Virus record (IMG/VR): IMGVR_UViG_3300033553_000176
Coordinates: 1-40,768 of that record
Strand: one strand, 5' to 3'
Length of the DNA stretch: 40,768 nucleotides
Source: a virus
Part shown: positions 1-40,768 of the stretch, in pieces
Position numbering within the stretch: the first letter of the stretch is position 1
Layout of the letters: every line of letters begins with the position of its first letter
Position numbers and translations under genes: made by a program
Notes under the pieces: generated by a model
Told to the model about the DNA's origin: nothing
Databases searched by the model: none
Seen by the model: the letters and a program-made list of their open reading frames with translations, nothing else

Positions 1-2
1 AC

Positions 3-125
3 CTCATCGGGTACTTCCTCCTGGACTCCACGCCAGCTGACGTGACGGCAACGGATGGGAACACCCTCACCGTTCAGTGGGACGCCACGAACGGCATTTT
101 CAAGGTCACGGTTCCGACTGCGTAA
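3..125 (+). CDS. Partial C-terminal end of a probable virion protein
   Basis: The window opens inside a reading frame that ends at a TAA at 123-125; 40 residues are visible and the start is outside. The end is rich in Thr, Val and Asp with alternating hydrophobic residues (LTVQWD, IFKVTV), as in beta-sandwich domains of capsid decoration or fibre proteins. It lies upstream of the scaffold and capsid genes. No gene like it precedes the second scaffold copy at 40337, where a reverse-strand secreted protein sits instead. I do not recognise the family; a structural role is inferred from fold character and position only. Confidence 0.5.
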   Translation, partial: LIGYFLLDSTPADVTATDGNTLTVQWDATNGIFKVTVPTA

Positions 126-220
126 GCGGTCCTTTCCCATGCCGAGTCGCGTCTCGTCCAGGCGGGGGTTTCCTTTGGGCCGCATGTTCTCGAACTTTCA
201 TCACAGTCCGCCTTGTTCTA

Positions 221-247
221 GCGCCCGCTTCCGAGCGGGCGCGTTCT
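221..247 (+). terminator. Hairpin, terminator-like, before the scaffold gene
   Basis: A perfect 8-bp stem (GCGCCCGC at 221-228, GCGGGCGC at 235-242) with a six-base loop is followed by GTTCTCG, a weak T tract. It probably ends or attenuates transcription from the upstream gene. Nothing else is apparent in the 163-base gap 126-288. Confidence 0.55.
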
Positions 248-288
248 CGTGGACCACCCGCTCACGTCCCTAAACTGCGCCGAGCAGC

Positions 289-906
289 ATGACTACCGAA
301 GCCCAGAACCCCGACACGACCGAAGACACCACCCAGCCGACCGGGGAAAGCGTCGGCACCACCCCGCCGGAAGGGGCACAGACCGGCACCACGCAGCCCG
401 CCGCGGCGAAGAGCGAGCAACAGTTCGACCCCGACACTGTCGAAAAGATCGTCAAGAAGCGACTCGATCGGGAACGCAAGAAGTGGGAAGCCGAAATGGA
501 GGAAGCCCGCAAGAAGGCCGAAATGAGTGAAGCGGAGAAAGCGCAGGCCCGCACGAAGGAACTCGAAGCAGAACTCGAGAAGGAACGCGCTGCACGTACC
601 GCGTCGGATCGCCGTGCCGAACTGACCGGCAAGGTGCGCGACCCCCGGGCCGCCATGAAACTCATTGAAGACGAGCACGTCAACGAGGACGGCAGTGTGA
701 ACGTCGAAGCGTTCCTTGAGGCGTACCCGTACTTCGCTCCCGACAGCGGCAAGCCTACCGCCAAGTCCGCGACGGCTCCCACACCCGCAACAGGAAGTCC
801 CGCGAAGAACCCGTTCGCGCGAGACACCCTGAACCTCACGGAGCAAGCACGACTCATCCGTGAAAACCCGAATCTGGCCGCCCAGCTGAAAGCCGCGGCC
901 GAATAG
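289..906 (+). CDS. Capsid scaffolding protein (GP20/DUF4355-like)
   Basis: A 205-residue acidic protein with a disordered Thr/Pro/Glu-rich N-terminus (1-45), then a long charged coiled coil (about 50-110) and a C-terminal part with the RDPRAAMKLI stretch. Scaffold proteins chaperone assembly of the capsid shell and then leave or are degraded. The domain order and the position directly before the major capsid gene are typical of the phage GP20/DUF4355 scaffold family. The start has no strong Shine-Dalgarno. Bases 426-723 are almost identical to the second copy at the right end of the window. Confidence 0.85.
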   Translation: MTTEAQNPDTTEDTTQPTGESVGTTPPEGAQTGTTQPAAAKSEQQFDPDTVEKIVKKRLDRERKKWEAEMEEARKKAEMSEAEKAQARTKELEAELEKERAARTASDRRAELTGKVRDPRAAMKLIEDEHVNEDGSVNVEAFLEAYPYFAPDSGKPTAKSATAPTPATGSPAKNPFARDTLNLTEQARLIRENPNLAAQLKAAAE

Positions 907-915
907 GAGTGAATC

Positions 916-1905
916 ATGGCTAAGACCCTCATCAGTGACGTTGTCGTACCCGACGTTTTCAACCCCTACGTCATTGAACGAACGGCCGAACTGTCCGCCA
1001 TTCGGCGGAGCGGTATTGCCGTTCGCAACCCCATGTTCGACACGCTCGCAACCGCCGGCGGGAAACTCATCAACATGCCGTTCTGGAACGACCTGACCGG
1101 CAATGACGAGGTCCTGTCCGATTCAAGCGCCCTTACCCCCGCGAAGATTGATGCGGCGCAGGACATCGCCGTGCTGCTCATGCGCGGTAAGGCATGGAGC
1201 GCAAACGATCTTGCGAAGGCCCTCGCTGGGGACGACCCCATGCGCGCCATCGGCGACCTGGTCGCCGAGTATTGGGCGCGTCGCGAGCAGGACGTCCTCG
1301 TCAACGTCCTGACCGGCGTGTTTGCGGACAACATTGCGAACGACGCTAGCGACCACGTGAACGACATTAGTATCGCCGCGGGCGACAGTGCTGCCGCTGG
1401 GAACCTGATTAGCGCCGACGCTGTCATTGACACGGCGCAGCTCCTTGGTGATGCGAAGGATCGCCTTACTGCCATTGCGATGCACAGCGCCGTCCATGCG
1501 CGCCTCCAGAAGGACAACCTCATTACGTTCCAGCCGACCAGCGCGCAGGACATTGGTTGGGGCACGTACCTTGGGAAGACCGTCGTTGTTGACGACAATT
1601 CGGAACGCGTGGCGGGCGGCACGAACGGGTTTGTGTACACGACCTACCTGTTTGGCGAGGGCGCCATCGCGATTGGTGAAGGCGGCGCGCCCGTCCCCAC
1701 CGAAACGGATCGCGACTCCCTGGCGGGTGACGACATTCTCATTAACCGTCGCCACTTCCTGATGCACCCGCGCGGTGTCGCGTTCCAAAGCGTGAGCGTG
1801 GCGGGGTCTTCGCCGACGAATGCGGAACTTGCGACGGCCACGAACTGGGACCGCGTGTACGACAGTAAGAACGTGCGCCTGGCGGCCCTCAAGACGAACG
1901 GGTGA
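916..1905 (+). CDS. Major capsid protein (Gp13-like, HK97 fold expected)
   Basis: A 329-residue protein beginning MAKTLISDVVVPDVFNPYV, with the stretch LINMPFWNDLTGNDEVL (about 55-72) and ALAGDDPMRAIGDLVAEYWARR (with its Asp-rich turn) that are hallmarks of the SPP1 gp13-like coat protein family. It follows the scaffold gene by 9 bases with a good ribosome site (AGGAG). It should form the icosahedral shell. The stop overlaps a small GTG-start gene. Family assignment is from motif recognition; the HK97 fold is known for that family, not seen here. Confidence 0.9.
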   Translation: MAKTLISDVVVPDVFNPYVIERTAELSAIRRSGIAVRNPMFDTLATAGGKLINMPFWNDLTGNDEVLSDSSALTPAKIDAAQDIAVLLMRGKAWSANDLAKALAGDDPMRAIGDLVAEYWARREQDVLVNVLTGVFADNIANDASDHVNDISIAAGDSAAAGNLISADAVIDTAQLLGDAKDRLTAIAMHSAVHARLQKDNLITFQPTSAQDIGWGTYLGKTVVVDDNSERVAGGTNGFVYTTYLFGEGAIAIGEGGAPVPTETDRDSLAGDDILINRRHFLMHPRGVAFQSVSVAGSSPTNAELATATNWDRVYDSKNVRLAALKTNG

Positions 1906-2048
1906 GCGCCACTGCGTTTCAGCGCATGCGGCGTGAACAGGCCCGCAAAGCAGCTGAGGTGGAGCGTGAACGGGCCGAGAAACGCGCGGAGAAGGCGGGC
2001 GGGGGTAACACCCCGCCCCGCCGCCGCAAGCGCGCCAAGGACACCTGA
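1902..2048 (+). CDS. Small basic helical protein
   Basis: A 48-residue frame starting at a GTG that overlaps the capsid stop (GTGA). It is almost entirely charged helix (repeated REQARKAAEVERER-type heptads) ending in a Pro/Gly break and a basic tail (RRRKRAKD). Small basic genes directly after the capsid gene are common in siphoviruses; a role in head completion or DNA contact is speculation. The overlap with the capsid stop supports translation. Confidence 0.55.
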   Translation: MSATAFQRMRREQARKAAEVERERAEKRAEKAGGGNTPPRRRKRAKDT

Positions 2049-2068
2049 CAGCCTGAGAGGGGGAACGC

Positions 2069-2452
2069 ATGGCGTACAACAGTGGCGACCTGACCCCCAT
2101 CGACACCACCAACGCGAATTGGGGTCTCGCATGGACCCGATTCTTTCTGCACGACACGGACGACGCTAACGAGTTGTTCACCGACGCGGAGTTGAGTGCG
2201 GTGCTGGAGGCCCGGTCGTGGGCGTACGACAGCGTGACGTACTACCGTCCCCACTTGGCTGCTGGCGACCTGATTGAAGCGGACCCCGACAGAGCCATCA
2301 CGGAGTCCACGCTCGGCGCCAGTTTCACGAGCCGAAGCCCAAGCTCGATTGCGCGGACGGTGCGGAAGGCTGGCGCGTGGGTGGATGAAGCGATTGAGGA
2401 CGTGGCGGGCCGCAAGCCCGCGTCGCACTTGACGCTCACCCCGAGGTTCTGA
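2069..2452 (+). CDS. Head-tail connector (adaptor) protein
   Basis: A 127-residue, mainly helical acidic protein with an RBS (GAGGGGG) 6 bases before ATG. It is the first gene of the classic order adaptor, stopper, tail terminator, tail tube. The adaptor ring docks under the portal. The sequence FTDAELSAVLEARSWAYDSVTYYRPHLAAGD resembles the N-terminal helices of SPP1 gp15/HK97 gp6-type connectors. Assignment rests mostly on position and size; moderate confidence. Confidence 0.65.
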   Translation: MAYNSGDLTPIDTTNANWGLAWTRFFLHDTDDANELFTDAELSAVLEARSWAYDSVTYYRPHLAAGDLIEADPDRAITESTLGASFTSRSPSSIARTVRKAGAWVDEAIEDVAGRKPASHLTLTPRF

Positions 2453-2757
2453 TGCGGGCGGGCCAGGTGAAACGCCTGTTGACCGACAGTCTCACGCTCA
2501 AGACGGTCACGGGTGTCGATGAGTATGGGCAACCCACCACGACCAGCAGCATCATTGCCGGACGCATCGTGAGGAAGCACGTGCGGAGTCGTGACGAGAA
2601 TGGTGAGGACTTCACGAGCACCACGCAAGTCCAAACCCTCACCAGCGTATCCGTCGGGGATCTCTTGACGATTGATGGGACGGACCGCAGAGTCCGCAGT
2701 GTGCAAGCTGCTGCTGGCACGCGGGGCGGCGCAACGATCGTGGAGGCCATGTTGTGA
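2452..2757 (+). CDS. Head closure (stopper) protein, SPP1 gp16-like
   Basis: A 101-residue beta-rich protein that starts on the last base of the connector gene's stop. The central part (GVDEYGQPTTT... IAGRIV... DFTSTTQVQTLTS) and the SVGDLLTIDGTDRRVRSVQ turn are typical of the small beta-barrel stoppers that plug the portal after packaging. Its place between adaptor and tail terminator supports this. Length matches the family. Confidence 0.72.
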   Translation: MRAGQVKRLLTDSLTLKTVTGVDEYGQPTTTSSIIAGRIVRKHVRSRDENGEDFTSTTQVQTLTSVSVGDLLTIDGTDRRVRSVQAAAGTRGGATIVEAML

Positions 2758-3134
2758 GCCTCACCACCGACGTCAGGACCCGACTCATCGCGGCAGGCAT
2801 CACAAGCGGCGACTGGACCTGCATCATCGGCGGGTTGACCGACGTTGACGCCGGCCCCCAAATCGCTGTCATGGAACGCACTGGCCTTCCGCCCCTCGAT
2901 AGTCACGACGGTCCCGGCTTGAAGCAGCCCGGCGTGCAACTCCTCGTCCGCGGTGCGGCCCGCACGTACGCCGCGACGGAAACGAAGGCCGACGCGGTGT
3001 GGGACGCCCTGCACATGAGCACGTTCGGAAGCAACCTGCATTGCCGCGGCGCAAACAAAACCTGGCTCGGGTACGAACCCGACACGGGCAAGCCCAGGTG
3101 GAGCCTCAACTTCACCCTCATCAGGAGGTACTAG
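2754..3134 (+). CDS. Tail terminator / minor capsid-like protein
   Basis: A 126-residue protein starting at GTG that overlaps the previous stop (GTGA). It has the alternating helix/strand layout of tail terminators (LTTDVRTRLIAAGI at the start, then GVQLLVRG, AWDALH and RWSLNFTLIRRY at the end). Such proteins cap the growing tail tube and join it to the head. It is followed at once by the tail tube gene. Family recognition is moderate, context strong. Confidence 0.68.
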   Translation: MSLTTDVRTRLIAAGITSGDWTCIIGGLTDVDAGPQIAVMERTGLPPLDSHDGPGLKQPGVQLLVRGAARTYAATETKADAVWDALHMSTFGSNLHCRGANKTWLGYEPDTGKPRWSLNFTLIRRY

Positions 3135-3135
3135 C

Positions 3136-3576
3136 ATGGCAGGCGTATACGCGAACCAAACGAAGTGGGAAGTGGACTTCTCCAGGCTGCTTGCCGGCAC
3201 GCCCACGTACGTCAAAATCGGGGATGTTATCTCCATCGACTTCGGCGGATTGACGAGCGACACGCTCGACTCTAGCGTCCACGGCGACGCGTGGCGCAGT
3301 TACGTCGCTGGCTTGAAGGACGGCGGGACGGTCAGCATGACAGTCAGGTTCGGTCCTAAAACGCATGCGGACCTGCTCGACAATGTCGGCACGAAATGCG
3401 CGAACCAGTGGACGTTCCCGCTGGAAACCAGCACGAACGTCACGCCCCTCGGGATTGAGTGGGACGGCATCATTCAAACGGTTGGTGTCGCCGCGCCCCA
3501 CGATGGGCTTCTCGAAGCGAGCGTGACGGTGCAACTGTCTGGCGCTCCCACCATCACTGACGAAGCGGCAGCGTAA
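3136..3576 (+). CDS. Major tail tube protein
   Basis: A 146-residue beta-rich protein just 1 base after the tail terminator gene, with RBS AGGAGG. The pattern KIGDVISIDFGGLTSDTLDSS and the closing beta strands (LLEASVTVQLSGAPTIT) are those of siphovirus tail tube proteins, which stack as hexamers around the tape measure. An intrinsic terminator follows, which would give tube protein a high level relative to downstream tail genes. Confidence 0.85.
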   Translation: MAGVYANQTKWEVDFSRLLAGTPTYVKIGDVISIDFGGLTSDTLDSSVHGDAWRSYVAGLKDGGTVSMTVRFGPKTHADLLDNVGTKCANQWTFPLETSTNVTPLGIEWDGIIQTVGVAAPHDGLLEASVTVQLSGAPTITDEAAA

Positions 3577-3581
3577 GTCTT

Positions 3582-3606
3582 AGCCCCCGTTCCGGGGGCT
3601 TATTTT
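3582..3606 (+). terminator. Intrinsic terminator after tail tube gene
   Basis: Stem AGCCCCC (3582-3588) and GGGGGCT (3594-3600) with a five-base loop, followed by TATTTTG. It starts 5 bases after the tube gene stop. Partial readthrough would be needed for the chaperone and tape measure genes unless they have their own promoter. Confidence 0.8.
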
Positions 3607-3644
3607 GTGCGCTGCAAGGGACGTATTCGGCGCTTCTCTCGCGT

Positions 3645-3668
3645 GCCCGCCCTCCCCTTGGGGCGGGC
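3645..3668 (+). promoter_or_regulatory. GC-rich hairpin before tail chaperone gene
   Basis: A perfect 8-bp stem (GCCCGCCC 3645-3652, GGGCGGGC 3661-3668) lies 19 bases before the ATG at 3688. It has no T tract. It may be a second terminator, a readthrough control element or a leader structure. Confidence 0.45.
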
Positions 3669-3687
3669 CTCTCCACCAAGGGGGCTT

Positions 3688-4011
3688 ATGCCAAGCATCA
3701 CCATCAACCAGAAAGAGATCCCGCTGCGCCTCACCATGCGGCGCGTCAGGCTGTTCAAGGAACACGTGGGCGTGGACCTCCTGAACGCGAAAGGCAAAGA
3801 CATTCAGAAGGCCCTCACGACACCCGAAGGCATCACCGGCGCGTTGTACGCCTTGGCGGGCGGCCGGAAAGCGACGGGTGTCGACTTCGAAGATTTCGAG
3901 GATGCCATCGATATTCACGACCTCCCCACTATCGCGGAGCAACTCCAACTCGTGTTTCAACGCGACACGCCGGAAGAGGGTGACGAGGGAAACGCGAAGA
4001 GCGGCGAGTAA
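3688..4011 (+). CDS. Tail assembly chaperone (G-like)
   Basis: A 107-residue protein. The ATG at 3688 is chosen over an earlier in-frame ATG at 3607, which would run through the hairpin leader. It lies between tail tube and tape measure genes, where siphoviruses carry the G/GT chaperone pair that binds the tape measure. The C-terminus is acidic (EEGDEGNAKSGE). Codons 3988-3993 form the slippery heptamer G GGA AAC, so part of the ribosomes should shift -1 into the next frame and make a longer G-T fusion. Confidence 0.8.
   Translation: MPSITINQKEIPLRLTMRRVRLFKEHVGVDLLNAKGKDIQKALTTPEGITGALYALAGGRKATGVDFEDFEDAIDIHDLPTIAEQLQLVFQRDTPEEGDEGNAKSGE
3987..3993 (+). promoter_or_regulatory. Programmed -1 ribosomal frameshift site GGGAAAC
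   Basis: The heptamer is in the correct phase (G GGA AAC) relative to the 3688 frame. The -1 frame is open from 3984, just after a TGA at 3981-3983, to 4319. Slippage would give an about 210-residue fusion with the junction GN-REERRV. GGGAAAC fits the X XXY YYZ rule and is close to lambda's GGGAAAG. Confidence 0.85.
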
Positions 4012-4031
4012 CGCTGGACGACCTCGAAGCC

Positions 4032-4319
4032 ATGTGGTGCATCCACTTGCGCCAGCCAGCCGTCGAGTTTTGGGAGTCCACACCTCGCCGCGTTTCCATC
4101 TTCACGACCGCTCACGCTCAGGCCGAAGCCAAGACGGATTACAGGTTCGGTGTCGTCGCTTCGATCATTGCGAACGTCAACCGCGGCAAGAACCGTAGAC
4201 CGTTCAAGCCCGCCGACTTTTTCGAGTCGCTCCAAACCAAGAGAGTCCAGTCGCCGGGTGACATGCGAACCATGTTCCTAGCCGTCGCGCGGGCCGCGCA
4301 GAAGCGGAGGGCGTCATGA
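4032..4319 (+). CDS. Tail assembly chaperone T extension (expressed by -1 frameshift)
   Basis: The frame is open from 3984 and contains no good ribosome site before the ATG at 4032, so it is most likely made only as the C-terminal extension of the 3688 chaperone. From that ATG it has 95 residues; as extension it has about 108. The sequence (VTLDDLEAMWCIHL before the ATG, then FGVVASIIANVNRGKNRRPFKPADFF) resembles the T domains of other siphoviruses, with the conserved basic RR-PFKP-DFF patch. T domains recruit tube subunits to the tape measure. Its stop overlaps the tape measure ATG. Confidence 0.8.
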   Translation: MWCIHLRQPAVEFWESTPRRVSIFTTAHAQAEAKTDYRFGVVASIIANVNRGKNRRPFKPADFFESLQTKRVQSPGDMRTMFLAVARAAQKRRAS

Positions 4320-6688
4320 ACGAACGCATCGTAGTTGATGTCGAGGCTAACGCCCAGAAGTTCAATCAGGGCATTAGTGGCGTCATTCAGAAGCTTGGTG
4401 GACCGGGGACGCTGGCAATTGCGGGCGCAGCTGCCGCGGCTGGCGCTGCCATCGCTGCATTCAGTGTGAAGGGCGTCCAAGCATTCGCGCAGCTTGAGAC
4501 AGGCATGAACGAGGTGTTCACCCTCATGCCCGGCATGACTGAAGATGCGATGGGCAGCATGACGCAGGACGTTCAGGACTTCGCGGTGGAGATGGGGGTC
4601 CTGCCGGACGATATTGTGCCGGCCCTGTACGACAGCATCAGCGCAGGCGTCCCGAAAGAGAACGTGTTCGACTTCCTGGCGACAGCGAATGAACTCGCGA
4701 TTGGCGGCGTGTCGGACTTGAACACGGCGGTGGACGGCCTGACCTCCGCCACGAACGCGTACGGCACGGACCTCCTGTCCGCCAGCGACGCGGCGGACAT
4801 CATGTTTACCGGCGTGAAGCAAGGCAAGACGACGATCGACGAGTTGAGCAGGACGGTGAGTGAGACGGCTCCCATCGCCGCATCGCTGGGCGTGAGTTTC
4901 GTGGACACGACGGCAGCCCTGTCCGCCATGACGAGTCAGGGTGAACCGAGCCAGAAGGCCGCAACGAAACTGCGCCAGATGATGGCGGAACTGTCGGACG
5001 CCACGAAGGGGGCAGGCAAGACGCTGCAGGCGATCACGGGTGAGGACTTCCCGGCGTTCATCGCGGGTGGCGGCACGATGCAGGAAGCGATCGAGTTGAT
5101 CGCGGATGATGCGGAGAAGCACGGCGGGCGGGTTCAGGACGAGTTCGGCAGTATCGAGGCAGGCATGGCAGCCACCATGCTGGTCAGCACCACGGGCCGC
5201 GAGAAGATGAACGAGAACATGGCCGCGATGGGGGACGCGGCAGGAGCGACGGACGCGGCGTTCGAGACGATGGACCAAGGCATCGCTCGCACCTGGGAGC
5301 GAATGAAGGCAAGCCTCGCATCGTTCATGACGGAGATTGGGGAGCGGTTGGGTCCCGGCGTCACGAAGATTCTGGGCAAGGCGCTGGAGGGGTTCAACAC
5401 GTTTGCGGAGGGCACCCTGGCGTTCCTTGACCGCGTGATGGGGGATTGGGACGGCACGTGGGAGTCCATCGCTGGCGAGACGGACAGTACGGTGGCTCGC
5501 ATCCTGAACATCGGGAAGGCGTTGTGGACCGGCATTAGTGCTGCGTTCGATGTCATCGTGGCCGCCTGGAATAACGTGCTCATGCCCATGTGGGACATCA
5601 TGGGGCCGACCGTCATGACAGCGGTGGACATGGTGCTCAGCGTGGTGGAGACCTCCCTGAACGCCGTCGCTGGCGTGCTGGAGATGGTCGCGGCACTCCT
5701 GAGTGGAGACTTCTCCGGGGCGTGGGACGCAGCGAAGACACTGGCCACCGACAATTTGGACGGGATTCAGGAGGCAGCAAGGCTCTGGTGGAAGGGCGTG
5801 AAGGGCACGTTCGACAAGATGGTGACGTTCGTGAACACCATCCTCGACACCATGTTTGGCGACCTGTTCAGGATGGGCGACAAGAGCGTGACGGACCTCG
5901 GCGCGAGTATCAAGTCCGGGTGGGACGGAATGCTCGGCACGATGCGGGGCGTCATGCCCGACATGATTGGGGAGGCCCGCCACACGTGGGACACCATGAG
6001 TCGCCTCATCAACGAAGCGGTGCAGAACGACCGGACGGCGCTCAGCGGGGCGTGGGACGGCATCAAAGCGGTGCTGACCGAGGCGTGGGGCATCATTCAG
6101 ACGGCAGCGGAAAACGTGTTCGCGTCCATCCGGGCGTCCATCGAGTCGGCCTTCAACGGCTTAGGCGACTACGTGCGGGGCGTGTTCAGTGGCGTCGTGG
6201 ACGCCATCGGCGGAATCTTGGACGGCATCGCAAGCCGCATCTCGTCAGCGGTGGAGGCCGTGACGGGCCTGTTCAACCGGACGGACCGTGCGGAGGAACG
6301 GGCACGCGAAGCGGCAGCGGCGTCGCAGGAAGCGATTGACGCTATCGACACGAGCATTGGGGAGATCGACCCGGTGTTCCAGAACGACCCGCTCGCACCC
6401 AACCCGGACAGTGGACTCGACATCGACCCGACCATCCTCACGCCGGACGACCTGGCTGACCGGGGTGGCCTCCCCGAGTTCGCGACGGGGGGCCTCGTCA
6501 CAAGCGCCACGCTTGCCCTCATTGGTGAGGCAGGCCCCGAAGCCGTCGTGCCGTTGGACCGCCTCGGCGGCATGGGCGGGGGGAGTCAAACGATCATTGT
6601 GGAGCTCGACGGCCGCACCCTCCTCCGCAGCGTCGCGCCGAGGTTGGTTGACGAGCTGCGATTGAAGACCGGGATTGCCGGACTGTGA
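4316..6688 (+). CDS. Tail tape measure protein
   Basis: A 790-residue protein starting in ATGA overlap with the chaperone gene. It has a hydrophobic Ala/Gly-rich segment (about 30-50), a TP901-type tape measure core (about 60-330, with VPDDIVPALYDSISAGVPKEN and ASDAADIMFTGVKQGKTT-like text), long helical repeats rich in Trp-Asp (WDG, WDAIKA) to about 640, and near the C-terminus the motif FATGGLVTSATLALIGEAGPEAV in pieces, common in tape measure proteins. It sets tail length and probably helps DNA entry through membranes. Confidence 0.93.
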   Translation: MNERIVVDVEANAQKFNQGISGVIQKLGGPGTLAIAGAAAAAGAAIAAFSVKGVQAFAQLETGMNEVFTLMPGMTEDAMGSMTQDVQDFAVEMGVLPDDIVPALYDSISAGVPKENVFDFLATANELAIGGVSDLNTAVDGLTSATNAYGTDLLSASDAADIMFTGVKQGKTTIDELSRTVSETAPIAASLGVSFVDTTAALSAMTSQGEPSQKAATKLRQMMAELSDATKGAGKTLQAITGEDFPAFIAGGGTMQEAIELIADDAEKHGGRVQDEFGSIEAGMAATMLVSTTGREKMNENMAAMGDAAGATDAAFETMDQGIARTWERMKASLASFMTEIGERLGPGVTKILGKALEGFNTFAEGTLAFLDRVMGDWDGTWESIAGETDSTVARILNIGKALWTGISAAFDVIVAAWNNVLMPMWDIMGPTVMTAVDMVLSVVETSLNAVAGVLEMVAALLSGDFSGAWDAAKTLATDNLDGIQEAARLWWKGVKGTFDKMVTFVNTILDTMFGDLFRMGDKSVTDLGASIKSGWDGMLGTMRGVMPDMIGEARHTWDTMSRLINEAVQNDRTALSGAWDGIKAVLTEAWGIIQTAAENVFASIRASIESAFNGLGDYVRGVFSGVVDAIGGILDGIASRISSAVEAVTGLFNRTDRAEERAREAAAASQEAIDAIDTSIGEIDPVFQNDPLAPNPDSGLDIDPTILTPDDLADRGGLPEFATGGLVTSATLALIGEAGPEAVVPLDRLGGMGGGSQTIIVELDGRTLLRSVAPRLVDELRLKTGIAGL

Positions 6689-8541
6689 AGCTCTACACGC
6701 GCAGCACCGCAGCCGGAACGTGGACCGAACGCGACACGGCGGTGGACAGCATCACGATCACCGACGAAGTCAACGCGCGCAGCACCGCGACCGCCACGAT
6801 TCTCGATTCGACTGGCGTTCTCTCCTTCCCCCGCGGGACCGGCATCAAGATTGAGCGCGGCAACGTGTCTACCGTCACGTACGGCGGGCAGCCAGTCACG
6901 TACGGAGGGGAGCCCGTCACGCATTGGGGCCCCCTGTTCGTAGGGTTCATCATGCAAAGCCAGGAAGGCCGCATTGGGATAGGCGGCGTGAGGCGCCACC
7001 AAATCGAGGCGGTAGACCTGCATTACCTACTTGACAAGCGCATCGTCACGGACGCGTACCAAAACGCGACAGCTGGCGACATTGTCAACAGCCTCATCAC
7101 CACCCACTTGACTGGGGAAGGCGTCACCGCCGGCTTGATTCAGTCCGGCCCCACCATTCGGGCTATCACGTTCGACTACATCACCGTCGCCGACGCCCTG
7201 TCCGACCTCGCTGCTAGGGCGGGGTTTTGGTGGCGCGTCAACCCCGACGCTAGCCTCGACTTCGCGGAACCCATCGACCTGTTGACCCTCTACGCAGGGA
7301 GTGTCGGCATTCTCTCCGGCGCCGCCAGCGTCAACGCAGGCGCTGAAGGGAGCGAAGGCACTACCGTCGACGTGGAAACCATCGCCCTAGCCGACAGTGC
7401 CAATGTGCAGCGGCACGCGAAAGGGTACCGGAACCGGCAATGGGTCAAGGGCGGGCAATCCCAAACCGTGATTCAAGTCGAAACGCAGTACGGGGACGGC
7501 GAAAAACGCGCGATCGCCGTCGGGTTTCCCGTCGCGAAAGAACCCACCGTCGAAATCAGTGTTTCCGGTGGTGCGTGGCGAACCCAAACCGTTGGCGCGG
7601 CCGGCATTCAGACGGGGCAGTGGTTGTGGAGCCAAAACAGCGTCACCCTGAAACAAGATTCTAGCGAAGCGGTCCTCACGAGCGCGGATCGGGTCCGCAT
7701 CACGTACACCGGCCTGTTCAACGTCATTGCGAAGGTCGACGATGAACCCGCGCAGAACGAACGCGAGACCGTGGAGGGCGGCACCGGCATTGTCGAAAAC
7801 GTGTTGATGAACACCGCCAGCGACTCGCAAAACGAAGCCATTCAATTGGGTGGCGAGCTGCTGGAGTATTGGACGCCGCAAGCCGTCACCCTCCGGTTCG
7901 CAACGATGGACGCCACGTTCTATCCCGGCGACACTGCCCGCTTCACGTTGAACGAGGCGGGCATCGTGAGTGAAACGGGGCTTGTGCAGACCGTCGAGCA
8001 TTTCACGGCGTCGCAGCAGGAACGCGTGATTGTCACGGTCGTCATTGGCCCCCGCGAAGGGGATTGGGTCGCCTGGTTCGGGCATTTGTCCCGCAGGATT
8101 GACCGCGCCACGGAACGCGCGGGTGGCGAGGTGGAGATCGTCACGAGCCAAGAGGCGTTCAGTAAGACGTGGACGGTTGCGGAACGCCCCAACATTTTCA
8201 CCGTTTGGTACCCGGGAGTTTCTACCTACCCAGGCGCTACGCCGGTTGCTGCGTTCCGGCCCGAGAAGCGGGTCACGCACTTGGCTTGGTACGAGGGCGG
8301 CACGGAACTCGGCCGGAAAGCGTTCACCGTCCAAACGGGCGAAGACACCACCGAGATTGTGACGACTACGGTCCTCGTGACGACGGACGCGGTCGGCGAC
8401 ATTGACGAGTTCGCTTGGTTCGGTGGGGATGAAGCCGGCATGACGCTCGAGTCGGGCGTGGAGGTGGACCGGCAAGCGTTCGTCACGACCAAGACCGATA
8501 TTGAAATGTTGCAAGTTGTGAAGGCGGATACGCGATGGTGA
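6685..8541 (+). CDS. Tail hub / baseplate protein
   Basis: A 618-residue beta-rich protein with GTG start overlapping the tape measure stop. The N-terminal half (strands with ARSTATATILD, FVGFIMQSQE, HQIEAVDLHYLLDKRIV, TAGDIVNSLIT) reads like the hub proteins (gp27/Tal-like) at the tail tip that follow the tape measure. About 340-470 gives VRITYTGLFNVIAKVDDE and a long strand region; after 480 come short Ig-like segments that may carry the fibres. No distal tail protein gene is seen between it and the tape measure, so this one may combine both roles. Confidence 0.7.
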   Translation: MKLYTRSTAAGTWTERDTAVDSITITDEVNARSTATATILDSTGVLSFPRGTGIKIERGNVSTVTYGGQPVTYGGEPVTHWGPLFVGFIMQSQEGRIGIGGVRRHQIEAVDLHYLLDKRIVTDAYQNATAGDIVNSLITTHLTGEGVTAGLIQSGPTIRAITFDYITVADALSDLAARAGFWWRVNPDASLDFAEPIDLLTLYAGSVGILSGAASVNAGAEGSEGTTVDVETIALADSANVQRHAKGYRNRQWVKGGQSQTVIQVETQYGDGEKRAIAVGFPVAKEPTVEISVSGGAWRTQTVGAAGIQTGQWLWSQNSVTLKQDSSEAVLTSADRVRITYTGLFNVIAKVDDEPAQNERETVEGGTGIVENVLMNTASDSQNEAIQLGGELLEYWTPQAVTLRFATMDATFYPGDTARFTLNEAGIVSETGLVQTVEHFTASQQERVIVTVVIGPREGDWVAWFGHLSRRIDRATERAGGEVEIVTSQEAFSKTWTVAERPNIFTVWYPGVSTYPGATPVAAFRPEKRVTHLAWYEGGTELGRKAFTVQTGEDTTEIVTTTVLVTTDAVGDIDEFAWFGGDEAGMTLESGVEVDRQAFVTTKTDIEMLQVVKADTRW

Positions 8542-8567
8542 ACGGCGGTACAATGCAAGCCGTAGAA

Positions 8568-8597
8568 GCCCCTCGCGGCGCGGTAACGCCCAGGGGC
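8568..8597 (+). promoter_or_regulatory. Two-part hairpin before the homing endonuclease gene
   Basis: Outer stem GCCCCT (8568-8573)/AGGGGC (8592-8597) encloses an inner GGCG (8577-8580)/CGCC (8587-8590). A TACAAT box lies at 8549-8554, but no matching -35 is obvious. The leader may let the endonuclease gene be transcribed or translated apart from the tail operon. Confidence 0.4.
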
Positions 8598-8622
8598 ACT
8601 AAGCCTGATTGGAGGCTCAGCG

Positions 8623-9108
8623 ATGCACACCGTATACGAAATTTGCCTTAGTGGCACCGACCGGAAGTACGTCGGTCGGACGAAGCACCGTTACCCCCGT
8701 CAGCGGTGGCGGACGCACCGGTACCTGGCCCGAAAGGGCGACACCCGGCACGCACCGAAGCTGTATGACGCTATGCGCCAATATGGCGTGGACGCCTTCA
8801 CGTTCCGCGTCTTGGGAACGTTCGAAGAAGAAGGCGCCGCGATCGAAACGGAGCGCCGCTACGTTGCCACGTTCCGAGCACGAGAGGTTGGGTTCAACAT
8901 CGATCCAGGCGGTCGCAATGCAGCACATCGCGCAGACCGCACGCGTCGACGGATCGCCGATAAGAAGCGCGGTAGGCCCCTCTCACCCGAACATCGCGCG
9001 GCCCTCCGCGGCGTGAAGCGCAGGCCATTCACTGCGGAGCACATCGCGAACATGTCCGCGGCCCAGAAGCGCAGACGGGCTGCAGAAAAGCGAAAAACGG
9101 AGGTGTAA
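8623..9108 (+). CDS. GIY-YIG homing endonuclease with NUMOD3-like repeats
   Basis: A 161-residue protein. The N-terminal nuclease domain shows VYEI (4-7), KYVGRT as the YIG equivalent, the basic RQRWRTH helix, the catalytic Glu in ETERRYV, and FNIDPGG. The C-terminal part carries two NUMOD3-like DNA-binding motifs (GRPLSPEHRAALRG and RPFTAEHIANMSAAQKRR). It would make a site-specific break and copy itself into phages lacking it. It sits alone between tail genes with its own leader, separating the hub and fibre genes, which points to insertion as a selfish element. Confidence 0.9.
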   Translation: MHTVYEICLSGTDRKYVGRTKHRYPRQRWRTHRYLARKGDTRHAPKLYDAMRQYGVDAFTFRVLGTFEEEGAAIETERRYVATFRAREVGFNIDPGGRNAAHRADRTRRRIADKKRGRPLSPEHRAALRGVKRRPFTAEHIANMSAAQKRRRAAEKRKTEV

Positions 9109-9109
9109 T

Positions 9110-9511
9110 GTGGCGTATTCCCCCACTACTTGGATTGACGGCACCACCGGCATCACCGCCACCCGCCTGAACAACATTGAGGCAGGTGTCGAGGGGCAGG
9201 GCCGCGACCCGACGCTAGAGTTCCAGTCCTACGTCACCGTGACGGCAGGCTCGACGTACGTCGTCCCGTCCGGCCTGTACCACGCGTGGATGCAGGGCGT
9301 GGGAACGCCCAGCACGGACTACGTGTTTGAGGTGAACAGCAACGGGTGGCAGCCTCTGCCGGCAGGCGCCACGGGAACCATTGGGGCAGGCGTGAGCGGT
9401 AGGGCGTCCACCTTGTTCTCCGACGGTACGAATGTCCGGGTCCGGAACTTGTCCGGCTCTGCCGCGTACCTGATCCTGGCGCAAGTCCACTTGTCTGGGG
9501 TGACGCCATGA
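9110..9511 (+). CDS. Tail fibre / baseplate attachment protein
   Basis: A 133-residue protein with GTG start at 9110, preceded by GGAGG at 9098-9102. It opens with YSPTTWIDGTTGITATRLNNIE, the short motif (Y-P-TW-DG-T-IT-A-RLNNIE) seen at the N-terminus of many baseplate and fibre proteins, followed by a beta-rich domain. It probably anchors the fibre genes to the tail tip. Its stop overlaps the next ATG. Confidence 0.65.
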   Translation: MAYSPTTWIDGTTGITATRLNNIEAGVEGQGRDPTLEFQSYVTVTAGSTYVVPSGLYHAWMQGVGTPSTDYVFEVNSNGWQPLPAGATGTIGAGVSGRASTLFSDGTNVRVRNLSGSAAYLILAQVHLSGVTP

Positions 9512-10266
9512 GCATCGACGCACTGAACCTCGGTACGTCACCGGACGGCGCGGGTGGCGATACGCTGCGCGCGTCGAACACGACGGTCAACGCGAACTTC
9601 GCTGAGTTGGCGCCCGGCATCGTCACGAAAGCCGCTGACTTCACGCTCGCCGCGACTGACGCGAACAAGACGATCCGCGTCACCGGGACGGTCACCGTCA
9701 CCCTGCCGCCCAGCCTCGATGACGCGTTCACCTGCACCATCCTGAACGTCGGGACGGGCGTGGTGGATTTCGCTACCGGCACGGGCGTCACCACCATTCC
9801 GACCACCCTCCCCGACCTGGACAATAGCGGGGATGCGGAAGCGACCGTCGCCTGGATTCAACATGCTGGCAGTGACGTGTTTGACGTGATTGCGGACGCT
9901 GCCGAACCCGTCACCCTCGGTTTTGCCCTCTCGGACGAGGATACGGACTTGGCTGTGGGGGCGGGCGTCCTGACGTTCCGCATGCCGTTCGCGGTGTCGG
10001 TGACGGAGATCCGGTTTGGCGTCAACGTGGCGCCCACAGGGGCTGCACTCCAGTTCGACATCAACGAGGGCGGTACGACGGTCCTGTCGACCAAGGCCAC
10101 GATCGACGCTACGGAGAAGAGCTCGGCCACCGCAGCCACTGCCGCCGCGCTGTCCGATACGGCTTGGGCAGACGACGCGGAGATGACGGTAGATATCGAC
10201 CAGATCGGGTCGACCATCGCCGGGGCCGGCGCGAAGCTCTGGATCTACGGGTACCGGGTCGCCTGA
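9508..10266 (+). CDS. Fibre/virion structural protein, beta-rich
   Basis: A 252-residue protein in ATGA overlap with the previous gene. The N-terminal stretch (TVNANFAELAP, AADFTLAATDANKTIRVTGTVTVTLP) resembles a fibre shaft repeat found in many phage tail proteins; the C-terminal half (LAVGAGVLTFRMPF, ATIDATEKSS, YGYRVA) looks like a jelly-roll domain. Likely a receptor-contacting or shaft protein. No catalytic motif is visible. Confidence 0.6.
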   Translation: MSIDALNLGTSPDGAGGDTLRASNTTVNANFAELAPGIVTKAADFTLAATDANKTIRVTGTVTVTLPPSLDDAFTCTILNVGTGVVDFATGTGVTTIPTTLPDLDNSGDAEATVAWIQHAGSDVFDVIADAAEPVTLGFALSDEDTDLAVGAGVLTFRMPFAVSVTEIRFGVNVAPTGAALQFDINEGGTTVLSTKATIDATEKSSATAATAAALSDTAWADDAEMTVDIDQIGSTIAGAGAKLWIYGYRVA

Positions 10267-10871
10267 TGCAGACGGTCCTCATGAGTCCGTTCCGGCAGGC
10301 GGCGGTCGTGTCCACCCCTGGCTCTGTGGATATTCGGGCAGCGGCGATCAACGACGCATTGACGGTCATTGCGCCCTCATCCTGGTACCAAGCAGACCCA
10401 CTGTATTGGACAGGATCAAATGGCATTCAGTTCCTCCGCTTCACGAACGTGGCTATCCCGCAAGGCGCAACCATCACCAGCGCCACGCTAACGGTGTACA
10501 CGGCAGCGAACATGGCTGGCGCTGTAGCGAATGATGAGGTCAGGGTCTACGGGGAGGACGTAGACAACGCCACCCAAATCTCGAGCGCATCAGGAGCCGT
10601 GACGCGCTTCACGAACAATAAGACGACCGCGAGTGTCGATTGGTACCCGTGGGAAGCCAACGGGCCATTGACCGGCATTGACCAGCCCGTCATCAGCCCC
10701 ACCATCGCCGCGATTGTGCAGGGGATCGTGAACCGGACCGGTTGGGTGAGCGGGAATGCCCTGCAATTCATGGTGGATGACCTAGAGACGCAGAACAACA
10801 GTCTCGCCATGCAGTCGGGCTACACGGGCGGCGCAGGCACCTACCCCCGGTTGGAGGTGACGTACTCATGA
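10266..10871 (+). CDS. DNRLRE/CBM-like fibre protein
   Basis: A 201-residue protein starting at the ATG overlapping the previous TGA. It has ITSATLTVYTAANMAG, VRVYGEDVDNA, and PVISPTIAAIVQGIVNRTGW followed by LQFMVDD and YPRLEVTYS, the layout of the DNRLRE-type beta-sandwich used as a carbohydrate-binding or adhesive domain. Longer frames to 10164 would overlap the upstream gene and lack an RBS. A role in binding host surface sugar is inferred. Confidence 0.62.
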   Translation: MQTVLMSPFRQAAVVSTPGSVDIRAAAINDALTVIAPSSWYQADPLYWTGSNGIQFLRFTNVAIPQGATITSATLTVYTAANMAGAVANDEVRVYGEDVDNATQISSASGAVTRFTNNKTTASVDWYPWEANGPLTGIDQPVISPTIAAIVQGIVNRTGWVSGNALQFMVDDLETQNNSLAMQSGYTGGAGTYPRLEVTYS

Positions 10872-12355
10872 TGTGGACGCAAACCGCTTCTGGGTTGCAC
10901 ACCCCCCGCGTGTTGGGGGCGCGCGGCATTGTCGCAGCCCTCGCGCAACGCAGGCGCGGCGGCGCAGCGCCCATCTCCACAAGCGGTGGGGGGGACGGCA
11001 GTACCCCACCGCCCGGCGGGGGTGGCGACCCGCAGGTGTACACCTTCACGGAGGACACCACGACGGACTTCCCGAACCCGGAGCGTGGGTGGTACACGGA
11101 AAACGTGTATTGGGGCGGCAGTCCCGGCGGGGATTCGTTCGCAGGCACGCCACTCGACGGGTTCGTCACTGGAAACAAACCGACGCTTGAGCTGTACTAC
11201 GTGAACCTCCGCAACTACCGCTTCGGCAGTCTGTCAAGCGACTTCCTGACGGATCACGAGGCCGTATTCCAGGCTGCCCGGTCGGCGGGCGTGAAGTTCG
11301 CGCTTCGCTACGCGTACAACCGCAACATGATTACCGACGCGAACGGCGACCCGATCGATAGTGAGTGCGACACGAGCCTCACGCAAATGCAGGACCACAT
11401 TAGCGACCTCGCGACCCTCTGGGCGTCCTACAAGGACGTCATCGCCGTCCTTCAGGGCGGGTTTGCGGGTTGGTGGGGGGAGCAGTGGGGCGGCGCGATC
11501 AACACCACCACAGAGCGTGACGGGCTGATTGACTCCCTCCTGACGAACACGCCAAGCACCACGATGGTGCAATGGCGCGACCCGTTCTGGCTTCGCGACC
11601 GCTACCCCACCCCCATCACCAGTGGCGACCGGTTCGGAACGGGCAACCAAGCAAGGGCCGCGCACTACAACGATTGCGTTGGGAGTGGCTACGACTGGCA
11701 AACGTACTTCACGAGCGACGGGTCTACCGGAACGCAAAAGTTGGAGTATGCGGAGGATATCGCGCCGTTCGTCGTGATGGGCGGCGAGTCCTGCAACGGG
11801 AATGGCCTCGGAGATTTCAACAACGGGTCGTACATGCAAGGCCGATTCGAAGCTTTGTCGTGGGACTACCTCAACAGCGAGTACTGGATGGACATGTACA
11901 CCAAGTGGGATGGGGAAGGGTACCTCGCGTCCATCAGTCGCCGTCTCGGGTACCGCCTGTTCCTCTCCCAAGCCACCCTCCCCACCAGCGCAGTGGCAAG
12001 CGCCACGGTCAGTGTCACCCTCCGCTTCATTAACCGCGGTTTTGGGAAGGTGTACAACCCGCGCCCCATCGACCTGATCCTCGTCGGTTCGGGTGGCCCG
12101 TTCACGGTTAGCTTGACGGAGGACGCTCGCCAATCCCTGCCGCTTGGTGGTCAGGTGCGGGAGGACACGTGGAACGTCACGATGCCTGCCGGGCTTGTGG
12201 CGGGCGCGACGTACGCCCTTCACCTTCGCATGCCGGACCCCAGCGCGAACCTTGAGGGTGACGATCGGTACACGATTCGCCTTGCGAACAGCGGCATGTG
12301 GGACGGCGCGACGGGGCGGCACGACTTGGGTGCCGCGGTGAGCGTCCCGGCATGA
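10868..12355 (+). CDS. Tail fibre with DUF4874/DUF4832-like glycosidase domain
   Basis: A 495-residue protein. Residues 1-35 form a basic N-terminal segment, 36-55 a Gly/Pro/Ser linker (STSGGGDGSTPPPGGGG), then FPNPERGWY (about 70), the opening of the DUF4874 family, with LELYYVNLRNYR, VKFALRYAYN, DVIAVLQGGFAGWWGEQWG and the downstream DUF4832-type beta domain. These domain pairs are TIM-barrel plus beta-sandwich proteins related to glycoside hydrolases. As part of a fibre cluster it probably cuts or binds host surface polysaccharide. Substrate cannot be told. Confidence 0.75.
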   Translation: MMWTQTASGLHTPRVLGARGIVAALAQRRRGGAAPISTSGGGDGSTPPPGGGGDPQVYTFTEDTTTDFPNPERGWYTENVYWGGSPGGDSFAGTPLDGFVTGNKPTLELYYVNLRNYRFGSLSSDFLTDHEAVFQAARSAGVKFALRYAYNRNMITDANGDPIDSECDTSLTQMQDHISDLATLWASYKDVIAVLQGGFAGWWGEQWGGAINTTTERDGLIDSLLTNTPSTTMVQWRDPFWLRDRYPTPITSGDRFGTGNQARAAHYNDCVGSGYDWQTYFTSDGSTGTQKLEYAEDIAPFVVMGGESCNGNGLGDFNNGSYMQGRFEALSWDYLNSEYWMDMYTKWDGEGYLASISRRLGYRLFLSQATLPTSAVASATVSVTLRFINRGFGKVYNPRPIDLILVGSGGPFTVSLTEDARQSLPLGGQVREDTWNVTMPAGLVAGATYALHLRMPDPSANLEGDDRYTIRLANSGMWDGATGRHDLGAAVSVPA

Positions 12356-12666
12356 TGCACGAGAGGACTCGCATCGTTCGCGTGCCGCTCATGTGGCCAG
12401 CCTGGGCGGATGCGCAGGTACTTGTGCCGCGCACCATATTCGCTCGGCGGGGTGTTCGCCTCCCCGTCCGGTTCGTTGCTCAGGAGCTGGTGCATGTCGA
12501 GCAGATGGAACGGCTTGGGGTGTTCCTGTACTGGCTTCAGTACTTGCGGCTGCGGCTGCGGTATTCGTACGCGACGCACCCGATGGAGGTCGAGGCGCAC
12601 GACGCGCCCATGTCGGCCGAGCGGTTGGAGGCAGCCGCGCGGGTCCTGGGTCGGGAGGCGTCATGA
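12352..12666 (+). CDS. Metallopeptidase-like protein with degenerate HExxH (QELVH)
   Basis: A 104-residue protein starting ATGATG overlapping the fibre stop. Residues 43-51 read AQELVHVEQ, the zinc helix of small DUF4157/SprT-like proteins (normally AHELVHVEQ), but the first His is Gln44; Glu45 and His48 remain. The later HPMEVEAH matches the family's conserved NPxExEA segment. It has hydrophobic YWLQYLRLRLRY in between. With one metal ligand lost it may be inactive or structural. Function in the fibre region is unknown. Confidence 0.55.
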   Translation: MMHERTRIVRVPLMWPAWADAQVLVPRTIFARRGVRLPVRFVAQELVHVEQMERLGVFLYWLQYLRLRLRYSYATHPMEVEAHDAPMSAERLEAAARVLGREAS

Positions 12667-12695
12667 CGGAATCGCGCAGAGTTAGATCGTGGCTT

Positions 12696-12719
12696 AGCCC
12701 CTCGGAGGCGGGCTTTTCA
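12696..12719 (+). terminator. Terminator-like hairpin in fibre region
   Basis: AGCCC (12696-12700) pairs with GGGCT (12710-12714), followed by TTTC. It lies between the metallopeptidase-like gene and the small gene at 12743. Confidence 0.55.
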
Positions 12720-12742
12720 TTGATGCCGTGTGGGAGGTTCCC

Positions 12743-12919
12743 ATGAGCGCAATCGTGACGAGCAATGGAAAGATCGTGTACTACGACTCGAAGATCGTGA
12801 CGTTCGACCTCGCAACCAAGATTGCGAGTGTCGACCCCAACCCGGATCGCACGGTCACCGTCGACGCCGAGGTTAGGACTGTGGCGGTGCCGGCGGAGGA
12901 CAGGACGGTGACCGCGTGA
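12743..12919 (+). CDS. Small protein with Val/Thr-rich repeats
   Basis: A 58-residue protein; GGGAGG at 12732-12737 fixes the ATG at 12743. The second half holds short repeats (DRTVTVDAE, VRTVAVPAE, DRTVTA) that would form regular beta strands. Repeats like these are seen in small genes next to fibre adaptor genes in other phages. It overlaps the following gene as GTGA. Function unknown. Confidence 0.6.
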   Translation: MSAIVTSNGKIVYYDSKIVTFDLATKIASVDPNPDRTVTVDAEVRTVAVPAEDRTVTA

Positions 12920-13185
12920 AGACGTTTCCGAAAGATTCGGACGCCTTGTCGGACTTCAGTGTGGATTGGAGCTCGTGGCTCGCGACGGGCGAAACCATCA
13001 GCACGAGCGAGTGGACGGTTCCTAGCGGCTTGACGGAAGGCGCAACGACAGAGAGCAGTGGCGTGGCGACCGTGTGGCTATCCGGTGGCGCGGTGGGCAC
13101 GACGTACCGCGTATCCAACAAGATCAGTACGAGCGAGTCGCGTGTGGATGAGCGTTCGTTCTTCGTGAGAGTCACCGACCGATGA
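12916..13185 (+). CDS. Fibre-tail adaptor-like protein (Ig-like)
   Basis: An 89-residue protein with GTG start. It reads KTFPKDSDALSDFSVDWSSWL, then ISTSEWTVPSGLT, ATVWLSGG, and GTTYRVSNKI and RSFFVRVTDR. This is the pattern of the small phage fibre-tail adaptor proteins: an 'offset plus Ig-like' domain that links fibres to tail. Length matches. Confidence 0.72.
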   Translation: MKTFPKDSDALSDFSVDWSSWLATGETISTSEWTVPSGLTEGATTESSGVATVWLSGGAVGTTYRVSNKISTSESRVDERSFFVRVTDR

Positions 13186-13197
13186 GAGGGGTGAGGC

Positions 13198-13545
13198 ATG
13201 CCGGAACTTATCGACAGCACTGATTTGGATTGGACGGAGGCGTCCGGGAACCTAACCGGAGCGAAGAAAACGACGCAAGTCATGCTCAAGGAATGGGCGC
13301 AAGGAGAGGATTACGAAGCCACCTCAATCACGAGGGATTCGGATGGCGTGGTGACGACCGCGACCGTCAAGTGGCCGGACGCTAGTGCTGGGACCTTCAC
13401 GACGACCACGAAGAACTCGACGTGGCTCGCGATTGACGCCTACACGATCAGCCACGCTGACTCCGGCAAGACCGTTACACAGTCGGCCGCCACCCGTGAC
13501 GCCGACGGCCTCATCACTACCAAACCGGCCTTGACGGTCGCGTAG
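13198..13545 (+). CDS. Small virion-associated beta protein
   Basis: A 115-residue protein with RBS GAGGGG 6-7 bases before ATG. It is rich in Thr/Ser/Asp with strand-turn repeats (ATSITRDSDGVVTTATVKWPD and the similar SAATRDADGLITTKPAL). These two related stretches suggest an internal duplication. It lies among fibre genes and is likely structural; I do not recognise the family. Confidence 0.55.
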   Translation: MPELIDSTDLDWTEASGNLTGAKKTTQVMLKEWAQGEDYEATSITRDSDGVVTTATVKWPDASAGTFTTTTKNSTWLAIDAYTISHADSGKTVTQSAATRDADGLITTKPALTVA

Positions 13546-13553
13546 GAGGAATC

Positions 13554-13847
13554 ATGAGCGTATTCGCGCCAGGCAAGCAAACTGTGACGATTACGGGTAC
13601 GGGCAGTACACTCGCAGAGCAAAAAACCGACTCGGACCTCTCCGGCGGGAGTGTGACGTTCGGCGAAACCGTAACCGCAATCGAAATCTTCAACAAGGAC
13701 GCCAGCAACGACGGGGTGTTCACCGTCAACGGGTTCGCGATTACTGTCCCCAGCCAAAGCGCGTACGCGCGACCCGTCGGCGGCACGCCAAGTGCCACTG
13801 TCACCGTGACTGGCAGCACTAGCTTTGAGATCCGCCGGTTGACGTGA
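13554..13847 (+). CDS. Small virion-associated beta protein
   Basis: A 97-residue protein preceded by AGGAGG. It is beta-rich (QTVTITGTGSTLAEQ, ATVTVTGSTSFEIRRLT) with no signal peptide or catalytic motif. The stop overlaps the next GTG. Likely part of the fibre complex; family unrecognised. Confidence 0.52.
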   Translation: MSVFAPGKQTVTITGTGSTLAEQKTDSDLSGGSVTFGETVTAIEIFNKDASNDGVFTVNGFAITVPSQSAYARPVGGTPSATVTVTGSTSFEIRRLT

Positions 13848-14440
13848 TTGAATTCGGGTACAAATTCGGGTTTGGACAATCCGGGCTAGTTACGCCTGGC
13901 TTCGTTCTACGTGACACCTTCACGGATGCTGACGGCACGAACCTCACCGCGCACACGATGAACGTGGGGCCCGGTTGGACCGTGGCGGACGGCACGTTCG
14001 AAATCAACGCAAACAATCAAGTGCAAGCCACGGTCGTTAGCGGTAGCCAGGCGAAAGCCACCGCCATTTCGGACGCGGGCATTGCGAACATCAGTCTCGC
14101 CTGCAACCTTTATACGGGAGACGCGAATGGTGTGGGCCTGAATCTGCGGTACAAGGACACCGGCAGTTTTTGGAACGCTGCGCTTGCGACCAGCGCCAAT
14201 GAACTCCGAATCTTTCAAATCGAGTCGGGCCTCCCTACGGAACGCGCAGCAGTCGCGCTCACCCTCGCGCCCTCTACGTGGTACACCCTCACCTTCACAG
14301 CCGACGGGAACGCGCTGACCGCCACTGTAGGCGCGTCCTCTTGCAACTACACGAGCACCTATAACAACGACCAAACCAGTCACGGCATTCGCTCTACGAG
14401 TACAAGCCAAGCATTTGACAATTTCGAGGCTAAGGCATGA
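13844..14440 (+). CDS. LamG/concanavalin-like carbohydrate-binding fibre protein
   Basis: A 198-residue protein with GTG start overlapping the previous stop. From residue 22 it reads as a single concanavalin-like jelly roll: LRDTFTDADGTNLTAHTMNVGPGW, NISLACNLYTGDANGVGLNLRYKD in pieces, STWYTLTFTADGNALTATVG, HGIRSTSTSQAFDNFEAKA. Such domains bind sugars. It overlaps the GH43-like gene at ATGA, so the two are probably made together and may form a binding plus cutting unit. Confidence 0.7.
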   Translation: MIEFGYKFGFGQSGLVTPGFVLRDTFTDADGTNLTAHTMNVGPGWTVADGTFEINANNQVQATVVSGSQAKATAISDAGIANISLACNLYTGDANGVGLNLRYKDTGSFWNAALATSANELRIFQIESGLPTERAAVALTLAPSTWYTLTFTADGNALTATVGASSCNYTSTYNNDQTSHGIRSTSTSQAFDNFEAKA

Positions 14441-15789
14441 GTTACGGATTCCGAAACAGCGAAACCCGAGGGCAAGGCAGGTACTTTGACGGGTGGCGCT
14501 GGGTTCGAGCGCCGGTCACCCTATGGGCACCAGGTAGCGGCTGGGAAAGCACGTCCGTTGAGTGGCCGCAAATCACGCAGCACATTGGGAAACTGTACTC
14601 GTACTACCACGCTAACGGAATCGCTTACCAGATTGGGCTTGCCACCGCCGATCACTTGCTTGGCCCCTGGACGAAAGACGCAAGCAACCCCCTGCTTACG
14701 CTTGGCTCAAGCGGCGCGTGGGACGACGCGCATATTGCACATCCGACCTTGATTCAGAAACCGAACGGGGATTACGTCCTCGTGTACTTCGGTGATGACG
14801 GCACCAACATCCAAATGGGTGTCGCTACCGCTTCCGACCCGGCTGGCCCCTGGACGAAGAGTGTAAGCAACCCCGTCATCACTGCCCCTAGCGGTTCGAA
14901 CGGTGGGTGGGGCGGCCCCGTGTTCTATTACCAGGACCGCTTTTACGTGTTCTACCCGGAGGAGCAGGGCAGCGTTGGGACATTCGACGCGCCTACCGGA
15001 TGGGCGTTGTACTCCGCAAGCGATCCTATCGGGCCGTGGAGCAAGCTAGGAGACGTAACCGTCAAGGGGGTCGGTGTGAACGAGGCGCTAGTACACACCA
15101 TCCGCAGCGTCACGCCAATCGGAAGCGAATTCTATGCGTTTGGGACGGTACGGCAACTGTTTGGTTCAAGCCGGAAACAGCACATCGCAGCGTTCGCCAG
15201 CGATGATCTGCTCACGTGGCGGGCAGTACCAGGCACGCCCCTCATCTTCAGCCTGCCGGATGCAGTGGCTAGCGAAGCTAATTACGCTCGCCTGAAGCCC
15301 GATGACATCAATTACGAGCATGTGTTCCCTGTGCAAGATGAGGCTGGCTTGTGGTTGGTAGCGAGCGGCCGGGGCAATCGGAACATGGGGGCGTGGTTGG
15401 GTGTGCCTCCGGGGCGCGAGTTCAGCATGAGGATTCGGGAGTACCTGAACGATGCAAGCCTTGCGACGGGCGCTACAACCAGCGCGGATGATACGCGGCC
15501 CCTTCGGCTTCAGGATGCGCATAGTGTATCCGTGACGTGCCAAGCGACCGTGAATGCGTCAGCGACAAACGGGTTGAAGTTGGGTTTGTATCCGAGTGGG
15601 GACGGCATGGAGTTCGATACGGTCGCGCACAGCGAGAAGACGTTGGCAGTACCTGCTTCGGGTACGGCGTTGCAAGGTACATGGAATTTAGATGTACGGG
15701 GTTTCGCGTTTGCGCAGGTGCGTGTTGAAAATCTCGATGCGACGTACGCGGCAACTGACGTGATTCTGGACGTAACCGTGAAGGGCTAG
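14437..15789 (+). CDS. GH43-like beta-propeller, putative polysaccharide-degrading fibre protein
   Basis: A 450-residue protein whose residues 20-340 hold repeated propeller blades with the LATADHLLGPWTKD, VATASDPAGPWTK and YSASDPIGPWSKLGDV motifs, and blades opening with WPQITQHIGKLYSYY, HPTLIQKPNGDYVLVYF, GGPVFYYQDRFYVFYPE. This is typical of the five-bladed GH43/GH117 group. Residues 340-450 form a second beta domain. It likely degrades or holds host glycan. Catalytic acids cannot be fixed by eye. It ends the fibre region before a strong terminator. Confidence 0.75.
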   Translation: MSYGFRNSETRGQGRYFDGWRWVRAPVTLWAPGSGWESTSVEWPQITQHIGKLYSYYHANGIAYQIGLATADHLLGPWTKDASNPLLTLGSSGAWDDAHIAHPTLIQKPNGDYVLVYFGDDGTNIQMGVATASDPAGPWTKSVSNPVITAPSGSNGGWGGPVFYYQDRFYVFYPEEQGSVGTFDAPTGWALYSASDPIGPWSKLGDVTVKGVGVNEALVHTIRSVTPIGSEFYAFGTVRQLFGSSRKQHIAAFASDDLLTWRAVPGTPLIFSLPDAVASEANYARLKPDDINYEHVFPVQDEAGLWLVASGRGNRNMGAWLGVPPGREFSMRIREYLNDASLATGATTSADDTRPLRLQDAHSVSVTCQATVNASATNGLKLGLYPSGDGMEFDTVAHSEKTLAVPASGTALQGTWNLDVRGFAFAQVRVENLDATYAATDVILDVTVKG

Positions 15790-15833
15790 CCGCGGTTCTG
15801 GACGGATAAGGCGGCTACCACCGCGCAAGCACA

Positions 15834-15853
15834 GCCCCCATCCGGGGGTTTTT
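15834..15853 (+). terminator. Strong intrinsic terminator ending the tail region
   Basis: CCCCC (15835-15839) pairs with GGGGG (15844-15848), then TTTTT. It separates the fibre genes from the lysis region. Confidence 0.85.
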
Positions 15854-15869
15854 CCTTTGGGAGGCCCGA

Positions 15870-16571
15870 ATGATCGCAACCTGGGCGCATGCGCTAGACA
15901 CAAGCGAGATTCGTGACCTCGCCAAGCAGATCCCTGGCCTGGGCCTCGTCTTGTACCAACGCAACTACGAGCTCGCCCGGGAGTTCCGAGCCATCGCGTA
16001 CGTGCCGACGTCGACAGCGGCGGAGGTTGCGAAGCTCTACCCGTTCGAGGGGTTCATTTGCGGTCGCGACGAGCCCAACGTCTTGGATGAGTACCGCGGC
16101 CCGTCAGGGAAGTACCTCACGCCCAGCCATTCAAGGTTGCAGTACGACGTGGTGAATGAAGTGCTTGGGAATCACCCGGGGTGGAGAGTCCCCGCCGCCT
16201 TGGCGCCCACCTACAGCTTTTGGCGGTACATCTTCTGCGCCACGACATTCCCTGACGAGTACCAGAGGGAGCGGGGCGCACCGCACGTCGCGTGGACTCC
16301 GACGAAAGTCAGGAAGCGTGAGATTGCGCGGGTTCGCAGGGAGTACGCCGGTCCGCAAGTCATCGCGCCCGCGCCCTACATCGGGTGGAACCGCTTCTTT
16401 ATCCCGTCACCCACGTGGCACATCGAGTTTGCGCGGTCGAACCCCGATACGCACGTCGCCTTCTGGAGCCTGCAATCCGCGAAGGGCCAAGTCGGCAAGC
16501 ACGGCCTGTTCGACAGGGACGGAACCATGACTCGCGTCGGCACGGCCGTTAGGGAGGCCATGAATGCCTAG
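15870..16571 (+). CDS. TIM-barrel-like protein next to endolysin, function unknown
   Basis: A 233-residue protein with RBS GGGAGG. It has alternating strand/helix units: MIATWAHAL, GLGLVLYQRN, FRAIAYVPTST, EGFICGRDEPNVLDE, VIAPAPYIG, THVAFWSLQSAKG. This looks like a glycoside-hydrolase-like barrel, and the acidic pairs RDEP are at a plausible strand end. Its stop overlaps the start of the M15 endolysin, which suggests a lysis or cell wall role. No signal peptide. I cannot name the family. Confidence 0.5.
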   Translation: MIATWAHALDTSEIRDLAKQIPGLGLVLYQRNYELAREFRAIAYVPTSTAAEVAKLYPFEGFICGRDEPNVLDEYRGPSGKYLTPSHSRLQYDVVNEVLGNHPGWRVPAALAPTYSFWRYIFCATTFPDEYQRERGAPHVAWTPTKVRKREIARVRREYAGPQVIAPAPYIGWNRFFIPSPTWHIEFARSNPDTHVAFWSLQSAKGQVGKHGLFDRDGTMTRVGTAVREAMNA

Positions 16572-17091
16572 CCGAAACCCAGCAGACCTCCACCCCGAAC
16601 TCGAAAAACGGTGGGAGTGGATGCAGGACGAGTGGAAGCGCCGCTACCCAGACGCGCCTCAACCCTTCCTGACGTGCACCCACAGGCCGGCCAGTGAACA
16701 GCAAGCCCTCGTCGACGAGGGCAAGAGTCGCGCGTTGCCGATGCGGTCCTTGCATAACTTCCTGCCCGCCTACGCGTTCGACGTCGCGTTCCTGCGGCCC
16801 GACGGTGGCGTCACGTGGGACTTCCACTGGTTCGAGAAGTGGGGCGAGCTCGCCGAGGAGATCGGTCTTGTCTGGGGCGGCCGGTGGGGACACCTGGTCG
16901 ACGGTCCGCACGTCCAGTTGGATATCGACTGGCGCGTCGCCCAGGCTGGCGTCATCCCGCCCCTACCGCCCTTGCCATCGAGACACCCCCGCGTACCGCT
17001 CTACAGCGAGTCAAACGAGCTGCTGGGGGAGGTGACCATCGTCGACGGTCGGAAGGCATACCTGAGTGACGAAGTAAGGGCGCGCCTGTGA
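16564..17091 (+). CDS. Endolysin, M15 family peptidase (VanY/L-Ala-D-Glu type)
   Basis: A 175-residue protein. It shows the M15 zinc motif SxHxxxxAxD variant (S62, H64, then A71-F72-D73) and the second site DGPHVQLD (D113, H116), the same layout as phage T5-type and VanY-type peptidases. It should cut peptidoglycan crosslinks or stems. A C-terminal part (120-175) has no clear wall-binding repeat. It overlaps the previous gene and lies before the holin. No signal peptide, so holin release is expected. Confidence 0.88.
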   Translation: MPSRNPADLHPELEKRWEWMQDEWKRRYPDAPQPFLTCTHRPASEQQALVDEGKSRALPMRSLHNFLPAYAFDVAFLRPDGGVTWDFHWFEKWGELAEEIGLVWGGRWGHLVDGPHVQLDIDWRVAQAGVIPPLPPLPSRHPRVPLYSESNELLGEVTIVDGRKAYLSDEVRARL

Positions 17092-17174
17092 CCCGGTGGC
17101 ACCCCGGAGCGAGCTGGTGGAGGGCCTTCATCCAGAGGCGCCACATGCGCCGGATACGGAGGGACGGACGGTGA
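17088..17174 (+). CDS. Possible micro-ORF between endolysin and zinc-ribbon genes
   Basis: A 28-residue frame from a GTG in GTGA overlap with the endolysin stop; its own stop overlaps the next GTG (GTGA). It is Trp/Arg rich (WHPGASWWRAFIQRRHMRRIRR) and could be an amphipathic basic peptide. The coupling pattern supports it, but it may only be spacer sequence. Confidence 0.3.
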   Translation: MTRWHPGASWWRAFIQRRHMRRIRRDGR

Positions 17175-17428
17175 AAAGCGCCAAGGTCGTGTGGGATCCC
17201 GTCGAGCCGCGCATGGAGTGCCGCGTCTGCGGAGCTCATGTCATTTGGCGCGACGGCCGGAAGCACTGCGGCACGTGCGGGCGGGACCGCGTAGATATGG
17301 AACTCCGGCAAGCCGCGACAGGCCCGCGTAGATGCCATTGCGGCGCTCGCATCATCTACCGCATGGGGCATTACTGGTGCCCGACGTGCGGGTGGGACCC
17401 GAAGGGGGCACGCCATGAACGCGTTTGA
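17171..17428 (+). CDS. Tandem zinc-ribbon protein
   Basis: An 85-residue protein. The GTG at 17171 follows GGAGGG and overlaps the previous stop, so it is preferred to the in-frame upstream ATG at 17096. Two four-cysteine units occur: CRVCG...CGTCG and CHCG...CPTCGWD, each CxxC or CxC with spacing near 14. Small zinc ribbons bind nucleic acid or protein; no enzymatic domain. It lies among lysis genes; its job is unknown. Confidence 0.62.
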   Translation: MKSAKVVWDPVEPRMECRVCGAHVIWRDGRKHCGTCGRDRVDMELRQAATGPRRCHCGARIIYRMGHYWCPTCGWDPKGARHERV

Positions 17429-17624
17429 ACAGGTTCTGACGGACCAGAAGGATTACGTCACGCAACTCTTGACGCAGGCGGAAGCGCGGGAAGCAAGAGT
17501 GGATGCGGACCTTGTGGAGTTGCGGGCGTCGAAACTTCGGTCGAAGGAACGCGTCGCAGAATTGCGAACGGCGCTAGCTGCAATTGAACTGGATTTGGAA
17601 CGGGAAGCAATCAACAACCTGTGA
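17415..17624 (+). CDS. Small coiled-coil protein
   Basis: A 69-residue, all-helical, acidic protein (QAEAREARVDADLVELRASKLRSKERVAELRTALA) that overlaps the zinc-ribbon gene end by 14 bases. A long continuous coiled coil without Pro or Gly. No signal or membrane segment. Unknown function. Confidence 0.55.
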   Translation: MNAFEQVLTDQKDYVTQLLTQAEAREARVDADLVELRASKLRSKERVAELRTALAAIELDLEREAINNL

Positions 17625-17639
17625 GGAGGTGATCCACCT
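17625..17639 (+). promoter_or_regulatory. Extended Shine-Dalgarno match that can fold on itself
   Basis: GGAGGTGATCCA starts right after the stop at 17622-17624 and is complementary to 12 bases of the conserved 16S rRNA 3' end. AGGTG (17627-17631) and CACCT (17635-17639) can pair across ATC. No credible start codon follows at RBS spacing. Confidence 0.4.
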
Positions 17640-17726
17640 ATCGCGCGGCGCGGGCTAGCCCCCCGCTGACACCGCCGCTGGAAGGCTGGTGATGCTCCTG
17701 TTTATAGCGAACTTACGCCACTTTAT

Positions 17727-17750
17727 GCCGCTTTTCACGGGCGGCCTTTT
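17727..17750 (+). terminator. Weak terminator before the holin gene
   Basis: GCCGC (17727-17731) pairs with GCGGC (17741-17745), followed by CTTTT. It would leave the holin gene with reduced readthrough, or it may shape the holin leader. Confidence 0.45.
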
Positions 17751-17764
17751 GATTGGAGACCCGC

Positions 17765-18121
17765 ATGAAGAAACTCCTGTGGATGATCCCCCTGCTTGCC
17801 CTCGGTATCGCCCTGGCGCAGCCGGAGACGCTGCCTGAAGCCACGTGGGACCCAGCACAGTGGTTCGGTAGTGCCGCAGCCCTCGCGGCTGTCGTAGCGG
17901 CTGCTGTGGCGTTCCTCAAGCGGAACGTCCTGACAAACCTGGCGGGCTGGCTGACGGTCGGCATGAGCTTCGCGCTTGCCATTGTCGCTGCTGTCGTCGC
18001 GAGCTTCACCAGCATCTACGACGCCGCTCTGATGGAGGCCGTCACGTTCGGTGGTAGCGCGGGCCTGCTCGCGTCCGGCGGTTGGGACGCTTTGCGGGGG
18101 CTGCTCCGCTCGGGGGAGTAG
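17765..18121 (+). CDS. Holin-like membrane protein
   Basis: A 118-residue protein; GGAG at 17755-17758 selects the ATG at 17765 over a TTG at 17753. It has an N-terminal signal-like segment (LLWMIPLLALGIALAQ, 4-19), a second hydrophobic segment (about 36-52, SAAALAAVVAAAVAFL) and a third (about 58-85, WLTVGMSFALAIVAAVVASF), then a short amphipathic end. It lies just after the endolysin group. Holins permeabilise the membrane for the endolysin. Whether the first segment is cleaved cannot be told. Confidence 0.72.
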   Translation: MKKLLWMIPLLALGIALAQPETLPEATWDPAQWFGSAAALAAVVAAAVAFLKRNVLTNLAGWLTVGMSFALAIVAAVVASFTSIYDAALMEAVTFGGSAGLLASGGWDALRGLLRSGE

Positions 18122-18448
18122 ATGCGCCGAGCGGCGGTCTTGACGATCGCGCTGCTGCTCGGCGGAACCGCTCTAGGCTCAGGTAGTTTCTCAGCCAAGA
18201 TTGACGTGACCGCCCTCGAGGTGGACATGAATCTTGAGCAGAGCGTAGCTGAGTGGAACGGCTGGACAATCTACGCCGGCAGCGGGTTTGCCGTGTCCCG
18301 CGAGGGCGTCGAACGGCTGGCGCCCTACTCGATGGCCTGCAAGGGCTGGGACGCCTTCATCGCGTATGCCGAGGTGTGCACCGAACTGCGGGCGCCCATC
18401 ATCGGGCCGGGCAGCATACTCCGCGTGTACTTCTCGGCGGTCTGGTAA
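18122..18448 (+). CDS. Exported small protein in lysis region
   Basis: A 108-residue protein that starts directly after the holin stop. It has a clear signal peptide (RRAAVLTIALLLGGTALGSG, about 2-21). The mature part is small with two Cys (CKGWDAF and CTELRAP). It may be a spanin-like or superinfection-type protein, but no lipobox or long coiled coil is seen, so it is not a classical spanin. Function unknown. Confidence 0.55.
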   Translation: MRRAAVLTIALLLGGTALGSGSFSAKIDVTALEVDMNLEQSVAEWNGWTIYAGSGFAVSREGVERLAPYSMACKGWDAFIAYAEVCTELRAPIIGPGSILRVYFSAVW

Positions 18449-18515
18449 CCGTTTCTGATACCGACGGGCTGCACGTAACCCTTTCCGAAGGTACGTAACG
18501 GGTTTAGTCGCGCCT

Positions 18516-18544
18516 GCGATTGTCAACGGTGGGTGCACAATCGC
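18516..18544. repeat. Inverted repeat in intergenic region
   Basis: GCGATTGT (18516-18523) and ACAATCGC (18537-18544) form an 8-bp stem with a 13-base loop. The flanks (GCCTGC and GCAGGC) can extend it with a four-base bulge. It may be an operator or a structured leader. Confidence 0.55.
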
Positions 18545-18570
18545 GCTTGCAGGCAAACGTACATGCAGGC

Positions 18571-18586
18571 ATAACGCAGGCGTTAT
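18571..18586. promoter_or_regulatory. Palindromic operator candidate upstream of promoter
   Basis: ATAACGC-AG-GCGTTAT is a perfect 7+2+7 palindrome that ends 9 bases before the -35 box at 18596. It is a plausible binding site for a dimeric regulator. Three GCAGGC copies lie in the surrounding 40 bases. Confidence 0.45.
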
Positions 18587-18595
18587 ACCCGGCCG

Positions 18596-18624
18596 TTCGC
18601 ACAATGAAGCGTTCGCTCTATAAG
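18596..18624 (+). promoter_or_regulatory. Candidate sigma-70-type promoter
   Basis: TTCGCA (18596-18601), a 17-base spacer, and TATAAG (18619-18624, 5 of 6 to consensus). It points to the genes at 18704-20051. A GC hairpin begins at 18625, so the transcript would begin inside that stem. Confidence 0.5.
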
Positions 18625-18648
18625 CCCCGCCGCTAGTGAAGGGCGGGG
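18625..18648 (+). terminator. GC hairpin (terminator or leader)
   Basis: CCCCGCC (18625-18631) pairs with GGCGGGG (18642-18648), followed by TTATC. It may end transcripts of the holin group or form the 5' leader of the next transcript. The rest of the 255-base gap 18449-18703 shows no gene. Confidence 0.5.
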
Positions 18649-18703
18649 TTATCTACGCACGACCACGTATCACAGCCGCCTCGGCACCCTAGGAGGGAGC
18701 CCC

Positions 18704-18982
18704 GTGGACGACGATGACCGTCAAACGATAGCCCGCATACGCCACCTAATGGACGGTAACGGCGTTCCACCCCTAACCACGCGACTCGACCGGCTCGAAA
18801 GTGGCTATGAGCGGCAAGCTGAAGCCATTGCAAGGCTCGAACGGTACGCGGAGGAAAGCCAACGCAACACAAGCGAACTGTTGGGCGGTTGGAAGGTCGC
18901 GAGGTGGTTCCTAATCGTGTTCACTCCAGCAATCATCGTGTTCAGTTGGTGGGTCGCCAGTAAGTTGCAGGCCATCTCGTGA
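18704..18982 (+). CDS. XhlA-like membrane-anchored coiled-coil protein
   Basis: A 92-residue protein with GTG start and RBS AGGAGGG. Acidic N-terminus, coiled coil (about 20-62, including TTRLDRLESGYERQAEAIARLE), then one C-terminal transmembrane segment (about 66-88, VARWFLIVFTPAIIVFSWWV). This is the layout of haemolysin XhlA-type proteins that act beside holins. It is downstream of its own promoter. Confidence 0.62.
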   Translation: MDDDDRQTIARIRHLMDGNGVPPLTTRLDRLESGYERQAEAIARLERYAEESQRNTSELLGGWKVARWFLIVFTPAIIVFSWWVASKLQAIS

Positions 18983-19197
18983 CGCACATTGAGTTGGATA
19001 CCCACACGTTTGATGATGGCGAGACGAGGGTCTGCCTGTTCTTTGATGAGGTGAACGGTGGGGTGTTGCCCCTGCCAGCTGAGGATGCCGTACTGTTGGC
19101 CGCGCTCCTGAGCGAGAACTTGGATGCGTACGACCAGGTGATCGAGCTTGCGCGCACCATCCTGGGGCTTGGGTATTCGGATGGGATGGACGCGTGA
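18979..19197 (+). CDS. Small acidic protein
   Basis: A 72-residue protein with GTG start overlapping the previous stop. Acidic, with a strand-rich N-terminus (THIELDTHTFDDGETRVCLFFDEV) and a helical end. No recognised motif. Coupled to the metallophosphoesterase gene by a GTGA overlap. Confidence 0.5.
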   Translation: MTHIELDTHTFDDGETRVCLFFDEVNGGVLPLPAEDAVLLAALLSENLDAYDQVIELARTILGLGYSDGMDA

Positions 19198-20051
19198 ACC
19201 CTCACCGCCGCGAGGTCAAAGGTGACAGTCTGGTCGTGACGTTCGACGGGGTGGGTGCAGGGTGGGAGCAGTGGATTCTCGTCACGTCAGACCGGCATTG
19301 GGATTCCAAGCACTCAGATCGCGCCATGCAAAAGAGGCACCTTGACGAAGCTGTCGAGCGGGACGCGTTGGTCATGGACCTCGGGGATCTGTTCGACGGA
19401 ATGCAGGGGCGGAACGACCGGCGGGGTGACAAGTCCAGCCTCCGCCCGGAGCACCAGACGGCGGACTATTTCACGAGCCTGGTCGATACGGCGACCGAGT
19501 GGTTCGCACCGTACGCCGAGAACATCATCATGCTCGGCACAGGGAATCACGAGTCGGCCATCGTTAGGCATAACGAGATCAACCTGACGTGGCACCTGGC
19601 TCGCCAGTTGAATGCCATGCACGGCGGGGATATTCACCAGGGTCGCTACAGTGGCTATGTCAAGTGTCAATTCAGGGCGCCGGGGCCGAGAACCTACCGC
19701 CCATCCATCCTCGCGTATTACCACCACGGGAGTGGCGGGGCGAGCCCCGTGACGAAAGGCGTGATCGGAACGAACCGCAGGGCCGTGTTCCTGCCCGACC
19801 CGCACGTCGTCCTGACGGGGCATTCCCACCAAACGTGGCAAGTCCCCATCACGCGCGAACGTGTGAACGACGGGGGCGCCGTGTTCATGGATACGCAAAT
19901 GCACATATCAGTGCCGAGCTACAAGATGGAACCTCGGCGTGAGGGGTACGCAGCTGAGAAGGGGTACGCCCCGACGGAGAAGGGCGCCATCTGGTGGCGT
20001 TTGTACTACCGGGCGATGGCGGTTCATAGCGAGTGGACGTGGGCTAGATAG
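19194..20051 (+). CDS. Metallophosphoesterase
   Basis: A 285-residue protein with GTG start. It has the family motifs SDRHWDS (D-x-H), GDLFDGM (GDxxDG), GTGNHES (GNHE) and VVLTGHSHQTW (GHxH), all in the expected order, so the di-metal site seems intact. It could act on nucleic acid ends, nucleotides or phosphoproteins. It is the last rightward gene before a convergent leftward operon. Confidence 0.85.
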   Translation: MNPHRREVKGDSLVVTFDGVGAGWEQWILVTSDRHWDSKHSDRAMQKRHLDEAVERDALVMDLGDLFDGMQGRNDRRGDKSSLRPEHQTADYFTSLVDTATEWFAPYAENIIMLGTGNHESAIVRHNEINLTWHLARQLNAMHGGDIHQGRYSGYVKCQFRAPGPRTYRPSILAYYHHGSGGASPVTKGVIGTNRRAVFLPDPHVVLTGHSHQTWQVPITRERVNDGGAVFMDTQMHISVPSYKMEPRREGYAAEKGYAPTEKGAIWWRLYYRAMAVHSEWTWAR

Positions 20052-20121
20052 CGTCCTGCACGTGGTATCCTGCGTGTGCTTGGTAGGTGGCGTGACGGAT
20101 GCCCAGGGTCCCCAAGCGAAT

Positions 20122-20150
20122 GCGCCCCATCTTGACGTGGGGCGCTCTAC
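20122..20150. terminator. Convergent-region terminator
   Basis: GCGCCCCA (20122-20129) and TGGGGCGC (20138-20145) form an 8-bp stem with TCTAC after it. It lies between rightward genes ending at 20051 and leftward genes ending at 20247 and could stop both. A second small stem (CTACA/TGTAG, 20147-20159) follows. The rest of 20052-20246 shows no gene. Confidence 0.6.
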
Positions 20151-20246
20151 ATTGTGTAGCGCCTCGCGTGGAGGTTCTGTGCGGGAACCGGAGCGAGGCG
20201 CAGGGCGAGGGTAGCAGGACGGCAGGGCAGGGCGATGGGCAGGAGC

Positions 20247-20369
20247 CTAGAGCCTCGCGGCCATCCAGTCGAGCATCCGTCGGATCGCGCGGATGAAGGG
20301 CGCGGCGGCGACGATCTGCGCGCGTCGTAGCCGGCGACCGGCCGCTTCCAAGGTGTCGGTGCGCCTCAT
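20247..20369 (-). CDS. Small basic protein at the end of the leftward operon
   Basis: A 40-residue frame, strongly basic (RRTDTLEAAGRRLRRAQ, FIRAIRRMLDW). It ends at TAG (20247-20249). An AGGA lies 8 bases before the ATG. Between it and the upstream gene is only an 8-codon frame that overlaps both. It is likely a real coupled micro-gene but could be spacer. Confidence 0.4.
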   Translation of the reverse strand: MRRTDTLEAAGRRLRRAQIVAAAPFIRAIRRMLDWMAARL

Positions 20370-20388
20370 GCCGCCCATCCTACGTCAG

Positions 20389-20664
20389 TCATGCTGCGTC
20401 CTTGTCAAGCGCCGCATCGACAACCTCTCGAACGTCTCGCCTGAGGTACCGCTGGTCTCGCGCCATGACCGCGACTCGCTCCAGCGCCGAGCGAAGCTCG
20501 TCGATCTCCGTCAGCAACTCCAGCACCACGCTGGGCGGAGTTTGCGCGATGAACTCGGCAGCCTCCGACCCCAAAAGCCATCGCAGGTCGTCAGGGTCGT
20601 ACCAGTGCCCGTCGGCTTCCTGGTGGGCATCTCGCGCTGCGGTAGCCAACTCCTCCCGCGTCAT
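20389..20664 (-). CDS. Small acidic helical protein
   Basis: A 91-residue protein in ATGA overlap with the upstream gene. Acidic and mainly helical (LATAARDAHQEADGHWYDPDDL, VVLELLTEIDELRSALERVA). No membrane or zinc motif. Part of the coupled leftward chain. Function unknown. Confidence 0.58.
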   Translation of the reverse strand: MTREELATAARDAHQEADGHWYDPDDLRWLLGSEAAEFIAQTPPSVVLELLTEIDELRSALERVAVMARDQRYLRRDVREVVDAALDKDAA

Positions 20665-21080
20665 GCTTCGTCCTTGGCTTGCAGCTCGTCTCGCAACTTG
20701 TACAGGATGCGCAGGCCGTACCCGTCGTCGCTAACGCCGGAGAAGCGGTGCGAATCGTCGATCGCTTCATCCAAGTCCCGCCGAATCACGATCCTCGTAT
20801 CCTCACTCAGGTGCTGCCACGCGTCGCGCAAGTGGTCGCACGTCATCTCCAGGGCGTAACTGCGGCGATAGAAGCCATAGCGAACTGACTGTATGACGAC
20901 CCACTCGGGTACGCGAAGGCCGTCAGCCTGGTTGCGTTCGAGCTTCGCGACGTACCGCCGAAGGCTGTTGACGGCTCGCGACGCGTCGAAGGTTTGGCCG
21001 TCGCCCCACTGCCACTCTTGGCCACGGAAGAACACCTCGAGGTCGTTCATGTGCTTCGCGACGGCAGGCGGGCGGCTCAC
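20661..21080 (-). CDS. Hypothetical protein, leftward early operon
   Basis: A 139-residue mixed helical protein with many charged residues and a Trp-rich N-terminus (FFRGQEWQWGDGQTFD). It overlaps both neighbours. No family recognised. The end (QAKDEA) fits the embedded ribosome site of the next gene. Confidence 0.6.
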   Translation of the reverse strand: MSRPPAVAKHMNDLEVFFRGQEWQWGDGQTFDASRAVNSLRRYVAKLERNQADGLRVPEWVVIQSVRYGFYRRSYALEMTCDHLRDAWQHLSEDTRIVIRRDLDEAIDDSHRFSGVSDDGYGLRILYKLRDELQAKDEA

Positions 21081-21307
21081 GCTTCCTCCTCGTCGACGAA
21101 CATGCCGCCTTGCTCATGCAAAGCACTCAGTGCATCCTGCACCGCCGCGTAGGCGCGAGGGATACCGATGGATTCCAGGTACTCGTCACTCCAGCCGGTC
21201 TGCATGTTGGCAAGCGTCGTCCACTTGGCGCAGGCAAGCGTCAGGGTGGTCAGGGTCTTCCGGGAGACGGCCACGGTGTCCGCCTGGTCGTACTCGAACG
21301 TGCTCAT
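21077..21307 (-). CDS. Hypothetical small protein, leftward early operon
   Basis: A 76-residue acidic protein, helical (SRKTLTTLTLACAKWTT, AVQDALSALHEQ). The tail FVDEEEA is imposed by the GAGGAGGAAGC ribosome site of the next gene. Unrecognised. Confidence 0.58.
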   Translation of the reverse strand: MSTFEYDQADTVAVSRKTLTTLTLACAKWTTLANMQTGWSDEYLESIGIPRAYAAVQDALSALHEQGGMFVDEEEA

Positions 21308-21576
21308 GCTTCCTCCTCGTCAAGTTGGAAGGCGGCGCGGATGCGGGCTGCCAACTTGTGCCGGTGCGACCAGCCGGATGACTCCACAATCCTGACGGCT
21401 TCACGAATGTCGCGGGTCAACTGGTCATCAGGCGGGACGAGAGCCTTGTCCTCTTGGATTACGTGGCGAATGCGCGGACCGATAATGCCCTCATATGGAT
21501 CGCCGGGCCACAAGTGCCTCACCGTCAACTCGTCCACTCTCGGGTCGTCTACCCACACGACCACGGGACGCCTCAT
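21304..21576 (-). CDS. Small paralogous protein (RPVVVWVDDP family)
   Basis: A 90-residue protein that opens RRPVVVWVDDP and has PPDDQLTRDIR in the middle, ending FQLDEEEA. It is clearly related to the protein at 29984-30268 in the rightward operon, which has KRPVIVWVDDP and PPDDQLTHDIR at the same places. No known domain. The pair in opposing operons suggests duplication and translocation. It is coupled to its neighbours by ATGA overlaps. Confidence 0.65.
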   Translation of the reverse strand: MRRPVVVWVDDPRVDELTVRHLWPGDPYEGIIGPRIRHVIQEDKALVPPDDQLTRDIREAVRIVESSGWSHRHKLAARIRAAFQLDEEEA

Positions 21577-21854
21577 GCTTCCTCCTTCACCGCAGCGAGG
21601 GCGTTCTCTGCGGCGTAGATGACCTCGTCGGCATCCCTCACCGGCTTGCCTGCCAGCGTGGCCTTGTAGCAGGCCGTGATGCGGCGGAGGTTGACTCCCA
21701 GGTCCTCTCGTTGCGCCACGGCCTCGTCACGCTCGCGAATCAGGTCCGACACCATGAGGGCAGACCGCGTAGGGACACTCACGACAGGTCGGCCCTTCCG
21801 TTGGCCTTCCTCCGCCGCCCAAGTGATGAGTGCGTACTCAGCCCTTTCGCTCAT
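21573..21854 (-). CDS. Hypothetical small protein, leftward early operon
   Basis: A 93-residue protein; the ATG at 21852-21854 overlaps the upstream stop (ATGA) and is preferred over earlier in-frame starts that lie within the neighbour. Helical and charged (LIRERDEAVAQREDLGVNLRRI). No family recognised. Confidence 0.58.
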   Translation of the reverse strand: MSERAEYALITWAAEEGQRKGRPVVSVPTRSALMVSDLIRERDEAVAQREDLGVNLRRITACYKATLAGKPVRDADEVIYAAENALAAVKEEA

Positions 21855-22138
21855 GTTTCCTCCTCCAACACGGCGAGGGCGGCGAGGCAAATGGCGTGCG
21901 GTGCAGTGCTGGCGTTGGCGCCGCGCTCCTGGTCGCCCGTAGACACGCTCACGTGCCAACCGTCCCCAACGCCAACCATGAGGTTGACCCACCCATCGGG
22001 GTGCAGGTCGCGCAACCGCTCGACGACTCGCCATGCGCTCGAAATGTTCGTGCTGTACCCGGGTCTGACCGCAGGCAGCCGCTTGTCGCCCATGACCTCT
22101 TCCGCGATCAACGCGTCGAGTTCACGTCCCGGCCTCAT
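21851..22138 (-). CDS. Phage ABA sandwich domain protein
   Basis: A 95-residue protein starting MRPGRELDALIAEEVMG. The pattern YSTNISSAWRVVERL, WVNLMVGVGDGWHVSV, and PHAICLAALAVL is that of the phage ABA sandwich domain family, small alpha-beta proteins of unknown function found in many phages. The ATG overlaps the upstream stop. Confidence 0.75.
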   Translation of the reverse strand: MRPGRELDALIAEEVMGDKRLPAVRPGYSTNISSAWRVVERLRDLHPDGWVNLMVGVGDGWHVSVSTGDQERGANASTAPHAICLAALAVLEEET

Positions 22139-22317
22139 GCTTCGCCCGCCCACTCGACCAGGTCGTGCGGCCACAAGCCCGCCGCATCCAACACGCGAGC
22201 CGCAGCCGCGTGGTCAGCCCGCCTAGACAAGTCGAGGGCCTTCCGCAGCGCCTCGGCCCGCGTCATGACCACGCCGAACACGGCGACGTGACGCTTCTCC
22301 ACGGTGGCGCTACGCAT
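22135..22317 (-). CDS. Small helical protein, leftward early operon
   Basis: A 60-residue protein. GAGG 6 bases before the ATG at 22315-22317 supports this start; an internal ATG at 22264-22266 gives a 43-residue form. The helical part reads TRAEALRKALDLSRRADHAAAARVLDAAG. Function unknown. Confidence 0.5.
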   Translation of the reverse strand: MRSATVEKRHVAVFGVVMTRAEALRKALDLSRRADHAAAARVLDAAGLWPHDLVEWAGEA

Positions 22318-22690
22318 CGCCGGCCTCGACCCGCTCGGTCTGCTCGACAGCCAGCAGGCCCTCGTGGATCACTCCCGCCAGGCCGTCGAGACTCATGGTC
22401 GAGAGGGCATCGTCCATTTCAGCTGTGATGTGCGGCGCCAGCAGACGACGAATCTCGTCGATCGGTTCAGGATCGAACGGTGGCGTGTAGTCCGTGTTCA
22501 GCGACCACTCGGCGTCCTCATCGAAGTCCATGCCGGCCTTCGACAGTTGCGCGACTGGCATGGACTCCTTGTCGAGCAAGTCCACCGGCGTGCAGATCGC
22601 CAGGCCGAGGGAATGGAGGTACGACTGGAGGAGCTCGGCGTGGCGGAGGGCTTCGCGGATCTTCGGTCCGGCGTCCTTGGTGATGATCAT
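22310..22690 (-). CDS. Hypothetical protein downstream of MBL-fold gene
   Basis: A 126-residue acidic protein; ATG at 22688-22690 overlaps the upstream stop. Helical N-terminus (KIREALRHAELLQSYLHSLGLAIC) and acidic middle (DFDEDAEWSLNTDY). Unrecognised. Coupled to the recombination genes, so expressed early. Confidence 0.58.
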   Translation of the reverse strand: MIITKDAGPKIREALRHAELLQSYLHSLGLAICTPVDLLDKESMPVAQLSKAGMDFDEDAEWSLNTDYTPPFDPEPIDEIRRLLAPHITAEMDDALSTMSLDGLAGVIHEGLLAVEQTERVEAGDA

Positions 22691-23403
22691 GCTGGCGCTC
22701 CTTGGCGGTCGGCGACGTAGACGGGCTTGCCGGTGGCCCTGGCCACCAGGTCCCGGAACTGCTCGGCGTGGCTGTTTCCGTCGCTCAGGTGAAGCAGGTG
22801 AATCTCCTCGACCTTCGACAGGTCGTTTGCCTGCAGCAGCTCCACAGCCCGCTCGATCGACATGTGTGACCCAAGGACGCGATGCATGTGCGCCCTCGGG
22901 ATGCTGCCGTTCTCGACGTTCTCGCGGAGGATCCGCTCGCTGTAGTTCGTTTCGAGCAGGATCCTCGTAAGGCCAGCGAAGCGGTAGGGCGAGAAGCCGC
23001 TGTCGGTGAGGTACAGCACGCGATCGGGGCCGCGTGCGATCAGGAAGCCCAACGGCTCGGCGGCGTCGTGCCGCACGTCGAACGGCATGACCTTCCAGTT
23101 GCCGACGACGAACGGCACGCGAGCCTCGACGCTCTTCGCGCGGTGCGAGTCGACGCCAAGCTGTTGCCATGTGGGCTCGCTGGCGTAGCAGTCCACGCCG
23201 GCACGCATGACCTGCTTCACGCTCCGCGCGTGGTCTCCGTGCTCGTGAGAAAGGAGGCACCCGTCGAGCTGAGAGACGCGGTGCTTCAAGCCGCGCTGCA
23301 GATCCGCGTACCTGATGCCGGCCTCCAACAGGAGGGTGCTGCCGCCCTCGTGAAGGGCGACAGCATTCCCAGCGCTCGAACTGGCGAGCACCTGAACGTC
23401 CAT
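22687..23403 (-). CDS. MBL-fold metallohydrolase (YycJ/WalJ-like)
   Basis: A 238-residue protein with SSSAGNA near the start, LSHEHGDHA (H53, H55, D57, H58) as the core metal site, LTDSGFS around residue 131, and further conserved His (HRVLGSHMS). This is the metallo-beta-lactamase fold of the YycJ group of nucleases/phosphodiesterases. It is coupled to RecT on one side. In phages a MBL gene often sits beside RecT; it may supply nuclease activity. Substrate inferred, not seen. Confidence 0.85.
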   Translation of the reverse strand: MDVQVLASSSAGNAVALHEGGSTLLLEAGIRYADLQRGLKHRVSQLDGCLLSHEHGDHARSVKQVMRAGVDCYASEPTWQQLGVDSHRAKSVEARVPFVVGNWKVMPFDVRHDAAEPLGFLIARGPDRVLYLTDSGFSPYRFAGLTRILLETNYSERILRENVENGSIPRAHMHRVLGSHMSIERAVELLQANDLSKVEEIHLLHLSDGNSHAEQFRDLVARATGKPVYVADRQGAPA

Positions 23404-24290
23404 CAGAACGGCGCCTCCGTCAGAGTGCCCTGCTCGACCCGCGGCTCGCTGGACGTCTCGACGTCGATCGTGCGGTCATCCTCGACCGCCTCGTCGAGTG
23501 TCTCTGGGATCTCGAGGACGTCACCGTTCGCGTTTTCGTCCGCGTCGGCCTCGATCGCGGCCTCCACGGACTCGGAGATCTCGCGGTTGAACTCCTGCAG
23601 GAACAGGTGGTCATCGTTCGAGCTGTTGATGTACCGCTTCAACGCGCGGTTGAGGACGGTCCGCTTCACCATCTCCGACTGGAACTGCGTGTGGGTGGAC
23701 TTCTCGCTGTTCGGGTTCATCTTCGACTTGGACCAGGCGGCTTGGATTTGGTCCCACGTCATGAGCTCCGTGTAGTCGCGACCGTCGTTGAACATGACGA
23801 CGGCGTAGGCGGCGCGGACGTTGCCGGTGTCGATCGTGTCGAGGGACTGGCGGTGGGTGACGACCTTCTTGGTGCCGCGGTCGATCTCGTACTCGAACGT
23901 GTCGCCCTCGTACACGATCTCCGCGACCGCGTCCTGCACATCCGCCATGCGCTTCGCGACGGCCATCGTCCCGAAGTACGAGCGCTGGAAGACGAGGCTC
24001 TTGCCGTAGCAAATGAAGTATCCCTGACGTTTGCCGGGGTCCAACGCCTGCACGACCATCGAGTAGAGGGCCTGCACGACGCTGTTGCGGCTGCACACCT
24101 CGAGCGCCGGCTTGCGGTCCTTGTCCTGGACCTCCTGCAGCGTCAACCAGGCGGCCTGCAGCGCGTTGGCTGCCGAGTAGTTGCGGGGCAGGACGAGCTG
24201 GCCGTTCTCGACCAGCTCCCCGATGCGCTTCTCGACGACGGTGACGGTCTGATCCTTCAGGACTGCGAGCTCGTTCTTCTGCGTAGTCAT
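23403..24290 (-). CDS. recT: RecT family single-strand annealing protein
   Basis: A 295-residue protein starting MTTQKNELAVLKD. Characteristic RecT pattern: RNYSAANALQAAWLTLQEVQ, CSRNSVVQALYSMVVQALDPGKRQGYFI in parts, LVFQRSYFGTMAVAKR, and THTQFQSEMVKRTVLNRALKRYINSSND in parts. RecT anneals complementary single strands at DNA ends. The C-terminal 60 residues are acidic. No RecE is seen. The gene is coupled to the Rad50-like gene upstream. Confidence 0.9.
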   Translation of the reverse strand: MTTQKNELAVLKDQTVTVVEKRIGELVENGQLVLPRNYSAANALQAAWLTLQEVQDKDRKPALEVCSRNSVVQALYSMVVQALDPGKRQGYFICYGKSLVFQRSYFGTMAVAKRMADVQDAVAEIVYEGDTFEYEIDRGTKKVVTHRQSLDTIDTGNVRAAYAVVMFNDGRDYTELMTWDQIQAAWSKSKMNPNSEKSTHTQFQSEMVKRTVLNRALKRYINSSNDDHLFLQEFNREISESVEAAIEADADENANGDVLEIPETLDEAVEDDRTIDVETSSEPRVEQGTLTEAPF

Positions 24291-26254
24291 GCTGCTACCT
24301 CCTGATGCGTTTCGACTCGGAGCGTGGGGTCGGTGGCGGACACGACGAGGCGGATCATCTGGCCCTTCGTCGCCAGCAGGTCGACGACGGACTCGGCGTT
24401 GTCGACGAAGACGGGGGGCGTGAAGTCGTAGTGGTCCTGCAGCGTGGCGATGATGTCCAGCCCGGCGTTCACCCTGGCGCCGCCGTTCAGACTGTCGTAC
24501 GGGACGCCGTTGACCAGCGTCTGGCACGTCTCGGTCAGGCCGCCGTTGACCTGCTCGTCGAACAGGCGGAAGCGTGCCTGCTCGAAGTGCACGTTGATCT
24601 TGGCTTCGAGCATGCGGACCTTCGCCCGCGTGAACTCGTCGAGGAGGTACAGGTGCCGCTCGAGCGTTTCGATCTCCTCAGCAAGGCGGCGCTCCTCGTC
24701 TGACAGCTCCGTAATCCGGGCGTCAGCCTTCTGGACCTGCTCGATGGCAGCCAGTTGCGCCTGCGCCTGCGTGATCTCGGCGTCGATCGCCTCGATCTTC
24801 GCGTCGAGCTCGGTTGTGGCGTCGCGCGTGCCGGCCTTCAGCTCGACGATCTCGGCCTGCAGCTGCTCGGCCTGGGCGGCGAGCTTCTGATGCTCGGGAT
24901 CCATGCTCGGATCCGGAATGGCGGACTGGAGCTCGTCGGCGCGGGCGCGGAGGGCGTGCGCCTTCTCGATCAGCTTCTCTTCCTCGTCCTCGGCCACCTC
25001 GAGCTGCTCGCTCAGGCGGGCCTCGTCGGCCTCGAGCTTCTCGACGTTCGCGCGCAGCTGCTTGCCTTCCTCCTGGATCGCCTGCAGCTCGCTGGCCTTC
25101 TTGCCGTTGAACTCCTGGAAGGCCTTCGCGTGCGCGGCCTCCACCTGGTCGGCCGGCAGCGACTGGCCACACGCGGGGCACGACTCGGGCTCGTGATGAT
25201 CCAGTGTCCGCGCGTTGACGCGGTTCCAGTCCGCCCGCAGGGTCTCGATGCGCGCCTCGACACGACCGATCTGGGCTGCGGCAGCCAGGCGGTCCCGCTC
25301 GATACCCTTCGCCTCCGCCTCCTTGTTCGCCAGGGCGGACTCGGAGTCACGCGCTTCGCGCTGCGCACGGTCGGCAGCCTCCTCACCTTTCGCCTTCACG
25401 CGGCGTTCGACCTGCCGGCGTTCCTCCTCGACCTCACGAAGCTTCGCCTGCTTCTCGGCGACACCCGTCGCGGCGCTGGCTTCGACTCGTCGCTCCGCCA
25501 GGTCCGTGTACGTGGCCCGGAGGTCCTTGACGCGCGCCTCGGACTCGCCCCGATCGGCGCCATCGATCGGCGCCGGCTTGCCGCGCTCCACCTCGTCGAT
25601 CCGCACCGGGATGCGTTCCAGCTCCTCGTTCGCCTTCTTCCGCCGGCCAGCCGCAACCTTCCGGTACTCGTCGATCGAGTGCTTCCCCAGGATCCCCGGC
25701 AGGTCGGAAAGTTCGTCGTGCTTCGCGATGACGTCCTCGTCGCCCACATCGCCGCACACCTCGAGCAGGATCTGGCGACGATCCTTCCAGTGCAGCACCT
25801 GATTGAAGTAGGTGGGATCGGTCAACAGGCGGAACGTGCCTTCATCCGCGATCTCAGCGATGCGCTCGTCGTACTCCTTCTTCTGGACCGGCACGTCATC
25901 GATGAAGTGCTCCGTCGTGTGGCCCGTGAACACTTCCTTCGCTGCTCCGCGCGGTTTCGTCCACTTCTCCTTGTAGACCTTCCGCAGGGTCGTGACCTCA
26001 CCGTCGAGGTCGAGGTCCGCTTCAACACTGTGCTCCAAGCCGTGCTTCGCCTCGCCGTCGGGTCCGAGGGTCTTGATCTCGAAGTTCGCCTGGTTGTGAC
26101 TGTCCTTCCCGAACAGCAGCCACATGAACCCGTCGGCCAAGGTGGTCTTGCCGGCCGCGTTCGAGCCGTAGATGTCGACGTTCGCGCCACCCGGCTCGAG
26201 ATCGAACGACTGGACACCCTTGAAGTTCCGGAGGCTGATCCGGTTCAGTCTCAT
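24287..26254 (-). CDS. Rad50/SbcC-like ATPase with zinc hook
   Basis: A 655-residue protein. Walker A GSNAAGKTT at residues 30-38, coiled coil from about 190 to 560, a CPACG zinc-hook-like CxxC near residue 358, and a C-terminal ATPase half with SLNGGARVNAGL in place of the usual signature and VFVDNAES as Walker B. This is the SMC/Rad50 layout but shorter than SbcC. Rad50-like ATPases usually drive an Mre11-type nuclease; none is seen here. It heads a RecT/MBL operon. Confidence 0.85.
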   Translation of the reverse strand: MRLNRISLRNFKGVQSFDLEPGGANVDIYGSNAAGKTTLADGFMWLLFGKDSHNQANFEIKTLGPDGEAKHGLEHSVEADLDLDGEVTTLRKVYKEKWTKPRGAAKEVFTGHTTEHFIDDVPVQKKEYDERIAEIADEGTFRLLTDPTYFNQVLHWKDRRQILLEVCGDVGDEDVIAKHDELSDLPGILGKHSIDEYRKVAAGRRKKANEELERIPVRIDEVERGKPAPIDGADRGESEARVKDLRATYTDLAERRVEASAATGVAEKQAKLREVEEERRQVERRVKAKGEEAADRAQREARDSESALANKEAEAKGIERDRLAAAAQIGRVEARIETLRADWNRVNARTLDHHEPESCPACGQSLPADQVEAAHAKAFQEFNGKKASELQAIQEEGKQLRANVEKLEADEARLSEQLEVAEDEEEKLIEKAHALRARADELQSAIPDPSMDPEHQKLAAQAEQLQAEIVELKAGTRDATTELDAKIEAIDAEITQAQAQLAAIEQVQKADARITELSDEERRLAEEIETLERHLYLLDEFTRAKVRMLEAKINVHFEQARFRLFDEQVNGGLTETCQTLVNGVPYDSLNGGARVNAGLDIIATLQDHYDFTPPVFVDNAESVVDLLATKGQMIRLVVSATDPTLRVETHQEVAA

Positions 26255-26553
26255 GACGTCACCTCCCACGTCGAGCGGCGATCCGGATCCGGCAGCCACC
26301 CCAACTCGCGGCGTTGGGCGGCAGCCATCTGCCGGTGAAAGTCGCACTCGGCAACCTCCGCCGCCCGGTTCTCCTCAACAGCGCGCTCCAAGTCCCGGAA
26401 GTACCCGGTGTCGCTGGGCGCCTCCACGACCTGCCACGCGGCGTCGAGGACACGCTCGCGGGAGTCGTCGAAGCGCTTCTTGATGGCTGGCCAGGCAGCA
26501 TCGAGCTCCTGGACAGACGGGACGGATTGAGGGGTGGGGATGCTATTCTGCAT
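26251..26553 (-). CDS. First gene of leftward operon, hypothetical helical protein
   Basis: A 100-residue protein with a good ribosome site (AAGGAG 8-9 bases before ATG). Helical (SVQELDAAWPAIKKRFDDSRERVLDAAW) and charged. It is the promoter-proximal gene of the leftward operon and couples to the Rad50-like ATPase. No motif recognised. Confidence 0.6.
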   Translation of the reverse strand: MQNSIPTPQSVPSVQELDAAWPAIKKRFDDSRERVLDAAWQVVEAPSDTGYFRDLERAVEENRAAEVAECDFHRQMAAAQRRELGWLPDPDRRSTWEVTS

Positions 26554-26612
26554 GCGTCCAACTCCTTCCAAGTTGGTGTGCGTGCCCCGAGCTCCTCTCG
26601 GTGGCACGCCTT

Positions 26613-26641
26613 AATCTAGCACAATGGTTGCGCTGTTGCAA
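26613..26641 (-). promoter_or_regulatory. Leftward early promoter
   Basis: On the minus strand: -35 TTGCAA (26641-26636), a 17-base spacer, and -10 TAGATT (26618-26613) with an extended TGC before it. It points into the leftward recombination operon. Confidence 0.55.
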
Positions 26642-26643
26642 CC
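26626..26643. promoter_or_regulatory. Operator candidate: nested inverted repeats
   Basis: GGTTGC (26626-26631) and GCAACC (26638-26643) form an inner dyad, enclosed by CTAGCAC (26616-26622) and GTGCTAG (26648-26654). The dyad overlaps -35 boxes of both divergent promoters, so one regulator bound here could repress both. Confidence 0.55.
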
Positions 26644-26657
26644 GCGCGTGCTAGAGT
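26628..26657 (+). promoter_or_regulatory. Rightward early promoter
   Basis: TTGCGC (26628-26633), 18-base spacer, TAGAGT (26652-26657) with extended TGC before it. It mirrors the leftward promoter across the dyad and points to the HTH gene at 26680. Confidence 0.5.
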
Positions 26658-26679
26658 CACCACAAGGAAGGAGGGGCGA

Positions 26680-26856
26680 GTGAATCAATACATGACCGTC
26701 ACCCAAGCCGCGAAAGAACTGAGAATCAGCGGACAAGCCATTCGACGCGCGCTCGCCAGAGGCACCATGAAAGGCGAGAAAATTGGAGCCGTCTGGATGG
26801 TAGATCGCGAGGCCGTGCGACAGTGGCCGAAACGCAGGCGCGAGGAGGCCGCATGA
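26680..26856 (+). CDS. Small excisionase/MerR-type HTH DNA-binding protein
   Basis: A 58-residue protein; GTG at 26680 follows GGAGGGG. It is nearly all one winged HTH unit (MTVTQAAKELRISGQAIRRAL, then KIGAVWMVDREAVRQWPK), the HTH_17/excisionase type. As the first rightward gene beside a divergent promoter with a dyad, it is likely the regulator of that switch or an excisionase-like protein. No integrase is in this window, so a purely regulatory role is preferred. Confidence 0.75.
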   Translation: MNQYMTVTQAAKELRISGQAIRRALARGTMKGEKIGAVWMVDREAVRQWPKRRREEAA

Positions 26857-26862
26857 AAAGAA

Positions 26863-26880
26863 CGCCCCCGTAGGGGCGCT
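26863..26880 (+). terminator. Hairpin after the HTH gene
   Basis: CGCCCC (26863-26868) pairs with GGGGCG (26873-26878) without a T tract. It may attenuate transcription after the regulator gene. Confidence 0.4.
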
Positions 26881-26944
26881 GCGAAGGAAGGAACCCGGCG
26901 AAGGAATCCCCCCAGGCACCATTATTCTAGCAGAAAGGCTGAGC

Positions 26945-27133
26945 ATGAAACACGACGGAAGCACCTGGACATTCAGCTCCGACGGCCTGATCGATAGGCG
27001 GGATGCGTTCGAGCGGGAACGGAATGCACTTCGCACGTTGGAGTCGGCGGACCCGACGTTCGCGCGGGCCATCACAGCGCGACTCATTCCCGATCGCAAA
27101 CGCAACGACGACATCATCCGGCGGAAGTCATGA
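26945..27133 (+). CDS. Small hypothetical protein, rightward early operon
   Basis: A 62-residue charged protein (DRRDAFERERNALRTLE). A weak AAAGG precedes ATG. It overlaps the next small membrane gene. Unrecognised. Confidence 0.52.
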   Translation: MKHDGSTWTFSSDGLIDRRDAFERERNALRTLESADPTFARAITARLIPDRKRNDDIIRRKS

Positions 27134-27240
27134 CAAGCGTCGCCATCGCCGCCGTTGGCTTCGCGGCAATCATCACCATCGGATGCGTACTGGCCGAAGC
27201 GTACGACCGGCTCGCCCGCAAGTGGGGCTGGCCGCGATGA
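27130..27240 (+). CDS. Single-pass membrane micro-protein
   Basis: A 36-residue frame in ATGA overlap on both sides: TSVAIAAVGFAAIITIGCVL is one transmembrane helix followed by a basic tail. A small membrane protein in an early operon; possible exclusion or signalling role, inferred only from topology. Confidence 0.5.
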   Translation: MTSVAIAAVGFAAIITIGCVLAEAYDRLARKWGWPR

Positions 27241-27617
27241 CACTCGATCACGAGAACGCCACGCGACACCACGAAACGCTCGCCATGCGCCTCCAAGGCA
27301 CCACCGACGGGTACACCCGATCGCAGATCGCGAGCCTGCTAGGCGTCAGCGACCGGGCAGCACGGCAACTCATCGAAGACCTCGTTTCGTGGGGCGCCCT
27401 GCCACTCCTGTGCGACCGCGGGGAGTCCGGTCGTGAGGAAGGCCGCTACCGCATCGCAAAGCAACACGAAGTCGAACGCGTCAACCGCGAACTCAACGAG
27501 CTCACGAGTCGCGGCCTGTCCGCCCTCCGCAGGGCCAAGGGCCTCCGCATTGCGTACCAACACGCGCACAACGCGGGCGACATGTTCCTCGCTGACGTGC
27601 CCGAGGTACCCGCATGA
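27237..27617 (+). CDS. Winged-helix DNA-binding protein
   Basis: A 126-residue protein; ATG at 27237 overlaps the previous stop. Residues about 25-50 (GYTRSQIASLLGVSDRAARQLIEDL) form a clear HTH, then a wing (LLCDRGES... GRYRIA). The rest is helical. Possibly a replication or transcription regulator. Confidence 0.65.
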   Translation: MTLDHENATRHHETLAMRLQGTTDGYTRSQIASLLGVSDRAARQLIEDLVSWGALPLLCDRGESGREEGRYRIAKQHEVERVNRELNELTSRGLSALRRAKGLRIAYQHAHNAGDMFLADVPEVPA

Positions 27618-27718
27618 AGTGCACCTGCTACTGGCACACGTGGCTCTGGAACTGGCTGCGCGGCAAGCGGGAGTGGATCACGAACCCAGACTGCCCGAAA
27701 CACGGGGATGAAGCATGA
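27614..27718 (+). CDS. Micro-protein with Cys/His cluster
   Basis: A 34-residue frame coupled on both sides by ATGA. CTCYWH at the start and CPKH at the end could bind one zinc; the middle is Trp-rich (WLWNWLRGKREW). Coding is supported by the overlaps. Confidence 0.48.
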   Translation: MKCTCYWHTWLWNWLRGKREWITNPDCPKHGDEA

Positions 27719-27918
27719 CGCCGTTCGACCTTCGTCTCCAAGCCCGCACGTGGGAACAAATCGCGGACAGCGCCAACGGCCGCGCCGAAGCGTTGTGGGA
27801 CCCCGACAAGCCGGAAGCGCGATCAGCGTACGCCCACATGAACCTCGCGGTGAAACACATCCTGTCGGCGGTGACGGCCATGAGCGCGTTGGCTGACGAG
27901 TTGGAAGGCAAGCCATGA
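27715..27918 (+). CDS. Small helical protein, rightward early operon
   Basis: A 67-residue helical protein (RTWEQIADSANGRAEALW, VKHILSAVTAMSALADELE). Overlaps both neighbours. Unrecognised. Confidence 0.52.
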   Translation: MTPFDLRLQARTWEQIADSANGRAEALWDPDKPEARSAYAHMNLAVKHILSAVTAMSALADELEGKP

Positions 27919-28124
27919 AGCCCGACGAGCTCACGCGCACCGTTGCCGAGCTACGCGAATTCGCGTTTGGCCTACGCGTCCAACGGAACGACCTCATTAT
28001 CAAACACTCGACTGTGCCCGCCAGCGTCAGCAAGAGCCTACGGGACGCCGCGCAAGCCGTCGACGACGCCGCAAGCGACCTGCTCAACGCGTACGGGCAG
28101 CCCATGCCGGACGGTGTGTTGTGA
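27915..28124 (+). CDS. Small helical protein, rightward early operon
   Basis: A 69-residue helical protein (ELTRTVAELREFAFGLRVQR, SLRDAAQAVDDAASDLLNAY). It ends in overlap with the PP-loop gene's GTG. Unrecognised. Confidence 0.52.
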   Translation: MKPDELTRTVAELREFAFGLRVQRNDLIIKHSTVPASVSKSLRDAAQAVDDAASDLLNAYGQPMPDGVL

Positions 28125-28897
28125 AAGCCATCGTCATGTTCAGCGGCGGGAAAGGCTCCTGGGCAGCAGGACGACGCGCCATCAAGAAGTACGGCGCGGA
28201 CAATACGACACTCCTGTTCGCAGACACCCTCGTTGAAGATGTAGACACGTACCGATTCCTCCACGAAGCCGCTGAGAATCTCGGAGCGCCACTCATTCAA
28301 GTCAGCGACGGCCGGACACCCTTCCAGGTGTTCAAGGACGACAGGTTCCTCGGCAACGCACGCCTCGCGAATTGCAGCAAGTTCCTTAAGCAAAAGCCGT
28401 GCCGCACATGGCTGGAAGCCAACGCCCCCGAAGACGCCGTGGTGGTTGTCGGGATTGACTGGACGGAAGAACACCGACTCCCCGCGATTCAGGCGGGATG
28501 GAAACCCTGGCGCGTATGGGCACCCATGACGGACGGGCCGTACCTCGATAGCCAGCAGGTGTTCGACATGCTGCGCGCCGAAGGACTCAGGCCCCCCAGG
28601 GATTACGAGCTTGGACTGCCCCACGCGAACTGCGGAGCGCAGGGCTGCGTCCGTGGAGGCCAGGCGTACTGGCAAGCCCTCCTACGGGGCCGCAGGGACG
28701 TGTATCTCCAGACGGAACGCGAAGAGCAAGAGTTGCGCGACTACCTGGAGAAAGACGTTGCCATGCTCAAAGACCGCACGAACGGCCAGTCCACACCGCT
28801 CACCCTGCGCGAGTTTCGCGAACGCGTTGAAGCGCAACCCGACCTGTTCGACCGAGACGAGTGGGGCGGCTGCGGCTGCTTCACGGAGGCACCATGA
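28121..28897 (+). CDS. PAPS-reductase-like PP-loop enzyme with Cys motifs
   Basis: A 258-residue protein with GTG start. It opens with the PP-loop SGGKGS (8-13), then LLFADTLVEDVDTYRFL and ANCSKFLKQKPCRTWL, a later CGAQGCVRGGQAYW and a CGC near the C-terminus. PP-loop enzymes activate substrates as adenylates; the Cys clusters could hold an Fe-S site, as in 2-thiolation or sulfur-insertion enzymes. True PAPS reductases have an ECG motif, absent here. Substrate unknown; DNA or nucleotide modification is possible given the nearby methyltransferases. Confidence 0.75.
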   Translation: MKAIVMFSGGKGSWAAGRRAIKKYGADNTTLLFADTLVEDVDTYRFLHEAAENLGAPLIQVSDGRTPFQVFKDDRFLGNARLANCSKFLKQKPCRTWLEANAPEDAVVVVGIDWTEEHRLPAIQAGWKPWRVWAPMTDGPYLDSQQVFDMLRAEGLRPPRDYELGLPHANCGAQGCVRGGQAYWQALLRGRRDVYLQTEREEQELRDYLEKDVAMLKDRTNGQSTPLTLREFRERVEAQPDLFDRDEWGGCGCFTEAP

Positions 28898-28950
28898 ACC
28901 CCCGCGACTACAAGGACTGGCTCGCGACATACCGAGAAGGGAGGCGCTAG
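28894..28950 (+). CDS. Possible 18-residue micro-ORF
   Basis: NPRDYKDWLATYREGRR from an ATG overlapping the PP-loop gene stop. It holds the AAGGGAGG ribosome site of the next gene. Likely leader or coupling peptide; low certainty. Confidence 0.28.
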   Translation: MNPRDYKDWLATYREGRR

Positions 28951-29184
28951 GTGGCTATGCCGAGGAGAACGATCTACCTAGATAACGGCAGGAAGGTACG
29001 CCGAGTCATTCGCGGCACGCCTGGGGACCCGAACCGTTACGTAGCCAAGATCAACGGTGAGTACAGGCGCGTCTTTCCTAACCCTCGCGATCCTAGTCCT
29101 AGCCGATGGTGGATTACGCGCGAAGCGGCAAAGCAGGCGGGATTCCTACTTGAAGGGAGCCCTGAATGGCTAGGGGCCGCATGA
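28951..29184 (+). CDS. Small basic protein
   Basis: A 77-residue protein with GTG start just after a stop, preceded by AAGGGAGG. It reads RRTIYLDNGRKVRRVIRG, RYVAKINGEYRRVF, WWITREAAKQAGF; basic and beta-rich at first. It overlaps the replisome-organizer gene by 19 bases. Could be nucleic-acid binding. Unrecognised. Confidence 0.52.
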   Translation: MAMPRRTIYLDNGRKVRRVIRGTPGDPNRYVAKINGEYRRVFPNPRDPSPSRWWITREAAKQAGFLLEGSPEWLGAA

Positions 29185-29987
29185 TTAGCAAGACCCTGGG
29201 CGAGAGCCGCAAGTTCTCATCACTCCAAACGGACGTTGCCAGGGTCGTCTACACACTCATCGTCGCGAACGCAGACAAGGCCGGACGGCTCGAAGCGGAC
29301 CCGATCTACATCACGCGCAAGGTCTGCACGCGCCTCCCATACTCGACCGAGGATGTCGAGGAAGCGTTGGGCGAACTGGCTCGTGTTGGCCTCGTCATCC
29401 TGTATCAGAGTCGTGGCGTTCCCGTGCTTGAGATTGTGGACTTCGACAAGCACAACAAGCCTCACCACAAGGAACCAGAAAGCGAAATCGACCCACCCGA
29501 CGGCGATGAGTCAAGCGTCACCCACGCCAATAACCAAGGACCGTCCAAGCATGGTCCAAGCACGAGCCATGCTCAACGCCAAGAAGGTGTCAAGCAAGCC
29601 GATAATGAAGTAAAGACTAGTTCAATAACAGGAGAAGGGAACCAAGCCTCCTCCTCCGAGAATCGAATGGCGAGAGCCTTCGACACCGGGCAACCCCAAG
29701 CCAACCCAATCCACAGGGTCCGCAATGAGATTGCGCACCTTGCCGGCCGGACGTTCACTCAGCGGTACGCGGGTGACATGGCGGCCTGGTCTCGCTGGAC
29801 GAATGACGACCTGCGGAAACGGTGGGAAGCATCCGACCCGAGTGGTTGGCGGAACGAGGAACACAAGGCGCGGGAATGGATCTTTGCGGATCTCTTGAAC
29901 GAGAAGCGGCCCATGCCGTACTCTCGCGAGCCGGATAACTTCAAGTCGTTTGAGCAAATCATGATGGAAGTCCGGGGCGAAGCATGA
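29166..29987 (+). CDS. Replication initiator / replisome organizer-like protein
   Basis: A 273-residue protein. The N-terminus (MARGRMISKTLGESRKFSSL, then ARVVYTLIVANADKAGRLEADP, VCTRLPYSTEDVEEALGELARVGL) is the winged-helix domain of phage replisome organizers. A low-complexity Ser/Asn/Gln linker (about 110-165) follows, and a C-terminal helical domain (WSRWTNDDLRKRWEASDP). Such proteins melt the origin and recruit host replication factors. A later ATG (29181) is possible. It is the only clear replication gene seen. Confidence 0.75.
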   Translation: MARGRMISKTLGESRKFSSLQTDVARVVYTLIVANADKAGRLEADPIYITRKVCTRLPYSTEDVEEALGELARVGLVILYQSRGVPVLEIVDFDKHNKPHHKEPESEIDPPDGDESSVTHANNQGPSKHGPSTSHAQRQEGVKQADNEVKTSSITGEGNQASSSENRMARAFDTGQPQANPIHRVRNEIAHLAGRTFTQRYAGDMAAWSRWTNDDLRKRWEASDPSGWRNEEHKAREWIFADLLNEKRPMPYSREPDNFKSFEQIMMEVRGEA

Positions 29988-30268
29988 AACGCCCCGTGAT
30001 TGTGTGGGTGGACGACCCGGACGTGACGCATCTCGCGAAGATTCGCGGCGGACCTGACGGGAAGGCGGCGTGCATCTTGACGCAAGAGGACTACGTGCCC
30101 ATCCCGCCTGACGATCAGTTGACGCACGACATTCGTCGCCTAGCGAGACTGGCTGACGCCAATGCACGTGCAATGGACCATGCGAACGATCGGCACGGGG
30201 CAGATGCGCTGCGCGGAAGCGTAAAGCGCCTCCGTGGCTCGTTCCATCTGGACGAGGCCGAATCGTGA
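29984..30268 (+). CDS. Small paralogous protein (RPVIVWVDDP family)
   Basis: A 94-residue protein opening KRPVIVWVDDP with PPDDQLTHDIR and a LDEAE end. It is the partner of the leftward gene at 21304-21576. The middle differs. It overlaps both neighbours. Unknown family. Confidence 0.65.
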   Translation: MKRPVIVWVDDPDVTHLAKIRGGPDGKAACILTQEDYVPIPPDDQLTHDIRRLARLADANARAMDHANDRHGADALRGSVKRLRGSFHLDEAES

Positions 30269-30714
30269 AACGCCTCGACCAGCTCCTCGAAGCCAATAAG
30301 GACGCTGACGGCGTAACGCACTTCAACAGGAACGCCAGCGGCTGTCCTCACTGCGGCGCTGTCGAAGCCAAAACGTCAGAACAGAACGGCGCTGTAGCGA
30401 GCGTCTTCTATCACGCAGGCGCCGAATGCTGCACCAAAAGGATTGGCGACCAGCTCCGTTGGCGGCAAGGTGAACTCGACTCGTTGGATCGCGACTTGAA
30501 GATGGCTCACGCCCGCGTCGACCAGTACCGCGACGCCGCCGAAAACGCCTTGAGTAAGGCCGACGCCAACAGGTTCACGCAGCAAGCCGACCGCGCCCGC
30601 GCGTCCATGCCCAGAGTCGAGCGGGAGATCGCTGAGAAGGCGCAAGACATCAACGTCGAGATTCAAGGTTTGCAGCGGCGACGCGCGCACCTCGCCAAGA
30701 AAGAAGCCGCGTGA
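30265..30714 (+). CDS. Zinc-finger-like coiled-coil protein
   Basis: A 149-residue protein with GTG start. CPHCGA near residue 28 and CC near 53-54 with a His suggest a metal site, followed by a long coiled coil (WRQGELDSLDRDLKMAHARVDQ to the end). Possibly DNA-binding or assembly factor in replication. Family unrecognised. Confidence 0.55.
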   Translation: MKRLDQLLEANKDADGVTHFNRNASGCPHCGAVEAKTSEQNGAVASVFYHAGAECCTKRIGDQLRWRQGELDSLDRDLKMAHARVDQYRDAAENALSKADANRFTQQADRARASMPRVEREIAEKAQDINVEIQGLQRRRAHLAKKEAA

Positions 30715-30836
30715 TGGGCTACCCGTTCATTACCGGAATCATCATCGGGTACGCCGTCGGTGCGATCACCGCCCTGTTCGTCCTTTCTCTCGCGAGGGCA
30801 GCGGGCGATGCGGACGAGCGGGCAGGCTACAAATGA
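30714..30836 (+). CDS. Single-pass membrane micro-protein
   Basis: A 40-residue frame overlapping the neighbours (TGATG, ATGA). FITGIIIGYAVGAITALFVL is a transmembrane helix with Gly-x3-Gly spacing, followed by an acidic tail (GDADERAGYK). Second membrane micro-protein of this operon. Confidence 0.5.
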   Translation: MGYPFITGIIIGYAVGAITALFVLSLARAAGDADERAGYK

Positions 30837-31435
30837 CGAAGGGACACTGGTTCGGGCCCAAGAACACGACGACGGGCAGCTCGAAAGGCAGCGGGCATCC
30901 GGTGATGTACGGCAAGCCACAGCCCGCGCAGCATTTCGAGCCGTTCCCTGACGGCGGCGGGTACCCCATCGGCTTTCTAGAGTGGGCATACAAACTCATG
31001 GGCGTCAGCGATCCAGACAAAGTGCTGCACTTGTGCAGCGGGAGCGTCATCACAGGCGTCACGGTCGACGTTCGGCCGGAACGGAACCCGGACGTCGTGG
31101 CTGACTGTCGCGCCGTTCCACTTCCCGACGAGTCGTTCACCTGGATTCTTGCCGACCCGCCGTACAGCGAGGACTACGCCACGAACCTATACGGGACTGG
31201 CGAGCATTACCCGAAACCGGGGCAGATCGCGCGTGAAGCGTGCCGCCTCCTCAAACCGGGCGGGTACTTCGGACTGATGCACTTCCAAGTGCCGATGCTT
31301 AGAAAACCGATGGAGATGGTGGGAGTGCACGGAATCACGACCGGCGCGGGCTACGCGATCCGCGCATGGACGCTGGCCCGTAAAAGCGCGCAAGGCGAAC
31401 TCGGGCTGCTGGACGAGCGGGCAGGCACCAAGTGA
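30833..31435 (+). CDS. DNA (N6-adenine or N4-cytosine) methyltransferase
   Basis: A 200-residue protein with ATGA overlap. It has VLHLCSGSV (SAM loop region) and LADPPYSEDYA (DPPY catalytic motif), then GQIAREACRLLKPGGYFGL (with conserved LKPGG). Small, without clear target recognition domain, so it may act non-specifically or modify RNA. It may protect phage DNA from host nucleases. Sits beside RusA in the early operon. Confidence 0.75.
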   Translation: MTKGHWFGPKNTTTGSSKGSGHPVMYGKPQPAQHFEPFPDGGGYPIGFLEWAYKLMGVSDPDKVLHLCSGSVITGVTVDVRPERNPDVVADCRAVPLPDESFTWILADPPYSEDYATNLYGTGEHYPKPGQIAREACRLLKPGGYFGLMHFQVPMLRKPMEMVGVHGITTGAGYAIRAWTLARKSAQGELGLLDERAGTK

Positions 31436-31812
31436 AACTCACGCTGCCTTTCCCGCCATCGACGAACACGGCTTACGCCAACGTGCGTGGCCGCCGCGTG
31501 AAAACCAAGAAAGCCCGCGAGTACGCCGAGGCTGTGACCATCCAGTGCTTGGCGCACCCCGTCGCGAAGCAACGGCGGCGCGATGCCACGCAAAGCATCC
31601 CCCCCGCACCTCCGCGCCTCACCGTCCGCATCGAAGCGTTCCCACCCGACCGCCGCCGCAGGGACCTCGCGAACATGGAGAAGCTCGCAATCGACGCCAT
31701 CTTCGCGTACCTCGGCCTGGACGACAGCCTCATTGACGACCTGCACCTCACCCGCCGCGAACTCGACCGGCCAGACGGGCACTTGGAAGTCACGATATCG
31801 GAGGCGGCATGA
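31432..31812 (+). CDS. rusA: RusA-family Holliday junction resolvase
   Basis: A 126-residue protein with GTG start. Characteristic PFPPSTNTAY, then PDRRRRDLANMEKLAIDAIF with the metal Asp/Lys pair, and GLDDSLIDDLHL. RusA cuts four-way junctions symmetrically and helps resolve recombination and packaging intermediates. Length and motifs match the family. Confidence 0.9.
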   Translation: MKLTLPFPPSTNTAYANVRGRRVKTKKAREYAEAVTIQCLAHPVAKQRRRDATQSIPPAPPRLTVRIEAFPPDRRRRDLANMEKLAIDAIFAYLGLDDSLIDDLHLTRRELDRPDGHLEVTISEAA

Positions 31813-32216
31813 ACCTCACAGAACACCAAACGCAAATGCTTGACAAGCTCCACACCGCAAGCCGAAAGCGGCGCCTCGGCGTGATCGACAGAATGGAGAA
31901 AGACGTGCTACCCCACGCCCTCATCATCCTCTGGAAGCGACGCCTCGCGTCCTACGTGGGTGACGGCCTGTGGCGCGTCAGTCTCGGTGGAATCGCGTGG
32001 AAACGCGGCATTCAACACGAACTCCCAGACCGGACGTTCCGCGAGCACCTCATTGACTTCGTAACGGAAGAAGGACCCATCGAAAGTGGAGCGATTGCGA
32101 ACGCCATGCCGTATAACCGCTCCGTCGTGAAAGAAACCCTGAAGGACGCCGCAGACGACAAGATCCTCGTCCGCACGAAGTACAACACCGGGTACATGTA
32201 CGAGGCGGCCCCGTGA
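31809..32216 (+). CDS. Winged-helix domain protein
   Basis: A 135-residue protein in ATGA overlap. The C-terminal half reads as a wing-helix unit (LIDFVTEEGPIESGAIANAMPYNRSVVKETLKDAADDK in parts, then VRTKYNTGYMYEAAP). The N-terminus is helical. Likely regulates late transcription or replication. Family not fixed. Confidence 0.55.
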   Translation: MNLTEHQTQMLDKLHTASRKRRLGVIDRMEKDVLPHALIILWKRRLASYVGDGLWRVSLGGIAWKRGIQHELPDRTFREHLIDFVTEEGPIESGAIANAMPYNRSVVKETLKDAADDKILVRTKYNTGYMYEAAP

Positions 32217-32569
32217 CACCTAGCGAAATGGTTCTCCGGCAGCTTCGAGGTGCGCGACTCACTCGCCCTCAACTCGTGAAGAAGTGCGACGCGCCAGAAT
32301 CGGCGGTCCAAAGCGCCATTCGGCGGTTGCACAAGCGCGGCAGCATTACTCGCACGCAACCCGGCAAGATCTATGTCTACGCCCTCGCGTCGAAACCCGC
32401 GGCGGTCGAGACGGGCGCCACGACCAGGGAAGCATTGCAGGCTGCCTTCGCTACCCACCCGGAGTTCGCCGAGATTCTGCTTGACGCCATCGCGCCACCC
32501 GAACCAATGGAGAGGCGGCATCGCGTCCGCAGGACACCCACAAGCGGCAAGTTCCTGAGGTCCGGATGA
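32213..32569 (+). CDS. Small winged-helix protein
   Basis: A 118-residue protein with GTG start. Residues 5-45 form a wHTH (MVLRQLRGARLTRPQLVKKC, PESAVQSAIRRLHKRGSITRT, QPGKIYVYAL). It follows another winged-helix protein; the two may work as a pair of regulators. Confidence 0.62.
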   Translation: MTPSEMVLRQLRGARLTRPQLVKKCDAPESAVQSAIRRLHKRGSITRTQPGKIYVYALASKPAAVETGATTREALQAAFATHPEFAEILLDAIAPPEPMERRHRVRRTPTSGKFLRSG

Positions 32570-33075
32570 CGGAAGACATCAGGCGGCTCCGTGGCGACTG
32601 GCTCATTGAAGCACTCACCGCCATCGCCAGGGGCCAAGGACGCTGGACACCCATCCCCACCAAACCCCTCGGCATGAACCACGGGGCACCCGGCAGGTTC
32701 CACCAGCCCACGCAGACGTACTGGCCCGAAGCGAGGGAGGACAGCGCCGCCGACCCGCCAATGGTCAGGTACGTCCGCATCCCCGGCGAGACAGCCCTCA
32801 ACTACCCCGGCGAACGCGTCACCATCACCCCCACGTGGGTGCGGCACGTCCACGCCCAATTCGCCAAGGCGCGCTGCTACGACACGTTCGTTGACTACGC
32901 CCGGAGCGACAACGCGTACAGCATCGCGTACTACCTACCCAGAGAACGGCGCGTCGTGTGGAGCGGGAACCACCCGAACCTCATGCGGACAGCGGCACTC
33001 ATCGCGTCGGACGCGATGGAGTACACGCCAGTCAACGACAATCCGTTAGTCAAAACAGACACGGTATGCGTTTGA
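32566..33075 (+). CDS. Last gene of rightward early operon, hypothetical
   Basis: A 169-residue protein. N-terminal helix, then Pro-rich basic text (WTPIPTKPLGMNHGAPGRFHQPTQTYW) and a mixed domain with VRYVRIPGETALNYPGERVTITPTW. No motif recognised. It is followed 50 bases later by a strong terminator. Confidence 0.6.
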   Translation: MTEDIRRLRGDWLIEALTAIARGQGRWTPIPTKPLGMNHGAPGRFHQPTQTYWPEAREDSAADPPMVRYVRIPGETALNYPGERVTITPTWVRHVHAQFAKARCYDTFVDYARSDNAYSIAYYLPRERRVVWSGNHPNLMRTAALIASDAMEYTPVNDNPLVKTDTVCV

Positions 33076-33125
33076 CACGAGGCCGTATTCATGCCAAACT
33101 CAACGTGTACCTCTATATCGAACGG

Positions 33126-33153
33126 CCCCGCCACTGCGCGGGGTTTTTCTTTT
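33126..33153 (+). terminator. Strong intrinsic terminator after the early operon
   Basis: CCCCGC (33126-33131) pairs with GCGGGG (33138-33143), followed by TTTTTCTTTT. This is the best terminator in the window. Confidence 0.9.
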
Positions 33154-33193
33154 GCCATCCGTAAACCCGTGACGAGGGTGCAACGGAGGCCAG

Positions 33194-33224
33194 CCCCACC
33201 ACAGCGTGGGGCCTATCTTGCGGG
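33194..33224. repeat. Hairpin module copy 1
   Basis: CCCCAC (33194-33199)/GTGGGG (33206-33211) stem immediately followed by CCTATCTTGCGGG. The 15 bases GGCCTATCTTGCGGG at 33210-33224 recur at 33377-33391. Confidence 0.6.
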
Positions 33225-33361
33225 CGGCGAACGGGCACCCGACTCTCGGACACACGCCGTTGGCATCGGGATGGCGACCAGCGCCCGCCGGACTAGCCAC
33301 CGGCTCCCCGCCCCTAGTTCCCCCATTGGGGGCTTGCAAGACCCGAACTTGGGCCAGCCTG

Positions 33362-33391
33362 CCGGAGCTGCAATCCGGCCTATCTTGCGGG
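33362..33391. repeat. Hairpin module copy 2
   Basis: CCGGA (33362-33366)/TCCGG (33374-33378) stem with a seven-base loop, again immediately followed by CCTATCTTGCGGG. The stem sequence differs from copy 1 but the arrangement is kept. Confidence 0.6.
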
Positions 33392-33535
33392 TTCGGAACT
33401 CATGCCAAGCAGGCATGCAGCGTCATGCTCACGAATCGCTGGCGTACCACGAGAGAGCCTCCACTAAGCCGGAGGACCGACGTGGACAACGTGAGGGCTG
33501 ATAGACCGGAGTAGCGCCCGGCCCGAACCCCGTAT

Positions 33536-33641
33536 GGGCGTGACCAGGTAGGAACGAGCTCCCCAGAAAAGGCGCGACGGTGATTCGGTTTCCGTAGCCC
33601 GTCGGCTCGCTACGCCGGTTCGATTCCGGACACGTCCACCA
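33536..33641 (+). tRNA. tRNA-like element (possible atypical or remnant tRNA)
   Basis: The right end has a T arm (CCGG-TTCGATT-CCGG), a seven-base acceptor strand CACGTCC (33631-33637), a discriminator A and CCA at 33639-33641. GGGCGTG at 33536-33542 could pair as the 5' acceptor strand with one G-U pair. A stem GTAGC/GCTAC before the T arm resembles a long variable arm. An anticodon-like TCG follows T at 33584, but that stem has a mismatch and no D arm is clear. It may be a degraded tRNA, or the 3' half of a host tRNA kept as an attP core. Confidence 0.4.
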
Positions 33642-33692
33642 ACCGGCCTGCCGACCCCTTGCGGCGGGCCACCCAATCGATTGGAGGCGCGC

Positions 33693-34184
33693 GTGCGTAT
33701 CCTCAACGGGGAAACAGAACGCGTCGCCATCGACGCCATCAAACCCCACCCCCGCAACCCACGCGAAGGCGACGTCGGCGCCATCCACACAAGCATCGAC
33801 ACGAACGGCTTCTACGGACGCGTCATCGCCCAGAAAAGCACGGGCTTCATTCTCGCCGGCAACCACAGGTGGCAAGCCATGCACCAAGCAGGCGCCACCG
33901 AAATTCCGGTCGAGTGGATCGACGTGGACGACGACCACGCCCTGAGAATCCTGCTGGCTGACAACAGGACGAACGACCTTGCAAGCTACAACGATGACGA
34001 GCTCGCATCCATCCTCCAAGAACTCGCGGACGAAACGGGCACCCTCGCGGGAACCGGGTACGACGGGGACGACCTAGACGAGATGCTGAATGAGTTCAAG
34101 GTGCCAGACGCGAATCAGCCAATAGACGAGAAAGAGTTAGAGAACACACAACACGAGTGCCCATCATGCGGATTCAAATGGTGA
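33693..34184 (+). CDS. ParB-like nuclease-domain protein
   Basis: A 163-residue protein. GGAGG at 33683-33687 favours the GTG at 33693. It has the ParB N-terminal pattern: IDAIKPHPRNPREGDV, IAQKSTGFILAGNHRWQAM, ADNRTNDLASY. A C-terminal CPSCGFKW may bind a metal. Phage ParB-domain proteins often sit next to or are fused with DNA methyltransferases; here a C5 methyltransferase follows in overlap. It may bind DNA and direct the methylase, but true plasmid partition is unlikely. Confidence 0.78.
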   Translation: MRILNGETERVAIDAIKPHPRNPREGDVGAIHTSIDTNGFYGRVIAQKSTGFILAGNHRWQAMHQAGATEIPVEWIDVDDDHALRILLADNRTNDLASYNDDELASILQELADETGTLAGTGYDGDDLDEMLNEFKVPDANQPIDEKELENTQHECPSCGFKW

Positions 34185-35041
34185 CCAGCCCGACCGTCAT
34201 CAGTACGTTTGCTGGCGCCGGCGGCTCCAGTCTTGGGTATCAAATGGCGGGATATGACGAGCGCCTCGCAGTCGAATGGGACGACCACGCTGCACAAACA
34301 TTCCGCCTCAACTTTCCAGACGTGCCGCTCTACCACGGTGATATTGCTGCACTCACGAGCGATCACGCAATGGAGCTCGCCGGCCTAAAGCGCGGTGAAC
34401 TCGATGTGCTAGACGGGTCGCCACCCTGCCAAGGATTCAGTACGAGCGGAAAACGCAAGTTCGATGACCCACGCAACAGCCTTTTCATCGAGTACGCACG
34501 CATGCTCGAAGATTTGCAGCCGAAAGCGTTCGTCATGGAAAACGTTACTGGCCTCGTGCAAGGCTACATGAAACAAGCGTACTTGAAGATTGCGCACACG
34601 CTGAAAGCGGCAGGGTATCGAGTACGCGGCGAAGTGATGAACGCGAATCACTATCACGTCCCGCAGAAACGCCGACGCGTCATTATCATCGGCGTACGAA
34701 ACGACTTGAAGATTGAACCAAGCCACCCGCGTCCAACGACCAACAGAATCGGATGCACACGCATCGATGGCATCCCCGGACGCTACAGCGACAAGCGGTA
34801 CGGAGACCAAATCGTGATTGAAGGCAAGCCCACGCCAACACTCACGAAACTTGGTCGATTCTTTTGGGATAGGCGCACACAGTTCGGACCTAAAAGCTAC
34901 GCGCATGCCGCATCATTTCCTGAGTCGTTTCAATGGACCGGCACACCTAATCAGATCAAAGACAGGCTCGGCAACAGCGTTCCTCCGAAGCTCATGCAAG
35001 CCATTGCGCAACACGTACGCACCACGGTGTTCGACGCATGA
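34181..35041 (+). CDS. DNA (cytosine-5) methyltransferase
   Basis: A 286-residue protein; ATG at 34181 overlaps the ParB-like stop. Motif I TFAGAGGSSLGYQMAGY, motif IV DGSPPCQGFSTSG (catalytic Cys), motif VI ENVTGLVQG, motif VIII QKRRRVIIIG, and the C-terminal motifs SYAHAASFPESFQW and RLGNSVPPKL. The set is complete, so it should be active. No cognate restriction enzyme is near, so it is an orphan methylase, probably against host restriction. Base usage looks slightly more A-rich than neighbours, suggesting recent transfer. Confidence 0.93.
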   Translation: MTSPTVISTFAGAGGSSLGYQMAGYDERLAVEWDDHAAQTFRLNFPDVPLYHGDIAALTSDHAMELAGLKRGELDVLDGSPPCQGFSTSGKRKFDDPRNSLFIEYARMLEDLQPKAFVMENVTGLVQGYMKQAYLKIAHTLKAAGYRVRGEVMNANHYHVPQKRRRVIIIGVRNDLKIEPSHPRPTTNRIGCTRIDGIPGRYSDKRYGDQIVIEGKPTPTLTKLGRFFWDRRTQFGPKSYAHAASFPESFQWTGTPNQIKDRLGNSVPPKLMQAIAQHVRTTVFDA

Positions 35042-35217
35042 CCCGCCACTACCAACACCCCGGACACGCCATCACGCACGACGGCGTGAAGACTGCGACC
35101 GTCTACGGGAGCACAACACCGATCCTCCGCGCTGAAGGGCTACGTGACAACCTCGACGCGATGGCGCGCAAGCACAACCTCAAGCGCGTCTACCCCCTCG
35201 GGTGGCGTACGTTCTAA
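35038..35217 (+). CDS. Small basic protein before terminase
   Basis: A 59-residue protein in ATGA overlap with the methylase, His/Arg rich (TRHYQHPGHAITHDGVKTATVY, RAEGLRDNLDAMARKHNLKRVYP). Coding by overlap and sequence character. Unknown function. Confidence 0.55.
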   Translation: MTRHYQHPGHAITHDGVKTATVYGSTTPILRAEGLRDNLDAMARKHNLKRVYPLGWRTF

Positions 35218-35235
35218 GGCAGGAAGGAGGCGAGC

Positions 35236-35667
35236 ATGGCCCGCTACGACTGGGACTACTTCAGGCACAAATACGTCACTGGCGAAGTGACACTCGACCA
35301 TCTCGCCTCCCTACCCAACAGTCCCGCCCTCAGCACGTTGAAAGAACGGTCCAGCAACGAGAACTGGGGCGAGCAACGCCGGCACTACCTGGACCAGACC
35401 CGTACCAAGACCCGCGAATACGCCAGTACGACAGAAGCGGAAGTAGCAGCAAGGCACGGGCGCATGGCACGCGCCCTCCAAAGCAAGGCGCTCCAGCGGT
35501 TACAGACCCTCAATATCGACAAGCTCGACGCGCGAGACGTACTCGCATACATCAAGGATGCCGCGGAGCTGGAGCGCAAGGCCTTGGGTATCAGCGACAA
35601 GGTCGAGAACACGCACCGGTTCGACGGCGTCGTCGGTATTGACGTTCACATGCCTGATGCCGACTGA
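35236..35667 (+). CDS. terS: Terminase small subunit-like protein
   Basis: A 143-residue protein with RBS AGGAGG, overlapping the large terminase by 11 bases. N-terminal helical region (YDWDYFRHKYVTGEVTLDHLA then STLKERSSNENW), which matches the DNA-binding part of small terminases (with the 'WGEQR' turn), then a helical oligomerisation region. The position directly before TerL supports it. It should recognise the packaging site. Confidence 0.78.
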   Translation: MARYDWDYFRHKYVTGEVTLDHLASLPNSPALSTLKERSSNENWGEQRRHYLDQTRTKTREYASTTEAEVAARHGRMARALQSKALQRLQTLNIDKLDARDVLAYIKDAAELERKALGISDKVENTHRFDGVVGIDVHMPDAD

Positions 35668-36964
35668 CCTGTGGACCGTCAACGAAGCGGGACGCCTACA
35701 ACTGCACTTGCACCCCGGCCAAGCGAAAGCGTGGCGCAGCGACAGGCGGTTCGTGACCGTGTGCGCCGGTTCTCAGGGTGGCAAGACGGCGTTCGGACCT
35801 CCCTGGCTGTACCGCGAGATTCAAGCCCGAGGCCCGGGCGACTACCTGGTCGCCGCGCCCACCTTCCCACTCCTCAGCCTCAAGCTCCTCCCCGAGTTCA
35901 AACGGTTCTTCCAAGAGAAAGGCCGCTTCGGGACGTACACCGGAAGTCCCGTCAAGGTCTTCCGATTCTCAGACGAGGGCGCCCGCAAGGTGTTCGGGTA
36001 CGTTCCCGACGTGCCAACGCAAGTGTTCTTCGGGCACGCCCAAGACCCCGACTCGCTCGAGTCTGCTACCGCGAAGGGCGCTTGGCTTGATGAGGCAGGC
36101 CAAAAGAAGTTTCGGCACGGGTCCTGGCAAGCCATCCTCCGCCGCCTGTCCATCCACCAAGGCCGCGTATTGACCACCACCACGCCCTACGCTGCGTTCG
36201 GTTGGTTCAAAACGGAGCTGCACGACAGGGCGAAGGCTGGCGATCCGGACTACGACTGGATACGTTTCGAGTCCCGCATGAACCCCGCCTTTCCCCTCGA
36301 AGAGTGGGACCGCGCCAAACGCACGCTTCCCGCCTGGAAGTTCGACCTCATGTACCGCGGCATCCTCACCAGGCCCGCCGGCACGATTTACGACGTGCTG
36401 ACGGACGACCACATCATCCCGAGCTTCACCATCCCGAAAGAATGGCGCCGGTGGGTCGGCGTTGACTTCGGCGGCGTCAACACGGCAGCCGTCTTCCTCG
36501 CTGAAGAACCAAGCGGGCGATTCATTGCGTACCGGGATTACCACGCGCCGGACCGAACCGCGAGTCAACACGCGCAAGCCATGCTCAACGGTGAGCCCGG
36601 CATGCCCACCGCGTACGGCGGTGCTCGAAGTGAGAAGCAATGGCGGAAAGAATTCCGGGCCGGCGGGTTACCCATCCGCGTACCGCCCATCGCTGACGTG
36701 GAGGTCGGGATTGACAGGACGTACGGACTCCTTGCGGAAGACAAGTTGCGGATCTTCGACTCTTGCACCGGCCTGTTGAATGACTTGTCCACGTACAGCC
36801 GCAAGCTGGACGATAACGACATGCCGACCGACGACATTGAAGACAAGCACGCGTTCCACTACGCGGACGCCCTTCGGTACATTGCCGCCCGTTTGAACGG
36901 CGGGATTGGCCGCGCGAACTTGGCTGACGCGCGAGCGAAAGCTGGAATGGGGAGGCAATCATGA
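35657..36964 (+). CDS. terL: Terminase large subunit
   Basis: A 435-residue protein; the ATG at 35657 gives the normal length. Walker A-like GSQGGKT at residues 38-44, Walker B with LDEA at 144-147, and a C-terminal RNase H-type nuclease beginning WVGVDFGGVNTAAVFL, with the DDIEDKHAFHYADALRY end. It powers DNA packaging and cuts concatemers. The gene overlaps the portal gene at ATGA. Confidence 0.93.
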   Translation: MPTDLWTVNEAGRLQLHLHPGQAKAWRSDRRFVTVCAGSQGGKTAFGPPWLYREIQARGPGDYLVAAPTFPLLSLKLLPEFKRFFQEKGRFGTYTGSPVKVFRFSDEGARKVFGYVPDVPTQVFFGHAQDPDSLESATAKGAWLDEAGQKKFRHGSWQAILRRLSIHQGRVLTTTTPYAAFGWFKTELHDRAKAGDPDYDWIRFESRMNPAFPLEEWDRAKRTLPAWKFDLMYRGILTRPAGTIYDVLTDDHIIPSFTIPKEWRRWVGVDFGGVNTAAVFLAEEPSGRFIAYRDYHAPDRTASQHAQAMLNGEPGMPTAYGGARSEKQWRKEFRAGGLPIRVPPIADVEVGIDRTYGLLAEDKLRIFDSCTGLLNDLSTYSRKLDDNDMPTDDIEDKHAFHYADALRYIAARLNGGIGRANLADARAKAGMGRQS

Positions 36965-38295
36965 ACCTAGACGCACTCGTGAAACGAGCCCGCCTCCAAA
37001 ACGTCACCAGCCGCGCCAGCGACTTGGACGACCTTCGAGCCATGCTCAACGGCACGTACAGCCCCGCCAAAGGATGGATCGCGCCAAGCTTTGACGCTGG
37101 CACGCCAAGGGAAGAAGCATGGAACCGCGCACTCCGGACCGTATCCCCACCCCTACCACTCGTCATGAACAAAACCATTGCCGGCCTGGACTTCGGTAGC
37201 ACCACGTGGAGTGACGATGCAGGCCCACAAGTTGACGACCTGCTGCACGCCCTGGACTTGCCTGCCCTCGCGCGCTCCGCAGCCATCGAGTACCGCTTGA
37301 CGGGCTCGCTCGCCATGATGGCTAGTACGCCCGAAACGGAAGAGGGCGAACCGACGGACCCGGTTGTGAGTGTCATGCGGGGCGTCAACATTCCGTACAC
37401 CGACCCGAGGGACCAAGCCACCATTCAAGGTTGGTACCGCGCCATTCAGTACGTGAGTGACGCGACAAGCAAGTTGGCGTGGTGGGTGGAGGTGTACGAC
37501 TTTCAGGGGGACTCGACGATTCACCGCATTTGGAAGTCGCTTCAAGACCCAACCGCGCTTGCCGCCACGCCGGATGACGAGTTCACGAGTCAAGCAAGGC
37601 CCCGCTTCGCGCTGTACGACCTTCAGCCCGACGGGCTGCCGGTGAGCCCCATGCTTGCTGGCATGGGGCACGTCATGGGTTTGTACAGCACCCTCTTGCG
37701 CTTGTCAGCGTCGGAGGAAATGAGTGCCTACCCCATGCTTCTCATCAAGGGCGACGCGGATTTCGTGGGTGTCGGACCGGGCGAAGTCCTCGTGTCGGAA
37801 GCGGAGGAGGGTGCGGGCGCGGAGTGGATGGACCCCGGCAACCTCGAGCAGTTGCGAGAGCAAGCCAGCCTCAAGCGGGACATGGTCCGTGAAGTGTTCA
37901 ACCTGCCTGGAGGGAGTCTCGGCGCGCAAACCCCATCCGGTGAAGCGCTCGCGGAAGCCAACCGGGGCTTCATGCAAGAAAGCCACCGCACGGCGGACGC
38001 TGTCAGTCGCGTGTTGACGGACGCCGTCAGTGACTACCTCGCGCTTAACAACTTGCCAGCCGTCGAAGTGTCCGTCCCGATTGATCGGTCGTACGCCGCC
38101 GCGGTCGAAGCTGAGATCCTTGAGAAGGGCCTGGATTACGGTGTCGTGCCGCAGGCTGTCGCCGCTCGGAAGTTCCAACAGTTCCTTGGGTCCGGTGCGT
38201 ATTCGGATGAGGAGCTTGAGGAGTTTCAACAGGTCTTGCGAGAGCGTGAGATGGGTAGGTCGCCGGGGGAGTTGATGGCGGTCGATGAAGCATGA
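36961..38295 (+). CDS. Portal protein
   Basis: A 444-residue protein after TerL. It has the portal text IEYRLTGSLAMMAS, NIPYTDPRDQATIQGWYRAIQ in parts, AGMGHVMGLYSTLLRLSASEEMS, REQASLKRDMVREVFNLPGGSLG and the C-terminal helical crown. It forms the dodecameric ring for packaging and head-tail joining. Its stop overlaps the MuF-like gene. Confidence 0.88.
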   Translation: MNLDALVKRARLQNVTSRASDLDDLRAMLNGTYSPAKGWIAPSFDAGTPREEAWNRALRTVSPPLPLVMNKTIAGLDFGSTTWSDDAGPQVDDLLHALDLPALARSAAIEYRLTGSLAMMASTPETEEGEPTDPVVSVMRGVNIPYTDPRDQATIQGWYRAIQYVSDATSKLAWWVEVYDFQGDSTIHRIWKSLQDPTALAATPDDEFTSQARPRFALYDLQPDGLPVSPMLAGMGHVMGLYSTLLRLSASEEMSAYPMLLIKGDADFVGVGPGEVLVSEAEEGAGAEWMDPGNLEQLREQASLKRDMVREVFNLPGGSLGAQTPSGEALAEANRGFMQESHRTADAVSRVLTDAVSDYLALNNLPAVEVSVPIDRSYAAAVEAEILEKGLDYGVVPQAVAARKFQQFLGSGAYSDEELEEFQQVLREREMGRSPGELMAVDEA

Positions 38296-39281
38296 ACCCC
38301 GAACGACTGTCTCGCGATGCCATCAGGGTCGTGGACCGCCTCGAAGCCAAACAGGTCCAACGCCTTAAGCAACTTGTTGACGAGATTGCGCGGGATGCTA
38401 GGGACCGGCTCGGCGCGCTTGACCTGACGGACGCCAGCGTGGCTAGAGCAATTCGCGAGGTGCAGATCCGTAGGTTGTTGCAAGGTAGCGCCGCCGCCCG
38501 CCGCCTGTTGGACATGGGCACGTCTGGCCCCCTGGCGGACGCTATGCGGGCCGACATCATGACCGCCTACCGCGAGGGCTTGAGGACCGCTGGAAACGCT
38601 GTGGCGGCCTCCACAACCGCGGCAGGGGCTACCGTGGGCGCTGCCGCTGCGTTCGGAGCCAGGATTGACCTGGAACTCATTCAAGCCATTACCGAATCCA
38701 CACTCACGACACTGAATCGCGTTGGCCGTGACGGCCTGGAACGACTTGAGCGAACCATCGTCCGTGTCGCCGCTAGGGGCGCAGGCCCACGCGCAGGCGC
38801 ACGCGCGGTCATGGAAGCGACAGGCGTCACGCGGGTGGAGGCGGAACGCATCACTCGCACGGTTCTGCAACGCGCGAACAGTGAAGCCCGAAAGCGTGGG
38901 TATGAAGCATCCGGCGTTGAGTACGTCCGTTATGACGCCACCAACGATTCGAGGACGTGCCCGTATTGCGCAGCGCGTCACGGCATGGTGTACCGGATTG
39001 ATCGCGCGCCCAGCCTCCCTTTGCACCCGAGTTGCAGGTGCGTGACCTTGCCGTTCCGGCCCGACGCCAGTGCTGAGGATCGGGCGGACGAGTACTACGA
39101 ACGCACCCGCAGGGACTTGAGGGAGCGTGAGGTCATTACGACCCGCGCGACAGGCGGACGCAGGGAATCCAGTAGGCGTGAGGCGGAGACTACGACCGCG
39201 ACAGCAGCGGCACCCTTCGAACGCACCGACGGTCGAGAACCGCCACGGCCCGTATGGGCTCCAGGGAGGGGATGGCTTTGA
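38292..39281 (+). CDS. MuF-like minor head morphogenesis protein (SPP1 gp7-like)
   Basis: A 329-residue protein. The C-terminal half has the MuF domain: ERITRTVLQRANSEARKRGYEA, VRYDATNDSRTCPYCAARHGMVY and LPLHPSCRCVTLPF, with four conserved Cys/His. N-terminal helices precede it. Such proteins enter the procapsid with the portal and may be ejected. The last 60 residues are charged. Confidence 0.88.
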   Translation: MNPERLSRDAIRVVDRLEAKQVQRLKQLVDEIARDARDRLGALDLTDASVARAIREVQIRRLLQGSAAARRLLDMGTSGPLADAMRADIMTAYREGLRTAGNAVAASTTAAGATVGAAAAFGARIDLELIQAITESTLTTLNRVGRDGLERLERTIVRVAARGAGPRAGARAVMEATGVTRVEAERITRTVLQRANSEARKRGYEASGVEYVRYDATNDSRTCPYCAARHGMVYRIDRAPSLPLHPSCRCVTLPFRPDASAEDRADEYYERTRRDLREREVITTRATGGRRESSRREAETTTATAAAPFERTDGREPPRPVWAPGRGWL

Positions 39282-39643
39282 GCAGGGCAGTGGTACGCAT
39301 CCTGGGCGTGAACGCGTTGTCCCGCTCCCTCCACCAGCGCGGAGCGAACATGCGAAGCGCCGCGCGAAAGGTCGTCAACGAGACAGCCGAACGCATCTAC
39401 AACGAGAGTCAACGCCGCGTCCCGGTCGATACGGGCAACCTCAAGAGTTCCGCGCGCCTCGAGCCCGCCCAGGGCGACGAGACGACAGCGCAAGTCGGGT
39501 ATGGCGGGACGGCCGCAGGGTACGCCCTCGTGATTCACGAGACGCACCGATCCGGCAGTAAGTACCTGGAGGAACCCGCGAGGGAAGAGGTCGCCAGGTT
39601 CGTGAAAGACGTTCGCGAGGCGGTGAGGAATGCGACGCGCTAA
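39278..39643 (+). CDS. HK97 gp10-like phage morphogenesis protein
   Basis: A 121-residue protein from TTG at 39278, which overlaps the MuF stop and has GGAGG at 39265-39269 in good spacing; an ATG at 39272 is too close to that ribosome site. The sequence VNETAERIYNESQRRVPVDTGNLKSSARLE and YALVIHETHRSGSKYLEEPARE matches the HK97 gp10 / tail-completion family. Here it is upstream of the scaffold, unlike the usual place between connector and tail tube. Confidence 0.75.
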   Translation: MSRAVVRILGVNALSRSLHQRGANMRSAARKVVNETAERIYNESQRRVPVDTGNLKSSARLEPAQGDETTAQVGYGGTAAGYALVIHETHRSGSKYLEEPAREEVARFVKDVREAVRNATR

Positions 39644-39740
39644 GGCCACCATCAAAGGCGAGTGGCGGCTGTACCGCGACCTGCCCGCCTTCTACGTGTT
39701 CCTGTTCGCCCTCTACGCCTTGTGGTCAGGAGGCGAGTAG
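39630..39740 (+). CDS. Membrane micro-protein in head operon
   Basis: A 36-residue frame overlapping the gp10-like gene end by 14 bases. LPAFYVFLFALYALWSGG is hydrophobic and could span a membrane, after a basic N-terminus. Start context is weak (GAGGA one base before). Low to moderate. Confidence 0.42.
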   Translation: MRRAKATIKGEWRLYRDLPAFYVFLFALYALWSGGE

Positions 39741-39749
39741 AGTGGCACC

Positions 39750-39926
39750 GTGGACATTAGCGTGGAGGTCCAGGGATTCTACTGGACCGCCGACAATGAA
39801 CTCAGGGAGTGCATCGTCGCCAGGATCGGGAGTGACCTGATCGTGCTGGACGCGGAAACGCTGGACGTGGTCCAAGTCCGCCCAAGGGACGTCATGGTTG
39901 AGAAGCCCACGACTCCGTCAAGTTGA
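39750..39926 (+). CDS. Small acidic beta protein
   Basis: A 58-residue frame with GTG start: VDISVEVQGFYWTADNELREC, LIVLDAETLDVVQVRPRDVM. The AGGAGG at 39728-39733 lies rather far. Sequence quality argues for coding over the alternative GTG at 39742. It ends inside the reverse-strand gene by 35 bases. Confidence 0.55.
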   Translation: MDISVEVQGFYWTADNELRECIVARIGSDLIVLDAETLDVVQVRPRDVMVEKPTTPSS

Positions 39927-40263
39927 CGATCATGACGCCATACTCCACCGACGCAACCACCAAATACCACACGTCGTCCGTCGCGAAGCCCGTATAGCGG
40001 AACCCTTCGGCTTCCTCGCCACTCACTTCGAGCGGGTCCATGAGTTCTGCGAGCGTGTCGAACCACTCAATGGTGCCTAGACCGAGGTCCTGCGCGTTTG
40101 CGCGGATTCGCGCTTCAGCGTTTGGGAGTGAACCGCCGAGCTCGAAGCAGTAGACGGTGGGGTCCGCGTCAGGGCAGTCCGCTTCGGGCGTCCCCGCGAC
40201 CTTCGCGGGTAAGTCCTGGCCGTAGGCAAGGCTGAACGTCAACAGAATCGCAAGCCATTTCAT
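39892..40263 (-). CDS. Secreted small protein on reverse strand (moron-like)
   Basis: A 123-residue protein with signal peptide MKWLAILLTFSLAYGQ. Mature part has two Cys (CPDADPTVYC), acidic throughout (LPNAEARIRANAQDLGLGTIEW, LEVSGEEAEG). It is the only reverse-strand gene in the late region, next to the scaffold. A GC hairpin overlaps its start (CCCCCA at 40265 region with TGGGGG). It may act in the cell envelope, for example in superinfection exclusion. No matching gene precedes the other scaffold copy. Confidence 0.65.
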   Translation of the reverse strand: MKWLAILLTFSLAYGQDLPAKVAGTPEADCPDADPTVYCFELGGSLPNAEARIRANAQDLGLGTIEWFDTLAELMDPLEVSGEEAEGFRYTGFATDDVWYLVVASVEYGVMIVNLTESWASQP

Positions 40264-40336
40264 GCCCCCACCCTAGCGGATGGGGGCGTTCTCGTGGTCC
40301 GACCCGGTGAGTGACCCTAAAAGCAACCAGAGACGC

Positions 40337-40768
40337 ATGAGTGAAGAAGCCAAAAACCCCGACGCCATCGAAGAACCCACGCCCCCGGAAGCGGAACAGA
40401 CCGGGACTACGCCCACCGACGCGGCAAAGTCGGCAACTACGCAGCCCGCCGCGGACAAGAGCGAGCAGTACGACCCCGACACTGTCGAGAAGATCGTCAA
40501 GAAGCGACTCGATCGGGAACGCAAGAAGTGGGAAGCCGAAATGGAGGAAGCCCGCAAGCAAGCCGAAATGAGTGAAGCGGAGAAAGCGCAGGCCCGCACG
40601 AAGGAACTCGAAGCAGAACTCGAGAAGGAACGCGCTGCACGTACCGCGTCGGATCGCCGCGCCGAACTGGCCGGCAAGGTGCGCGACCCCCGGGCCGCCA
40701 TGAAACTCATTGAAGACGAGCACGTCAACGAGGACGGCAGTGTGAACGTCGAAGCGTTCCTTGAGGCG
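40337..40768 (+). CDS. Second scaffold protein copy, cut by window end
   Basis: A frame of 144 visible residues running to the window edge. The N-terminus (MSEEAKNPDAIEEPTPPEAEQTG) differs from the first copy, but from base 40471 onward 298 bases match 426-723 with five differences. The coiled coil and RDPRAAMKLI region are the same. Either a gene duplication or the overlap of a circular genome closed by a variant strain. Confidence 0.8.
   Translation, partial: MSEEAKNPDAIEEPTPPEAEQTGTTPTDAAKSATTQPAADKSEQYDPDTVEKIVKKRLDRERKKWEAEMEEARKQAEMSEAEKAQARTKELEAELEKERAARTASDRRAELAGKVRDPRAAMKLIEDEHVNEDGSVNVEAFLEA

Follow-up and report, generated by a model that had tools for sequence, protein, structure and literature searches.

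How could two divergent early operons of a tailed phage be driven from a gap of only 126 bp, and what does the symmetry of the DNA in this gap mean for their control? The window analyzed here is a complete IMG/VR record of 40,768 bases classified as viral. The gap separates a leftward operon, starting with orf100 (start at 26553), from a rightward operon, starting with the gene of a 58-aa HTH protein (start at 26680). The preliminary description of this locus had suggested that a symmetric divergent promoter with a nested dyad, combined with feedback by the HTH protein, forms a very small bistable switch.

Two early promoters were predicted in the gap. The leftward promoter P_L1 (26613–26641, minus strand) comprises the -35 box TTGCAA (26641–26636), a 17-bp spacer, and the extended -10 element TGC-TAGATT (26621–26613). 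The rightward promoter P_R (26628–26657, plus strand) comprises the -35 box TTGCGC (26628–26633), an 18-bp spacer, and the extended -10 element TGC-TAGAGT (26649–26657). Read directly, the extended -10 sequences are GTGCTAGATT (minus strand, 26622–26613) and GTGCTAGAGT (plus strand, 26648–26657). Transcription would start near 26606 from P_L1 and near 26664 from P_R. The promoters are placed back to back with the -35 boxes 2 bp apart, and both boxes are located within an inner dyad, GGTTGC-6-GCAACC (26626–26643), which is a candidate operator. Its arms GGTTGC (26626–26631) and GCAACC (26638–26643) flank the center GCTGTT, and a perfect copy occurs only once in the window. An outer dyad (26615–26655) is formed by the two extended -10 elements; its arms TCTAGCAC (26615–26622) and GTGCTAGA (26648–26655) match at 8 of 8 positions. 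The outer arms CTAGCAC/GTGCTAG described earlier are therefore present, but the actual arms are 8 bases long. Likewise, the promoters do oppose each other around GGTTGC-6-GCAACC, but the proposed mirror image is not exact: the centers of the two dyads lie at 26634.5 and 26635, offset by half a base pair, since the inner and outer arms are separated by 3 bases on one side and 4 on the other (spacers of 17 and 18 bp).

By our own count, the -35 and -10 hexamers agree with the E. coli sigma-70 rule, which may not be that of the host, at 8 of 12 positions for the leftward promoter and 7 of 12 for the rightward one. For this reason, neither was listed by a strict scan demanding at least 9 of 12 matches to this rule. 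Promoter-like sites of the window were also ranked with an ad hoc matrix rewarding TG, its weights set by hand, in which P_L1 came first and P_R fourth. Both promoters have correct spacers and good Shine-Dalgarno sites and are located at positions where promoters are needed.

The nested dyad of the gap contains 14 paired bases, against 12 in the best dinucleotide shuffle of the 126-bp sequence, and none of 5,000 shuffles matched it; the symmetry, which can be read directly from the sequence, is real. When whole windows were shuffled, 27 of 60 contained an equally good nested dyad, and therefore its rarity on the genome scale was dropped as an argument. When two extended -10 promoters were implanted in random sequence, the probability of obtaining 14 or more pairs was 0.0003–0.005, depending on the model. 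Most of the 14 pairs follow from the presence of two divergent extended -10 promoters, and the excess of symmetry over the promoter consensus is moderate. This excess is contributed mainly by GG before TTGC, by C as the fourth base of the -35 box, and by G and C around TG.

A repeat search revealed a third copy of the element that was absent from the preliminary description: the sequence 26611–26633 is directly repeated at 26922–26944 with 18 of 23 bases identical, and an equally good match was found in 2 of 300 shuffled genomes. This promoter-like site (26924–26944, minus strand) has the extended -10 sequence TGCTAGAAT at 26932–26924, CAGCC upstream, and a weak -35 box or none. It is antisense, lies between the HTH gene and orf62 about 300 bp from the promoter pair, and ranks fifth in the window according to the ad hoc TG-rewarding matrix. 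The sequence TGCTAGANT occurs in the window at three sites only (P_L1, P_R, and the third copy), all within 26613–26932; three occurrences anywhere were seen in 2 of 300 shuffles, and clustered occurrences in none of 300. All three sites share the pattern CA(A/G)CC-N3/4-(G/C)TGCTAGANT, which was formulated after the sites had been seen and was found in no shuffle. The shared pattern is suggestive only, since GG of the third copy falls in the Shine-Dalgarno-like AAAGG ahead of orf62, an overlap that could account for some of the similarity. The third copy stands alone, without a dyad, and contains half of the motif only; the unit thus looks like a promoter element that happens to form a pair in the center. 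On the minus strand, the segment 26855–26932 combines this leftward extended -10 site with a GC-rich hairpin and CTTTTC within 50 bp.

The explanation that we consider the most likely, and fairly probable, is that the gap represents an early phage control region with a compact, mutually exclusive pair of early promoters sharing one core. Sequence, geometry, statistics, and gene content are observed, and from them we infer transcription, polymerase exclusion, and the action of any regulator. In the early control region of this tailed-phage contig, two extended -10 promoters would lie back to back, and the core would be bound by one RNA polymerase at a time because of the 2-bp distance between the -35 boxes. 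The promoters would fire the recombination genes leftward and the regulator and replication genes rightward. The visible symmetry would mainly reflect the promoter-like element with the above pattern, present once per direction. Beyond the promoter consensus, the -35 boxes carry GG..CC flanks, which perhaps constitute a small shared operator; this operator, if bound, would turn both directions off together. A coordinate operator over the promoter pair is therefore possible. Exclusion of one polymerase by another is possible, but in the case of bidirectional promoters of E. coli the basal competition was too weak to be relevant (PMC12825309).

The gene content of the flanking operons is of the recombination type on the left, while the rightward operon encodes the HTH protein, replication functions, and methylases. 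The first leftward gene, orf100 (26251–26553, minus strand, 100 aa), had no match in PHROG, Pfam, or NCBIfam. It is followed on the same strand by genes for an SbcC/Rad50-like AAA ATPase (24287–26266; tblastn matches to phage SbcC-like proteins, best 42%), RecT (23403–24527; PF03837, 1.9e-36), and an MBL-fold hydrolase (22687–23403; Lactamase_B_2, 3e-12). No recognized regulator was found among these four products in the PHROG, Pfam, and NCBIfam searches. The predicted leader of the leftward transcript (26557–26607, minus strand) could form two strong hairpins, one at its 5' end (26607–26582) and one (26576–26558) carrying the Shine-Dalgarno sequence in the loop. Its folding energy is -29 kcal/mol versus -16.4 in shuffles (z = -4.5), and none of the 200 shuffles was equally stable. 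An Rfam search gave no match. A role of these hairpins in mRNA stability or translation control is possible.

Several other readings were considered; they overlap with each other and with the promoter-pair explanation, and the degrees of confidence attached to them need not sum to one. The inner dyad may, as a tentative alternative, genuinely function as the operator of a dimeric repressor of phage or host origin, and the dimer lying over both -35 boxes would repress both early operons. The earlier proposal that a single dimer at the center would span both -35 boxes agrees with the geometry, both boxes being inside the inner dyad. Consistent with such an operator, the two 6-base arms pair perfectly, GG and C are not part of the promoter consensus, the conditional probability is 0.0003–0.005, and a perfect copy occurs only once in the window; a palindromic operator is located in the P_R spacer beside the divergent promoter of mycobacteriophage BPs (PMC4557955). 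However, no CI-type or other immunity repressor was found among the proteins searched, in a record that may be incomplete; there is no second perfect copy in the window; and the third promoter-like site contains half of the motif only. The absence of a classic CI/Cro pair had already been pointed out, and none was recognizable among the proteins searched. With an operator that spans both -35 boxes, transcription to the left and to the right would be repressed at the same time, giving coordinate control rather than a toggle.

A comparably uncertain reading is that both promoters are autoregulated by the 58-aa HTH protein, which would bind cooperatively, head to tail, in the manner of the excisionase-type proteins Apl (phage 186) or Cox (P2); this would be compatible with the promoter pair. 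The gene (26680–26856, plus strand) has a GTG start behind AAGGAAGGAGG and is the first ORF behind P_R. That the first rightward product is a small HTH protein, as originally noted, was borne out by profile searches: this HTH_17/excisionase-family protein scored 35.2 bits against TIGR01764 (excisionase family; cut-off 28.8) and 32.1 against PF12728 (cut-off 27), and matched PHROG 7506 (recombination directionality factor) with an E-value of 7e-7. A single-sequence structural model (pLDDT 91.5) contains one small winged HTH and a C-terminal helix, with no dimerization domain. A Foldseek comparison of the model with PDB gave Pukovnik Xis as the best hit, followed by RacA and BldC (E 0.012–0.04, TM about 0.71–0.75); a PDB sequence search with the protein returned nothing meaningful, and these three proteins were absent from its results. 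Judging by the model, the protein is a minimal excisionase/BldC-type winged HTH, similar in predicted fold and size to BldC, Pukovnik Xis, and RdfS (PMC5859096, PMC11963761). Relatives were found neither in phages nor in viral contigs, and plasmids yielded weak matches (best 38%). A 125-aa wHTH protein encoded at 27240 had a poor predicted structure (pLDDT 44) and was not used.

Besides the HMM matches and the modeled Xis/BldC fold, the gene position makes such autoregulation plausible, since apl and cox are also the first genes of their own early operons (PMC7498355), and the Xis protein of Pf4 likewise controls a divergent promoter region (PMC7379572). However, the DNA of the gap does not show the arrangement of sites usual for these proteins. 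Apl (PMC7498355), with sites 10–11 bp apart, and BldC (PMC5859096) both bind direct repeats head to tail rather than dyads, the BldC sites being the 9-bp direct repeats AATTNNNNC. A search for tandem repeats within 26590–26690 at spacings of 6–24 gave a best ungapped 9-mer match of 6 of 9, the same as in shuffles, and inspection by eye found no AATT, for comparison with BldC sites, in 26554–26679. In addition, the promoters of the Apl system face each other, in contrast to the back-to-back pair of this gap, and no integrase, the cognate partner that a true excisionase would have in the same element, was found in PHROG and Pfam searches of the larger ORFs of this contig, which is linear and may be incomplete.

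It is rather doubtful, although compatible with the promoter-pair explanation, that the third leftward promoter-like site (26932–26924) acts like lambda P_RE or directs a short antisense RNA, so as to modulate the HTH gene or to prime leftward expression of the operon starting with orf100. Its TGCTAGAAT sequence, orientation, and place between the first and second rightward ORFs are in line with this, as is the GC-rich hairpin followed by CTTTTC just downstream (26861–26880, minus strand), a possible terminator at which a short antisense RNA could end. However, the site has no recognizable -35 box, such hairpin sites number 15 in the region versus 15.4 in shuffles, and the RNA fold has a z-score of only -1.15. 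We regard as very improbable a repressor-less decision module in which a monomeric BldC/Xis-type winged HTH protein would act on the symmetric back-to-back promoter core together with the detached third half-copy, and the two-way choice would be supplied by mutual exclusion of polymerases. Simple negative autoregulation yields no bistability. The minimal bistable two-way switch proposed in the preliminary description is the least credible reading: although mutual exclusion can occur between back-to-back promoters whose cores overlap, and the HTH gene adjoins the pair, a toggle would have no opposing arm because the leftward product is not a recognized regulator, a dimer bound at the center would silence both sides, the HTH model lacks a dimerization domain, and basal competition is too weak at E. 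coli bidirectional promoters (PMC12825309), so that self-contained bistability is unsupported.

Comparison with other genomes gave no counterpart of the region. Megablast of the right half of the window against 50,697 phage records revealed no near match, and relatives of the promoter gap were found neither in phages nor in viral contigs or genomes. Searches with the SbcC-like ATPase, capsid, RecT, portal-position protein, and PAPS-like protein identified relatives sharing gene cassettes, none of them with this promoter gap; the sequence of the best capsid relative, L041 (74%), stops before the control region. The cassette of leftward genes, together with upstream genes in a single orientation, occurs in Bacillota phages, e.g., Aeribacillus phage AP45. 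The exact full dyad was absent from viral contigs. The half motif TCTAGCAC-N2..5-GGTTGC had at least 120 matches there, which were taken as chance occurrences since none among the matches listed had the second GCAACC arm or was located beside control-region genes.

Some features of the genome outside the control region were also observed. The tail-to-lysis region encodes, on the plus strand, a protein with DUF4874/DUF4832 and another that matches part of glycosyl hydrolase family 43 (10868–12355 and 14437–15789); these proteins, unexpected among tail genes, are perhaps host-surface enzymes. The PAPS-reductase-like protein (28121–28897, plus strand) shares about 52% identity with its counterparts in large Mycobacterium phages (e.g., Optimus), and the capsid is closest to those of Enterococcus and Terrisporobacter phages; to judge from these affinities to different phage groups, the genome is mosaic. 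At the window ends (39254–40768 and 1–916), the neck gene extends to 39643 and the capsid gene begins at 916; in L041 these genes have the same order and are 0.9 kb apart. The contig may thus be a circularly permuted, near-complete genome; no end repeat was detected.

If the promoter-pair explanation is right, this region is a compact case of two early phage operons expressed from one shared promoter core with no recognizable CI/Cro pair. The promoter pair alone overturns no view of phage switches, but the symmetric core together with the lone third copy makes it possible to ask whether the symmetry constitutes an operator or simply follows from the pairing of promoters. In the PRM/PR region of lambda, which is controlled by CI and Cro and has an array of three operators, the first gene to the right encodes an HTH regulator, and a leftward promoter lies beyond this gene. 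PRM and PR are back to back (PMC7498355), and the present region shares with lambda this arrangement, a regulator-like HTH gene in the first rightward position, and a leftward promoter-like site farther on. However, two opposing repressor genes flanking shared operators, as in the lambda type, were not recognized here: neither CI nor a three-operator array was found, and the leftward operon carries recombination genes. The phage 186 pR-pL/Apl and P2 Pe/Pc/Cox systems (PMC7498355) also have a small excisionase-type HTH gene first in the early operon and two opposed promoters beside it. Those promoters face each other and are accompanied by seven direct-repeat Apl sites, and an immunity repressor is encoded on the other side, whereas here the promoters are back to back with a dyad and no direct repeats, and neither repressor nor integrase was found in the searched ORFs. 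The 33-34 region of mycobacteriophage BPs (Prep/PR, PMC4557955) resembles the present one in its divergent promoters, short gap, and palindromic element between the -35 and -10 boxes. In BPs, the repressor is encoded on the left and the 12-bp palindrome is repeated across the genome, while in the present region the first leftward gene does not correspond to a known repressor and the inner dyad is found in a single copy. E. coli bidirectional promoters (Warman/Grainger, PMC12825309) have one shared -10 element and starts 10–23 bp apart, as opposed to two -10 elements and predicted starts about 58 bp apart here; what the two have in common is pseudo-symmetric DNA on which polymerase would bind in two exclusive orientations.
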